NCBI GenBank assembly: GCA_937969495.1
Contig: CALBVY010000027.1
Location: 1 to 52,436, forward strand
Source of the DNA: an uncultured Verrucomicrobiales bacterium
GTDB lineage: Bacteria > Verrucomicrobiota > Verrucomicrobiia > Verrucomicrobiales > Akkermansiaceae
Length of the DNA: 52,436 bases
Direction of reading: 5' to 3'
Made by a program: the position numbers and the translations under genes. This document shows, piece after piece, positions 1-52,436 of this stretch. Each line of letters begins with the position of its first letter. The first letter of the stretch is position 1. The notes beneath the pieces were generated by a model. That model was not told where the DNA came from and did not search any database. It saw only the letters and a program-made list of their open reading frames with translations.

Positions 1-39
1 AGCAGGGCTAGTTTGCCTCGCCACGCAATAGGCACTTAA
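1..39 (+). CDS. 3' end of an upstream gene (partial)
   Basis: The first frame is open from base 1 and ends at a TAA at 37-39, giving only twelve codons. The next gene starts four bases later on the same strand, which is typical operon spacing. The fragment is too short to identify. From its neighbours, two SCO-like proteins and a DUF420 protein, it could be the end of another cytochrome-oxidase or assembly gene, but that is inference. It could also be a chance open frame. Confidence 0.25.
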   Translation, partial: SRASLPRHAIGT

Positions 40-43
40 GATT

Positions 44-823
44 GTGAAGCTTGAACCAGCAGAGAGAAACCCGGCCGAACTTCGGCGTACCGCCTTGATA
101 CTTGTAGGTATTATGATTTTTGGTGCCGCATTTGTGCTTTATGCCTATGTGCAATCTAGCAAGGAGAAAATGGATCCTGACAGGCCTCCCATTGTCACGA
201 AAATCAGCAAGAAACTTAAAGCTCAGGATCAATATGGTGAGCTATTTAATATGTTTCATCTTGAAGGGAAGGTCTGGTTTGCGGCTCCAGTGAGTGTGAC
301 TCAGCTTATGGAGAATGAGCATGCACTGAAGATGATGCATGAGCTACAGCAGCATTATGCTGATAATGAAATGGTGCACTTTGTACTGATTTCTGTGGAA
401 GGTGTAGATCAGGGTGTGGGCCCAGAGCAGCTGATTAAAGCGGCGCAAGAGCTTGGCTTGACGGGTGAGAGGACGTCGTGGCTGACGACAGGGGAGACTA
501 AAAAGCAGCGTGGATTCATCAAGGATGTGTTACGGCTAGGTATCGTGATGGAGAGAGATGCTGGGGATCCAGCTGGGAAATGGAAGTTTCCTTCACAGAT
601 TGCCTTGATTGATCGTGATATGCATTTACGGCAGCGATATGATTTTCGAGAGGCTTACGAGGTGCAGAAAAAGACAGAGCTGGAGGTGGAGCAGAACCCT
701 GAGCTTAAAAATGAAGATAACATCGATCTCTACTTGCGCGCCTACCCACTGCTGCAAGAAAAACTTCTCGCGAATACCCAGTATGTCCTTGCAGAAATAA
801 AAACCGGCACCAAAGGGGAGTAA
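44..823 (+). CDS. SCO1-like membrane-anchored thioredoxin-fold protein lacking the cysteine pair
   Basis: A 259-residue protein with one N-terminal membrane segment (about residues 17-36), followed by an extracytoplasmic domain. Its layout matches the next gene, an SCO1/SenC protein: a beta strand with VWFAAP where SCO proteins carry their copper-binding cysteines, and a later 'IALIDRDMHLRQRYDF' strand like the SCO 'ID..G' strand. No cysteine lies in the expected loop, so copper binding or thiol chemistry by the usual residues is not possible. The start is a GTG at 44, because a stop lies just upstream at 29-31 and the next Met (residue 24) falls inside the membrane helix. It is probably co-transcribed with the next two genes (gaps of 33 and 15 bp). 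A structural or chaperone role in oxidase assembly is inferred. Confidence 0.7.
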   Translation: MKLEPAERNPAELRRTALILVGIMIFGAAFVLYAYVQSSKEKMDPDRPPIVTKISKKLKAQDQYGELFNMFHLEGKVWFAAPVSVTQLMENEHALKMMHELQQHYADNEMVHFVLISVEGVDQGVGPEQLIKAAQELGLTGERTSWLTTGETKKQRGFIKDVLRLGIVMERDAGDPAGKWKFPSQIALIDRDMHLRQRYDFREAYEVQKKTELEVEQNPELKNEDNIDLYLRAYPLLQEKLLANTQYVLAEIKTGTKGE

Positions 824-856
824 ATCAATTTTTCAACTCAGAAAATACAAATAGCC

Positions 857-1546
857 ATGACGGATAAAGGTAAAATCATCACCATCTACACAAGTGCGGC
901 GCTCATTTCAGTGCTTATTTTGTGTATCGCATTTTGGATCAGGGGGGGGCAGGTAAAACCTGAGGTTAAGCCTTACTACTCAAGTTCCTCTGAGCTTAAC
1001 CCTCTGCTGACTTTGGAAAGAGATATCACACTCACGAATCAAGATGGTGAGACGGTGAAAATATCTGATCTTAAAGGGAAAGTCTGGGCATTTGCGCAGT
1101 TCTACGCGGCATGTCCGATGTGTGCAAAAAATAATGAGCAGGGTGTTAAATCACTCTACAATAAGTTTAAAAATCAGCCCGATTTCCAGATGGTCTGCAT
1201 CACCGTGGATCCCGAAAAAGACGGTGTGGAGGAACTTAAGGCCTATGCAGAAGCACTGGGCGCGGATACTTCAGATTGGTGGTTTCTCACTGGAGAGCCA
1301 GATGCGCTGAGAGATTACATGGTGAATGAGATGAAATATGACCCTATCCAAGAGCGGAAAGACCCTGCCGAAGCTGCAGAGAAGGGGGCTCTTGCTCATA
1401 ATATGTCGATCGCGGTGTTTGACCGTAATTTGTCACTTATTGGGCGGCGTGATCTTTTCCATGCCAAACTTGATGGTGAGGCAGCGTATGTGGAGACGGA
1501 AAAAGCCCTCCATCAGATGGTAGAGGCAGTGCTTGAAAAAAAATAA
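857..1546 (+). CDS. SCO1/SenC family protein (copper chaperone or thiol oxidoreductase of cytochrome oxidase assembly)
   Basis: A 229-residue protein with an N-terminal membrane anchor (about residues 9-28) and a thioredoxin-fold domain outside the membrane. SCO1 proteins deliver copper to the CuA site of cytochrome c oxidase subunit II, or reduce its cysteines. The metal loop here is ACPMCAKN, a CxxC pair, where classical SCO proteins have CxxxC. The conserved distal histidine is present in LAHNMSIAVFDRN, with the 'FDRNLSLIGRRD' strand after it. It sits between a Cys-less SCO-like gene and a DUF420 gene, a grouping typical of haem-copper oxidase assembly. A run of eight G bases lies at 942-949, just after the membrane segment, and is in frame in this sequence. 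Confidence 0.85.
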   Translation: MTDKGKIITIYTSAALISVLILCIAFWIRGGQVKPEVKPYYSSSSELNPLLTLERDITLTNQDGETVKISDLKGKVWAFAQFYAACPMCAKNNEQGVKSLYNKFKNQPDFQMVCITVDPEKDGVEELKAYAEALGADTSDWWFLTGEPDALRDYMVNEMKYDPIQERKDPAEAAEKGALAHNMSIAVFDRNLSLIGRRDLFHAKLDGEAAYVETEKALHQMVEAVLEKK

Positions 1547-1561
1547 CACACTAGAGAAACC

Positions 1562-2116
1562 ATGTCTGATTACCAAAGTTACCTTCAGCGCAATCCCAAT
1601 TTAGCAAAGCTTAAGCTATTCAAGCGCGTTTCATGGATTGTTAGTATTCTTGTGTTTTCCCTTGTAGTCCTCATGGGGCGTTACAAGTTAGACATCGGAG
1701 TAGATCTCTCATTTCTGCCACCCGTGCATGCTGTGTTAAACTCGCTGGTTACGATCTTTTTGATCATAGCGGTGCTGGCGGTTAAAAATAAAAACATCAC
1801 TCTACATAAACAGATGATCGGTGGGGCAGTAGTGTGCTCTGTGCTATTTTTACTTTGTTATGTGGCTTACCACGGTACGCAGGAAGAGGTAAGACATGGT
1901 GGTGAGGGGCTTGAGCGGACGCTGTATCTCATTATTTTATTTAGCCACATCATCTGTGCGGCTGTCAGTCTTCCGTTTATCCTGATTACTCTTTCACTAG
2001 GATATACTAATCACTTTGTAGAACATCGGAAGATGGCACGCTGGGTATTTCCTCTCTGGCTCTACGTGGCTGCTACTGGTCCTGTTTGTTATTTGATGCT
2101 TAAGCCCTACTACTAA
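1562..2116 (+). CDS. DUF420 family membrane protein (CtaM-like cytochrome oxidase assembly)
   Basis: A 184-residue integral membrane protein with about five hydrophobic segments. Histidines sit near the membrane faces in positions typical of DUF420: PPVHAVLN, LHKQMI, AYHGT, FSHIICA and EHRKMARW. The Firmicutes member CtaM is needed for activity of a haem A-containing cytochrome oxidase, and DUF420 genes often sit beside SCO1 and oxidase genes, as here. It is the last gene of the left-hand plus-strand operon, 15 bp after the SCO1 gene, and is followed by a hairpin terminator at 2122. Family assignment is firm. The exact role in this organism is inferred. Confidence 0.85.
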   Translation: MSDYQSYLQRNPNLAKLKLFKRVSWIVSILVFSLVVLMGRYKLDIGVDLSFLPPVHAVLNSLVTIFLIIAVLAVKNKNITLHKQMIGGAVVCSVLFLLCYVAYHGTQEEVRHGGEGLERTLYLIILFSHIICAAVSLPFILITLSLGYTNHFVEHRKMARWVFPLWLYVAATGPVCYLMLKPYY

Positions 2117-2121
2117 AAAAA

Positions 2122-2147
2122 TACCCCATCCGCGCACGGATAGGGTA
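2122..2147. terminator. hairpin terminator between convergent genes
   Basis: TACCC-C-ATCCG pairs with CGGAT-A-GGGTA around a CGCA loop: ten pairs with one C/A mismatch. A run of seven A at 2114-2120 precedes it on the plus strand, so on the minus strand the stem is followed by a T-tract. It is therefore a proper intrinsic terminator for the Bax inhibitor-like gene and may also stop transcription arriving from the oxidase-assembly genes. Confidence 0.75.
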
Positions 2148-2180
2148 GGTGGTGAAGGTTCTTTAAAGTGTTCCAATTTT

Positions 2181-2906
2181 TTAGTCGCGAGACATAAAGA
2201 TTCTTAGGACATACCAGAAAAGCATGGCCACACTCGCAAAGAGACCAAGTGCTGCAGCTACGTGCTGGCTGGTCTGATAGTGGTGAATAATGTTACTAGT
2301 GCTGTAGAGAATAGAGCCAGCGGCAAAGATCACCATCGCTACGGAGAACCATAGTCCTAAGGTAAAAGCTCCAGGCCAGATGACAGCTACGACGATGAGG
2401 CCTAGTGCAATCATGCCTACGATTTTGAGCATGCCTCCGAGAAAGGAGAAGTCCTTCTTAGTTGTGAAAGCAACCACCGTAAGACCTAAGAAAAGTAAGA
2501 GTGTCACGCCTCCTGCTTTCATGATGAGAGAGGTGTCTCCTACTTGCCATTTAGCCATAAGGAGTAAGGGTAGCATGATGATGGCTTGTGCGATTACGTA
2601 GACACTGAGGCCTAAATATTGCATTCCCGCAGAGGTGTCACTCATTGCCCATTTATCCGCAATCCATGATACGGCCATAAAGCCACCAAGAACCATTAGC
2701 CAGCTGTATGGACTGGCTGAGAGGATTCCAAATACCGTGTTCTCAATATCGGGAATAGACATCAAAGCCGCTTCAATGAGGGCGAATACTAAAATAGCGC
2801 CACCAAGGTGGGCGTAGGTCTTACGAATAAAGGCAGCGCGCACATCCACTGGCTGAGCAGCTACGGTATAAGGATTTGCGTATGAGCTTGAATAAGGATT
2901 GTCCAT
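2181..2906 (-). CDS. Bax inhibitor-1/YccA family membrane protein
   Basis: A 241-residue protein with a polar N-terminus rich in Ser, Tyr and Asn and seven hydrophobic segments, the usual TMBIM/BI-1 layout. Bacterial members such as Bacillus YetJ act as pH-sensitive calcium leaks, while YccA of E. coli modulates FtsH. The family's two aspartates in the last two helices (usually 'LYDT' and 'YLD..NLF') appear here as ILYSTSNII and LFASVAMLF, so both seem replaced by serine. That would remove the YetJ-type pH sensor, if the alignment holds. It ends at a terminator shared with the DUF420 gene, and transcription of the minus-strand genes behind it is probably separate. Confidence 0.88.
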   Translation of the reverse strand: MDNPYSSSYANPYTVAAQPVDVRAAFIRKTYAHLGGAILVFALIEAALMSIPDIENTVFGILSASPYSWLMVLGGFMAVSWIADKWAMSDTSAGMQYLGLSVYVIAQAIIMLPLLLMAKWQVGDTSLIMKAGGVTLLLFLGLTVVAFTTKKDFSFLGGMLKIVGMIALGLIVVAVIWPGAFTLGLWFSVAMVIFAAGSILYSTSNIIHHYQTSQHVAAALGLFASVAMLFWYVLRIFMSRD

Positions 2907-2949
2907 GCCCTCATTCTAATAGGGAAAAGTCACTGCGCCAGTGAAAATT

Positions 2950-3222
2950 TTACCCCATGCCCATATCGTGTTTATGCGTGATGGATTCTAGCATGGCGAC
3001 GTTGGTTTTGTGGTGGCGTAGATTTTCTTCCAGCCTCAGCGCATCATTGCGCGATAGTGGCTCACTGAACCACTCCAGCTGCCATGGTTTAAAGGCCTTG
3101 GTGCCTCTGAATTTTCCCTGATTATGAGCTTTGAGCTCGTTTTCAGCATTTTCCGCCATGCCGACAAAGCGTCGGTTCATACGGTTTTTGAGAAGGTAGA
3201 CTTGGTAGGTTTTAGTGGACAT
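2950..3222 (-). CDS. GIY-YIG domain protein (small putative nuclease)
   Basis: A 90-residue protein matching the small stand-alone GIY-YIG family (YhbQ/UPF0213-like). It has an N-terminal YQVYLLKN strand, the second strand RFVGMAEN, then a helix with HNQGKFRGTKAFKPWQLEWF and the SRNDALRLEENLRHHK helix. The signature is degenerate: the usual GIY...YIG tyrosines appear as VYL...FVG, so the second Tyr is Phe. The family cuts or repairs DNA, but the biological role of the small members is poorly known. It starts 12 bp after the stop of the YdeP-like gene and is probably translated from the same transcript. No functional link between the two is obvious. Confidence 0.8.
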   Translation of the reverse strand: MSTKTYQVYLLKNRMNRRFVGMAENAENELKAHNQGKFRGTKAFKPWQLEWFSEPLSRNDALRLEENLRHHKTNVAMLESITHKHDMGMG

Positions 3223-3234
3223 GGCGTTAGAGTA

Positions 3235-5529
3235 TTAAGCGGAAGGTGCCACGCTGATCTCGATGGATTTGCTAGTAGGCGTATTACTTTGGAGTGCCGT
3301 TGAGTGCACAGGGATAAGGACATTGGCCTCAGGGAAATAGGCAGCCGCGGTGCCGGCTGGAATATCGTAGGGGATGGCGTAGAACTGCTGTGCTTTTCTC
3401 TCTCCATCCTCCCAGTGACTGGTGATATCAACCAAGGAAACAGGGGAGATGCTCCGTGACTTCATATCGTCAGGGTGCAGGAAGATGATTCTGCGTCCCA
3501 TGCCAATACCACGGTAGCGATCATTGAGACCGTAGATGGTGGTATTATACTGATCATGGCTGCGTAGTGTCTGTAAGATAAGCCTGCCTTCGGGTACTTC
3601 GATCTGCTCCAGCGCTTCATCGCTGAACTCAGCCTTGCCACTGGTGGTCTTCCAGATGCGTTTCTTCACGCCATTAGGCAGATAGAATCCACCAGGGTTT
3701 CTTACCTGCTTGTTGTAAGGTTTAAAACCAGGGATTACATTTTCAATCAGATTGCGGATGCGGTCATAGTCACCTACCAGCCAGCGCCAGCGAACTTTGG
3801 GGGTATTTCCCACTGTCGCCTCAGCCATCCTTGCGACGATGTCTGGCTCGCTCAGTAACTCGGGTGATGATGGAGTGAGCTTACCCTTAGACATATGCAC
3901 AATGCCCATGGAGTTCTCACAGGTGACAAACTGCTCGCCGCTATCCTGCTCATCGCGTTCACTACGACCTAAGCAGGGGAGGATAAGTGCGGTTTTACCA
4001 TGCACCAGGTGGCTGCGGTTCAGTTTGGTAGAAATGTGGGCTGTTAGTTTGCAGTTTTGAAGTGCTTTGGCAGTGAACTCTGTGTCTGGTGTGGCCTGAA
4101 GGAAGTTTCCGCCGAGAGCGATAAAGACTTTCCCCTCAGCGCGATGCATTGCGAGGATAGACTCCACCACATCATAGCCATGCTTGCGTGGGGATTTAAA
4201 TTCAAACTCCTGATCAAGTGCATCATGGAACCACTCAGGCATTTTTTCGAAAATCCCCACGGTGCGGTCCCCCTGCACATTGCTATGGCCACGCACCGGG
4301 CAGAGTCCTGCTCCAGGTCTGCCTAGAGCACCGAGGATCATGTGGATATTACAAACCTCGCGGATGGTTGCCACCGCATTACGGTGCTGGGTAAGTCCCA
4401 TCGCCCAGCAGGTGACGAGCTTTTGCTCACCGCGCAGAATGGTGTCTACTAGCTGCAGGATTGCTTCTTTGGTAATGCCAGAGCGTGTAGTGATGTCCTC
4501 CCAGTCCGCAGCCTCACAGCGTGCACGGTAGGCGTCTATTCCCACGGTGTGCTCGGAGATGAAGGTTTCATCCAGTGCGCCGCGCTCGAAGATTTCTTTG
4601 CCGATGCCGCGTAGGAGTGCGAGGTCACCGTTGAGTTTCACCTGTAAATATTGTGATGCTAGTGGAGTGGATTTCCCTAACATGCCAGAGATTTTCTGCG
4701 GATGCGCAAAGCCCATCAGGCCGGCTTCCTTCATGGGGTTCACCGCGATGATTTTGCCGCCGTTCTCGACGCAGGTTTCCAGTGATGCCAGCATGCGTGG
4801 GTGGTTTGTGCCGGGGTTCTGGCCGATGCAGATAATGGTTTCTGCCTCGTGCAGATCATCCAGGGATACCGTGCCTTTTCCTATGCCTACGGCTTGAGAC
4901 ATTGCCGCGCCACTGGACTCGTGGCACATGTTCGAGCAGTCTGGGAGATTGTTGGTGCCGTAGTGGCGGGAGAAGAGTTGGTAGAGAAATGCCGCCTCGT
5001 TACTGGCGCGTCCAGAGGTGTAGAACATCGCCTCATCGGGGTGATCCAGAGTATTCAGTTCCTTGCCAATGATGGCAAAGGCATCATTCCAAGAAATGGG
5101 CTCGTAGTGCGTGCCTCCCTCGCGGAGCACAAGGGGCTCCACTAATCGGCCTTGCTGATCATGCCAGTAGTCTGTTTGCTCCAATAGATCTGCGATGCTG
5201 TGTTTGCGGAAAAAGTCTCTGTCGATCTGCCGCGTAGTCGCCTCTGAGGCTACGGCCTTAGCTCCGTTCTCACAGAATTCCGTCTGCGCACGGTGATCAT
5301 CCGGATCAGGCCAGGCGCAGCTAGGGCAGTCAAAGCCATCTTGTTGATTGAGTTCTAGCAGTGCCTTTGTGCCACGTACTGGGCCAGCTGTGCGCATGAC
5401 GTGGTTCATCGAGGAGGCCACAGCTGCTGCGCCTGCGGCAGAGGTCTTGGGCTTTCCCAATTTAGGAGCGGTATCTTCTAGTGGGGGCGTGCCATTTACT
5501 GTGTCTGCTACATGATCATTAGATGCCAT
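3235..5529 (-). CDS. ydeP: YdeP/FdhF2-type molybdopterin-dependent oxidoreductase, alpha subunit
   Basis: A 764-residue protein of the formate-dehydrogenase-like YdeP family (FdhF/YdeP, TIGR01701 type). The N-terminal cofactor region has the typical CPSCAWPDP and FCENGAKAVASEATTR motifs. It is followed by RASNEAAFLYQLF, DCSNMCHESSG, GTNHPRM, the GRPGAGLCPVRGHSNVQGDRT loop region and a C-terminal molybdopterin dinucleotide-binding domain (LQTLRSHDQYNTTIYG). Substrate is unknown for most members. E. coli ydeP contributes to acid resistance. These enzymes usually rely on a FdhD-like sulfurtransferase, and none is encoded in this window. No signal peptide is present, so it is cytoplasmic. The GIY-YIG gene follows 12 bp downstream. 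Confidence 0.93.
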   Translation of the reverse strand: MASNDHVADTVNGTPPLEDTAPKLGKPKTSAAGAAAVASSMNHVMRTAGPVRGTKALLELNQQDGFDCPSCAWPDPDDHRAQTEFCENGAKAVASEATTRQIDRDFFRKHSIADLLEQTDYWHDQQGRLVEPLVLREGGTHYEPISWNDAFAIIGKELNTLDHPDEAMFYTSGRASNEAAFLYQLFSRHYGTNNLPDCSNMCHESSGAAMSQAVGIGKGTVSLDDLHEAETIICIGQNPGTNHPRMLASLETCVENGGKIIAVNPMKEAGLMGFAHPQKISGMLGKSTPLASQYLQVKLNGDLALLRGIGKEIFERGALDETFISEHTVGIDAYRARCEAADWEDITTRSGITKEAILQLVDTILRGEQKLVTCWAMGLTQHRNAVATIREVCNIHMILGALGRPGAGLCPVRGHSNVQGDRTVGIFEKMPEWFHDALDQEFEFKSPRKHGYDVVESILAMHRAEGKVFIALGGNFLQATPDTEFTAKALQNCKLTAHISTKLNRSHLVHGKTALILPCLGRSERDEQDSGEQFVTCENSMGIVHMSKGKLTPSSPELLSEPDIVARMAEATVGNTPKVRWRWLVGDYDRIRNLIENVIPGFKPYNKQVRNPGGFYLPNGVKKRIWKTTSGKAEFSDEALEQIEVPEGRLILQTLRSHDQYNTTIYGLNDRYRGIGMGRRIIFLHPDDMKSRSISPVSLVDITSHWEDGERKAQQFYAIPYDIPAGTAAAYFPEANVLIPVHSTALQSNTPTSKSIEISVAPSA

Positions 5530-5659
5530 GCCAAGAGCATAAGCGGATTTTAACAGTCAGGAAAGCCGTGAGATGGAGAATTTTTTGTCAGCATATTGAT
5601 GAATACCCTGCCTCTTTTTTGTTAGTTTGGCTTTGTTTGAGGATCGAATAAACGGCATT

Positions 5660-7018
5660 TTATTTAGCGTCGCCATTCCACCAAGCGTCCAGAGCTTTGT
5701 TGAGCTCTTTTACTTTGTCAGCATGTTTCTCGGCAAGATTCACTTTTTCGTGAGGATCTTTGGTGAGATTGTAGAGCTCTGGTTTGCCCTCAGGGTTATC
5801 TATTTTGCCGTATTTGCGTGGTGGTGGGAAGTTGGCTTGGTTGTGGATGATGAGCTTGTAGTCGCCGCGGATAATGTAGCGTGACTCCAAGTTCTTGGTG
5901 CGTGTATCAACACCTGCGATATCGTGGGAGTGGTCCGCTCCGTAAACGGTGTTGCGCTCTTTGAGGGCAGCGAGATCACGGAGATCAGTGCCGGTCATAC
6001 TCTCTGGAACTTTTACTCCAGCGACCTTTAAGATCGTAGGTGCAATATCAATGCTGGAGACGGGGGTGGACTTGTCCATGAGAGGGGTGATCTTTCCTGG
6101 CCACTTGATGGTGATGGGTGTGCGGATGCCGCCCTCGTGCACGTCTTGTTTGGAGAGTGGCTCAAAACGCGAATGCTTGGAGGACTGAATCCAGCCGTTA
6201 TCGGTGACGTAGATAACCACGGTATTGTCACTGAGTCCGCGTTTTTCCAACTCGCCTAACAGTTCTCCGCAAGTTTGGTCAAACCATTCTACCATGGCGT
6301 AGTAACGTGCTACATGGGGGGATTCTACTAGGGCGTTGTATTTTTCAAAAAGCTCTTTGGGCGGATTATGTGGGAAGTGGGGGAGGTAGGGTGCATGCCA
6401 GATGAAGAAGGGCTTCTTGGTATCCTTTGCCTTATCGAGGAAGGTGTGGATAGCTGAAATGCCTTCACGAGAGATCTTGAGGCCCTCATCACCATGTCTG
6501 GCGCGTCGTGAGGGATCTCCGTGGGTCATGGTGTAATCGAAGCCAGCTAGCTTCGGGTCAGACTCCCACCATTTTCCCGTTTGGCAGGAGATGTAGCCAG
6601 CTTTCGCAAGCTCGCTGGTGATGCCTTTTTGCTGATAGAATTGATCATAAAGTTTCTGATGCAGTGCAGCACCTGCTGGTGTTTGCCGAGATACTTTACC
6701 TCCTTTGTCATTATTTAGGTCATTACCAGTGATGCCGTGTTGGTGGGTGTAGAGTCCAGTGTAAATAGAAGCCAGCGATGGGCGACAGAGTGGTGCGGTG
6801 ACATAGCCTCTTGTGAAGGTGAGTGACTCAGCGGCGAGTTTATCTAAACTGGGAGTTTGAATTTGTGGGTGTCCCATGTAGCTGTAATCTGTCCAAGATT
6901 GATCATCGGATAGGATGAGTAGAATGTTTGGCTTTTCAGCATGTAGGGCTGTTGATGACAAGAGGGCTAGGAGAAATGTTTTTTTCAGCGTAGTGATAAA
7001 CGGTAATAGATTTTTCAT
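5660..7018 (-). CDS. exported sulfatase (S1 / arylsulfatase A family)
   Basis: A 452-residue protein with a signal peptide (about residues 1-27, ending STALHA) and a complete sulfatase fold. The metal-binding NILLILSDDQSW (residues 31-42) is followed by the catalytic loop LCRPSLASIYTG, with Cys78 the residue converted to formylglycine. GKWW, HAPYLPHFP, VIYVTDNGW and EGGIRTP follow in order. Most sulfatases read C-x-P-S-R at the catalytic loop; here the Arg is Leu (C-R-P-S-L), a variant I recognise from other marine PVC sulfatases. The likely substrate is a sulfated polysaccharide, and the exact sugar cannot be told. The SGNH hydrolase gene lies upstream on the same strand (180 bp gap). No formylglycine-generating enzyme is encoded here. 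Confidence 0.92.
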   Translation of the reverse strand: MKNLLPFITTLKKTFLLALLSSTALHAEKPNILLILSDDQSWTDYSYMGHPQIQTPSLDKLAAESLTFTRGYVTAPLCRPSLASIYTGLYTHQHGITGNDLNNDKGGKVSRQTPAGAALHQKLYDQFYQQKGITSELAKAGYISCQTGKWWESDPKLAGFDYTMTHGDPSRRARHGDEGLKISREGISAIHTFLDKAKDTKKPFFIWHAPYLPHFPHNPPKELFEKYNALVESPHVARYYAMVEWFDQTCGELLGELEKRGLSDNTVVIYVTDNGWIQSSKHSRFEPLSKQDVHEGGIRTPITIKWPGKITPLMDKSTPVSSIDIAPTILKVAGVKVPESMTGTDLRDLAALKERNTVYGADHSHDIAGVDTRTKNLESRYIIRGDYKLIIHNQANFPPPRKYGKIDNPEGKPELYNLTKDPHEKVNLAEKHADKVKELNKALDAWWNGDAK

Positions 7019-7198
7019 GATGAGATGGTGATATATACGAGCAAAAGAGATGTGCTTATTACAGAATAGCGCATATTTTAGAAACTATCTAATGTGTGGC
7101 TTTTCTTTAGCGGTAGTAGTGTAGATGATTGTTAGGTGAAGGGGTTTGGTAGGGATTTTTTGATAGTGGTTGTGTACATGGTTTTTTAGACAAACGTA

Positions 7199-7939
7199 TC
7201 ATCTAGAAAGGGCTACGGTTATTTCTTGGGCTACCTTTTTAGCAAGATAGGTGGAGCCTTTTTTGTTGTAGTGAACATCGCCTTTTTTAAGTTGAATATC
7301 GGCGTATTTGAGGAGGGCGTGAAGGTGGAGATCATTGATTAAAACGCCGTTTTTTCTCATGATTTCCTTGGCGATTTTATTATACTTAATGTCATCTCCT
7401 AGCTTTCGTCCTGCTTCATACTCTGGAACAGGTGTTGTGGTGCACCAGATTAATGTGGCGCCTGTTTTTTTAAGACGTGCGACGATTTTTTTTATGTTCT
7501 CACGGTATTGTTCAGGAGTTGCAGTGATTGTGCCATTGATCTTGTCGCGGTGCCCTTGGTTTTTTGATTTTGGGTTACGGTAACAGAGGTCCCATAAACC
7601 CCAGTTGAAATGAATCACATCCCATTTGATTGATTTGCTCGATAGCCATTGATCCAGTTTTTTTAAACCATAGGCTGAGTTTCTACCATTATCTGGAATT
7701 CTAAAAACATCAGCTTTGCCTCGAAGTTGTTTCCTAACATCTACAGTGTAGGCAGTTGATATCGAATCACCAATGAGTAGTACATTGGGTCGCGATGGGT
7801 GGTCATGAGGGTTCTGGAATGCTGACGTGTATTCTTTTCCTGTGTAGAGTTCTTCGCTGCTTGCTAAGTCATCTTCAGCAAATGCAGGAATAGGCAGATA
7901 GACGGATAAAAGAGTGAAGATGAGTAGGTAGATATTCAT
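7199..7939 (-). CDS. exported SGNH/GDSL hydrolase (likely carbohydrate esterase)
   Basis: I place the start at the ATG at 7939, because it opens a clean signal peptide (about residues 1-21, ending IPAFA). The frame runs further upstream but that part overlaps the terminator and end of the next gene. The protein has 246 residues with block I NVLLIGDSIS (nucleophile Ser59), a HFNWGLWDL block, and the C-terminal catalytic GDVHYNKKG (Asp221, His223). SGNH enzymes of this kind remove acetyl or other acyl groups from glycans. With the downstream sulfatase it suggests processing of a substituted, sulfated polysaccharide, though co-transcription is not certain across 180 bp. Confidence 0.85.
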   Translation of the reverse strand: MNIYLLIFTLLSVYLPIPAFAEDDLASSEELYTGKEYTSAFQNPHDHPSRPNVLLIGDSISTAYTVDVRKQLRGKADVFRIPDNGRNSAYGLKKLDQWLSSKSIKWDVIHFNWGLWDLCYRNPKSKNQGHRDKINGTITATPEQYRENIKKIVARLKKTGATLIWCTTTPVPEYEAGRKLGDDIKYNKIAKEIMRKNGVLINDLHLHALLKYADIQLKKGDVHYNKKGSTYLAKKVAQEITVALSR

Positions 7940-7976
7940 GATTTCATAGCCTTTTATCAAACGGCGGTAATATAAA

Positions 7977-8009
7977 AAAGCCAACAAGGAGCATGTCCTT
8001 ATTGGCTTT
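7977..8009 (-). terminator. intrinsic terminator of the L,D-transpeptidase gene
   Basis: AAAGCCAA-C-AAGGA pairs with TCCTT-A-TTGGCTTT around a GCATG loop: thirteen pairs with one mismatch. On the minus strand the stem is followed by a T-rich run (TTTTTTATA, from 7971-7979). It lies 22 bp past the stop codon of the L,D-transpeptidase gene and separates it from the SGNH hydrolase gene. Confidence 0.85.
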
Positions 8010-8030
8010 ATAAATAGCGCAAGTAGTGTG

Positions 8031-8654
8031 TTAGAAGTTCCACATTTTGCCTTTTTCAGCATCTTGGAATACCTTACTGCTCTGCATATAGGATGCAGGG
8101 GGGTTAGGTAGTGGGGAGTCATCCAGACTTGGTAGTGAGGCTCCTACAGTAGAGTCCCATGGTTGTGAGGTGGCTACATTTACTTTTGTGCCCACTTTCA
8201 CTAGGTCAAATGCCTTGCGTGCAGTGTTGAGGGGCATACGGACACAGCCAGCTGTGCATGGGTAAGGTTTGATAAACCCCCAGTGCATACCGTAGGCTGG
8301 ACTGTAAAATGACATCCAATAAGTCATTGGGTATCCTCGGCCTGGTTGGCTCTGACGGCGGCGGAACTTGGTTTTGGAAGTGATACGGTGTGTTCCCTTT
8401 GGGGTAGGTGTGGCGGCTTTTCCTACGCCTACAGGGCTGGCTAGGAGTACTTTATCACCTTCTACGATATACATTTTCTGGGCTGAGGTGCTAATGGCTA
8501 CTCTTACCGCTGAGCGATTACTTGGCTGCGTGACAGGGGGATCAAAAGAAAAGGCACTGCCAGAGGGTGCTGAGGACGGCGTGTTACAAGAACTGAGGAC
8601 TGAGGCCCCAATCGCTAGAGCTGTGGCTGCAAGAATTTTGGATAAGTTTTTCAT
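8031..8654 (-). CDS. L,D-transpeptidase (YkuD domain) lipoprotein
   Basis: Starting at the ATG at 8654 gives a 207-residue lipoprotein with the lipobox VLSSC (lipidated Cys23); an in-frame GTG six codons upstream is less likely. The YkuD domain begins about residue 50 (VRVAISTSAQKMYIVEG). Its active site reads GMHWGFIKPY and then TAGCVRM, with His124 and the nucleophile Cys137. The usual S/T-H-G-C motif has TAGC instead, so the histidine next to the cysteine is Ala; a second cysteine (Cys133) lies four residues before. Such enzymes form 3-3 peptidoglycan crosslinks or attach lipoproteins to the wall. A strong terminator follows the gene. Confidence 0.88.
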   Translation of the reverse strand: MKNLSKILAATALAIGASVLSSCNTPSSAPSGSAFSFDPPVTQPSNRSAVRVAISTSAQKMYIVEGDKVLLASPVGVGKAATPTPKGTHRITSKTKFRRRQSQPGRGYPMTYWMSFYSPAYGMHWGFIKPYPCTAGCVRMPLNTARKAFDLVKVGTKVNVATSQPWDSTVGASLPSLDDSPLPNPPASYMQSSKVFQDAEKGKMWNF

Positions 8655-8773
8655 ACGAAGTTGAGTGTTCACATTTTCGGGCGTAAGGCAACTATTCTAG
8701 TATGACAGAAAATTTCGAGCCTTGTGGGGGGGATGTGTTTTTCAAGTAACGTGCTATAACTTTATCAACTCCC

Positions 8774-9694
8774 TTACAAATCTGTGTAGCGGATGCTGAA
8801 GGTGTCACCATCGGCTAGTCTTCCGCTTTCAAAGCCGCGCATGAACCAACGCTTTCTCTTCGCAGAGGTGCCGTGGGTAAAAAGGTCCGGCTGCACGTGG
8901 CCTTGGGAGTGTTTTTGGATGCGATCGTCTCCAATGGCTTCCGCCGCTCGCATCGCTTCTTCGATATCTCCACGTTCGAGGAAATTAAATTTTTCCTGAG
9001 CGTGGTGGGCGAAGACCCCAGCGAGGAAGTCTGCCTGCAATTCCAGCCTTACGGAAAGTTGATTATAGTCCGTTTTTGAAATACGGCCTTGCTGGCTATG
9101 AACCTTATCGGTGAGGCCTAAAAGCTTCTGAATGTGGTGCCCGACCTCGTGTGCAATGACGTATGCCTGAGCAAAGTCTCCTTCAGCACCAAACCTTGTC
9201 GCCAGCTCATTGAAAAATGATGGATCGATGTAAATCGTCTCGTTTACTGGTAGATAGAATGGACCCATCTGGGCGTCTGCGATGCCTCCTGGAGTAGTTG
9301 TGCGTTCTCGATAAACTACCATTTTCGCTGGGCGGTATCTTATCCCTTCTGAAGCGAGGATTTTCTGCCAAATGATTTCGTTATCACCTTTGAGCGTTTT
9401 GAGGTATTCGAGCATTTCCTGCTCTTTAGCACTTGGGGTATAGCTATTCTGCACTACCTGACTAGTACCCCCCGGTACTGACATAAATAAGCTGATTGGA
9501 TTTATTTTGAAAATCAAACATGCAGCGATGACCCCCACGATCATGATCATCTTTGTCTTACCGCTACCTCGTCTGAAGAGTGCAAAGAGAAGCCCGCCAA
9601 CGGCGCCTCCAGCTAGAGGTCTGCCACCGCCGCGCACTGTTGTGCCACGGCGATCTTCTACATGGGTGCTCTGTTTTCTACCTTTCCAACGCAT
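8774..9694 (-). CDS. ypfJ: YpfJ-type neutral zinc metallopeptidase, membrane-anchored
   Basis: A 306-residue protein of the zinc_peptidase family that includes E. coli YpfJ. It starts MRWKGRKQST and has an Arg/Gly-rich cytoplasmic stretch, then one membrane segment (about residues 48-66). The catalytic domain has the HExxH site AHEVGHHIQ (His182, Glu183, His186) and the family block RLELQADFLAGVFAH. The AQMGPFYLP and ETIYIDPSFF motifs are also typical. The function of the family is not established; membrane-associated proteolysis is inferred. It is a single-gene unit, divergent from the tRNA gene. Confidence 0.92.
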   Translation of the reverse strand: MRWKGRKQSTHVEDRRGTTVRGGGRPLAGGAVGGLLFALFRRGSGKTKMIMIVGVIAACLIFKINPISLFMSVPGGTSQVVQNSYTPSAKEQEMLEYLKTLKGDNEIIWQKILASEGIRYRPAKMVVYRERTTTPGGIADAQMGPFYLPVNETIYIDPSFFNELATRFGAEGDFAQAYVIAHEVGHHIQKLLGLTDKVHSQQGRISKTDYNQLSVRLELQADFLAGVFAHHAQEKFNFLERGDIEEAMRAAEAIGDDRIQKHSQGHVQPDLFTHGTSAKRKRWFMRGFESGRLADGDTFSIRYTDL

Positions 9695-9810
9695 TATTTA
9701 AGAAATTTATCAAGATCCGCACTCTCTACTTTTGCGTTTGTGATGTCAAGATCATGCATGAGCCGCAAAGTAGGAATGACAAAAAGCGCACGATTTTACT
9801 CAATAATACA

Positions 9811-9838
9811 TTGTCAGACGCAGAACTATAGGTATATT
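9811..9838 (+). promoter_or_regulatory. sigma-70 type promoter of the tRNA gene
   Basis: A -35 box TTGTCA (9811-9816) and a -10 box TATATT (9833-9838) are separated by 16 bp. Each matches the consensus at five of six positions. The mature tRNA begins at 9855, which leaves a short leader, as is usual for tRNA transcripts. Confidence 0.75.
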
Positions 9839-9854
9839 CGCGCCCGATTTCAAG

Positions 9855-9928
<74 letters not shown>

Positions 9929-9939
9929 CTATCCTTTCT

Positions 9940-9976
9940 ATCCCTCAGTGCATTGAATCATAATGTGCTGAGGGAT
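9940..9976 (+). terminator. intrinsic terminator of the tRNA gene
   Basis: ATCCCTCAG at 9940-9948 pairs perfectly with CTGAGGGAT at 9968-9976. The stem continues inward through TGCATT/AATGTG pairs (two wobbles) to a seven-base loop. The tail TTTATTGTTT follows. It starts 12 bases after the tRNA 3' end. Confidence 0.85.
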
Positions 9977-10000
9977 TTATTGTTTATGGCGATGGTGATT

Positions 10001-10069
10001 TTAGTCACTGAGGGCGATGAGGCCCTTAATGATCAGGTATATGATTAGGGTAATAGCCCACCATGGCAT
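10001..10069 (-). CDS. possible 22-residue membrane peptide
   Basis: From the ATG at 10067-10069 the frame encodes 22 residues beginning MPWWAITLII and ending ALSD, a single hydrophobic helix. The same frame stays open for 18 more codons upstream to a stop at 10127-10129, and that part is strongly basic (KKLLKRWAKGLGKAKS), as in the cytoplasmic flank of a membrane anchor. No ATG, GTG or TTG is available there. It may be a small membrane protein, the remnant of a longer gene, or chance. There is no strong ribosome binding site. Confidence 0.25.
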   Translation of the reverse strand: MPWWAITLIIYLIIKGLIALSD

Positions 10070-10193
10070 ATTGGATTTAGCCTTGCCGAGTCCCTTGGCC
10101 CAACGTTTGAGGAGCTTTTTTGGGCCTCAATGAGGCAACACGTTTTTAGCCTAAAAAATAATTTCCTCTTGCCTCATGATACTTTCATGATAA

Positions 10194-10213
10194 TGTTCCC
10201 AAGAACAGTGTTC
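10194..10213 (+). promoter_or_regulatory. putative LexA operator (SOS box) upstream of lexA
   Basis: TGTTC-CCAA-GAACA at 10194-10207 is a perfect inverted repeat with a 4-bp spacer. A third half-site, TGTTC, follows one base later at 10209-10213. It overlaps plausible promoter elements: GATAAT at 10189-10194 as a -10, or an alternative -10 TAATAT at 10219-10224. It ends 25 bp before the lexA start codon. Autoregulation by LexA is general, so this dyad is the natural candidate for the organism's SOS box. Confidence 0.7.
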
Positions 10214-10238
10214 ATGTGTAATATTTACCCATCTAAAA

Positions 10239-10859
10239 ATGTCCAGTAACGTCCAACTTACCAAACGCCAGCAAGAGGTTCTCGATTTCCTTAAGGAAAC
10301 TCACCGTACAGAGGGGTTTATGCCTTCTACACGCGATATTCAGCGTCACTTTGACTTTGCTAGCCAGACGGCAGCCATGAGTCATTTACGTGCACTTGAA
10401 CGTAAAGGTGTCATTGTTAGGAAAGCAAACAAAGCATGTGGTATTGGATTCCCCGAAGAGATGGAGCGTGAGGAAATTGTGGATATACCGATTTATGGCT
10501 GCATCGCAGCAGGGATGTCTCAGGACGTCGAGTCAGAGAAAGAGGGTTGTCTTTCTATTGATATAAGCTCTTTAGGTATGCGGGGGAATGCTCGGACTTT
10601 TGCCCTTAAAGTAAGAGGGGATTCTATGATTGATGCGCACATTTGTGATGGTGATACGGTTGTATTAGAATATCGTGAGCCACGTAAAGGAGACGTTGTG
10701 GCAGCTCTCATTGATGGTGAAACTACTCTGAAACGTTACGTGGTGGAAAACGGGAAACCTTTCCTTCACGCAGAGAATGAAGACTATCCAGACCTCATTC
10801 CTGCTAGAGAACTGATCATTCAAGGTGTTATGGTAGCCCTTCTACGTCAGGCCGCTTAG
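10239..10859 (+). CDS. lexA: LexA repressor (S24 autoprotease)
   Basis: A 206-residue protein. The N-terminal winged helix (residues 1-70) has the family pattern LTKRQQEVLDFLKE...GFMPSTRDIQRHF and SHLRALERKGVI. The C-terminal S24 domain has the self-cleavage site Ala91-Gly92 in CIAAGMSQ and the Ser129/Lys165 dyad (GDSMID and TTLKRY). It represses DNA-damage genes and cleaves itself when RecA filaments form. A perfect TGTTC-N4-GAACA dyad in the leader suggests autoregulation. The tandem uvrA lies about 8 kb away; I saw no copy of the dyad in its upstream gap. Confidence 0.96.
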   Translation: MSSNVQLTKRQQEVLDFLKETHRTEGFMPSTRDIQRHFDFASQTAAMSHLRALERKGVIVRKANKACGIGFPEEMEREEIVDIPIYGCIAAGMSQDVESEKEGCLSIDISSLGMRGNARTFALKVRGDSMIDAHICDGDTVVLEYREPRKGDVVAALIDGETTLKRYVVENGKPFLHAENEDYPDLIPARELIIQGVMVALLRQAA

Positions 10860-10873
10860 TTAGCTTCGTGGTG

Positions 10874-10890
10874 TCTGCTAAATTAGCAGA
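10874..10890. terminator. short hairpin between lexA and the protease gene
   Basis: TCTGCTA pairs with TAGCAGA around a 3-base AAT loop, 14 bp past the lexA stop and between convergent genes. No T-tract follows on either strand, so it is at best a weak or Rho-assisted terminator. Confidence 0.35.
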
Positions 10891-10935
10891 GGGTAAGGAG
10901 GTAAGGAACCGATAGTAGATGCTAGGTGCGTCTGT

Positions 10936-12540
10936 CTATTCCTCTGTCTCCTGACGAAAACTTGTGCTTCGGCTATTATTACTGCTGTCTTGATCTTCTG
11001 CTGCTGTTTTGATGGCAGTGGAAATCTCAACGGTATCGCCATTCGTAGGAATGAGGATAGGGATTTGAAATGTTTGTGTCTGGCCTGGTGAGAGGCTGCT
11101 GATATTCATTTCTTTAGTACCACTTGGGCTGGTGATGGTAACTGGGCTATTAATAAGAGTTTCTGTACCCTGATTCTGTACGGTGACGTAAACTTGAGGC
11201 AAGGATGTAGCGTCCTCAGCTGGTATGAGAACCTGCCCTGTGACTGCTGCATCATAGATGCCGGGTGTGCCGTTATTCATGACTCGGCCAACATCGAGAA
11301 CGCCTACACCGTAGAAGGAATCCTGACCAGGTAGCCCAGCATCATTTGCTAGACTAACCACCAGAGCTGCTGCTTGCTCGGCTGTCATTTGTGGGTTTTG
11401 AGACATCGTTGCGGCAATGGCTCCACTAACAAAGGGAGCGCTGGCCGAAGTTCCGGAGAACAAGGTGAGCTGCTCTTCGCCCCAGGCGGCATTGACCTGA
11501 TAACCTGGAGCAGTGATGGAGAGATCAGATCCATTATTAGAGAAATTGAGATGTTCACCTGTAGCCTCCACAGCACCCACAGAGATTACGCCATCGTAGG
11601 CAGCAGGATAAGCAATGACATCTAAGCCTTCATTTCCAGATGAAGCTACGATGACAGAGCCATTTTCTTGCGCATATGCAACAGCATCAGCAACTAAGGA
11701 GCTGTTTCCGTATGTGCCCATGGAGATATTAATCACCTGTGCGCCACCTTCCACCGCCTGAATAATAGCATCAGCAAGGGTAAATGAGTCTGCGCTCCCA
11801 CTTTCATTTGTCACACGGATAGAGAGGATTTCTGAGGCTGGCGCGACGCCCCTCGTCAAAGGGTGATCTCCAGAGATGATCGAAGCCACGGCTGTACCGT
11901 GACTCAGCTGTTCACTGCCATCGGCTAGAGTTGTAAGTTCAATGTTAGTAACGTCTCCGCTGAGGGCAATGTGATCATTTACTCCTGAATCGATAACGGC
12001 TACTGTTACGCCTTCACCCCAAGCCGAATTATCACCATTGATATCAAGCCATGAGATTGCGTCGCTGCCGAACCCAACTGCATCTGTCTGGGCTTCAGCT
12101 TGAGGTGGGGTAGGGAGACCTACCTGATAGTTATAAGATAGCTCGGAGCCGTCGATTCCCTGTAAGTCATTTGCAGAGCGGAATCCCACCCGCACAGCAC
12201 GAAGTCGATCAGATTTTCCTAGCAGAGTGAGGCCGCGGTCTTTGAGGGTAGTGAGGAATTGACGATAAGCGGCATCATCTTTAAAGCGGACAATACGCTC
12301 GTTACTCAGAGCAAAAGGTGGGAGGTCTTTACTAGGTGGAGTATTTGTTGTGCGGTGTTGTGTGCGATGTAATGGTTTGTTTTTGGGGAGGGGGACATAT
12401 GATCTGTCCTCTGTAAGCGTTAATTTTTTTTGAGTGGACGGCTGCCCTTCATGGCTTGATCGCATGAGGTAATATCCCGTTACACCTGCTAAAAAAAGGG
12501 ACATGAGCAGGAGGCTAAGGGGTAGAGGGCGAATGGTCAT
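10936..12540 (-). CDS. membrane-anchored subtilisin-like serine protease (S8) with CARDB-like C-terminus
   Basis: A 534-residue protein. An N-terminal hydrophobic segment (about residues 7-25) acts as an uncleaved anchor or signal peptide. A propeptide-like region precedes the S8 catalytic domain, which has all three active-site blocks: VAVIDSGVND (Asp near 183), LSHGTAVASI (His near 214) and GTSASAPFVSGA (Ser near 365). The oxyanion block ASSGNEG is also present. The C-terminal hundred residues (VYVTVQNQGTETL onward) look like a CARDB/Ig-like beta domain. The likely role is extracytoplasmic proteolysis; the substrate is unknown. It stands alone on the minus strand, between lexA and fmt. Confidence 0.92.
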   Translation of the reverse strand: MTIRPLPLSLLLMSLFLAGVTGYYLMRSSHEGQPSTQKKLTLTEDRSYVPLPKNKPLHRTQHRTTNTPPSKDLPPFALSNERIVRFKDDAAYRQFLTTLKDRGLTLLGKSDRLRAVRVGFRSANDLQGIDGSELSYNYQVGLPTPPQAEAQTDAVGFGSDAISWLDINGDNSAWGEGVTVAVIDSGVNDHIALSGDVTNIELTTLADGSEQLSHGTAVASIISGDHPLTRGVAPASEILSIRVTNESGSADSFTLADAIIQAVEGGAQVINISMGTYGNSSLVADAVAYAQENGSVIVASSGNEGLDVIAYPAAYDGVISVGAVEATGEHLNFSNNGSDLSITAPGYQVNAAWGEEQLTLFSGTSASAPFVSGAIAATMSQNPQMTAEQAAALVVSLANDAGLPGQDSFYGVGVLDVGRVMNNGTPGIYDAAVTGQVLIPAEDATSLPQVYVTVQNQGTETLINSPVTITSPSGTKEMNISSLSPGQTQTFQIPILIPTNGDTVEISTAIKTAAEDQDSSNNSRSTSFRQETEE

Positions 12541-12768
12541 AGAAATGGGTCTTTGCTAAGGCTTTAAATGAAACACCAAAGAGTGGCTTTAGGTGCGCGG
12601 GATAAAAACATTAATGGATATTATATTTAATAGAGCGTTTTCAGAGGAGCCGTTCTGTCTATGATATTCGACATTTTTCTATTTCTGCTCGGGGTGGTGT
12701 ATTGTTCTTTAAGGGCTGTGGGTAAAAACACTCGCTTGAGCAGGGTAGGTCTGTATCATCACTTGTCC

Positions 12769-13725
12769 ATGGCTGAAGAATCCTTACGCATCGTTTTTAT
12801 GGGCACTGGTGATATTGCCATCCCTGCTTTTTCTTTTCTATTGAAAAAGGGTCTTGTGGCCTTGGTGACACAGCCGGATAAGCCAGTGGGGCGAAAGCAG
12901 GAATTGACTTCACCACAGATTAAAAATTTAGCAGATAGAAACGAAGTCTTGGTGTTGCAGCCAGAAAAAGCAGGAAATCAAGAGTTTCTAGCAGAGCTTG
13001 CGGCCTTAGAGCCAGACGTTATCGTAGTTATGGCCTATGGTCAGATTTTATCTCAGCAGCTATTAGATATCCCCACTATCGCATGTATTAACTTACACGC
13101 ATCTTTGTTGCCAAAGTTTCGTGGTGCGGCCTGTATCCAAGCGGCTATTGATGCAGGTGATACCGAGACAGGTATTACGGTGATGCATGTGGTAAAGGCA
13201 TTAGATGCTGGCGATATTATTTTAAAAAGAGAACTTAGCATCGGGGAGCAAGAAACGGGGGGTGAGCTGCATGATCGGCTGGCAGAGGTAGCTCCAGATG
13301 CTCTTCGTGAAGCACTTGAAAAACTTCAAAATGGTCAAGCCAGACGCACGCCACAGAATGAAGCTGAAGTGAGCTACATCTCTAAGCTTATGCGGGAAGA
13401 TGGAGAGATTGATTGGTCACACCCTGCTACGGCTATTGAGCGACGTATCCGTGCCTATGATCCATGGCCTGGGACGTATACGAGTTTTACTGATAAAAAA
13501 AATCGACTTCGCAGGCTTAAGATTTTCCCTCAAGTGACAGTGGTAGATGGTAGCGGAAAATCTGGAGAGGTTCTCTTTGACGCTGAAGGTGAGATGATGG
13601 TGTGCTGTGGCCGTGGAGCGCTTAAGATCAAAAACGTTCAGCCAGATGGTTCGCGCCGGATGAATGTGATAGAATTTTTGAAAGGCAACCCTCTGAAAGA
13701 TGGTGATTTATTAGGTGGTGCTTAA
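12769..13725 (+). CDS. fmt: methionyl-tRNA formyltransferase
   Basis: The start chosen is the ATG at 12769, giving MAEESLRIVFMGTGDIAIPAF and 318 residues, the normal family length. The frame is open 36 codons further upstream, but that part is hydrophobic and has no counterpart in Fmt. The enzyme formylates the methionine on initiator tRNA using 10-formyl-THF. The catalytic Asn-His pair is in INLHASLLP, the following RGAACIQAAI is the family's RGAAPIxxAI with Cys for Pro, and the catalytic Asp is in ALDAGDIIL. The C-terminal tRNA-binding domain is complete. No def gene is adjacent. Its TAA overlaps the stop codon of the convergent uvrA gene. Confidence 0.96.
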   Translation: MAEESLRIVFMGTGDIAIPAFSFLLKKGLVALVTQPDKPVGRKQELTSPQIKNLADRNEVLVLQPEKAGNQEFLAELAALEPDVIVVMAYGQILSQQLLDIPTIACINLHASLLPKFRGAACIQAAIDAGDTETGITVMHVVKALDAGDIILKRELSIGEQETGGELHDRLAEVAPDALREALEKLQNGQARRTPQNEAEVSYISKLMREDGEIDWSHPATAIERRIRAYDPWPGTYTSFTDKKNRLRRLKIFPQVTVVDGSGKSGEVLFDAEGEMMVCCGRGALKIKNVQPDGSRRMNVIEFLKGNPLKDGDLLGGA

Positions 13726-16700
13726 TGCATTCTAAGAAATGGTGCTGTGCGCGATGTCTTAGATTTTGCTACTTGTTCTGGTGTTCCTTGCACGACAATT
13801 TTTCCACCCTTTTCTCCTGCCTCTGGGCCAATATCAATGATGTAGTCGGCCTCTGCCATGATGGTGGTGTGATGTTCAATTACGATAACTGTGTGCCCCT
13901 CATTTACTAAGCGGTGCAGAACATCAATGAGTTTTTCCACATCATCTTCGTGTAAGCCAATGCTTGGTTCTTCGATTAAATACAAATGATTGTTCTGCAG
14001 TGCGCCCTTGGTCACAGACTTGCGTCCTTTTGTTAGTTCGCTAACAAGTTTGATGCGTTGAGCTTCACCGCCTGAGAGAGTTGGGCTAGGTTGTCCAAGC
14101 TGGAGGTAACCGAGGCCGGTGTCGCTGAGTAAAGCAAGGGTGCGGTGGATTTTGGTATGAGATGAGAAAAAGTCCACCGCCTCACGAATACTCATTTGAA
14201 GAACCTCACCGATATTTTTACCGTTGTAGCGGATTTCTAGCGTGGCTGGATTATAACGCATTTCGTGGCAAGTCTCACAAGGCACCCAAGTGGTGGGGAG
14301 GAAGTCCATTTCTAATTTGATTTTACCATTACCCTTGCACTCTGGACATTGCCCTTCCGCATTATTAAAAGAAAAACGAGAGGCTGTGAAGCCACGTGTG
14401 CGGGCATCTGGGAGCTGCGCAAAAAGTTGTCTTATGGAGTCGAGTAGCTTTACATAAGTAGCCGGACATGAGCGTGATGTCTTACCGATGGGAGTTTGGT
14501 CTACCTCGAAGGTATGTTTGATCTGAGTAAAGCCAGAAGCGGATTTATAGTGAGCGTTTTTAGGTTTACGCTTCCCCGCTGCATGGGCGATACAGCCGCG
14601 CATGAGCGAAGATTTACCACAGCCTGATACGCCTGTGAGCACGGTGAGCCGGGCTTGAGGGATACGGACATCGATGTTTTTGAGGTTATTAGCATGACAG
14701 CCTGTTAGTTTCATCCAGCCTGTTCTTGCTGAAGCCTTGGGTAATGACCTTCGAGGGTAATCTTCCTTCATTAAGGCTGGAGTATAGTGCTCTGATCGTG
14801 GCGTGCCGTTGTGCGTTAGCTTGCCACCTGTAGAGCCTGCTCCTGGGCCTAGTGCAATAAGATGAGAGGCACGTGCTATGGTCTCTTCATCATGTTCTAC
14901 GATGAGAAGTGAGTTACCACGGTCGCGTAGTGCGGCGAGTGTGTCTAATAATTTTATATTGTCACGAGGATGGAGGCCAATAGTGGGTTCATCGAGTACG
15001 TAGAGGACTCCACGGAGATTGGATCCCAGTTGTGCGGCTAGGCGGATACGTTGACTTTCTCCACCGGAGAGAGTGTCCGCAGATCTATCCAAATGAAGAT
15101 AGCCAAGGCCTACCTGATTGAGAAAATGTAGACGCTGAATAATCTCTGGAACAATATCGCGAGCGAGGATCTTCTCCCTGCCGGTGAACTTCCAAGTTTT
15201 TAACAATGAGGCGGCATCTGAGACAGATAGGCAGTTAATAGACTGAATAGGATACCCTTGGATAAGGATATGGCGTGAGTCTTTTCGGAGTCGACTGCCT
15301 TCGCAATCTGGGCACGTTGTTTTTTCACCCTCATCTTTAGATTTTGAGTGTGTAAGTTCATCGTGGATTTCTGCTTCCAGCTCAGAGTTGTAGGGCTGAT
15401 TATTGTGTGTTCTGTGACTTGCTAGGGCATTCACGGTGCCATAACCTCGGCAGTTAGGGCACCAGCCACGGTGTGAGTTAAATGAAAAATGATGAGGGTC
15501 TGGTTCCTCAAATGATTTGCCGGTGACAGGTGATACGCGTGCCGTAGAAAATGTCTCCATTGTGGTGGATGCAGGATTTAATAGTAATGAGCAATGACCT
15601 TTGCCGAGTTTTAGAGCTTGAGGGACATCCTCACAGACGGCGAAAATATCATGGGCTTTATAACGAGTGAGAGGCTGAAAGTCAGCGGTCTGAATGAGTG
15701 CTCCATCGACAACGAGCTGGCTGATGCCTCGCTTGGCGGCAGCTGTGGCCACATCGGTATGATAGCCTTTTCTTGAACGGATCAGGGGGGCGAGAATGAG
15801 GAGTTTTTTATGTTTTTTGCGTAGCTTACTGATCTGGGATTCGATCGCTTCTGGTGTCTGGGAGACAACGGCTTCTCCTGAGTCTGGACAATGTTGGATT
15901 CCTATCTTGGCGTAGAGCAGACGGAGGAAATGATAAATTTCTGTGATTGTGCCAGTGGTGGATTTACCACCGCCGCGTGAGACGCGCTGTTCGATCGCTA
16001 CGGTGGGAGGAAGGCCGGTGATGCGATCAATATCTGGTTTTTCTAACTGGCCTGCAAACTGGCGGGCGTAAGGTGACATGGAATCAAGGAAGCGGCGCTG
16101 ACCTTCAGCAAAGATGATGTCAAAGGCGAGAGTGGATTTCCCTGAGCCAGAAAGACCTGTGACCACTACGAGCTCATCACGTGGTATATCAAGCGATATG
16201 TTCTTAAGGTTATTCTCACGAGCACCGTGGATGCAGATGCTGTTTTGTTGACTGACACGTTTTTTCTTATGTTTAGTTAGCTTTAATTTGCTTGGGCGGA
16301 GGGCTTTAGCTGTTTCGGTCTGTTCTTTGAGTAATTCATCGGGAGTTCCGGTGAAAATGATGTTACCGCCCTCTGCGCCAGGCCCTGGGCCGAGGTCGAT
16401 GATGTGATCGGCTGCGCGGATGATGTCCAAGTTATGCTCGATGACTAACAGTGTGTGCCCTGCATCTGCTAGTCGGTGAAAGACGCCAAGTAATTTTTCA
16501 ATATCAGTGAAGTGCAGACCCGTGGTAGGCTCATCTAAGATAAGAAGTTTATGGGTGGTTTTTTTGCTTTCGGTGAGAATTTTACAAAGTTTCAGCCGTT
16601 GGGATTCGCCGCCAGAGAGAGTATTTAATGGTTGCCCTAGTTTGAGATAGCCTAGGCCGACCTCGAAGAGAGGCGTGAGAGCGGTTTGAATTTTTTGGAG

Positions 16701-19142
16701 TAACGAGGCTTCTTTACCCTTGGTCTGTGGTAGTTGATTACTGGTTAGCTCCAGTGTCTCGGTGACCGTTAGGTTAAGTGTTTCTGCAATATTGCGTCCC
16801 AGATACTGATACTCTAAAGTTTTTTCGTGGTAGCGTTTACCTTCACATTCAGGGCATGTGATATAAAGATCAGAGAGAAACTGCATTTCTACCTTTTCAA
16901 AGCCGTTACCGAGACAGCGCTGGCAACGTCCATCACCTGAATTAAAAGAAAAGTGGCCAGGCTTCAATTTTTTAGCACTCGCTTCCGGGCTCATGGTGTA
17001 GAGCAGGCGGATGGAATCAAAGGCACCTGAGTGAACGGCTGGGGTTGATCTTGGAGTGCGTGCGAGTGGTGATTGATCGATCCTTTCCACGGTAGAGAGG
17101 TGCTCACTGCCGGTCATTTTTCTAACCGGAGCTGCCTCATCGCTAGACGTTAAGCCTAGCTTGATAGCGAGGTTGAGATAGAGCACATCATTAGCAAGGG
17201 TGGACTTCCCAGATCCTGATACTCCTGTTAAGCAGGTGAAGATACCAAGTGGTAGATCGAGATCTAGATTCTTGATATTGTGGCGGGTGGCTCCTTTGAT
17301 TTTAAGGTGCTTCTTGGGTTTACGTCGTTGTTGTGGGATGGGAATTGATTTTGAACCTATTAAATAAGGCAGTGTAGGAGATTTTTTTTGTGAAGGAGTT
17401 AAATGACGCGAGCTGGGTAAAGAGCCCTGAAAAGTGATTTCCCCGCCATGTTCGCCTGCTGCTGGGCCAAGATCGATGAGGTGATCACACGCACGCATGA
17501 CGGTATCCTCATGCTCGACTACGACAACGGTGTTGCCTTTATCGCGGAGGTCATTCATCACCTTTACGAGCTGATGGATATCGCGTTGATGAAGTCCTAC
17601 GGTAGGTTCGTCTAAGACAAAGAGAGTGTTTGTTAGTGCGGCGCCTAAACACGTGGTAAGGTTAACGCGTTCGATTTCACCACCTGATAGAGTATTAGCG
17701 GCGCGATCTAGAGTGAGGTAAGTTAGCCCAACCTCGCAGAGGTAGCGGAGGCGTGATTGGATCTCGGTGAGTGCGTGGATGGTGCTGGTATCAAAATCTT
17801 TTTTGCGTGTGATAGGAAGATGCTCACCAAACCACGAACTCAATAGGTTAATCGGCATTTTCCAGAGATCGGGTAATGTTTTTCCGTGAATTTTAAAACA
17901 AAGAGCTTCTGGCTTGAGGCGTGATCCTTGGCAGTGCGGGCAATCTGTGTAGGCGCGGTAGCGAGAAAGAAAGACGCGGACGTGCATCTTGTAAGACTTG
18001 GTCTCTATCCAATCAAAAAAGCCTTTTACCCCATACCACTCGCCGTTTGTCCATGCATCTTCTGATTGCTCTCTTTCGCCAAGCATGACCCAGCGGCGGT
18101 GGTGATCCTCGAGTTCGTGGAAAGGGGTGTTGATATCTATATTGTTAGACTGGGCAGCATTGAGGAGGTCAGTTTGGCATTCTGCGCCACGAGAGGTCAT
18201 AAAGGGAGCTACGCAGCCCTCTTTAATACTGAGTGACGGATCTGGGATAGCCTTGTTGAGATCAATGCCGATCATTTTGCCAAAGCCTCGGCAGTGAGTG
18301 CATGCGCCCAGAGGGGAGTTAAAAGAAAAAAGTGCAGATGTTGGTTTTTGTAAAGTGAAGCCTGTCTTTGAGTTTGTCCAGCTGGTGTTGAAGGGCTGCG
18401 TGCTTTCCCCTGAAGCGATGACTAATTTCCCTTTCCCTAGAGTGAGGCCTGTCTCGATGGCTTCGATCAGGCGAGCTTTATTCCGTGAAGAAATTTTCAA
18501 CCGATCTTGCACGATTAAGCACTCACCAGTGAGCTTTTTGATGTGGCTATCTGGCGTCTCATCTGTGCGGATGATTTCCCCATGATGATAGATTCGAGTG
18601 TAGCCTTGTTGATTAAGAAGATTAAAAGAGTCTGTTAGTTTTCCTGATTTAGGAAGAGCTACAGGGAAAAGAACGAGTGCTTGAGTATGATGAATATGCT
18701 CCATGCACCACTGGACGATGCTGTCTGGGGTGTCTGGGCTGATTTCTTCACCTGTTTTAGGATCGAACCCCGAGGATAATCTTGGGAAAAGGAGTTTGAG
18801 GTAATCGTTTAGTTCGGTGAGTGTTCCTACTGTGGAACGTGTGGTCCGAATGGTATTTTTCTGCTCAATTGCAATGGCGGGAGGAATGCCATCAATACGA
18901 TCGACGGCGGGTTTATCCATCCGGTCTAAAAACTGGCGGATGTATGGAGAAAATGTCTCTACATAGCGCCGCTGTCCCTCGGCATAGAGAGTGTGAAAAG
19001 CCAGTGATGATTTACCTGAGCCGGATGGCCCAGTGATAACGGTTAACTTCCCCAAGGGGATATCTAAATCCAAGTTTTTCAAGTTGTGCTGGCGGGCACC
19101 TTGAATGCGGATGACATCAGTGTGTTGTTTCTTTGGTGGCAC
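13722..19142 (-). CDS. uvrA: tandem double-length UvrA (excinuclease ABC subunit A)
   Basis: An 1806-residue protein made of two complete UvrA units (about residues 1-945 and 960-1806), hence four ABC ATPase halves. The P-loops are GPSGSGKSS (about 38), GVSGSGKST (about 645), GLSGSGKST (about 995) and GVSGCGKSS (about 1507). Each half has LSGGE and a DEPT/EEPS Walker B. Zinc modules CQRC...CPEC and CPEC...CETC are intact, but in both units the insertion-domain zinc site keeps only its second Cys pair (CTHC, CPNC). UvrA finds bulky DNA damage for UvrBC, normally as a dimer of about 940-residue chains. Double-length UvrA is known in chlamydiae and relatives. The start is GTG. The stop overlaps that of fmt. 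Confidence 0.96.
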
Positions 19143-19236
19143 ACACGCACTATGCGTAGTGGTCAGGAAAATGCAAATCTACCCTGTGCGGAGAACGTAG
19201 CTGATTAAGAAAAAGGGAAGAATCAGTGCAGGATAC

Positions 19237-21837
19237 TTATTCTGCGGTGGTTATGTAATCGATGAATTTTTGGGTGTCATGAGAAGTTTTCCTGAGCTCT
19301 TGACCTATTTTTCGTGCGTTTGATGTAAGGCCTTTTTGTCTGAGTTGCTTCTGCATTTTTTGTAAATTTTCACGATATCGGATGCGGATTATTTCTACTT
19401 CTTCGAGTAATTTAAGCTCAATAACTGCCTGTTGTTGTAAATTACGTTCCAGTATTTCAGCGGCTTTTTGAGGCATGTTAGAACGCGAGATGTTTTTGGG
19501 AATCCGGTTATTTGGATATTTGCTGGTCATGGCCCGGATGATCGGGGAGATCTGAGCCTGTTTTGATTTAGTCAGTCTCCGTAAAACTCCGTCCAGCTCT
19601 TGTTCGTAGGCTTTGATGTTGTTTTGGAAATTTCTCTTATATTTCTTTTGGACGTTGGTGATGAGGGTAGCGCATTTAAGCTTGAGTGGTGTAAGGCCGT
19701 CTACTGGGGGATCGCTATTGTGATTTGTTTCTATCGCCTCAGTATCTTTACTCCATTCAATGATAAAATGTGATAGTGGGGTATCAATGGCGTAATCATC
19801 CCAATGCTTGTCTGCATGAGCGGCACAGGCAGCGGTGATCTTGGGTTTTTCGTTGGGCGCTCCTTTTCTCCATTGTGCAAATTGCCAAGGTTCGCCGTTT
19901 GCCCATTGCCAATCTTTCATGGCAGGGCGGAACGCACCTATCCAACAAGCATGCTCTTGCATGATGGATTTACTGATAAATTCGAGCAGCCAGATTTTTT
20001 CATCTGGATTAGACGGTGTGGCGAGTGTGCCTGAAGCTTTTTGGGCCATGCGGCGCGCTGTTTTCCAGTCGACATTTTTTTGGATAATAAGGTAGTGTCG
20101 ATTATCGTAGGAAATGGTTCCGGCTGGGAAAATGGGTTGGCTTGATGTAATAGACTCTGCACAGCGTGTGAGCTGGTTTTCTAAGCTTGCAGGTGTTGTT
20201 CCATCCATCAGCCACTCAATAAAAAAGCTATACTGAGTAGAGCCTGGTTGAGGTGTAGGGATGGTGGTGTTATCTACGGCTATATATGCGGCTTTAGAAG
20301 TTTTGCGGATTTCTAGAGTACACGGAGTACCATCGATCCAATTCCAGATGTTTTTACCTGAGCTGCCAGCACCTAGCCATACTGGTTTTTGGTCTTTTAT
20401 TTTGTTGCATAGCTGTTGCAGTTCAATGGTTTCTTTGGGCATAGCAATATGCCCTCCGTGTGCTTCGCAAAATCTCTGGGCTTGATGCCAAGTCATTTTT
20501 TGCTCCACGTACATGCGGGCGCGGCCATTGCGCACCACTGCTGTAGTGGGGAGCTCTGTGCGGTCGCCTTGTGCGAGTTTTTTCTGCAGTCTACTGAGAG
20601 CCTCGAGGGGGCTTTCATCTTTTGGTGTGTTGGGGATGCTGGGGGTGTTTGGTTGCGTTTTTTGGGTTTGATTATTGAGTTGCTTCTTGTTGTTGATTTT
20701 GTCAGCAGCTTCTTGTTCTCTTTTTAGGAGGTCAGCTTTTTTTTGGGCGTCTACTTTGGCTTGTTCGGCAGCACGCGTTTCGCGCATATTTTGAGTTTTT
20801 TCCCAGACGATGGAGATAGTGGCGAGGAGTGCAATAATGATGATGATGTTCCGAATAAATGAAATATTGCTACCAGTGCCGATCTTTGCCGTTGCTGCGG
20901 TTCGTTTTACTGCGGTGTGAGGTTGTAAATTAGATCGGTCATAATTTGTGTTAGGTGTCATCAGCTTGTTGGGTTTGGCTGATGAAGAAGTTCCGGATTT
21001 GGCAGATGTTAAAATGACTGGTCCGGCTTTTGGTTGAGGGACTTTCTTGAGAGCGTCGAGGAATTCTTCTGCCTTGCGGAAACGCATGGCAGGTGTGGGG
21101 TGAATAGCTTTGCGGATGATTTGATCGTAGGCCATGTCACACCCTACTAAAGTGGCGGCTGGGGTGTAGATGCTTTCTGGGAGCTTACCTGTTAGGAGTT
21201 CGTAAAGCATGACTCCTAGAGCGTAGAGATCTGTGGATTCATCAATGGCTTTGGGGTTTTGGACGATTTCAGGAGCGGTGTAACCAGGGGTGCCAAAGGC
21301 GCTGTCGCTCTCGTGATCACCTACTGGTCTGGCAAGACCGAAGTCGCCAATTTTGGGTGAGAGATCGTCATCGAGTAAAATGTTAGCAGGCTTGATGTCA
21401 CGGTGTAGAACTCCGTGGTTGTGAGCGCTGGCGAGACCTTGGCAGATTTCTGATATAATACGTCTGCTATCCTCAGGGGTGATTGTTTTTCCGTAGGCAA
21501 AGTGGTAGAGTGACTTGCCTTTTACCAGCTCCATGATGATGTAGAGCATGCCATCCACCTTACCGAAATCGTAGATGCCAATGACGTTAGGATGGTTAAA
21601 CTTCGCCATGCTTTTGGCCTCTTTTTCAAATGCGATTTTAAAACCTTCATCAGCTCCAAAGTGGCGTGGGAGTACTTTAATCGCTACGTCACGATCTAGG
21701 GATATTTGTCGTGCATGGTAGACTGCACCCATACCACCTTGGGCGATGAATGAAATGATTTCGTAACCTGGAAGAAGGTCAGATACTTCTTCGATTGCTG
21801 GAGGCTTGAAGCTTGAGTTTGTAGGTTCCTGGCTCAT
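19237..21837 (-). CDS. transmembrane Ser/Thr protein kinase with two C-type-lectin-like ectodomains
   Basis: An 866-residue protein. The kinase domain (about residues 24-270) has every catalytic element: AQGGMGAVYHA loop, Lys54, HRDIKPAN (Asp147), DFG (165-167) and APE (188-190). A Ser/Thr/Pro/Lys-rich juxtamembrane linker leads to one membrane helix (about 324-345), then a charged Lys/Gln/Asn-rich stalk. Two C-type-lectin-like domains follow at about 432-540 (TWHQAQRFCEAHGGHIAMP, VWLGAGS) and about 576-694 (WKTARRMAQKASGTLATP, CWIGAFR, WANGEPWQFAQW, HWDDYAID). The last 165 residues are predicted helical coiled coil. Cytoplasmic kinase plus external lectin-like domains suggests a sensor of an envelope ligand, by inference. 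It is last in a run with M23 and OmpA genes. Confidence 0.93.
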   Translation of the reverse strand: MSQEPTNSSFKPPAIEEVSDLLPGYEIISFIAQGGMGAVYHARQISLDRDVAIKVLPRHFGADEGFKIAFEKEAKSMAKFNHPNVIGIYDFGKVDGMLYIIMELVKGKSLYHFAYGKTITPEDSRRIISEICQGLASAHNHGVLHRDIKPANILLDDDLSPKIGDFGLARPVGDHESDSAFGTPGYTAPEIVQNPKAIDESTDLYALGVMLYELLTGKLPESIYTPAATLVGCDMAYDQIIRKAIHPTPAMRFRKAEEFLDALKKVPQPKAGPVILTSAKSGTSSSAKPNKLMTPNTNYDRSNLQPHTAVKRTAATAKIGTGSNISFIRNIIIIIALLATISIVWEKTQNMRETRAAEQAKVDAQKKADLLKREQEAADKINNKKQLNNQTQKTQPNTPSIPNTPKDESPLEALSRLQKKLAQGDRTELPTTAVVRNGRARMYVEQKMTWHQAQRFCEAHGGHIAMPKETIELQQLCNKIKDQKPVWLGAGSSGKNIWNWIDGTPCTLEIRKTSKAAYIAVDNTTIPTPQPGSTQYSFFIEWLMDGTTPASLENQLTRCAESITSSQPIFPAGTISYDNRHYLIIQKNVDWKTARRMAQKASGTLATPSNPDEKIWLLEFISKSIMQEHACWIGAFRPAMKDWQWANGEPWQFAQWRKGAPNEKPKITAACAAHADKHWDDYAIDTPLSHFIIEWSKDTEAIETNHNSDPPVDGLTPLKLKCATLITNVQKKYKRNFQNNIKAYEQELDGVLRRLTKSKQAQISPIIRAMTSKYPNNRIPKNISRSNMPQKAAEILERNLQQQAVIELKLLEEVEIIRIRYRENLQKMQKQLRQKGLTSNARKIGQELRKTSHDTQKFIDYITTAE

Positions 21838-21909
21838 TTGAGAGAGATGATATTTGGTAACTAAGGACTGGTGTATAATTAGTCACAAGATGTTAGCGTC
21901 GCCAATATT

Positions 21910-22761
21910 TTATTTGTCTGTATTTGTGGGGTATTGAATCGATATGTTTCCTTTTTTCTTTTGTTGCTCTTCATGAAGCACAAGGGAGAATATGGAGTGA
22001 GAGAGGTCATCATTGTGTGTTTGCTGATATTGCGCAATGATCGTGGTAGGATCCATGCGATCATCAGGGGAAGTAGTGTATCCAGCTCCGATGTGAATGC
22101 CTGAGCTGTCATGTATTTCCAGGTGTAAATGCGCAGGGTAGCGTGAGTTGGCGTTGCCTACTGTGCCGATGATCTGGCCACGCGGGACGGTACTGCCAAG
22201 TGCGCTATGCATTTGGTCCATGTGTGCATACATTGAGAGTAGAGTGGAGCCTTGTGGCGTGCGGTGCGCGAGGATGATGGTATTTCCCCAGCCAGGAGAG
22301 GGCTCGCCGCGATATACTACGCGGCCATTTGCTATCGCGTAAATGGGATCGCCTAGGTCTGTGTTCATGCCGCCAATGCCATTAAAATCATCGCCTGTGT
22401 GGCGGCCGCCACGTTTGGTATTGTTTGCCCAGAATGGTTGGGCGTTGTAGGTTAGAGCGCCGTGTTCGCTACCCATGGGTGCTGACATGTGGGTGGCTGT
22501 GGGTAGTGTGGCGCGTTCGAAGGCGTTTAGCTGGATGAGTCTGGGATCGAAGTTTGGGGTGAGGGAGGATCTGTTGGTTTTCAAGCCTTTCTCTGTTGCA
22601 TTAAGTGGATAGCCTAGTGCGGCATCTGCTTGTTGCCATGTATCCATGGATTTTACTGGTACGTCGATGTCTGCGTGGCCTCGCAAAAAGCCTCGGGTGA
22701 TAAAAAATGCTACCGTTACAAATAGGATAGCAATTCCGCAGAAAATGACACGTTGTTTCAT
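21910..22761 (-). CDS. M23 (LytM) family metallopeptidase, membrane-anchored
   Basis: A 283-residue protein with an N-terminal hydrophobic segment (about residues 5-23) and a C-terminal peptidase_M23 domain with all zinc and catalytic motifs: RHTGDDFNG (His121, Asp125), MYAH (His180) and AHLHLE (His211, His213). Family members cut peptidoglycan crossbridges, or act as regulators of amidases when degenerate; this one is intact. It lies 12 bp after the OmpA-domain gene and 72 bp before the kinase gene on the same strand. Together they suggest wall anchoring, wall cleavage and sensing in one transcript. This is an inference from order and spacing. Confidence 0.92.
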   Translation of the reverse strand: MKQRVIFCGIAILFVTVAFFITRGFLRGHADIDVPVKSMDTWQQADAALGYPLNATEKGLKTNRSSLTPNFDPRLIQLNAFERATLPTATHMSAPMGSEHGALTYNAQPFWANNTKRGGRHTGDDFNGIGGMNTDLGDPIYAIANGRVVYRGEPSPGWGNTIILAHRTPQGSTLLSMYAHMDQMHSALGSTVPRGQIIGTVGNANSRYPAHLHLEIHDSSGIHIGAGYTTSPDDRMDPTTIIAQYQQTHNDDLSHSIFSLVLHEEQQKKKGNISIQYPTNTDK

Positions 22762-22773
22762 GTTAGGTCTAAG

Positions 22774-24096
22774 TTAGAAACTAAGTAGAATCTCAGCGCG
22801 GCGGTTAGCGCGGCGGCCATCAGGTGCGTCTTCGCCATCTTTGGTGGTGTTGGGGCGGCGAGGTTTTGATTTTCCGTAGCCTGTGACCTCCATCTGGATA
22901 TCTTTTACGCCTTGTTGAGTGAGGTATTTCATGACCTCTTTAGCGCGCCTTTCAGAGAGTTTTAGATTATGTGCATCTGAGCCGAGAGAGTCGGTATGCC
23001 CTGAGATGGTGAGTTTTTTGTCGATATTATTTTTGAGTAAATTGGCGACAATGTTGAGCTGGCGTTGGGTGCGTGCGGTGAGGTCTCCAGAATCTAAGTC
23101 AAAGTAGATGGCTAGTGAGTCACCTCCCTTTGGATTGGTAATGAGGGGGATGTAGAAGATGTCGCCATTACTGAAGCGGCTGGCGTAGTCGGCCAAGAGT
23201 TTATCCAGATTGACCTCGGTGATTTTCCATGGGGATTGGTTATCCTGCCGTTTGGTAGTGATAGCAAACAGGGCGTTTTGCGCAGTTTCATTGGATTCTA
23301 CCTTGGTGATCCAGCCTGCGGAATTCTCCTTGAGGAACATTTTTCTTAAGGGTCGATTCCCCGCAAGCTTGTATTTACCTTCTTCAAAGATGATGCACAG
23401 TCCGGCGAGTTTGGCGTAGCTGACTTTTTCTGTATCGACAAAATTACGAGCAGCTGAGGGGTTAAGATTGAGGAGGGCATCCATAAACTTGTTTACAGTG
23501 ACTACGGCTTTGGCTGCATCATCTGGAGATTCTACTTCTGTATTTTGGTTAGGAGTGCCTGAATTGTTTTGATTTGGTAGAGTGATCTGATTTACCTTCC
23601 ACTTACCCTCGGTATTTTTTTTAAGATCGAGAAGAATGCGGTTGTGGTCTGCTAGATTGAGTGCCCAGCGGTCGGGGAGGTCTTCCACTGTAGAAAATGG
23701 CTTGGTAGAATTTAGCTTAAGGCGTGATTGGGCTGCTAGCTGATGGAGGCGCTTACTTTGTGTTTGGTTGAGTGTGCCTTCTCCTAGGAATTCAATGAGA
23801 GAGTCTACATTTCCAGAATTATTGGCGTCGATGATGAGGTCATGAATCTTGCCTACAAGCTCCTCTGGAGTGCCGCTGCGAGCGGTGCTGTTCTCATCGA
23901 CGTGTTTACCATTTACGGTGAGGGAGATACTTTCAGCGCCATGGTCAGGTTTTTGAATATCTGGTGAAGTGGCTTCGAGAATGTCAGCATGTTTTTTCCC
24001 TGAGCATTGTTTGAGTAAAACAAACACAGTAATTAGGGTGAGAGCCAAGACCAAGATGAAAAAAACAAGGGGCTTTTTGGATCGCGATTGTTCCAT
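22774..24096 (-). CDS. inner-membrane anchored OmpA-domain protein
   Basis: A 440-residue protein. One membrane helix (about residues 10-27) follows a short basic start; there is no cleavable signal peptide. A middle region of about 290 residues has two related alpha/beta segments (LADHNRILLDLKKNTEGKWKVNQITL and a later SPWKITEVNLDKL), like repeated NTF2-type folds. The C-terminal OmpA domain (about residues 327-440) includes IYFDLDSGDL, TISGHTDSLGSDAHNLKLS and GYGKSKP, which bind diaminopimelate in peptidoglycan. The anchor and OmpA domain would link the inner membrane to the wall, as in MotB or Pal-like proteins. It is first in a tight pair with the M23 gene. Confidence 0.9.
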   Translation of the reverse strand: MEQSRSKKPLVFFILVLALTLITVFVLLKQCSGKKHADILEATSPDIQKPDHGAESISLTVNGKHVDENSTARSGTPEELVGKIHDLIIDANNSGNVDSLIEFLGEGTLNQTQSKRLHQLAAQSRLKLNSTKPFSTVEDLPDRWALNLADHNRILLDLKKNTEGKWKVNQITLPNQNNSGTPNQNTEVESPDDAAKAVVTVNKFMDALLNLNPSAARNFVDTEKVSYAKLAGLCIIFEEGKYKLAGNRPLRKMFLKENSAGWITKVESNETAQNALFAITTKRQDNQSPWKITEVNLDKLLADYASRFSNGDIFYIPLITNPKGGDSLAIYFDLDSGDLTARTQRQLNIVANLLKNNIDKKLTISGHTDSLGSDAHNLKLSERRAKEVMKYLTQQGVKDIQMEVTGYGKSKPRRPNTTKDGEDAPDGRRANRRAEILLSF

Positions 24097-24196
24097 GCCC
24101 TTAATATTACCTGTAAAGCTCAGAACTCCAAATGAAAAATTGAGTTCTGTTAGTTTGAGTTTATTTACTTAAATTACTCAAGGGAGGTGAGGCTAT

Positions 24197-24223
24197 AAGG
24201 CTGAGCGGAGTGGTCTCAGCTTT
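24197..24223. terminator. hairpin between the exported helical protein gene and the OmpA-domain gene
   Basis: AAGGCTGAG pairs with CTCAGCTTT (nine pairs, one G-U) around a nine-base loop. It lies in the 166-bp gap, 39 bp past the stop of the upstream minus-strand gene. No clear T-tract follows on the minus strand, so it may only attenuate transcription into the OmpA-M23-kinase genes. Confidence 0.4.
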
Positions 24224-24262
24224 GGAAATCATGGATGAGTGACGCCCTGGCCTATTGGATTT

Positions 24263-26212
24263 TTAATCTACGGTTACCGTTGTTGCCTCTGACTCTGGAA
24301 GAATACGTTTTACGAGGCGATCAATTCCGGCCTGTGCGTGTTTACTATCAGGGTAAATATTCTTTGCTTCCAGATACCATGAGAGTGCAGAGCCTGTTTG
24401 TGGATTAAGATCATTGTCCTCGAATTCCTTGGCGCGTGTTAAGGCGACGGTGAAATCCGCAACCTTAGAGGAGAGTTTTTCCAGTTTACGTAAAAGCTCT
24501 GGGTCTTTTGGGAATTCATCACGTAGTGTGGCGAGCGATTCCCAGGCAGCGTAGTCATTCCCAATTTTTGAGAACTCTGTGGCTTGCATGATGGAGCCAT
24601 CGATGCGGTGGATGTTTTTGATAATCTGTTCAATGGCATTTTTGCGCTCAGAGTCATCCTGTACTACGGGGACGAACTCATATTGGCGTTTAAAGATCTC
24701 ACGGTAGTTGCTTTCGCTGAGGAGGCGGTCAAAATCATTGGTGAGTCCCTTGGCTAGGTCTCCCTTATCGAGAATGGAATCAAGACGTTCATCGATTTCT
24801 TTAAGGCGTGGGTTAGTTGGCCATACTTGCGTTGCATTTTTAAGCTCTTGTTGGAATTTTTCTTGGTCGCCTTGCATGAGAGCCATTTTGGCGGCACGTA
24901 CGTGGCTATCTGAGACTCGTGTGTAGGCGGCAATGGCGCCTTCAGCCTTAGTGGAATCAAAGTCTTTTGAACGTTTTTTAAGGGCTTCTAGTAGGATTTT
25001 AGCATTGGTGTAATCGTGAACATCCATGAAATTGACGAGAGCGTAGCCGTCACGCACGTAATCTAAGATTTTCCGCCGATCTTCAGTTGGTACTGTCTGC
25101 ACGGCAGGAAGGAATTCTCCGATGGCAAAAGCCTCAGTGAGGCGCTTGGAGGCGGAATGGAGTTCGTTGTGAGAAAGATGATTATTAAAAGCGGCGACGA
25201 ATGTGGTCACCTTACCGATAGCTTCATTAGCGGCGGAGTCGAGACCAGTGATGGTAGGTTCTACACCTAGACCTTTGCCAAAGAATTTGGCGATGTCTGA
25301 ATCTTTTTTTAGTTTCATCTCACTATCACCATCGCGGAAGATGAGGTTATAAAAGCGAGTGCCGATGACAACGTGTTCGAAGCGGCGTTGTATGAAAAGC
25401 TGGGCAAGGAGCGCTTGATAGTGGACTTTTGCTTGGGCGATACTCACTTTATTACCTGCTTGATGAAGTTTTTTGAGTGCTTCAATTTCAACAATCCGTT
25501 TCTTCATTGTCTGCATTTCATGTGACTCAGCGGTTGTTTCGACGGTGGTCTTTCTGCTTCTACCTGATCCGGAAGAGCTTTTTTTGACGGTGTTATCCGA
25601 GATGTCAGTTTTTTGTTCAATGACGGAGATATTATAACTAATGCGCTTGCTCTCCTTCTCTAATGAGTCGATGTAATTATCGGTTTTATTCACAGTTCCC
25701 TTGGCGAGCATGGCGGAATAGATGGCATTTGCGAGGGAGTCGCAGATGCGTCCGTCACCTGGGTAGGATGCTGCGGGTAAGAGGAGGCTAAAGCCATTGC
25801 GCAGTTTTTGTTTAGGATTATCGATGGTGTGAGGAGAGACGGCCGTGAGGATGGCGTCGATAGTTTCTCGATATTTTTTGGCCTCTTCTGTTTGGTTAGG
25901 TGTATCAGCTAGATAGGATTTAAACTGACCGCCAAGACGGTTATCGCCTAAGCTAAAGGTATGCCCCATCAATGAAATGGTCTCTTGGGTGGGATCAATG
26001 AATGGGACTTCGTCCCCGTAGGGGGATTTGGTTTCTTTTTTATTGCGAACAACTGTGGTGTCACCGCTATTTTGAGATGCTGCTGGTTTGGTATTACTGG
26101 CTGCTTTTGTTGGATCAAAGACCTGAGCGGCAGCTGGAAGAGTGAGGCAGGGCAAAGCCATGAGAGTAACCAGCTTACGCGAAACTTGAGAATGTGTCTT
26201 AGAATGTTTCAT
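24263..26212 (-). CDS. large exported helical (TPR-like) protein of unknown function
   Basis: A 649-residue protein with a signal peptide (about residues 1-29, ending LPAAAQ). After a low-complexity linker come a DPTQETISLMGHTFSLGDNRLGGQF block and a long, mostly helical body. A Ser/Gly/Lys-rich loop sits near residues 212-225, and paired helices resemble tetratricopeptide repeats towards the end (about 400-640, for example YAAWESLATLRDEFPKDPELL and ALSWYLEAKNIYPDSKHAQAG). No catalytic motif is seen. It precedes the OmpA-M23-kinase genes and follows a small membrane protein by 30 bp. A scaffold role in the periplasm is a guess from fold type and context. I do not recognise a named family. Confidence 0.85.
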   Translation of the reverse strand: MKHSKTHSQVSRKLVTLMALPCLTLPAAAQVFDPTKAASNTKPAASQNSGDTTVVRNKKETKSPYGDEVPFIDPTQETISLMGHTFSLGDNRLGGQFKSYLADTPNQTEEAKKYRETIDAILTAVSPHTIDNPKQKLRNGFSLLLPAASYPGDGRICDSLANAIYSAMLAKGTVNKTDNYIDSLEKESKRISYNISVIEQKTDISDNTVKKSSSGSGRSRKTTVETTAESHEMQTMKKRIVEIEALKKLHQAGNKVSIAQAKVHYQALLAQLFIQRRFEHVVIGTRFYNLIFRDGDSEMKLKKDSDIAKFFGKGLGVEPTITGLDSAANEAIGKVTTFVAAFNNHLSHNELHSASKRLTEAFAIGEFLPAVQTVPTEDRRKILDYVRDGYALVNFMDVHDYTNAKILLEALKKRSKDFDSTKAEGAIAAYTRVSDSHVRAAKMALMQGDQEKFQQELKNATQVWPTNPRLKEIDERLDSILDKGDLAKGLTNDFDRLLSESNYREIFKRQYEFVPVVQDDSERKNAIEQIIKNIHRIDGSIMQATEFSKIGNDYAAWESLATLRDEFPKDPELLRKLEKLSSKVADFTVALTRAKEFEDNDLNPQTGSALSWYLEAKNIYPDSKHAQAGIDRLVKRILPESEATTVTVD

Positions 26213-26242
26213 GAGATTTTTAAATAGAGATGTTTAGCTATT

Positions 26243-26662
26243 CTAATAGGCTTTGACATCGAGTGCAACAGGCAATCCTTCGCGATTAATGGTCACTTTG
26301 AATGTGTAGCTGTGGCCTTTTTCCAAATTTACTTGGTTGATATCAGCTGGCACCATGATTCCGATATTGCCTTGTTGTCCTTCAGCTTGTTCGGTAGATA
26401 GGCTGATGAGTTGACCGCGATCTGATGTCCACTTGAGTTTTTCTGAGATTTTACCGGTGACCTGGTATTCATTGCCGCTCATGCTATTGGCATTTTCGCG
26501 GAATTCTTCGATAGAGAGTTCGCTTGTGTTAGCAAAGTGTTGCGCACGCTTATCAAGAGCCATTTTGCCAATGACAAGTGCGGCAATGACGGCGAGGGCA
26601 ATCATTGCATAGACGGCGACGTTATTTTTATTTGCGGTTTTGGATTTGGATCTGCGAGCCAT
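26243..26662 (-). CDS. small membrane-anchored beta-rich protein of unknown function
   Basis: A 139-residue protein with a basic start (MARRSKSKTANKN), one membrane helix (about residues 16-37) and an extracytoplasmic domain of about 90 residues. The pattern YQVTGKISEKLKW, GQLISLSTEQ, IGIMVPADI, SYTFKVTIN reads as a small OB-like beta barrel. No catalytic residues are evident. It lies 39 bp after the ABC transporter gene and 30 bp before the large exported helical protein, so all three are probably one transcript. The function is unknown. Confidence 0.82.
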   Translation of the reverse strand: MARRSKSKTANKNNVAVYAMIALAVIAALVIGKMALDKRAQHFANTSELSIEEFRENANSMSGNEYQVTGKISEKLKWTSDRGQLISLSTEQAEGQQGNIGIMVPADINQVNLEKGHSYTFKVTINREGLPVALDVKAY

Positions 26663-26701
26663 GGGGAGGTGATGGATGAATGAAAGTTAGAGTGGAATGG
26701 A

Positions 26702-28504
26702 TTAATCCCATTGATGGCGTTTGAGGCCGATGTAGGAGGCGATCAAGCCTAGAGCAATATGGATAGCAAGTAAGTAGTGACAGGCACTCGAGCTTTGGAA
26801 AGATGTTTCAGTGACAGCATCAATGGCATTTTGGTAGCCGGCGTCCATGGAATCGATGCTCCCAGACCACGCCCAGTAGGCGGAAATAAAAGGTCGGGTG
26901 ATGCCCTCGATGCTTTCTGGTAAGGCAAGAACGGCACCAGATAGTGGAAGCTGGAAGCCAACTAAGTATATGGAGAGTAGCGAGGACTGCTCTGCTGTTT
27001 TCATCAGTGATGAGATGCCGAGACAGACGAAGGTCATCGCAGCATTCACCATGATAAGAAATACCGTATGATCAAGAAATCCAGCTTCATGGCCGTCTGG
27101 GAATTTCCAAAACTGCTGCACAAAGATGGCCATCCAGAGTGATTGAATTAAAATTAAGCTGCCGAGAAATGCTACCTTACTTCCTAGGTAGGCGGATGGG
27201 CGGATACCACCAAATTTTTCTTTTTCAAAAATGAGGCGCTCACCAGCAACTTCACGAGCGGAATTGTTAGACCCCATTAGGGAAAGTAAGACAACTTGGA
27301 ACATCACAATACCGGAGACGGCGGAGCCGACGCTTAAGTAGCTGGCTTCGACCATGGTGCGCTCTTGGATCGCTTGGGTAAAGCCTTCATAACGATCTGA
27401 ATATTTCTTAATGTTTTCATTACCTCGCTCGCTAAAGAGGGCGACAAGGATGGGGAAACATAACAAGATAGCGAGCTGGAGAAATACCTGACCTCGATCG
27501 CGGAAGAAGATCTTCCACCTTCTACCGAGGAGGGTGCTGAACTGACTGATTACTCCTGGAGTGCGAACTAGTGCTGCAGCTTCTGGGGTAGTCTCTTCGT
27601 TAGCCTCAGGGGGTTCCAGTGGGCTGGTATCGGTATCTGAGGATAGCGTGGTAGCGGATGTATCTGGGACAAGGAGTGACCCGTCTCGGATGAGTTCCTG
27701 TCTATGGGTTTCTAGTTTTTGATAATAAGCTTTACGATGTTTTATCCATGAGCTTTGCCACTTTTCTGAGCGTTGTTTGGCTAATTGTGGATAGACTTCC
27801 TCCATATCTTCTACGGAGAAATAGTGAACGAGTTCAGTAGGTGATCCGTGATAGGCTACCCGCCCTTCGTGGAGAACAAGGATAGAATCATACAGCTCTA
27901 AATGAGCTAGAGAGTGAGTGACGGAAATTACCGTCCTTCCGTTCTTCCGTGATAGATCATGGAGGAGTCTAACGATATCTCGCTCAGAGCGTGGATCTAG
28001 ACCAGAGGTCACCTCATCACAGAGCAGTAGATGAGGGCCGGTGACTAATTCCATAGCAAGACCGAGCCGGCGCTTCTGTCCTCCTGATAGCACCTTCACC
28101 GGGCGGTCTGCTAGGGTGGCGAGGCCAGTTTCTTCTAGGATACGATCGATGCGGTTATCCAGCTCTGCGACATTTTTGGTTTTCACCCGCAGGCGTGTGG
28201 CGGATTCGATGGACTCATCGACGGTCAATTGATCATAGGCGATGGAGAACTGCGGTACGTATCCAATTTCCGCAGGCTCAAAGTCTTTTTCCTCGGCTAG
28301 ATTTCTACCGTCCCAGATGATGTCACCTGCTGATTCTTGATTGAGTCCGGCGATGGTTTTGAGTAGGGTAGTTTTACCGCAGCCGGATGGGCCAACAATC
28401 GCCATGAAGTGACCGCGAGGGACATCGATAGATACTTGATCGATGAGGTTAATGGGTTCGCCGTCCTTTTGAATAGAAAAGCAGATATCTTTAAGTTCGA
28501 GCAC
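26702..28504 (-). CDS. ABCG-type ABC transporter (ATPase fused to permease)
   Basis: A 600-residue half-transporter in the ABCG/White order, with the ATPase first and the ABC-2 type permease second. The ATPase has Walker A GPSGCGKTT (residues 38-46), signature LSGGQKRR (139-146), Walker B LLLCDE (159-164), the D-loop SGLD and the switch histidine in SVTHSL. A charged Glu/Thr/Pro-rich linker (about 265-310) leads to a six-helix membrane domain from about residue 340, with an external loop containing NENIKKYSDRYEG. Start is GTG at 28504 without a clear ribosome binding site. ABC-2 exporters move lipids, glycans or drugs; the substrate is unknown. It heads the minus-strand envelope gene run and is divergent from an AsmA-like gene. 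Confidence 0.92.
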   Translation of the reverse strand: MLELKDICFSIQKDGEPINLIDQVSIDVPRGHFMAIVGPSGCGKTTLLKTIAGLNQESAGDIIWDGRNLAEEKDFEPAEIGYVPQFSIAYDQLTVDESIESATRLRVKTKNVAELDNRIDRILEETGLATLADRPVKVLSGGQKRRLGLAMELVTGPHLLLCDEVTSGLDPRSERDIVRLLHDLSRKNGRTVISVTHSLAHLELYDSILVLHEGRVAYHGSPTELVHYFSVEDMEEVYPQLAKQRSEKWQSSWIKHRKAYYQKLETHRQELIRDGSLLVPDTSATTLSSDTDTSPLEPPEANEETTPEAAALVRTPGVISQFSTLLGRRWKIFFRDRGQVFLQLAILLCFPILVALFSERGNENIKKYSDRYEGFTQAIQERTMVEASYLSVGSAVSGIVMFQVVLLSLMGSNNSAREVAGERLIFEKEKFGGIRPSAYLGSKVAFLGSLILIQSLWMAIFVQQFWKFPDGHEAGFLDHTVFLIMVNAAMTFVCLGISSLMKTAEQSSLLSIYLVGFQLPLSGAVLALPESIEGITRPFISAYWAWSGSIDSMDAGYQNAIDAVTETSFQSSSACHYLLAIHIALGLIASYIGLKRHQWD

Positions 28505-28632
28505 GGAGTGGTTATTTTTTGTTAGTATGAGGGCGAAACAGTGATACTTGAATGAAGTTTACTACGTGAAGTTACATAGGTTGGCGAGAAGAAAACTTGT
28601 GGAATTAATAAGAGAACATTAGTGTATCACTT

Positions 28633-30267
28633 ATGTCTAGACGTGCTCAGCGCAGAAAATCTACGAGTGAATCCGGTGGCCGATATCAAGGTGGTGGTAG
28701 CTGGTTTTATCGTATCTTAGCAATGTTCGTAATCGTGGCTATTCTTACAGGTTTTGGTGGGTATTTCTGGCTTAAATCTTATCTCCATAGTGATAATTTC
28801 CGGGTATTTTTGGGCGAAAGAGTAGGTAGTGCGATAGGTGCTGATGCTAAATTCGAGCTTTTTGAATGGCAGGGGATGCGGGCGCGAACTGAAGGGTTCA
28901 GTGCTGAGAATGGTAAGCTCATCAAATCCATGCGCGCTGATGATATTGAGGCAAGAATCAATCTCTCTAGCATTAAAAACGGTATTTGGGATGTATCTGA
29001 GCTGCGCGTAAAAAAGTTGGATGTGATGATAGATACCCGTGGTGCTAAAGAGGGATATAAAACCAGTGCTGCTGATGCCACCTCAGAAGATGATCTTAGT
29101 GAATCAGATCAGGGCGGTTTGCTCATAGGGCTACTACCAAAGCGTGCTGAGCTCTCATCTGCTGAGATCGAATGGCTGAACATGGATTTACACACTGAAG
29201 GGGGAGGGCTCAGAGCCTCAAACGTGATCACCCGAGTTGATACCGCTGGTGTGGATGGTGCTTATGATGTCAATCTTGCTGATGGCTTGATTGAGACGAC
29301 GTGGTTCGGCTCGCCACTGGAGCTCGTTACCGCGAGTGGTAAATATCAAAACGGACGTGTTTTTCTAACCAATTCAACGTCAAAAGTTTACGAGCGCGGG
29401 ATTCTCAATCTCAGCGGTGAGCTAGATGGGGGTCAATTTGGTTTTTTGGGTAGTCTTAGGGATGTGAAGGCGGAAGAGCTCGTGCCAGAGGATTGGCAAA
29501 AGCGAATCGCTGGTGACGTAAACACAGATTTTAAAATTAGCTCTGGTAGTATGAGGGCTGATGGCTCACGGCGTGATACAGCTGTGCGAGGAAAGCTGGA
29601 GCTTCAGCGAGGAGTGCTCACGGCTTTGCCTATTTTGGATACCATTGCTGCGTATTCAAATACGCGCCGTTTCAGAAGATTAAATTTCTCAGAGGCAACA
29701 TTGAGATATAAAAAAGTAAGTGGTAGACTAGAGCTTACCGAAATTGTACTGGCGACAGAGGGGCTAGTGAGGGTGGAAGGTAGATTGAGTGTGGAAGACG
29801 GAGGTGTGCTAGATGGGCGCTTTAAAGTGGGAATCATGCCAGGCACTCTAGCTCATATTCCGGGGGCTGAGACGAAGGTATTTCTCCGTGGAGATAAAGG
29901 TCTGTTATGGTCTGACCTACGTATCACGGGCACCATAGAAAATCCCAAGGAAGATCTCACCGGCCGTATGATAGAGGCCGCAGGGGAGAGGATGTTTGAG
30001 CTTATTCCTGAAACAGGGCAGATGGCTCTGAAGTTTGCCCAAGATAGTGCAGTGCAATTACCTAGCAAAGCTCTCGAGACGGGCTCTGATGTCCTACGCA
30101 CAGGAGCTGGAGCGGTGCAGAAAGGTCTTGAAGAAGGAGTGGTAGAGGGCGTTGAAGAAGGAGTGCGTGGGATATTTGATCTTATCCCGGGTAGCCCTCT
30201 TACGCCTCGTAAGCAGCCTAAGGAAGCCCCCTCACACAAGTCACCTGAGGAGGGCTCCACAGAGTGA
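28633..30267 (+). CDS. AsmA-like inner-membrane protein
   Basis: A 544-residue protein with a basic start (MSRRAQRRKS), one membrane helix (about residues 28-49) and a long beta-rich extracytoplasmic domain. The pattern of nested strands, with VSELRVKKLDVMIDTR and LTEIVLATEGLVRVEGRLSVEDGGVLDGRFKVG, is that of AsmA/YhdP/TamB-type proteins. These are now seen as bridge-like lipid carriers between membranes. The C-terminus has an amphipathic segment (LEEGVVEGVEEGVRG) and a Pro/Lys tail. A second protein of this type is encoded at 45242. It is divergent from the ABC exporter, and its stop is 3 bp from that of the convergent downstream gene. Confidence 0.78.
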   Translation: MSRRAQRRKSTSESGGRYQGGGSWFYRILAMFVIVAILTGFGGYFWLKSYLHSDNFRVFLGERVGSAIGADAKFELFEWQGMRARTEGFSAENGKLIKSMRADDIEARINLSSIKNGIWDVSELRVKKLDVMIDTRGAKEGYKTSAADATSEDDLSESDQGGLLIGLLPKRAELSSAEIEWLNMDLHTEGGGLRASNVITRVDTAGVDGAYDVNLADGLIETTWFGSPLELVTASGKYQNGRVFLTNSTSKVYERGILNLSGELDGGQFGFLGSLRDVKAEELVPEDWQKRIAGDVNTDFKISSGSMRADGSRRDTAVRGKLELQRGVLTALPILDTIAAYSNTRRFRRLNFSEATLRYKKVSGRLELTEIVLATEGLVRVEGRLSVEDGGVLDGRFKVGIMPGTLAHIPGAETKVFLRGDKGLLWSDLRITGTIENPKEDLTGRMIEAAGERMFELIPETGQMALKFAQDSAVQLPSKALETGSDVLRTGAGAVQKGLEEGVVEGVEEGVRGIFDLIPGSPLTPRKQPKEAPSHKSPEEGSTE

Positions 30268-30270
30268 GGT

Positions 30271-30783
30271 TTATTCCTCGATGATGGTAAACTTTGTGCC
30301 TTTAGCATTCATCCATGCCTTACGCACACTTGTGAGTAGTGCATTAAGATCTCCTTCGTCGGAGATGCGGAATTCTACCGTCTTAGAGTGTGTGGTGGTA
30401 GGGTATTGCTTGGCTACCATGGTGCTTGTATTTATTCCCGTACGTTCTCCTACTTTATCGAGGAGTTCTTTACCACGCTCGGCGATTTTTCCAGCTATAG
30501 CGGAATTGGCATCTTCAGATACAGGGGTAATGTAGTAAAAGCGTGCCAGTGAATTCCCCAAGGTGTCGACCACGACCTCAATCACCTTTAAGTGCCCGTC
30601 GATGACATAAGTGTGCTTACTTACAGAGGATATGGAACTCAGCGATACCACATAACTGCCACCTGGTAGATTGGCTTGCCAGAAACGGCGTGAGCCACTT
30701 TCTTCACTCGTGCTCTCTTGAGCCATTATGGATGAGGGTAGAATCAGTAGAATAGCGGCGAGTGAAATATAGAATTTTTTCAT
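30271..30783 (-). CDS. exported protein of unknown function
   Basis: I choose the ATG at 30783, since MKKFYISLAAILLILPSSIMAQ is a clear signal peptide; the frame runs 22 codons further but would bury it. The mature protein of about 148 residues has FWQANLPGGSYVVSLSSISSVSKHTYVIDG, then RFYYITPVSE, a helix AIAGKIAERGKELLDKVGERTG, and a last strand near the C-terminus. It reads as a small alpha/beta fold that is conserved-looking but not recognised. A promoter-like pair lies upstream at 30810-30838. It ends 3 bp from the convergent AsmA-like gene. Confidence 0.78.
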   Translation of the reverse strand: MKKFYISLAAILLILPSSIMAQESTSEESGSRRFWQANLPGGSYVVSLSSISSVSKHTYVIDGHLKVIEVVVDTLGNSLARFYYITPVSEDANSAIAGKIAERGKELLDKVGERTGINTSTMVAKQYPTTTHSKTVEFRISDEGDLNALLTSVRKAWMNAKGTKFTIIEE

Positions 30784-30809
30784 AAATTGACAGATAATGG
30801 TTATAGATG

Positions 30810-30838
30810 AGCATACGAGTGAAAACACGAGGTGGCAA
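30810..30838 (-). promoter_or_regulatory. candidate promoter of the exported protein gene
   Basis: On the minus strand TTGCCA (30838-30833) and TATGCT (30815-30810) are separated by 17 bp and match the -35 consensus at five of six and the -10 consensus at four of six positions. The predicted transcription start lies about 20 bp before the start codon at 30783. Confidence 0.5.
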
Positions 30839-30948
30839 TCACGTTTCACGGAAACCTGATGAACTTAGGAGTGCTTATTTTATGTTAGCTGGTTTTGAAG
30901 GTTCGATCCTTGATTGCGTGGCGAATTGTAGCTATCAGATGGCTCGTT

Positions 30949-31407
30949 ATGGCACACTATCGACCTAATGTTGCAGCCTTGGTTTTGAATCGGGAGGGGA
31001 AACTTCTGGTTTGTGAGCGCGTGAATTCTAAAGGCGCGTGGCAGTTTCCACAAGGTGGTGCTGATCCAGGTGAGAAGCTGCGCAAGGCGCTTGCTCGTGA
31101 AGTGGAAGAGGAAATAGGGCTTCCTGCTAACAGCTACCGAATTTTAGAAAAGCGAGGTGGCTATACCTACCTTTACCCGAAGCAGGTAAGAAAACAAAAA
31201 TCATATTTTGATGGGCAGATTCAGACATACTATCTGTGCCGATTAAAAAAAAGTGCACCAGAGATTGAGCTGGGTGAACATAAGAACCCTGAATTTAAAT
31301 CTTACAAATGGATCGAGCCAGAGGATTTTAAGTTAAAGTGGCTTCCGGAGTTCAAACGGCAGGTTTACCGTGCTGTCATGTTAGATTTCTTCGGTGTGCG
31401 TCTTTAG
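30949..31407 (+). CDS. rppH: RNA pyrophosphohydrolase (Nudix)
   Basis: Starting at the ATG at 30949 gives MAHYRPNVAALVLNREG, which matches the RppH N-terminus, and 152 residues; an upstream in-frame start would add 18 unrelated residues. The Nudix box runs from Gly36 to Leu58 (GGADPGEKLRKALAREVEEE) with Glu42, Arg50, Glu51, Glu54 and Glu55 in place. The RppH-specific WQFPQGG and late FKRQVYRAV blocks are also present. RppH removes pyrophosphate from the 5' end of mRNAs, which triggers decay; plant-type members hydrolyse ApnA. It is a single gene, with its stop one base from that of the convergent alpha/beta hydrolase gene. Confidence 0.93.
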   Translation: MAHYRPNVAALVLNREGKLLVCERVNSKGAWQFPQGGADPGEKLRKALAREVEEEIGLPANSYRILEKRGGYTYLYPKQVRKQKSYFDGQIQTYYLCRLKKSAPEIELGEHKNPEFKSYKWIEPEDFKLKWLPEFKRQVYRAVMLDFFGVRL

Positions 31408-31408
31408 T

Positions 31409-32224
31409 TTACTTATTAATATCGATCTTGAATTGATCCAAGGCACGTAGCACTTCATCGCTTGCTAATAGATAGATGTCGTTGTGGCCAACACCCTGAA
31501 GGTTTACAAAAGTTTTTGGCCCTTGGTGAAGTTCATGGAGTTTTTTACCATGCCACTGGCTAATGACCTGATCTTGATCACCGTGAATGATGAGTAGTGG
31601 GGTTTTGATGTTCTCTATGCGCGTGATGTTTTTAAATTGATCACCAGGAAATAGGGGGATCTTTGTTACGGCACGGAAGGCAGACACAAAAGGAGAGACT
31701 AACATAAGGCCGGCGCAGGGCTCCTGTGCTGCGAGCCACACAGCTGGGCCACTTCCTACGGATTGGCCATAAATGATGATATTCTCAGCAGAGACTTCTA
31801 AGGTTTTTGTTAAGTGGTCATAAGATGTTTGGATCGCCTCATAACAAGCTTGTTCATCAGGGCTGCCTTCACTGTGTCCGTAGCCTGGGTAATCATAAGC
31901 AAGTATGCCGTAGCCCCGTGTGTTAAACTGACATAGCCGATCGTGCAGATAGCCAATATCTTCAGCATTGCCATGCGACCATAGCAGGGTGGGCATCCCT
32001 GGTGATGCTGGTTTGTAGTAAATCGCTACCTTTTCTCCATCTGGGCGGGTAACTTGGGATATGTTAGCATCTTCGATTTCATAACCAGGGCTCGGTGGTT
32101 GGTAAATGAGGTGATTAGAAAAGAATAAAGCAACGCTTAGTATTGCGAGGTAAATAAATGCGAGCGATTTGAGCGGGCGCCACCAGCTCCACTTTCCTAT
32201 CAGCCATTTTTTCCAATTAATCAT
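31409..32224 (-). CDS. membrane-anchored alpha/beta hydrolase (BEM46/ABHD13-like)
   Basis: A 271-residue protein with an N-terminal membrane helix (about residues 20-38) and a serine hydrolase domain. The oxyanion block is LWSHGNAEDI and the nucleophile elbow YGQSVGSG (Ser155). The acid is Asp218 in HGDQDQVI and the base His247 in GVGHNDIY. The DYPGYGHSEG motif is typical of the BEM46/ABHD13 group. Substrate is unknown; lipid or peptide ester hydrolysis at the membrane is the usual suggestion. It lies 77 bp after a membrane protein gene on the same strand. Confidence 0.88.
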   Translation of the reverse strand: MINWKKWLIGKWSWWRPLKSLAFIYLAILSVALFFSNHLIYQPPSPGYEIEDANISQVTRPDGEKVAIYYKPASPGMPTLLWSHGNAEDIGYLHDRLCQFNTRGYGILAYDYPGYGHSEGSPDEQACYEAIQTSYDHLTKTLEVSAENIIIYGQSVGSGPAVWLAAQEPCAGLMLVSPFVSAFRAVTKIPLFPGDQFKNITRIENIKTPLLIIHGDQDQVISQWHGKKLHELHQGPKTFVNLQGVGHNDIYLLASDEVLRALDQFKIDINK

Positions 32225-32301
32225 GGTGGTGTTATATTTCTTACAGAGAAGCTACGATGGCGAGCGTGTACTGAAATGGTGGTAAAGCGAGTGTAACTTA
32301 A

Positions 32302-33120
32302 TCAGCACAGCCGGATCATATCGCGGATAAATTGTTTCCATAGAAAGAAAAGACCACGGATGGTGTAGCGGAAATGACCATCGCCAGTTGATTGGATAAT
32401 GCCATGATTTAGATTGTGATTAATCTGATGGCGCAGCTCGTGCTCTATTTCTTCACTCACATGATCAGGATCTGGAATACATAGATCATCATCAACAAAG
32501 CCTTGCCTACTCAGATACATATGATGGCACTTGATTAGATTCATAGTGCATTCCCTAGTGCAGCTAATTTGATTCCAGTGCACTTTTGGTGCTGCCTTAA
32601 GAGTGGGGGAAAATGGGAAATTGGTGGTGCGCCAGACTCCGTTTGTTAGGTCGCGGCTTGTTAGAGTGAGGTAGGTGAATGTGACGTTAGACTGTTCGCA
32701 GAGGCAGAGTGATGCCACGGATTTAGTCTCGGCATTCCAGAATAATTGATAGATTTGCTTCATTCCACCAAGATCCCAGCCGCAGTTACGGATATGCTCA
32801 TAGCCAGCTTCTTCCAGTGCGATATGGTGTGCCTCAGCACTTGGGTAGATTTCTGTATTGGCGTATACTTGTTCATTAAGTTTATTTTCCAAGGGCATAC
32901 GCATTTTTCTGATTCTGGTGAGAAGCTCCACCCAAGGGAGGAAAAACCAAGCGGCTGCGGCTGCGATACCGGCCCACAGATTGCCGGTGAGGAAATAGAA
33001 ACATAGACCAGAAGCGATCAGGATAATGAGTGCGCCTGTCTTACGTAAAAAAATCGTCCGGCATGAGCGCAAAGCAAAACCGAATATAATGATGGCGATA
33101 ACGATGTAAAAGTGGTTCAT
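32302..33120 (-). CDS. membrane protein of unknown function
   Basis: The ATG at 33120 is preferred, since it begins directly with the hydrophobic MNHFYIVIAIIIFGFAL segment; an ATG ten codons upstream is possible. The protein has 272 residues with two or three N-terminal membrane segments (up to about residue 62), then a cytoplasmic domain of about 210 residues. Features include ALEEAGYEHIRNCGWDLGGMKQIYQLFW and the helical VSEEIEHELRHQINHNLNHG. The middle resembles uncharacterised PVC proteins that read 'lf...a.isl......g....t.e..T', but I cannot name a family. It is followed by the alpha/beta hydrolase on the same strand. Confidence 0.72.
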   Translation of the reverse strand: MNHFYIVIAIIIFGFALRSCRTIFLRKTGALIILIASGLCFYFLTGNLWAGIAAAAAWFFLPWVELLTRIRKMRMPLENKLNEQVYANTEIYPSAEAHHIALEEAGYEHIRNCGWDLGGMKQIYQLFWNAETKSVASLCLCEQSNVTFTYLTLTSRDLTNGVWRTTNFPFSPTLKAAPKVHWNQISCTRECTMNLIKCHHMYLSRQGFVDDDLCIPDPDHVSEEIEHELRHQINHNLNHGIIQSTGDGHFRYTIRGLFFLWKQFIRDMIRLC

Positions 33121-33287
33121 GATGCATCTTTTGGCGGCGTTGATCATCAATCACGGTGAGGAAAGGATGATGAGGAAGCTTCGATGGGCTGAGGTCTTCC
33201 CAAGCAGCATTGCCGACGCGCAAATATGCCACTCTCTTGGCAGGATTGCAACTTGTGAAAGCTACTTATCCAGATATACTAAAAATC

Positions 33288-33815
33288 ATGGCCATTGAGA
33301 CCTTTGAGGGTAACAGCCCAGATATTCATCCCAGTGTATTTATCGCTCATAGTGCGGACGTCATTGGGCGCGTTAAGCTCGGAGAGCAAGCCAGTGTCTG
33401 GTATAACGCTACCTTGCGCGGTGATATCAACGAGATTGTTATTGGCCCCCAATCTAATATCCAAGATAACGCCTGTGTGCACCTAGCTGATGACTATGGA
33501 GTCTACATTGGTGAGTTGGTCACGGTAGGGCACAGTGCTATCATTCACGCCTGCACCATTAAAGACGAGGTGCTCGTAGGCATGGGAGCCTGTGTTCTGG
33601 ATGGGGCCATCATTGGTGAGCGTAGTATCATTGGTGCAAATTCTTTGATTACTGGAGGTATGGAGATCCCTCCTGGCTCGCTGGTTCTGGGGAGCCCTGC
33701 TAAGGTTGTTAAAACCTTGGATAAAGAGCAGCAGGCCGATATTAAAAAGTGGGCACAGAAATACGTTACCAACTCGAAGAAATATCTCAAACGCCCTAAT
33801 CGAGGCCTTGCGTAG
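33288..33815 (+). CDS. gamma-carbonic anhydrase family protein (YrdA/PaaY type)
   Basis: Start at the ATG at 33288, giving MAIETFEGNSPDIHPSVF and 175 residues, the normal length. It is a left-handed beta-helix with hexapeptide repeats and a C-terminal helix. The three zinc histidines are His65 (CVHLAD), His82 and His87 (VGHSAIIHAC), and the Arg-Asp pair of the family (LRGDIN) is present. Members are carbonic anhydrases or inactive relatives; activity cannot be judged from sequence alone. The gene is divergent from the membrane protein gene, and its stop is 13 bp from the next convergent gene. Confidence 0.92.
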   Translation: MAIETFEGNSPDIHPSVFIAHSADVIGRVKLGEQASVWYNATLRGDINEIVIGPQSNIQDNACVHLADDYGVYIGELVTVGHSAIIHACTIKDEVLVGMGACVLDGAIIGERSIIGANSLITGGMEIPPGSLVLGSPAKVVKTLDKEQQADIKKWAQKYVTNSKKYLKRPNRGLA

Positions 33816-33828
33816 AAGTATAACGCAG

Positions 33829-34713
33829 TTATTTCAATTCATCATAATACGCCACCATTTTAATGGGTTGATGTTTTTTGCTGTTAGGGTTTAGGTAGGG
33901 GAAGAGGAATCCTCTACCATTACTAGGGATTAAAATAGAATCGTAGAAGAATTCTTTTTTTGAGCCATTTTTTAAAACAGCGCGAGCGCGAACCATCGTG
34001 CGGGAGCTCTTATCTAAGACGGGTACTATGTTAGCTGATTTACTTGGTGCAATAGCAATAGTAGATAGGCCATTTTTGCCAGGGGTGTCTACTTCAATGG
34101 GAACAGGGGATGAGTTATAAATTAAAATGGAACCGACTGGTAGCTTTTCTGGGCTAATGTTGAAGTTCTTGAGTAACGGTTTTTCCCATCCTTTCTTTTG
34201 GCGGTAATTTTTAACGAAAAGTAATAGTGCATGTGTTTGATCCTCGCCAATACTTGAGGATAAGTATTTTTTATACGTAACTTTTTCATCTGGTTTACGC
34301 GGTAACGTTTTTAATAGAAAATTTAGATTTGAGCGGCGATGGATTTTTTTTTGGGAAGGCCTTCGATTGGGGGTAATGGAGATCTTTTCGAAAATAGTTT
34401 TGCCCTGCGCGTTCTTATTTTTCAAGTAGAGATTGCGTGGGAAATCTTCAAATGGCTTCGCTTGTATTTCTTTTGGGAACCTATTATTATAAACTACTTT
34501 TTTGATAGATCCATCTTCTTGTTCTTCTTCGATAATGGAAGGTTCGTTTGGTATGGTATACTTCGCTATACGCTTGTGTCCTACAGCTACTACAAGAACA
34601 TCAAGGTCTGTTTTTTTTAAAGGGGGAGAGTCTTGTGCGCATAGTGGAAAAGTCTGAAATGAACAACTAACTGCCAAGCAGATAATCAGGTTTTGTTTGA
34701 TATTTGTTAACAT
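33829..34713 (-). CDS. exported protein next to the Verru_Chthon cassette A gene
   Basis: A 294-residue protein with a signal peptide (about residues 1-26, ending PLCAQ). The mature part is basic and beta-rich. It includes LDVLVVAVGHKRIAKYTIP, a Lys/Arg-rich middle (NRRPSQKKIHRRSNL), and VGSILIYNSSPVPIEVDTPG and GRGFLFPYLNP near the end. The spacing from the upstream cassette A gene is 18 bp, so the two are almost surely co-transcribed. I do not recognise a family; a role with the pilin-like partner at the cell surface is inferred only from position. Confidence 0.78.
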   Translation of the reverse strand: MLTNIKQNLIICLAVSCSFQTFPLCAQDSPPLKKTDLDVLVVAVGHKRIAKYTIPNEPSIIEEEQEDGSIKKVVYNNRFPKEIQAKPFEDFPRNLYLKNKNAQGKTIFEKISITPNRRPSQKKIHRRSNLNFLLKTLPRKPDEKVTYKKYLSSSIGEDQTHALLLFVKNYRQKKGWEKPLLKNFNISPEKLPVGSILIYNSSPVPIEVDTPGKNGLSTIAIAPSKSANIVPVLDKSSRTMVRARAVLKNGSKKEFFYDSILIPSNGRGFLFPYLNPNSKKHQPIKMVAYYDELK

Positions 34714-34731
34714 GACGTGATTAGGTGGTTT

Positions 34732-37700
34732 CTAAATTTCGTTGGCGCTTAGCCATCTAAATGATTGGATGGTAAACTTTCTTCCAAACTGCTTATTACT
34801 TGTAGATGTTAGTGTTGTGGGTTTTATTTCTGGTGAATCTGCGGATGGATCTATGTATTGTGGATTACGTTGGACGATGGCTTCACACCACGCTGTGGCG
34901 GTGATTTCACCTTGGGCATTTTTACTTTCTCCATAGGCTCTAATGCGAAATGTGTCTGATCTTGAAGTCAGGCTAGAGCCAATCACCTCAAGCACTTTGC
35001 CTTGGGTGAGGTGCGCGGGTGCATTGGCATATGATTCGGTAGGCATATTGGAAGTGGGGATATCGGCGACTCCTCGACTTGTGGCATAATTTGCAGCACT
35101 TTGATCAGCACGATCTTGTAAGGATTGGTTGATTCCTGCTTTATAAATAGCGATTTCGGTAGGGCCTGCATAGCTTAAGAGGTCATCATCAGATTGGTTA
35201 CTGATATTTGGAGCATCACTTGGTGCAATAGTTGCGGTGTGTAATCTTCGATTGACGAAATCCGAAAGGGAGATAAATGGTGCTCTCCGTTTAACTTGTT
35301 CAATGATATTTGCAGCTAAAGTTTCAACTTCTGTTGAGTTTAATTCTCGATAGCCTTGCCATGTGAATGGATCTCCAGAAGCGAATATCTCCCCGCCATC
35401 AGCTTCTGGAGTAGTTGTTCCTGGGAATGGAGCGGCATTAGCACTGGTGGTTTTGTCATTAATGCTCATTCCCAAATTCATCGATAGCAGACTTTGCCAT
35501 GCGATCATATGAGTAGAGTTGACAGAGAGGTGATTGCTTATTCGTAAACTTTTTGCAATTAGATCTGGAGCGGCTGCAGTAGCATCTGAGAGGTCGATTG
35601 TGCTATCTGTGTTAACTACCTTAATTCTGTTATTGGGTAAGTTTTTGTTAGTAAGGAAGTCCTCAAGTTTCCCCGATTTAGGTAGTGTCGAGAAGAAATA
35701 CTGATCCCAGAGAGCGTGGTTGACCTCAAAGCGGTAATCGTAGCATGCATACCCTTCACTGGGGTCATATTCTATCTGCCACCAAGGCGTGCGTCTATTT
35801 AGAGGAGCAGAGTCGGATGTAGGATCATTTTTGACGGTGAAGCCTGTAGTCGGATCACCGTAAAATGCGGTATTAAAGTCACCTGTGTAATCAGTGATTG
35901 GATGAGCGCTTTGATCTCTTGGTGCTGTGATGGGCACGAGGCTCTCTCCGATGATGAAGGTGGGTGCGCCGAATTCATGTGTGAGGGTTGCTTGTCTGAG
36001 CTGTCCCATAGAGAAAGCTTGTATGCCAGGTGACGGAACATCGAACAGAATAGTGCGTAAGTTGTTGCCTGACATTAGTGGATTAAAAAATGGTGATGTT
36101 TCTGAAAGACCACCAATAAACTTGGTCTCAGGGAGGCTTACATAATAGTCACGTGGTGGACCATCTTCACATGTCATAGGGCCAAAACTCGAATCGCCGA
36201 ACAGATCAAATTCTGTTGGCCAGTCATAAATCGTTCTGCGATAAAATGGAGAGCGTAAATTGGAAAGTTCCAGAAATGGATAATCCCAAAAGCCATCAGG
36301 ATGGTTAGTGCCGTTGCCGCCAGATTCATCTGGGTGCATTTTAAACCTTAATCCTAAACGAGAATTTTTCCCTGGGTCTGTCCAAGATGAAGGGGTGTTG
36401 ATGTTTTGTAAATCAAAAGGCCCCTGATCAACTCTTCTATAGCGCTTTATGTTGTTGTTTCGATAATGATCGGTCGCATCCATAGTGTGAATAATAGGAG
36501 CGTTCATTTCCCCTCCTGTTGTTGCATTTAAGCCAGCAAAACTAGATCCTCCCTTCCCAAGTCTTAGACTGGCTACAAGGGGGGCGATCACCTGAAAATC
36601 ATTGGCGTTGTTACCTCCAGACGGATCGTATGTTGAGCCCTTGCTTAGATCAAATGCCACCCCATTCAAATACCTTGGTATCGAGCAGTTCACGCTAAAG
36701 GCGCTTGGTGACATGGCGGATAGTTGCTTATCTGCTGTAAGTCTATTCAGAGTAATTGCTCCATCACGGGGCTGCATGGGCTGCGCTCCTGAGTGGCTTG
36801 GTATGAATACCAGTGCTTGTCCAGGTTCCAGTCTAACCCCCGGAAGGTAAAAAACAGGGTCAAGTTTGTTGGCTCCCGTTGGATCTGAGGCTAATGTAGA
36901 TGTATTATGGTTAGTAAATCCGTATGTTTCAGCGTTTCCGTCTTGGAAAAAGTGAGGTTGTGCGCGTATACCATAATGAATTTGAACATAATAATCTGTG
37001 GCATTGAGCGTCACATTGTAAGGATTCCACAGGGTAATACGTGGATAAACGAGAGCGGATAGATTTGAAGGGCTAGCTGGATCATAAACATAATCATTGT
37101 AGAGGCTGAACTCGGCAAGGACAGGGTGGATGCCGTGCTTGATCACCTTGGTAGGATCAGCATAGGCATCATTATTCCCACCTCCTGCAATGGGTGCTCT
37201 AGGGTCCATCTCTCGATCGCTGTTCATTAAGTCACCAAGCCGGATGTAGTCTCTCAGTGCACCGAACTTGGGTGATAGTGCCGCGAACCTAGTGGCACTA
37301 AGTAGAGGTGTTGTATCACTTAGGATTGTAGCGCCTGTGCTGCTCAATAGCTCGCCGTTACCTGGATCAGCGGTATCTTGGATAAATGAACTTAAATCTG
37401 TCTTGAATCCCCCATCAATCGTGTTGGTGAATAGGGAGCTATTGGTGAGTGTGTAGCTCTGATCGTTTTCTTTTAGTAACTTCTTAGCTTCTTCGTTTTC
37501 GGTACCATTAGGATTGATTTCTAGCGTTTTATACGTGGGGTATTTCGAGGATTGATCAAGGTCTGAGACAAATGTATCAGCGGAAAAGTCCGCCAGAGCT
37601 TCGTTTGTGTCGGCCAATTTGTCATACGGTCGTTTACGGCCTGTGTATAAGTTTGCGTAACCTCCATTGGTGGTATCGGAATTATCTGGATTTTCAGTTA

Positions 37701-38412
37701 CCGTTGGATTGTGATCGATGATAGGCGCTGCCATGCCTAAATCGGTTACATGATAGGCATAGCCACCAGTGATTGATGTGCCGCCAGAGCGAACAGGAAC
37801 CACGGGAGCCTCTACTTTATCATTCCCCTTGTTTTCATGTCCTAATGTTACAAGAGTTCTGCCAGTTAAATTAAAGGTGGCTGAATCAAAATCAAAGAAG
37901 TTAGCCTGATCGCCGCCACTGATCAACCATGTCTTTACGTTTCTACGGTGATCTTCAAAGGATGCGTCACCAAGGCTACGGCGATCCATGTGGTATCCAT
38001 CATCGGTTTGGTAAATGATGGGGTTACCATTGTTGGTGAGTGTGGACCATGCACCTAAGGTGTGTGGTAAATTAACCCCATCGATCTCCAGAGTGGTAGG
38101 ATCTGTGTCAAAAATACTGGCTGTGGCTGATACACGCTGATCTGGCCCTAGAGATTCTTGAAGCTGGCCGATAGCGATCATGAGTGCCATACGTGCATTT
38201 TGCTGGGCTATAGCGCGATCATTGCTTCGATTACTGTCTCGACTTTCAATTGTGCTTAAGCTAAGCATTGCTAATGCAATCATTACCAGTAGCACCATAA
38301 TGGAAATTGTGGCGATCAGTGCGAAGCCTTGTCGCGATTGCAGGGTGTAACCACGTTGACTCGTTCCACGGCAGGGTGATTGGTGAGGGTGATTCTGGCT
38401 GTGTATATTCAT
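34732..38412 (-). CDS. Verru_Chthon cassette protein A (giant pilin-like protein)
   Basis: A 1226-residue protein. A basic leader (residues 1-28) ends in SRQG, followed by FALIATISIMVLLVMIALA, a type IV prepilin-like segment with a cleavage site after Gly29 but without the usual Glu5. This GspK/PilX-like start, then QNARMALMIAIGQLQESLGPDQRVSATASI and an Asn/Asp/Thr-rich body, matches the cassette protein A family of Verrucomicrobia. That family usually sits in four-gene A-B-C-D sets with three smaller prepilin-like proteins. None of B, C or D is adjacent here; the only partner is the exported protein 18 bp downstream. Surface assembly through a type IV pilus or type II secretion-like machine is inferred. 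Confidence 0.9.
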   Translation of the reverse strand: MNIHSQNHPHQSPCRGTSQRGYTLQSRQGFALIATISIMVLLVMIALAMLSLSTIESRDSNRSNDRAIAQQNARMALMIAIGQLQESLGPDQRVSATASIFDTDPTTLEIDGVNLPHTLGAWSTLTNNGNPIIYQTDDGYHMDRRSLGDASFEDHRRNVKTWLISGGDQANFFDFDSATFNLTGRTLVTLGHENKGNDKVEAPVVPVRSGGTSITGGYAYHVTDLGMAAPIIDHNPTVTENPDNSDTTNGGYANLYTGRKRPYDKLADTNEALADFSADTFVSDLDQSSKYPTYKTLEINPNGTENEEAKKLLKENDQSYTLTNSSLFTNTIDGGFKTDLSSFIQDTADPGNGELLSSTGATILSDTTPLLSATRFAALSPKFGALRDYIRLGDLMNSDREMDPRAPIAGGGNNDAYADPTKVIKHGIHPVLAEFSLYNDYVYDPASPSNLSALVYPRITLWNPYNVTLNATDYYVQIHYGIRAQPHFFQDGNAETYGFTNHNTSTLASDPTGANKLDPVFYLPGVRLEPGQALVFIPSHSGAQPMQPRDGAITLNRLTADKQLSAMSPSAFSVNCSIPRYLNGVAFDLSKGSTYDPSGGNNANDFQVIAPLVASLRLGKGGSSFAGLNATTGGEMNAPIIHTMDATDHYRNNNIKRYRRVDQGPFDLQNINTPSSWTDPGKNSRLGLRFKMHPDESGGNGTNHPDGFWDYPFLELSNLRSPFYRRTIYDWPTEFDLFGDSSFGPMTCEDGPPRDYYVSLPETKFIGGLSETSPFFNPLMSGNNLRTILFDVPSPGIQAFSMGQLRQATLTHEFGAPTFIIGESLVPITAPRDQSAHPITDYTGDFNTAFYGDPTTGFTVKNDPTSDSAPLNRRTPWWQIEYDPSEGYACYDYRFEVNHALWDQYFFSTLPKSGKLEDFLTNKNLPNNRIKVVNTDSTIDLSDATAAAPDLIAKSLRISNHLSVNSTHMIAWQSLLSMNLGMSINDKTTSANAAPFPGTTTPEADGGEIFASGDPFTWQGYRELNSTEVETLAANIIEQVKRRAPFISLSDFVNRRLHTATIAPSDAPNISNQSDDDLLSYAGPTEIAIYKAGINQSLQDRADQSAANYATSRGVADIPTSNMPTESYANAPAHLTQGKVLEVIGSSLTSRSDTFRIRAYGESKNAQGEITATAWCEAIVQRNPQYIDPSADSPEIKPTTLTSTSNKQFGRKFTIQSFRWLSANEI

Positions 38413-38495
38413 TGTATTAACAAGTTCTATTAACTTTTAAGGCGATTTTGGCTAGTTGGCAATGAAAAAAATGAATTTGATGATTCGGCGTGACT

Positions 38496-38533
38496 CAGCT
38501 CAAGGAGCTGCCAAGGATTCTAGCACCTAGAAT
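38496..38533. terminator. two adjacent hairpins downstream of manA
   Basis: The first is CAGCTC-AAG-GAGCTG (38496-38510). The second is ATTCTAG-CAC-CTAGAAT (38517-38533), followed by TTTT on the plus strand. They lie between manA and the cassette A gene, both on the minus strand, where the second stem is not followed by T residues. They may act as a weak terminator or as a processing site. Confidence 0.4.
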
Positions 38534-38548
38534 TTTTCACTCAGTCAC

Positions 38549-39493
38549 CTAAGCTGATCGCGGAATAGTCGTTTGTAAAATGATGCTGTCTGCTGCTGCT
38601 GTGATAGCTTTTGCGTTACGAGGGAGCAATAGAAAATCCCCCTGAGAGTATTGGGTGCCATCTGCTGACTGGAGTGTGCCTGAAACGACTGCAATGATAG
38701 AGAATCTCTCAGGATCAGGGTTTTCTACGCTGGATTGAGCTGAAAGCTTAAGTTGATCGACTTGGAAGTAGGCGCAGCTTGCTAAAGTATTACCCTGGGG
38801 TGTATCCATGCTGGGCTCTACATCGGTGAAATCAATACATTGCATGGACTCTTTAACGTGAAGCTGACGTGGGCTGCCGTCCAGCCCCATGCGATTCCAG
38901 TCAAACACCCGGAAAGTGGTGTCTGAGTTTTGCTGAATTTCATAAATAAGCAGACCTGCACCAATGGCATGTAGCCTACCTGATGGGATGAAGATGGAGT
39001 CTCCAGCCTTTGGGGTAATAGCGTGGACTACTTGATCAACGGTGCCGTTTTCAATGGCTTGTTGAAAATCCTCCCGGCTGACGCCTGCTTTCATCCCAAC
39101 GTAGAGCTTGGCGCCTGGCTCCGCATCAGCGATGTACCACATTTCTGTTTTGGGCTCTCCTCCCAGCTTGGCTGTGAGCGCAGCTGGGGGGTGAACTTGG
39201 ATGGATAAGTCATCACGTGCATCAAGGATCTTAATAAGGAGGGGGAATCGTGCCTCATCCTCGAAGTTGGAGCCAAAAACCTCTTCACGTTTCTCCTGCC
39301 ACAGCTGGCTCAGTGTATATCCCTGATAATCTCCAGATAGCACCACAGACTGGGCATCGGAGCGGTCGGTCATTTCCCAAGATTCTCCGAAGGGGGTGTC
39401 AGGAGCGGGTAGAGTACGTCCATACTGTTTCTCCAGCTCGCGCCCTCCCCAGATGCGTTCCATGTAAAGGGGAGTGAAAATGATTGGCTTCAT
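38549..39493 (-). CDS. manA: mannose-6-phosphate isomerase, class I
   Basis: A 314-residue protein beginning MKPIIFTPLYMERIWGG at the ATG at 39493; a GTG directly before it is not needed. It is the short ManA type, as in Bacillus. The metal-binding cupin has LSIQVHPPA, KTEMWYI and SGRLHAIGAG, and the family's LLIYEIQQNSDTTFRVFDW block follows. It interconverts mannose-6-phosphate and fructose-6-phosphate, linking mannose use and GDP-mannose supply for glycans to glycolysis. It is a single gene on the minus strand, divergent from lolD (90 bp). Confidence 0.95.
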   Translation of the reverse strand: MKPIIFTPLYMERIWGGRELEKQYGRTLPAPDTPFGESWEMTDRSDAQSVVLSGDYQGYTLSQLWQEKREEVFGSNFEDEARFPLLIKILDARDDLSIQVHPPAALTAKLGGEPKTEMWYIADAEPGAKLYVGMKAGVSREDFQQAIENGTVDQVVHAITPKAGDSIFIPSGRLHAIGAGLLIYEIQQNSDTTFRVFDWNRMGLDGSPRQLHVKESMQCIDFTDVEPSMDTPQGNTLASCAYFQVDQLKLSAQSSVENPDPERFSIIAVVSGTLQSADGTQYSQGDFLLLPRNAKAITAAADSIILQTTIPRSA

Positions 39494-39582
39494 CACGCTA
39501 CGTTAAATAGCTGAACGGGAAAAATCGATGATTTCTTGAGAAAAAAATTCGCTTCCGTGGAGGGATCGACTAGAGGTGATGC

Positions 39583-40263
39583 ATGAGCAGTGGTGTAAAC
39601 GATAGCGCATGGATCAAGGCTGAAAATCTTCACCGAGGATATTCTGTGGGAAAAAAACGCGTGGAGGTGCTTCATGGGGTTAATCTGGATATTTACCGTG
39701 GTGAGAAAATCTTCCTCTGTGGCCCCAGTGGCGCTGGTAAAACCACACTCATGTATATTCTAGCAGGGCTTGAGCGGCCAGAGAAGGGCGCTGTTTACGT
39801 CGATGGCACAGATCTTTATAGTCAGTCACGGAGGCAGCAGGCGGCGATAAGAAACCAGAACATGTCCTATATTTTTCAGAATTATTATCTCATGCCAGAG
39901 CTGACAGCACTTGAGAACGTGATGGTGCCTGCCATGATTGGTGGGAAAGACCTCACTGAGCGAGCGCAGGAATCTCTCTCGCGTGTGGGGCTTGATCAGC
40001 GGATGGATCACCTGCCAGCAGAGCTGAGTGGAGGTGAGCAGCAGCGGGTGGCCATTGCACGTGCGTTAGTGAATTCACCGCAGATTATTTTTGCCGATGA
40101 GCCAACGGGGAACCTTGATTCGCGTAATGGTTCTCAAGTCATGGATATGCTGATTAACCTCGCCGTGGAAGACAACGTCACCTTGGTTGTGGTCACCCAT
40201 GATGAACGGCTTGCCGTCCACGGTGATCGGAAAATGATTGTCAAAGATGGTGTCATTGCCTGA
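39583..40263 (+). CDS. lolD: LolD/MacB-type ABC transporter ATP-binding protein
   Basis: A 226-residue ATPase with Walker [11 protein letters not shown]-loop [18 protein letters not shown], signature [15 protein letters not shown], Walker [13 protein letters not shown] and the switch VVTHD. The [12 protein letters not shown] block is typical of the LolD/MacB/FtsE group. LolD powers lipoprotein transfer from the inner membrane through LolCE; the permease partner is not in this window, so the substrate remains open. A ribosome site (GAGGTGA) lies just before the ATG. The stop codon falls in a five-pair hairpin (TGCCT/AGGCA) and ilvE follows 77 bp later. Confidence 0.87.
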
Positions 40264-40340
40264 AAAAGGCATGTGCAAACCCTTTTAATCATGTTTAAAG
40301 CACGTCCGTAACTTAACTTTTTAACTATATATAACTTCTT

Positions 40341-41222
40341 ATGAGTGATTCACAAAAAATCTGGCTCGACGGTGAAATCGTTGATCAAGCAGAAGCAAAA
40401 GTTTCCGTATTCGATCATGGCCTCCTTTATGGCGATGGGGTCTTTGAGGGGATTCGTTTTTATAATGGCCGAGTGTTCCGTCTCGAGGAGCACGTTGAGC
40501 GCCTCTTTCTATCTGCCAAGGCCATCCTTCTTAAGATGCTGTGGACTGAGAGTGAGGTTTGTGATATCGTCCGTGATACGATTCGTGCCAATGGATTGGT
40601 AGATGGATACGTTAGATTGGTGGTAACACGTGGCAGTGGTGGCTTAGGTTTAAACCCTTACCTCTGTCCTAAGCCCTCTATGTTCTGTATAGCAGCTTCT
40701 ATTCAGCTCTATCCTGAGGAATATTATGCGAAGGGGTTAGAGCTGGTTACCTGTTCTACCCGTCGTCCTAGCCATGCGACACTTAGTCCGCAGATCAAGT
40801 CATTGAATTACCTCAATAACATTATGGCTAAGGCTGAGTGTGTTCAGGCTGGAGCGATGGAGGGGCTGATGCTCAATGATGAAGGTACTGTGGCTGAGTG
40901 CACTGGTGATACTATTTTTATTGTAAAAAACGGAGTGGTCATTACCCCGAAAATTACGGATGGTGCCCTGGATGGTATCACGCGTGCGGTGATTTTTGAA
41001 CTCTGTGAGCGTTTGGAGATCGAGATTATCGAGGATACCATTACACGGTATGATGTTTACACCGCTGATGAATCTTTTCTCACAGGAACTGCTGCTGAGG
41101 TGATCCCCGTAGTAAAAGTGGATGATCGCTCTATTGGTGATGGTATGCCCGGAGAGGTATTTAAAGAACTACTGACAGCTTTCCGTGAAGAAGCTGCTAG
41201 CACAGGTGTGGAGATTGGTTAG
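40341..41222 (+). CDS. ilvE: branched-chain amino acid aminotransferase (class IV)
   Basis: A 293-residue fold-type IV PLP enzyme. It has the N-terminal block VSVFDHGLLYGDGVFEGIR, the PLP lysine Lys153 in QIKSLNYLNN, and AECTGDTIFIVKNG and SFLTGTAAEVIPV late in the chain. It is most like the archaeal-type short BCAT (IlvE), which performs the last step of Leu, Ile and Val synthesis. D-amino-acid aminotransferase and aminodeoxychorismate lyase are related alternatives, but the YGDGVFEGIR and TGTAAEV patterns favour BCAT. Its stop codon lies in a hairpin shared with the convergent carboxypeptidase gene. Confidence 0.92.
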   Translation: MSDSQKIWLDGEIVDQAEAKVSVFDHGLLYGDGVFEGIRFYNGRVFRLEEHVERLFLSAKAILLKMLWTESEVCDIVRDTIRANGLVDGYVRLVVTRGSGGLGLNPYLCPKPSMFCIAASIQLYPEEYYAKGLELVTCSTRRPSHATLSPQIKSLNYLNNIMAKAECVQAGAMEGLMLNDEGTVAECTGDTIFIVKNGVVITPKITDGALDGITRAVIFELCERLEIEIIEDTITRYDVYTADESFLTGTAAEVIPVVKVDDRSIGDGMPGEVFKELLTAFREEAASTGVEIG

Positions 41223-41240
41223 GTGTTACTTAAGCACCTA
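41220..41240. terminator. hairpin spanning the stop codons of ilvE and the M32 gene
   Basis: TAGGTGTT pairs with AxGCACCTA (eight pairs, one G-U wobble) around a five-base loop. The 5' arm begins with the TAG of ilvE, and the loop region holds the stop of the convergent gene. No T-tract is present. It would form in both transcripts and may serve as a bidirectional 3' end or stability element. Confidence 0.4.
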
Positions 41241-42717
41241 GAAATCTCTGCTTGAGATGTGCAAGGTGGAATTGAGCATTGGTGCCTTCTCCCGTGACTT
41301 CCTTCATCAGCTGTTGGGGGAAGAGTGCGCTCCCCTTGCTGTGGATGTTGTTCTGCAGCCATCCTAATAAAGGTGAGTAATCTGCCTGAGCACAGGCATG
41401 GGCAATCTCTTTGTCCTGTAACGCGTGATGATACAGCTGGGCGGCATTGAAATTCCCCAGCGTGTAAGTTGAGAAATATCCAAGTCCACCCATCGACCAA
41501 TGAATATCTTGTAAGCAGCCGTGAGCATCATCTGGGGGAGTGATCCCCATGAGCTTCTTAAAGCGCTCATTCCACGCTTCGGGCACATCTTTCACCTCAA
41601 GTTCGCCGTTGAGCATTTCACGCTCCAGACCGAAGCGGAGTATGATGTGAAGATCGTAGGTGGACTCATCCGCCTCTACTCGGATGTAAGATTTTTTGGC
41701 TCGGTTGATGGATGTTAGGAAAGTGTCAAGGTTCAGCGAAGTAAGATGGGGGAAGATTTCCTGCGCGCGTGGTAGCCACTTTGTCCAGAATGCCCGCGAG
41801 CGTCCTACGTGGTTTTCCCAAAGGCGTGATTGGGATTCATGAATACTGAGTGATACCGCACTTCCTACTGGTAGACCGTGCTGCTCTGATGGGAGGCCCT
41901 GCTCGTAGAGTCCGTGGCCAGTCTCGTGCAGAACACCGAAGAGTGAGGAGGTGAAGTCATCTTCGAGGTAGCGTGTTGTTAGGCGATGGTCATCGGGCCC
42001 AAGGTTTGTGCAAAAAGGGTGTGTGGTGGTGTCGATTCTACCTCGGCTGAAATCAAAGCCGAGGTCTTCGGCGATTTCGCGGTTCAGTATTTGTTGATCG
42101 GAAATAGGGTAATGCCCTTGGAGTAAATTGTCAGGTATGGACTGATGCTTGTCACAGGCAGCTTGCGCGGTTTCTGTTAGCTCATCGCTTACTTGCTCGA
42201 ATACAGTCGCCACCTCTGTAGTTTTTGCACCGCGCTCGTAGTTTTCTAGCAGCGCATCATAGGGTTCGTCTTCGTAGCCCCAGAGTTCGCTTTTTTTACG
42301 GGCAATATCTAATAGCTGTGTGAGGTGAGGGGCAAAGCTGGCGAAGTCAGATTTCTCTCGTGCCTCTGCCCAGGCCGCTTTGGCAAGTGAAGTGACCTCG
42401 GAGTCTTTCTCGACGAGTGACTGTGGGAGTTTAGTAGCACGTTCATAATGGTGGCGGAATTCACGGGTGTTAGCTGCTTGAGTAGCGTCACTATTTTCCT
42501 CCTCTGCGCCTTCGAGAGCATCGCGGAAGCTTTCAGAGGTTCTTAGTTCGTGTATTTTTCCAGAGAGCCACGCGAGTTGCTTTGCTCGGTAAGTGATGCC
42601 GCCACTGGGCATGTAAGTTTCTTGATCCCAATCTAGCACATTGTAGGTGTTGGCTAACAAGGTGATTTCGCGGTTCTTTGTGCAGAGGGAATCGTAACAA
42701 GATGGAGTGGATGACAT
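41230..42717 (-). CDS. carboxypeptidase M32 (carboxypeptidase Taq family)
   Basis: A 495-residue cytoplasmic metallopeptidase. The zinc site is VLHETGHGLYEQG with the HExxH motif. Other M32 markers are STPSCYDSLCTKN-like start helices, the NVLDWDQETYMPSGG block, DTTTHPFCTNLGPDDHRLTTRY, SIHESQSRLWENHVGRS and EADESTYDLHIILRFGLE. The family trims C-terminal residues and has broad specificity with metal dependence. Length and motif set are complete. It is monocistronic, 7 bp from the convergent ilvE stop. Confidence 0.95.
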   Translation of the reverse strand: MSSTPSCYDSLCTKNREITLLANTYNVLDWDQETYMPSGGITYRAKQLAWLSGKIHELRTSESFRDALEGAEEENSDATQAANTREFRHHYERATKLPQSLVEKDSEVTSLAKAAWAEAREKSDFASFAPHLTQLLDIARKKSELWGYEDEPYDALLENYERGAKTTEVATVFEQVSDELTETAQAACDKHQSIPDNLLQGHYPISDQQILNREIAEDLGFDFSRGRIDTTTHPFCTNLGPDDHRLTTRYLEDDFTSSLFGVLHETGHGLYEQGLPSEQHGLPVGSAVSLSIHESQSRLWENHVGRSRAFWTKWLPRAQEIFPHLTSLNLDTFLTSINRAKKSYIRVEADESTYDLHIILRFGLEREMLNGELEVKDVPEAWNERFKKLMGITPPDDAHGCLQDIHWSMGGLGYFSTYTLGNFNAAQLYHHALQDKEIAHACAQADYSPLLGWLQNNIHSKGSALFPQQLMKEVTGEGTNAQFHLAHLKQRFLGA

Positions 42718-42854
42718 GGCACAGTAGCTAGCACGAATGATTTATGGAGTCAGTGTTAAAAAGAAAGTTAGAAAATGGCGGGGCGGAGTATTTCTACCTT
42801 GAAGTCTGGTCTGAAAATCACTAAGGTACAAGCACTTATTTTATTTTTCCAATA

Positions 42855-43445
42855 ATGAACGTGTTGAATTTAAATGTCCTAGTTCTCAATAAGGTGTGGC
42901 AGCCTATTCATACATGCTCGGTAAGGCGTGCGCTTAAGCTTCTCTGTCAGGGGCATGCGCAAGTTGTGGAAGCTGAGGGTGATGCAAAATATCAAACCCA
43001 TGATCTAGGCTCTTGGTTGCAGACTTCAGCCGCTACTGCTGGGGACGTCGCAGATCAGGTAGTGCGCACAGTGAGCTACGCCATGCGTGCGCCGAAGGTG
43101 ATCGTTCTCGCGATGTATGATAAGCTGCCTTCAAAAGAGGTGAAGTTTACGCGGCACAATGTGTTTTTAAGAGATCATTTTACCTGCCAGTATTGTCAGG
43201 AAGTTTTTACGGAGTCAGATCTTAATTTAGATCACGTCACGCCACGTGATAAGGGAGGGAAGACGCGCTGGGATAATATTGTGACATCGTGTTTTGGGTG
43301 TAACACTCGTAAGGCAAACAAACTTCCCCATGAGGCGAATATGTTTCCTAAAACTAGTCCACGTGCGCCGCTTTGGAGGCCTCTGTTTGGTTTTAGGCGG
43401 AAAGGTGGGATTGATGACAGCTGGGAAAGCTTTCTCCAGTGCTGA
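42855..43445 (+). CDS. HNH endonuclease family protein
   Basis: A 196-residue protein. The N-terminal part (LVLNKVWQPIHTCSVRRALKLL...AQVVE) is the domain typical of a widespread bacterial HNH family. The C-terminal HNH domain has RHNVFLRDHFTCQYCQ, the LNLDHVTPRDKGG active-site stretch, and CFGCNTRKANK, with CxxC pairs for a structural zinc. These proteins are chromosomal and common in cyanobacteria, actinobacteria and PVC bacteria; their role is unknown and they are not restriction enzymes by context. The stop is one base from that of the convergent membrane protein gene. Confidence 0.92.
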   Translation: MNVLNLNVLVLNKVWQPIHTCSVRRALKLLCQGHAQVVEAEGDAKYQTHDLGSWLQTSAATAGDVADQVVRTVSYAMRAPKVIVLAMYDKLPSKEVKFTRHNVFLRDHFTCQYCQEVFTESDLNLDHVTPRDKGGKTRWDNIVTSCFGCNTRKANKLPHEANMFPKTSPRAPLWRPLFGFRRKGGIDDSWESFLQC

Positions 43446-43446
43446 T

Positions 43447-43857
43447 CTACATGGGCGGTGCTACAGCGCGGTCATTCTGCACCTCTTTCCAAACCACCAA
43501 AAGCTGCATGAGACAAATGCCGCCCATGCCAATGATAAGTCGAGTTTTTGGAAGATCAAAGCTGAGGAAGCCTTCATATTGATAAATTCTTACGATGGCT
43601 GAAATGATGCCTAGCAGAGCGATAATAACTCCGCCATAGAGCCCATGCCGATAGTGTAGCCTACTAAAAGCGAGGCAGATTAGCAGAGCTCCGCCAAAGA
43701 ACACAGGCATGAGCATTTCCCCTGGATTTCCCTCCGCGGCCATTTTTTCCCAGCCGATGTAGCCAGCGAGACCGAGAGCAATCAGGCAGATTGAATTCAT
43801 CACTGTCAAAATCATAGGGGCATAATCTCTAGGAATAGAGTAGATGCAAGTCATCAT
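43447..43857 (-). CDS. small four-helix membrane protein of unknown function
   Basis: A 136-residue protein with four hydrophobic segments: about residues 17-33, 49-64, 74-90 and 105-122. Two ATG codons stand in tandem at the start, and a third Met (residue 15) could also serve, as the first fourteen residues are not hydrophobic. The loop between helices 2 and 3 is short and basic (SRLHYRHG). No family is recognised. It is divergent from the exported repeat protein gene and overlaps nothing, but ends one base from the HNH gene. Confidence 0.72.
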   Translation of the reverse strand: MMTCIYSIPRDYAPMILTVMNSICLIALGLAGYIGWEKMAAEGNPGEMLMPVFFGGALLICLAFSRLHYRHGLYGGVIIALLGIISAIVRIYQYEGFLSFDLPKTRLIIGMGGICLMQLLVVWKEVQNDRAVAPPM

Positions 43858-43946
43858 TGATGGCGTATACGCATGTCAATGAGGGACGGAAACCGATTCT
43901 GTAATTCTAGCTTGTTGACTGTATCTTTAGAGGTATGCTACGCGGC

Positions 43947-45230
43947 ATGAATACTGTACCCATTCTTGCTACGGCGGTTCTATGTTTAGGGTTGGGAATT
44001 GTTATTGGTAGAGTGAGTTCATCTCCGGATGATGCTTCAGAGTCCCGGGCTGGTGAGAGCCGTGATTCAGCTGCTGATTATCGTCCAGCAAGGCGCAGTG
44101 AAACTAGTGTTAGTGATGCGAGCCGCGTGGGGAAAGTAGGGGGGATTCCTCCCGTAAGTTATGCAAATAGAATCGCCCACATGAAGGCTTTGGCAAAGAA
44201 GATGGGCACTAATCCAGGTATGCCAGCTTTTGATGTAATCTTTGGGGTATGGGATACAGCACGCGAGATGGATGCTGCGGAGGTTAGACAAGCACTCAAA
44301 GATATGGATAGCAGTTCTGTAGGAATGCAGGAAGGGATATTTGTAAAAGCGATGTTAGTGATGCAGTTGGCTAAGAAAGATGGTTCAGAGGCGATGGCTT
44401 ATGCGATGAATGAAAAAGGGGGCGGTATGCTGCAAATGAAAGGAGTGGCACTCCAAGCTTGGGCTGGTAATGATCCAGAAGGAGCTTATACGTGGTATTT
44501 AAGCAATAAAGATGAATTAAACCCGCGTGAATCGAGGGGGTTTTTAGCAGGGGTGATTGCAGGATTGGCAGAAAAAGATTTCCCAGCAGCTTTCGAAAAG
44601 GCAAAAAATGTCGATAACCTCAGCAGGGGGGATGTCTTACGCAGGATGGGAGCTGTTGTTGCTAATAATTCCGAACACAGAAAACAATTTACGGATTATC
44701 TCCTGACCCTGGAAGATTCCGGTGTGGCGAGTGAAGCGGCTTCGGCTCTTGTGGGGCAACTTGTGCTCACCGACTTACAGGGCGCGATTCAATATGCTGA
44801 GGCATGGAAAGGTGAGAATAAATCTAGGCTCTCTTCTCGTGTGACTGAGGAATGGGCCCAGCTGGAGCCGGAGAAAGCGTTGGAATGGCAGCTTAGTCAA
44901 CCTGATGGAAAAGATTCTGTGGATGCAACCTTTGCAGGTTGGGCAAGGCAAGATGCTGATTCGGCACGTGAATGGTTAGGAGCCCAAGCCGATGACCTCA
45001 ACAAGGATCAATTCCGCAACTCTGCCGCGCAAAGAACGATGTGGGATGACGACTATTCCGGAGCAGTCCAATGGGCGTCATCTATTCAAGATACAGAAAA
45101 AAGACAAAAGAGTTTCAAAAACATATATAGCCAATGGGCACGTAAAGATAAAGAGGGTGCCAACCAATGGGTTGAGAGTCTGGATGAGGTCACGAGAGAA
45201 GCAGTCGTGCCGCAGGGTGCTGATCAATAA
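43947..45230 (+). CDS. exported or membrane-anchored alpha-helical repeat protein
   Basis: About 427 residues from the ATG at 43947 (an ATG four codons upstream is also possible). An N-terminal hydrophobic segment (TVPILATAVLCLGLGIVIG) is an anchor or signal peptide, followed by a Ser/Asp/Arg-rich linker. The rest is at least seven helical repeats of about 30-40 residues with the pattern W-A-x-x-D-P/A-x-x-A-x-x-W. Examples are AWAGNDPEGAYTWYL, EWAQLEPEKALEWQL, GWARQDADSAREWLG and QWARKDKEGANQWVE. Repeats of this form are common in PVC genomes and suggest protein binding. It precedes an AsmA-like gene by 11 bp, so they likely form an operon. Confidence 0.8.
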   Translation: MNTVPILATAVLCLGLGIVIGRVSSSPDDASESRAGESRDSAADYRPARRSETSVSDASRVGKVGGIPPVSYANRIAHMKALAKKMGTNPGMPAFDVIFGVWDTAREMDAAEVRQALKDMDSSSVGMQEGIFVKAMLVMQLAKKDGSEAMAYAMNEKGGGMLQMKGVALQAWAGNDPEGAYTWYLSNKDELNPRESRGFLAGVIAGLAEKDFPAAFEKAKNVDNLSRGDVLRRMGAVVANNSEHRKQFTDYLLTLEDSGVASEAASALVGQLVLTDLQGAIQYAEAWKGENKSRLSSRVTEEWAQLEPEKALEWQLSQPDGKDSVDATFAGWARQDADSAREWLGAQADDLNKDQFRNSAAQRTMWDDDYSGAVQWASSIQDTEKRQKSFKNIYSQWARKDKEGANQWVESLDEVTREAVVPQGADQ

Positions 45231-45241
45231 AACATACTGCC

Positions 45242-46627
45242 ATGTCGAGAAGAGCGTCAAAAAGGGCCCAGTCTGCAGATCAAAAAAGTAGGTGTAAAAA
45301 AAAAGGGCTTTGGTTTAAAATAGGAATAGGGTTGTTCTCGCTGATCGTGATCTTGCTCATAGCAGCTGTGGTTCTGATCAAGAGTCTGGTGAATGCAGAA
45401 TACCTTGCCGAGGAGTTAGAAGAATCTATTAATAGCAAAGTGGAAATTGGTGACGTGGAGCTCGCTCTCTTCAGCTCTCCCACACGGATCACGCTCTCTG
45501 ACGTTAAGCTTTCGCCAAGAGATGGTGGAGATACTTTAGCGAGTATAGAAGTTGATCAGTTAGAACTTAATGTGAGTTTCTGGCAGTTGTTTAACAAGCA
45601 CATTGATATTTCTCAGATTACTATTAAGCGAGCTATCATCACCTCTATGTATTTCGAAGATGGCAGCACTTCACTGGGCGAAATGTTGAGATCTCCAGAG
45701 GAACAAGGCAGGCAGGGTGGCGGAGGTGTATCATCTGATGCCGATGAAGATGAGGAAGGAGGGTTTAATATTTTTGATCAAGAGGACTTTATGGCGTCGT
45801 TGGGTAGTTTGATCATTGAAGATTCTCTGGTTGATATCACCTTGGAAAAAACAGGCCTACGAGTCCGCTGTAATGACGTGCAGCTGGAGCTTAGTTCGAT
45901 TAAAATTGATCCTAAAAACCTCAGAGTTACTAACACCGCTCAATTAACCTTGAGCAGTATGGTGAAGATCCACTCTACTCAAGGCCGACATTATGGAGAC
46001 CTTGATTTAACAGGTAATGCCACGGCGCGTATTTTTAATCCGCTCACAGGGAATACCGAGCCAGACGTGGAGGGGAGTTTTGATCTTCATTCTGGCTCAT
46101 GGCTGAATACTCAGGTGCCAGTAATTACCAGCACTTGGGCATCTTTAAAAAAAATAGGTATCAGCATAGCGCCTCTACCGGAACGGGCGACATTTGGCCG
46201 CAGTCAGGCTATCACTGCGCATTATCATTTGGGCAAGGTCGCAGTGCGTGAGCCTCTATCGATCTGGGTGGGTGACTGGGAGTTGGCTGCTCTTGATGGC
46301 TCATGGCTTCAGACGGAGACCGATCAGCATCAATTTAATGCGGAGCTGTTAGTTTCTGCCAATGCCAGTGCGAGCGTTCTGCGGGGTATGACTTCAGTGA
46401 TCAAGTTCTTGCCTGAAAAAGTAGCTGATACCATGATGAAAGAGGTAAACGAAGAGCTCTTTAGAGATGGGCGCTTGGTTGTAAAAGTAGAGTCTAGCGG
46501 AGATTTTTCAGATCCTAAAATACGTGTCGTGGATGGAGTTTCTGATTTATTGGAAAAGGCAAAAGGCTCCAGTAAAGAGGCGCTAAAAGAAAAGGCGGGG
46601 GGGATTCTCCGGGGGCTTTTAGAGTGA
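45242..46627 (+). CDS. second AsmA-like inner-membrane protein
   Basis: A 461-residue protein with a basic start (MSRRASKRAQ), one membrane helix (about residues 27-47) and a beta-rich extracytoplasmic domain. The opening VEIGDVELALFSSPTRITLSDVKLSPRDGG followed by EVDQLELNVSFWQLFNKHIDISQITIKRA is the AsmA/YhdP-type opening. An acidic linker (DADEDEEGG) lies near residue 162. The C-terminus has the FSDPKIRVVDGVSDLLEKAKG pattern seen in AsmA proteins. It is similar in layout to the 544-residue protein at 28633, including the MSRRA start, and may be a paralogue. Role in lipid transport or envelope maintenance is inferred. Confidence 0.8.
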   Translation: MSRRASKRAQSADQKSRCKKKGLWFKIGIGLFSLIVILLIAAVVLIKSLVNAEYLAEELEESINSKVEIGDVELALFSSPTRITLSDVKLSPRDGGDTLASIEVDQLELNVSFWQLFNKHIDISQITIKRAIITSMYFEDGSTSLGEMLRSPEEQGRQGGGGVSSDADEDEEGGFNIFDQEDFMASLGSLIIEDSLVDITLEKTGLRVRCNDVQLELSSIKIDPKNLRVTNTAQLTLSSMVKIHSTQGRHYGDLDLTGNATARIFNPLTGNTEPDVEGSFDLHSGSWLNTQVPVITSTWASLKKIGISIAPLPERATFGRSQAITAHYHLGKVAVREPLSIWVGDWELAALDGSWLQTETDQHQFNAELLVSANASASVLRGMTSVIKFLPEKVADTMMKEVNEELFRDGRLVVKVESSGDFSDPKIRVVDGVSDLLEKAKGSSKEALKEKAGGILRGLLE

Positions 46628-46637
46628 TGTATGTGAG

Positions 46638-47231
46638 TTAGTTTTCTTCTTTCCACTGCTTCACAAAATCGACGAGCTCAGGCATAAAGGAGTGAAATTT
46701 TTCTTCAAACTCAGTGTAGTGTTTCCTGAAATCTTTAATCCCCTCGGCAATGCCGCTTACACGCGGAGTTCTGCGTGAAACCCTCTGCAGCGTAAGCGCA
46801 ATACCGTCTACCGTGGCGTAATTTGTTAGCCAATTCTCTTGTTGCATGTAGGGGAATGCCTCGCGTAAGCGTCCTGCTCGCCATTCTGGGTGCTTTTCAA
46901 AGGTTTGGTATACCTGCTGGCAGAATTTATCTAACGAAAGGGTGTGGTATTTCTCCCAATGTTTACACAGGTAATGATCAAAAAGTATATCGATGATAAT
47001 ACCTGCAAAGCGCCTTCTCTCCTTAGCTAATAGTAACTTGCACTCCTTGAAAATAGGATGGTTGTCTGTGTAGCGATCCACTGCACGGTGCATCTTTATT
47101 CCCCGCACTAGCTCTGCAGGGTAGAGTTCAGCCAGATCATCTAGACTGCCCTTGGCGAAGTCACCGAGTAAATTCCCCGCTCTGGAAGCATCTGTGTCAT
47201 CAGCTAAGAGTAAATGCGCGAGGTAGTTCAT
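46638..47231 (-). CDS. acpH: ACP phosphodiesterase (AcpH, DUF479)
   Basis: A 197-residue protein matching AcpH along its length: MNYLAHLLLAD, GNLLGDFAKG, GIKMHRAVDRYTDNHPIFKE, GIIIDILFDHYLCKHW and NYATVDGIALTLQRVSRR. AcpH removes the phosphopantetheine group from acyl carrier protein, using metal-binding His and Asp residues in these HD-like motifs. It lies 77 bp after hemH on the same strand and 10 bp from the convergent AsmA-like gene. No known link with haem synthesis. Confidence 0.92.
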   Translation of the reverse strand: MNYLAHLLLADDTDASRAGNLLGDFAKGSLDDLAELYPAELVRGIKMHRAVDRYTDNHPIFKECKLLLAKERRRFAGIIIDILFDHYLCKHWEKYHTLSLDKFCQQVYQTFEKHPEWRAGRLREAFPYMQQENWLTNYATVDGIALTLQRVSRRTPRVSGIAEGIKDFRKHYTEFEEKFHSFMPELVDFVKQWKEEN

Positions 47232-47308
47232 AGGCTGGAGAGGAGTGACGTTAGTCTGTATCGATTAGAAGCCTATGAAATCATGGCAGATGTTTTTTGT
47301 GAATGTGT

Positions 47309-48334
47309 TTACTCCAGTGTCTCTTGCCACTGAGTTATCCTGTTGGATAGGAAATTGATCCAGCTTGGGTGGGCATTCATACATGGTACGAGAGTAAGAG
47401 ATTCCCCCCCGGCATCGGTGAATTGTTCTACACCGGTCATGCCGATTTCCTCGATGGTCTCTAGGCAGTCAGAAACAAATGCAGGGCACATGACTTTGAT
47501 TTTTTTGATCCCTTCTTTACCAAAACGCTCTAGCTCGTAGTCCGTGTAAGGCCCCAGCCATGGATCACGTAGTAAGCGAGACTGGAAGGAGATGGCGGTT
47601 TTCTTTTTATCAATCCCTATTTTATCAATAAAGGCCTGCGTGGTAGCTAGGCACTGATGTTTGTAGCAGGTAGCGTGGCATGGGTGTGGGTTGACACAGC
47701 AGTCATCACGCACCAAGCAGTGTGCGTGAGAGGGGTCTGTTTTCTGAACATGACGCTCAGGAATGCCGTGGTAGCTGAAGAGTAACAGATCATCATCCTC
47801 CTCCAGATGAGGTTGAGCACTGTCTACAAGTGCCTGAATGTAGTCTTCGTCTTGATAGAATGGCTGGAGGAGCTTGGTCCGCATGTTGGGCGCTTGTTTG
47901 TGCGCTTCATCCATGGCGCATACCACAGCGGTCTCGTAGCTAGACATCGCATAGTGCGGGTAGAGAGGCATGATAAAAAGATCGGTCACGCCATCGGCTA
48001 CAATTTGTTTCATCACATCCGCTGTGGATGGATTCCCGTAGCGCATTCCCAAGTAGACGGAGATATCCACCTGTTCAGATACAAGTTTGTGCTGTTCTTT
48101 GCTGGTAACGATGAGTGGTGAGCCTTCATCTGTCCATACCTGTGAGTATGCCTCGGCAGATTCTTTGGGGCGTTTAGGGAGAATAAAAAGCTTTAAAATA
48201 AGCGCGCGTTTCCATGCGGCGATATCAAGAACGCGTTCATCAGAGAGGAATTCATCAAGATAGCGGCGGACATCGGGGATGGAAGTGCTGTCAGGAGATC
48301 CGAGGTTAAGTAGTAAGGCTGCGGCTTTGGGCAT
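47309..48334 (-). CDS. hemH: ferrochelatase with cysteine-rich insertion
   Basis: A 341-residue protein with KAAALLLNLGSPDS at the start, the catalytic FSYHGIPERHV (His189) and the late AFVSDCLETIEEI (catalytic Glu). Ferrochelatase inserts iron into protoporphyrin to form haem. Residues 206-228 hold six cysteines (C206, C212, C213, C219, C223, C228) in a His/Cys-rich stretch. Some bacterial ferrochelatases bind a [2Fe-2S] cluster, so this insert is a candidate cluster site. Haem supply fits with the cytochrome-oxidase assembly genes at the other end of the window. The gene is divergent from queD. Confidence 0.95.
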   Translation of the reverse strand: MPKAAALLLNLGSPDSTSIPDVRRYLDEFLSDERVLDIAAWKRALILKLFILPKRPKESAEAYSQVWTDEGSPLIVTSKEQHKLVSEQVDISVYLGMRYGNPSTADVMKQIVADGVTDLFIMPLYPHYAMSSYETAVVCAMDEAHKQAPNMRTKLLQPFYQDEDYIQALVDSAQPHLEEDDDLLLFSYHGIPERHVQKTDPSHAHCLVRDDCCVNPHPCHATCYKHQCLATTQAFIDKIGIDKKKTAISFQSRLLRDPWLGPYTDYELERFGKEGIKKIKVMCPAFVSDCLETIEEIGMTGVEQFTDAGGESLTLVPCMNAHPSWINFLSNRITQWQETLE

Positions 48335-48452
48335 GAAAAAAAAGATAAATTAGGAAAGTGCAAGTATGATACCGATGCTTGGGCATTTGTCCACTATAGG
48401 TGAGGGTTGATAAGAAATTGACAATCGCAGAGCATTGAGCAATTTCGCAGGT

Positions 48453-48818
48453 ATGCGTGCGAGATTAACCAAAGACTTTTGTTTCGAGGCTGCACACCAT
48501 TTACCGAGTTTACCGGAGGGGCATAAGTGTATTCAGATGCATGGCCATAGCTTTAAGGTGGAAGTGAGTATCGAGGGAGAGGTGGATCCTAAGATCGGGT
48601 GGATCTATGATCATAAGCGGATCTCAGATGCGATGAAGCCTCTATTGGAGAAACTGGATCACACGGTGCTTAATGATGTGGAAGGTCTAGAAAGCCCCAC
48701 TATTGAAGTGATGTGTGCATGGTTTTGGAGAAAGCTGGAGCCAGATCTGCCGGGGTTAGTGGAGATTACCATTTATGAGACACCTACTGCGCGGTGCTCT
48801 TTTCGTGGAGAGTTCTAA
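48453..48818 (+). CDS. queD: 6-carboxytetrahydropterin synthase (QueD / PTPS family)
   Basis: Start at the ATG at 48453 gives MRARLTKDFCFEAAHHLP and 121 residues; an upstream TTG is unlikely. Zinc histidines are His16 (AAHHLP), His30 and His32 (MHGHSF), and the catalytic Cys26 is in GHKCIQMHG. The LDHTVLND and late ETPTARCSF blocks are present. QueD makes 6-carboxytetrahydropterin for queuosine synthesis; the same fold serves as 6-pyruvoyltetrahydropterin synthase elsewhere. queC, queE and queF are not in the window. A TTGACA element at 48418 may belong to its promoter. Confidence 0.92.
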   Translation: MRARLTKDFCFEAAHHLPSLPEGHKCIQMHGHSFKVEVSIEGEVDPKIGWIYDHKRISDAMKPLLEKLDHTVLNDVEGLESPTIEVMCAWFWRKLEPDLPGLVEITIYETPTARCSFRGEF

Positions 48819-48863
48819 GCTTGTGAGTATTTCTGGGTTTACTGTGGGCCGAGTTATGGCTCA

Positions 48864-49331
48864 ATGAGGGTTATGCACACTATGGTTCGTTTATTTTATA
48901 TCGTATTTCTCGGTATTATGCTGCTGCCTGCCTGTAGTTTTTCTAAAAAGAAAAAAAATGAAGTTCGGATTAATCCAAATGTTAGGCTTTCGGGTAGGGT
49001 GCAGTCCGTGAATCAAGAGGATAAGTTTGTTCTCATCCGTAGATACGGTCGGTGGCACGTAGGTGAGGGGCAGTTGGTCGAGTCTCGTGGTGATGGGCGT
49101 TCTGCCAACTTGATGCCAACTGGGGAAGAGCTGGGTGAGCATGTCGCTGCGGATATTCGGAGTGGTGAAGTGGAAGTTGGAGATGGGGTTTATATTCGCC
49201 AGATGAGTAGTCCTGCTCCAGCGGTACCTCAAGTGCCTTCGCCAGCGAGTGAGAGTGCTACAGAGGTAAAAGCGCCATCTGTAGAATCTGTGCCACTACT
49301 TACTCAGCCGATCGTTTCTAATCCTGAATAA
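48864..49331 (+). CDS. small lipoprotein of unknown function
   Basis: A 155-residue protein with a lipobox LLPAC (Cys24 counting from the ATG at 48864; ATGs at codons 4 and 7 are also possible). After a Lys-rich stretch (SFSKKKK) comes VRLSGRVQSVNQEDKFVLIRRYGRW, a small beta domain, and then a Pro/Ala/Ser-rich tail. The pattern of a short OB-like beta domain (GRVQSVNQEDKFVLI) recurs in uncharacterised PVC lipoproteins. Function unknown. It is 45 bp after queD on the same strand, so they may be co-transcribed. Confidence 0.78.
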   Translation: MRVMHTMVRLFYIVFLGIMLLPACSFSKKKKNEVRINPNVRLSGRVQSVNQEDKFVLIRRYGRWHVGEGQLVESRGDGRSANLMPTGEELGEHVAADIRSGEVEVGDGVYIRQMSSPAPAVPQVPSPASESATEVKAPSVESVPLLTQPIVSNPE

Positions 49332-49512
49332 TCTCCGAAACCTAATATTCTCCAACTGCTATTGGATTAGCTTTAAGGAGCATTTCAAAGAGTATATCAT
49401 CAAGGGAAATGTATAAAGTTTTTTAAAATTGATGAGGTATTAGGTGTTTATTTTAAAATACGCCTTGCTAGGCTCCGAATTTTTATGTATTTCTACCTAC
49501 TCAACGATTTTC

Positions 49513-49540
49513 GCATTGGTTTAAATTAATCAACTAATGC
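49513..49540 (+). promoter_or_regulatory. inverted repeat, likely operator of the MarR gene
   Basis: GCATTGGTT (49513-49521) and AACTAATGC (49532-49540) form a nine-base inverted repeat, with one G-T wobble, around a 10-bp AT-rich core. It ends 12 bp before the marR ATG, so a bound dimer would block the promoter or the start region. MarR proteins typically repress their own gene through such dyads. This is inference from position and symmetry. Confidence 0.55.
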
Positions 49541-49552
49541 AAACAAATTAAT

Positions 49553-49996
49553 ATGAAAACTAGTCCCTCTACTACTGGCCCAGTCGATACAGACCGTCTT
49601 GCAGACTTTGTATTGTTCACACAACGCTCATGCATTCTCAATCTGTCCAGTGAGTTAAATCGCGGAAAAATCTCATTTCCTCAGTTTTTCCTACTGGCCT
49701 ATCTTTCTAGCGAAGAATACCTGACGATGTCAGATATTGCTAAGAAAATGGGGCATTCCACTGCTGCTGCTACCGGCTTGGTGGATCGCCTCGAGAAGCT
49801 TAGCTATGTTGAGCGGGTGCATGCCGCTGAAGATCGCCGTAAGATTATGGTTCGTATTACCAACAAGGGAACTGAGCTCGTAGCTCGGATGCGCCGTGAA
49901 ATTGCAACCAATCTTGCAGACGTCATGTCTGAAATGGATGAGGAAGAGGCAGATACCGTCGATCACGCGAGCCGTGCTCTCGAAGGCCGCGCTTAG
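49553..49996 (+). CDS. MarR family transcriptional regulator
   Basis: A 147-residue winged helix-turn-helix protein. It has the dimerisation helices at each end, the recognition region MSDIAKKMGHSTAAATGLVDRLEKLSYVERV and the wing AEDRRKIMVRITNKG, all typical of MarR. Ligand and targets are unknown. An inverted repeat just upstream suggests autorepression. The next gene, pgeF-like, starts 73 bp after its stop on the same strand, and a short AGCCTC/GAGGCT stem (50017-50032) lies between. Confidence 0.93.
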   Translation: MKTSPSTTGPVDTDRLADFVLFTQRSCILNLSSELNRGKISFPQFFLLAYLSSEEYLTMSDIAKKMGHSTAAATGLVDRLEKLSYVERVHAAEDRRKIMVRITNKGTELVARMRREIATNLADVMSEMDEEEADTVDHASRALEGRA

Positions 49997-50069
49997 AAAG
50001 ATAATAAACACGCCTCAGCCTCTCCAGAGGCTTGGCAATGCAAGGCACTTGCGATAATGACCTAGGTCT

Positions 50070-50741
50070 ATGACGCAAGCGCCTTTTTATTTGCAAAAAT
50101 TAAACGAGCTGCCTGGAGTATGTGCAGACTTCGTGGGACGTATCGATTCCGTTCCAGTCGATACAAACAGGGAGCTGGCGGTGCATAGGCTTCAGCCCGC
50201 CCATGAAGCCTCTGTGGAAGCGCTTGGATTCTCATGGGGGCAACTCCATCGTGCGGAGCAGACTCATGGCGTAGATATCGCCCTCGTTCAGAAAAGCGAT
50301 AGCGTGCAAACTTGGCCGCAGGTGGATGGTCTCATGACTCAAGATCCGGGAGTAGTTTTAGGTATCTATGTAGCGGACTGTGGTGCGCTCTATATCGTTG
50401 ATCCCGTGAGTAATGCTTTGGCTCTTTTACACTCTGGGAAAAAGGGGACGGAGGGTAATATCACGGGTAAAGCCATTGCGTTGATGCAGGACGAATACGG
50501 TAGTCAGCCTCATGATCTTCAGGTTGTGTTGGCTCCATGTATCCGCCCACCGGCTTATGAGGTGGATTTTGCTGCACAGATACGTGATCAGGTTATGGCA
50601 GCGGGAGTTCCTGATGCACAATTTACGGATTGTGGTATTTGCACAGCCTCGGATTTAAGCAGCTACTACAGCTACCGTCGGGAAAAAGGCAGTACGGGGC
50701 GGATGCTTGCCTTATTGGCGATGCGCAATGGGCAGGAGTGA
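50070..50741 (+). CDS. PgeF/YfiH (DUF152, laccase-like) family protein
   Basis: A 223-residue protein of the YfiH family, with the metal ligands His66 (QTHGVD), Cys104 (VADCGAL) and His121 (LLHSGKKGT). YfiH/PgeF members remove mis-incorporated residues from peptidoglycan precursors in E. coli; related proteins act on purine nucleosides. In most members the last ligand sits in HAGWRG; here it reads HSGKKG, losing the Trp-Arg, and the chain is shorter than usual at the N-terminus. It follows the marR gene. Fold assignment is good; activity is uncertain. Confidence 0.85.
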   Translation: MTQAPFYLQKLNELPGVCADFVGRIDSVPVDTNRELAVHRLQPAHEASVEALGFSWGQLHRAEQTHGVDIALVQKSDSVQTWPQVDGLMTQDPGVVLGIYVADCGALYIVDPVSNALALLHSGKKGTEGNITGKAIALMQDEYGSQPHDLQVVLAPCIRPPAYEVDFAAQIRDQVMAAGVPDAQFTDCGICTASDLSSYYSYRREKGSTGRMLALLAMRNGQE

Positions 50742-50764
50742 TTAGAATCAGGAGGGGTATTACT

Positions 50765-50793
50765 ACGGAAATATGTAATTTTTACCATTCCGT
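50765..50793 (+). terminator. hairpin in the gap after the PgeF-family gene
   Basis: ACGGAA pairs with TTCCGT, and the inner GTAA/TTAC pairs continue the stem around an internal bulge. A smaller TTTCC/GGAAA hairpin follows. There is no T-tract after it, so it may be a weak terminator or an RNA leader element of the zinc-ribbon gene, which begins at 50834. Confidence 0.35.
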
Positions 50794-50833
50794 GATTTCC
50801 AGACTTGGAAAATAAGGAAGGTGGGGTATTTTA

Positions 50834-51526
50834 ATGTCCAAGATGAAGTGCCCCCGATGCGTTCAGCGTATTCATCGCAGTGCGCCGCAGTGTCCTCACT
50901 GTGGTTTTGCGATGCATGATCTTGACGATCAGTATGGTGTGGATGAGGTCCGGATGCGCAGACTTAGTGATGCTGCCGGAGTGCTTCGTCTTCAAGAGCG
51001 TAAGAAGGTAGAGAGGTGGTTTCCGCAATTTGAAGCAAGTTTTCCGCAGTTGTTTTTTAGTGTTTATTACGGTGCGCTGGATGAGCGTTCTAATATCCGC
51101 CAGTTTGGTATGTGGCTATTGAATCGTGGTGCATTTGAAGACGTTGATTTATCACGGCCAAACGATGGAGGTATCCTGTTAGTTATCGATGTAAATTCTA
51201 AGGCTGCCTTTATCGCGCATGGCTACCTTCTTGATGGCTATCTCTCAGAGGGGGATACCTTCAAGATTCTCTCGAAGGCGCATCCTCATTTACTTCAGGG
51301 AAACTACTATAAGGCGTTAAAAACAGTGGTTAGTAAACTTTCTTCTACACTGAGAAAACGCTCACGCCATGCTGGCCGGCACCCTGAGAAATACCAACGT
51401 CGCGTGGGTATGCCACAGCATGAAATGAGTGATATCCTTCAGCGTATCCGCGTCCCACGAGAGCAGGAGCAGCCTCGTCATACGGCACATGAAAAGGCGT
51501 CACATCATCACCATAGTGAGTTATGA
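50834..51526 (+). CDS. zinc-ribbon TPM-domain protein
   Basis: A 230-residue protein. An N-terminal zinc ribbon (CPRC...CPHC, residues 6-23) is followed by a TPM domain of about 130 residues (DAAGVLRLQERKKVERWFPQFEASFPQLFFSVYYG, GILLVIDVNSKAAFIAHGYLLDG). The C-terminus is basic and then His-rich (SHHHHSEL). No signal peptide or membrane segment is visible, so it is cytoplasmic, unlike many TPM proteins. A strong ribosome site (AAGGAAGGTGGGG) precedes it. Its TGA overlaps the ATG of the next gene (ATGA), so translation is coupled. The TPM fold has been linked to phosphatase or chaperone roles; its role here is unknown. Confidence 0.82.
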   Translation: MSKMKCPRCVQRIHRSAPQCPHCGFAMHDLDDQYGVDEVRMRRLSDAAGVLRLQERKKVERWFPQFEASFPQLFFSVYYGALDERSNIRQFGMWLLNRGAFEDVDLSRPNDGGILLVIDVNSKAAFIAHGYLLDGYLSEGDTFKILSKAHPHLLQGNYYKALKTVVSKLSSTLRKRSRHAGRHPEKYQRRVGMPQHEMSDILQRIRVPREQEQPRHTAHEKASHHHHSEL

Positions 51527-52436
51527 GGCAGATTTTTATCCTATTTGTGACTCAAAGTTGGTGCTGTATTGTTTTTGTCAGCCTCGTGTTGAGTCAGCAT
51601 CTATTAGCTCAGGAGTTACCTGTGTGGTCTGATGAAGATCGTGATCAGATAGAAAAAGGAGAGTTTATAGCGAGATCAGTGCTATTAGGAGGTGAGCTAT
51701 CCACTAGCTATATTCCGCAGTCTACGCTGGATACTGATCCGCCTGTATTATCTGAGGATGATCTTGGGCTTATACCTGAGGATTTTTTCAGTCATTATTT
51801 TACTGAAAAATCGAATGGTTATTTGATCGATCCCCAGAGGCTTTTGAGTCAGCAGGAGCGGGCAGATCTTGAAGGTTTTTTAGCCCACCATGCGGAAGAA
51901 GCTAAGGTGGATATCCGGCTCTATCTCTTGGATGCGCAGCAGCCCATGTCGTATCAATCTGCATTGCAGAATTTAGTTCAGCAGCATTACTCGGCATCTG
52001 AGTTTACTGCAGTGGTGTTTTGTTGTTTGGGTGCCCCATCCAGAAATCAGTTGATTTTTGGAGGAGTGGGTGCGGGAACCGAAGATGCTGATGAAATACG
52101 CCGGATGCAGGAAGGTGCACTGCTTAAGGCGATGGAAAAATCAGATCCTGCGGCACAGGTGGAGGCCTTTGTCGTGGAGCTTTCAATTAAACTCTACTGG
52201 ATGGAGCGGACGGCATTGATAGGTGAGGCAAAGGGGGTTGTTAGGTCTGCTGTGGGCAACGAAATCCCACTGGCTGGTGAAGGTGGTTTTTTGTTAGTTG
52301 AGCCCGTTGGGTTTATTGCAAGTGTGAAGAGTTATTTGCTCTACGTGATTGTAGTTGGAGTCAGCCTTTTTCTTTTTTTGTTAGGTTGGGTAGGGGTCTT
52401 TTACTTGTGGAAAAACACCCGACGTTTCCGTTTTCC
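51523..52436 (+). CDS. exported TPM-like protein (3' end beyond the window)
   Basis: The frame opens at ATG 51523, overlapping the previous stop, and stays open to the last base: 304 complete codons, with no stop reached. It has a signal peptide (about residues 1-30, ending LLAQE), then a domain beginning about residue 99 with NGYLIDPQRLLSQQERADLEGFLAHHAEEAKVD-like spacing, which resembles the start of a TPM domain. A membrane helix (about 270-295) follows and leads into a basic segment (KNTRRFRF). It is probably an extracytoplasmic partner of the cytoplasmic TPM protein before it. The assignment to TPM is moderate. Confidence 0.8.
   Translation, partial: MRQIFILFVTQSWCCIVFVSLVLSQHLLAQELPVWSDEDRDQIEKGEFIARSVLLGGELSTSYIPQSTLDTDPPVLSEDDLGLIPEDFFSHYFTEKSNGYLIDPQRLLSQQERADLEGFLAHHAEEAKVDIRLYLLDAQQPMSYQSALQNLVQQHYSASEFTAVVFCCLGAPSRNQLIFGGVGAGTEDADEIRRMQEGALLKAMEKSDPAAQVEAFVVELSIKLYWMERTALIGEAKGVVRSAVGNEIPLAGEGGFLLVEPVGFIASVKSYLLYVIVVGVSLFLFLLGWVGVFYLWKNTRRFRF

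Follow-up and report, generated by a model that had tools for sequence, protein, structure and literature searches.

The window analysed here, the whole stretch of 52436 bases, is the complete contig C27 of an uncultured Verrucomicrobiales bacterium, whose genome (2.47 Mb in 98 contigs, 96% complete) was also searched beyond C27. Two neighbouring genes on the reverse strand, called A and P below, form the unit of interest, with readable flanks of about 14 kb and about 33 kb. The features of the locus are as follows.

34732..38412, minus strand: gene A, 1226 aa, giant GspK-like minor pseudopilin (ORF confirmed, GspK fold by prediction)
38326..38412, minus strand: A residues 1-29, prepilin (type III) leader with G29 as its last residue, followed by FALIA (from sequence)
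38149..38331, minus strand: A residues 28-88, long N-terminal pilin helix (helical at model residues 2-62)
34735..35367, minus strand: A residues ~1016-1226, C-terminal portion of a pilin fold of GspK type (VIA-align to XcpX, boundaries approximate)
33829..34713, minus strand: gene P, 294 aa, basic, with an N-terminal signal-like stretch and two beta-sandwich domains, without a Pfam or NCBIfam family
34156..34614, minus strand: P residues 34-186, first beta domain (approximate, AlphaFold model)
33832..34155, minus strand: P residues 187-294, second beta domain, with N200 (model and family conservation)
38549..39496, minus strand: manA, upstream, an incidental neighbour outside the unit (manA model match)

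An ORF check placed P downstream of A across a gap of 18 bases, and the gene at 38549-39496 scored 138.2 bits against the manA model (cut-off 116.2 bits); the first-pass annotation had thus described the arrangement of A, P and manA correctly. The manA protein of the window had no other match among the ORFs of 80 regions (L059-L138) and a single match in 80 named loci (L190, about 6 kb from its A), and its position beside A is incidental. A wide prepilin motif scan, combined with related I-like and J-like profiles, detected no B-, C- or D-like prepilin in the window, the motif scan returning one 79-aa frame only, which is spurious; the earlier observation that A has no B, C or D gene beside it therefore holds for the whole of contig C27. 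Promoter and terminator sites were no more frequent in a scan than in shuffled sequence. At window positions 33001-36000, around P and the 3' portion of A, the G+C content falls to 0.42-0.43, compared with about 0.47 in the adjoining sequence.

Protein A had been labelled a Verru_Chthon cassette A protein (TIGR02600), a label that we rejected. Its match to TIGR02600 reached 26.4 bits against a cut-off of 332.3 and covered profile positions 1-59 of 1296 (A residues 29-87), whereas four canonical A proteins of the same order scored 831.8-1432.2 bits. Comparison of the A profile with these four proteins by hhalign aligned only 81 and 68 N-terminal columns (E 2.2e-10 over 81). TIGR02600 was matched weakly by 13 of 14 A-family members (best E 3.5e-7), and the family HMM gave a second weak region, at positions 192-268, in six canonical A proteins with i-Evalues of 0.012-28. 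The label fails on the curated score, on the profile comparison and on the lack of neighbouring B, C and D genes in the contig.

Structure prediction pointed to another family. The AlphaFold2 model of A (residues 27-1226, built from 36 homologues) is only fair, with a mean pLDDT of 69.4 and a pTM of 0.81; aligned by VIA-align, it matched four GspK/XcpX entries at Z 12.0, 11.7, 11.4 and 11.1, and the first unrelated structure followed at Z 4.4. The best match was XcpX (6utu_C; Z 12.0, 229 of 261 residues, 2.9 A), spanning model residues 40-1196. Foldseek alone ranked a GspK entry (3ci0_K) first as well, but at E 0.2. Residue 5 of the mature protein is acidic in most pilins and non-acidic in GspK. 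That position is Ala34 in A, and all 124 homologues scored (33 fragments or unmatched sequences were excluded) carry A, I, V, S, T, L or M. The GspK model NF037980 gave A 15.2 bits, below its cut-off of 130, and weakly matched 12 of 14 family members (best E 2.7e-7). Pair identity among A proteins is 0.46-0.47 at the ends and drops to as little as 0.14 in the middle, the N-terminal helix and the C-terminus being among the most conserved blocks. Given the predicted GspK fold and the non-acidic position +5, the best reading of A is a giant pilin of GspK type that carries a large insertion; with this predicted fold it would exceed GspK by roughly 900 residues. Sequence searches were silent, as Pfam gave nothing at E 0.1 for the 14 A members and the PDB nothing below E 0.36 for the A and P profiles. 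Jelly-roll matches to the middle of A were weak (Z 4.4 or less) and were not used.

Protein P agrees with its earlier description as basic, with a pI of 9.9 and a net charge of about +22 without the first 26 residues, and its signal-like hydrophobic N-terminal stretch gives it the appearance of an exported protein. These properties are common to the family: 56 of 59 P proteins have a pI above 8 (median 9.7), against 23 of 86 other exported-looking ORFs of similar size from the same loci (median 5.6), a background of machine-called ORFs of which some are surely spurious. The A proteins that accompany P are acidic, 54 of 61 lying below pI 6.5. The window P had no match in Pfam or NCBIfam, and 42 P members gave only single-member matches there (best E 0.0013), none of them common to the members. 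Its AlphaFold model (mean pLDDT 90.6) consists of two beta-sandwich domains, and among solved structures the extracellular domain of PepT2 comes closest to it (Z 13.8, 179 residues, 3.0 A). Besides M1, only N200 in the second domain is conserved in at least 90% of members. This second domain also matches HGSNAT and domain 4 of cholesterol-dependent cytolysins (Z 8-10), which we read as a common fold and no more; nothing points to a toxin. PADLOC matched neither A nor P, and no P was found in phage records. The predicted fold gives no function for P.

We then looked at how regularly A and P occur together. A single-sequence search of 58 related genomes detected A in 40 genomes and P in 4, and a P profile recovered P in 37 of the 58, as well as in 47 of 288 genomes drawn from the phylum, where at most 8 candidates per genome were scored. 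For ten well-assembled genomes, among the matches listed (the weakest at E 2.3e-5), P lay within 1 kb downstream on the same strand at 78 of 84 A loci, and A within 2.6 kb upstream at 82 of 90 P loci; random placement would give an expected adjacency of 0.12. Although the P model derives from P genes located near A, this test is still fairer than one on regions L059-L138, which were picked around A matches and in which adjacency is biased upward. One of the six A loci without P is a 61-residue match and probably false; of the eight exceptional P loci, two have an A on the opposite strand about 7 kb away, and another is the second P of this genome, which is split. The order of A before P was strict in the ten genomes, with mostly short gaps, and each genome held 2 to 15 pairs among the matches listed. 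The evolutionary distances of A and P also agree, with r 0.79 over 60 pairs (reached by 0 of 2000 within-genome shuffles) and r 0.77 over 116 same-genome pairs (reached by 1 of 2000 shuffles). Tight linkage alone would yield matched distances, so that this agreement demonstrates co-inheritance and not binding.

Recurring in most related loci, the adjacency goes beyond chance, and A and P are a recurrent gene pair inherited together. Because P returns as the specific neighbour of A, counted from either gene, it is very likely a real, so far unnamed component of a filament. The first-pass annotation had suspected an unrecognised cassette component and had asked whether the P family might never be found near such A genes elsewhere; the suspicion is borne out, and P recurs beside A.

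The second A of this genome, on contig C14, is also followed by a P, which the contig end cuts (L059 12739-13179), and the C-terminal part of a P stands at the end of contig C30 (G000:C30:67972-68514). Hence, C14 and C30 probably abut. Elsewhere, tandem P copies stand behind one A, three in L094 (4418-7098) and two in L070 (10967-12589).

The idea that P always stands next to an A of this kind did not survive. The best 80 of at least 545 confirmed named A loci, among them loci of the cultivable Roseibacillus persicicus and Haloferula luteola, contain 86 A genes, and a gap rule assigns P to 47 of these; at least three A genes at contig ends, with no room for P, and one whose P deeply overlaps A (L179) count as misses in this number. 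On the A tree, with L069, L103, L106, L108 and L179 labelled as P-bearing by hand, the A proteins without P clustered: the 131 proteins required 9 state changes, whereas none of 300 shuffles required fewer than 28. In these lineages A has the same size as where P is present, and the genes downstream are varied. Since the A proteins without P cluster as lineages, P is a strong but non-obligatory partner of A. In one of these lineages (L095, L100, L156, L160), A is followed by a protein of about 450 aa that looks thioredoxin-like by eye and is a possible alternative partner.

The missing prepilins turned up elsewhere in the genome. The B and D models of the TIGR02600 cassette found no gene over their cut-offs in any of 23 genomes searched in the family of the window, while ten other genomes of the order (36 searched) had such genes. 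Weak matches to the same models led to a prepilin trio on contig C20 of this genome (L060 5863-8397), in the order D-, B- and C-like (GspH/I/J-like) and only distantly related to D, B and C. In three other genomes, H-, I- and J-like prepilins homologous to this trio are joined to A and P, in the order H-I-J-A-P in L093 (same contig as L146) and in L187, and A-P-H-I-J in L256, where A extends to the contig end; in L078 an A-P pair lies 5.8 kb from the trio and is loosely linked. In most loci examined, A lies apart from H-I-J. The trio on C20 and the joined arrangements together argue against a cassette that lost B, C and D: the cassette is split, not reduced. Of the proposal that A belongs to a reduced cassette with a different partner, the partner therefore stands and the reduction does not.

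The trio follows P across genomes. A J-like profile at E <= 1e-30, a threshold chosen after seeing the list and lying in a gap from 7.5e-32 to 7.8e-14, gave one match each in 31 of 37 P-positive genomes and in 0 of 21 P-negative ones (Fisher p 9e-11). One of the 31 matches, in G007, is partial; the six P-positive genomes without a match at this level (G003, G004, G005, G006, G009 and G018) have listed completeness of 84-96%, and the P-negative G014 has an intermediate match (E 2.2e-12). Among 20 J-like loci fetched, H, I and J frames stood together in 16, two frames in three, and J alone in one, at a contig end. Six trio proteins compared at position +5 have Glu there. The ten well-assembled genomes together contain ten J-like genes against at least 84 A loci.

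Several other genes were seen around these loci. Two genes adjoin the H-I-J trio in L060 (1209-5677) and, by eye, in L078 (5624-10173): a Snf2-type helicase of about 1200 aa, with a partial match to NF053675 ('pilus expression-regulating Snf2 family helicase') below cut-off, and a TolR/ExbD-like protein. Near A-P pairs, PEP-CTERM proteins recognised by motif occur at L098, L117, L136, L063, L113 and others. Counting ORFs of at least 150 aa, they make up 12 of 249 within 2 kb, 7 of 131 at 2-5 kb and 0 of 84 beyond, and we dropped them as a functional clue because the near and middle rates are alike. Sulfatase-like genes, also called by motif, were seen at window positions 5660-7018 and, four of them at L064 737-7103, directly downstream of an A-P pair; clustering of sulfatases near A-P is limited to single loci.

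For the function of the pair, the tips of known filaments provide a template. PMC9934059 describes a tip complex of H, I, J and K, capped by K, for both type II secretion pseudopili and type IV pili, with PilC/PilY1 as a non-pilin effector at the tip of diderm type IV pili; PMC6211770 deals with XcpX, the K subunit. By analogy with this H-I-J-K tip and with PilC/PilY1, we propose that A is a K-like cap and P a non-pilin partner in a cassette of minor pseudopilins of the type IV filament-like (type II secretion-like) kind, a reading to which we give a probability of about 0.6. Within it, a shared H-I-J base with many alternative K-P tips is the best model, although the tip role itself is one that we infer. 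A single short pseudopilus would be primed by H, I and J and could take its cap from among several A proteins, and the large insertion of A would be exposed. A cognate basic P would then bind the large acidic head of A outside the inner membrane, perhaps through opposite charge, and might act at the tip as a receptor, an adhesin or a cargo adaptor. As a single H-I-J locus would serve many A-P pairs, the outcome would be one machine with alternative tips. Export, formation of the A-P complex, tip location, tip exchange and ligands are likewise inferred. The bolder form of this model, an interchangeable-tip pseudopilus in which one H-I-J base locus draws on a library of K-P pairs (2 to 15 in the ten genomes, among the matches listed), is tentative and in our estimate falls somewhat short of even odds.

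Several observations weigh on the cap-and-partner reading. Among them are the linkage that would itself yield matched distances, the six P-positive genomes without a J-like match at the threshold, the intermediate match in G014, the only fair model of A, the E of 0.2 from Foldseek alone and the uninformative fold of P. Since only 47 of the 86 A genes in the best 80 named loci have P, A can work without it. Secretin and assembly-ATPase domains are present in this genome, as is a separate pseudopilin operon on contig C59 (L230), which by eye looks like a complete type II pseudopilin set. This operon has its own 317-aa K, which counts against our explanation.

Another role for P would be that of cargo, a secreted substrate delivered by the pseudopilus, with A as a cargo-specific cap that selects it. 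The signal-like N-terminal segment of P, the lack of an enzyme fold found in it, the paralogue-by-paralogue matching of A and P and the many pairs per genome would all suit such a role, but the P family is too uniform for it, being mostly 220-330 aa and basic, and with a single residue besides the start conserved at the 90% level it gives no sign of a shared active site. We consider the cargo role unlikely; the tandem P copies are compatible with it and with a tip partner alike. Slightly less probable still is a role for P in the periplasm, as a chaperone or an assembly factor holding the large inserted head of A folded or soluble until incorporation: strict gene order with mostly short gaps, opposite charges and a beta-sandwich fold, as in many binding proteins, speak for it, whereas the A lineages of equal size that have no P indicate that A does not always need P for folding. 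That A is a Verru_Chthon cassette A orphaned by the loss of B, C and D, with P acquired as a chance neighbour, is very improbable, as the weak TIGR02600 match over the pilin helix and the lack of B-, C- or D-like genes in the contig are outweighed by the score far under the cut-off, the alignment to canonical A over only 68-81 N-terminal columns, the related trio on C20 and the presence of P at 78 of 84 A loci among the matches listed.

We return to the K-like cap with its non-pilin partner. On this reading the two genes encode a GspK-like pilin, probably one of the filament tip, and its conserved partner, which so far has no name; they belong to a cassette of five genes that is split. A large gene pair without a name, which occurs many times over in the genomes of Akkermansiaceae-type bacteria (marine Roseibacillus and its relatives among them), thereby gains an identity that can be tested, and the H-I-J-K cassette would gain a fifth member that is not a pilin. 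If the model of a shared base with many tips is true, a secretion or adhesion filament could be diversified by swapping its cap alone, and a cell could redirect the recognition of the filament by exchanging no more than the cap and its basic partner. It would also help to explain how such bacteria handle many different polymers.

Within the library searched, no paper named Verru_Chthon or TIGR02600, and among the titles listed for pseudopilins or prepilins of Verrucomicrobia none was on an A-P unit. Compared with known systems, P shares its tandem beta-sandwich domains with the extracellular domain of PepT2/PepT1 (PDB 5a9i, 7nqk), at an identity of about 11% that implies no functional relation. 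The TIGR02600 A proteins resemble A as giant prepilin-like proteins of Verrucomicrobia with a related N-terminal helix, and canonical ones also give weak GspK matches; past the N-terminus there is no clear similarity to A, and the canonical order is A-B-C-D (L085, L086), unlike A-P. A P match was absent in 17 of 18 genomes of families f2-f4, with G050 as the exception, and G039 carries P together with B and D genes over cut-off.

The PilY1 gene sits after pilX. Like PilY1/PilC, P is a non-pilin encoded beside a K-like minor pilin, a likeness that is an analogy only. P differs in having about 260 aa and two beta-sandwich domains, PilY1 being extremely large according to PMC9934059. The nearest relatives of A in this comparison are GspK, XcpX and PilX, the K of the H-I-J-K tip (NF037980). 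At about 1200 aa against about 320 aa, A is far larger than GspK, and it is also unlike GspK in its many copies per genome, its location mostly apart from H-I-J, the P gene next downstream and its score below the NF037980 cut-off. It shares with them the prepilin leader, the non-acidic position +5 and the predicted GspK fold; it is encoded beside H-, I- and J-like prepilins in three relatives and not in the window.
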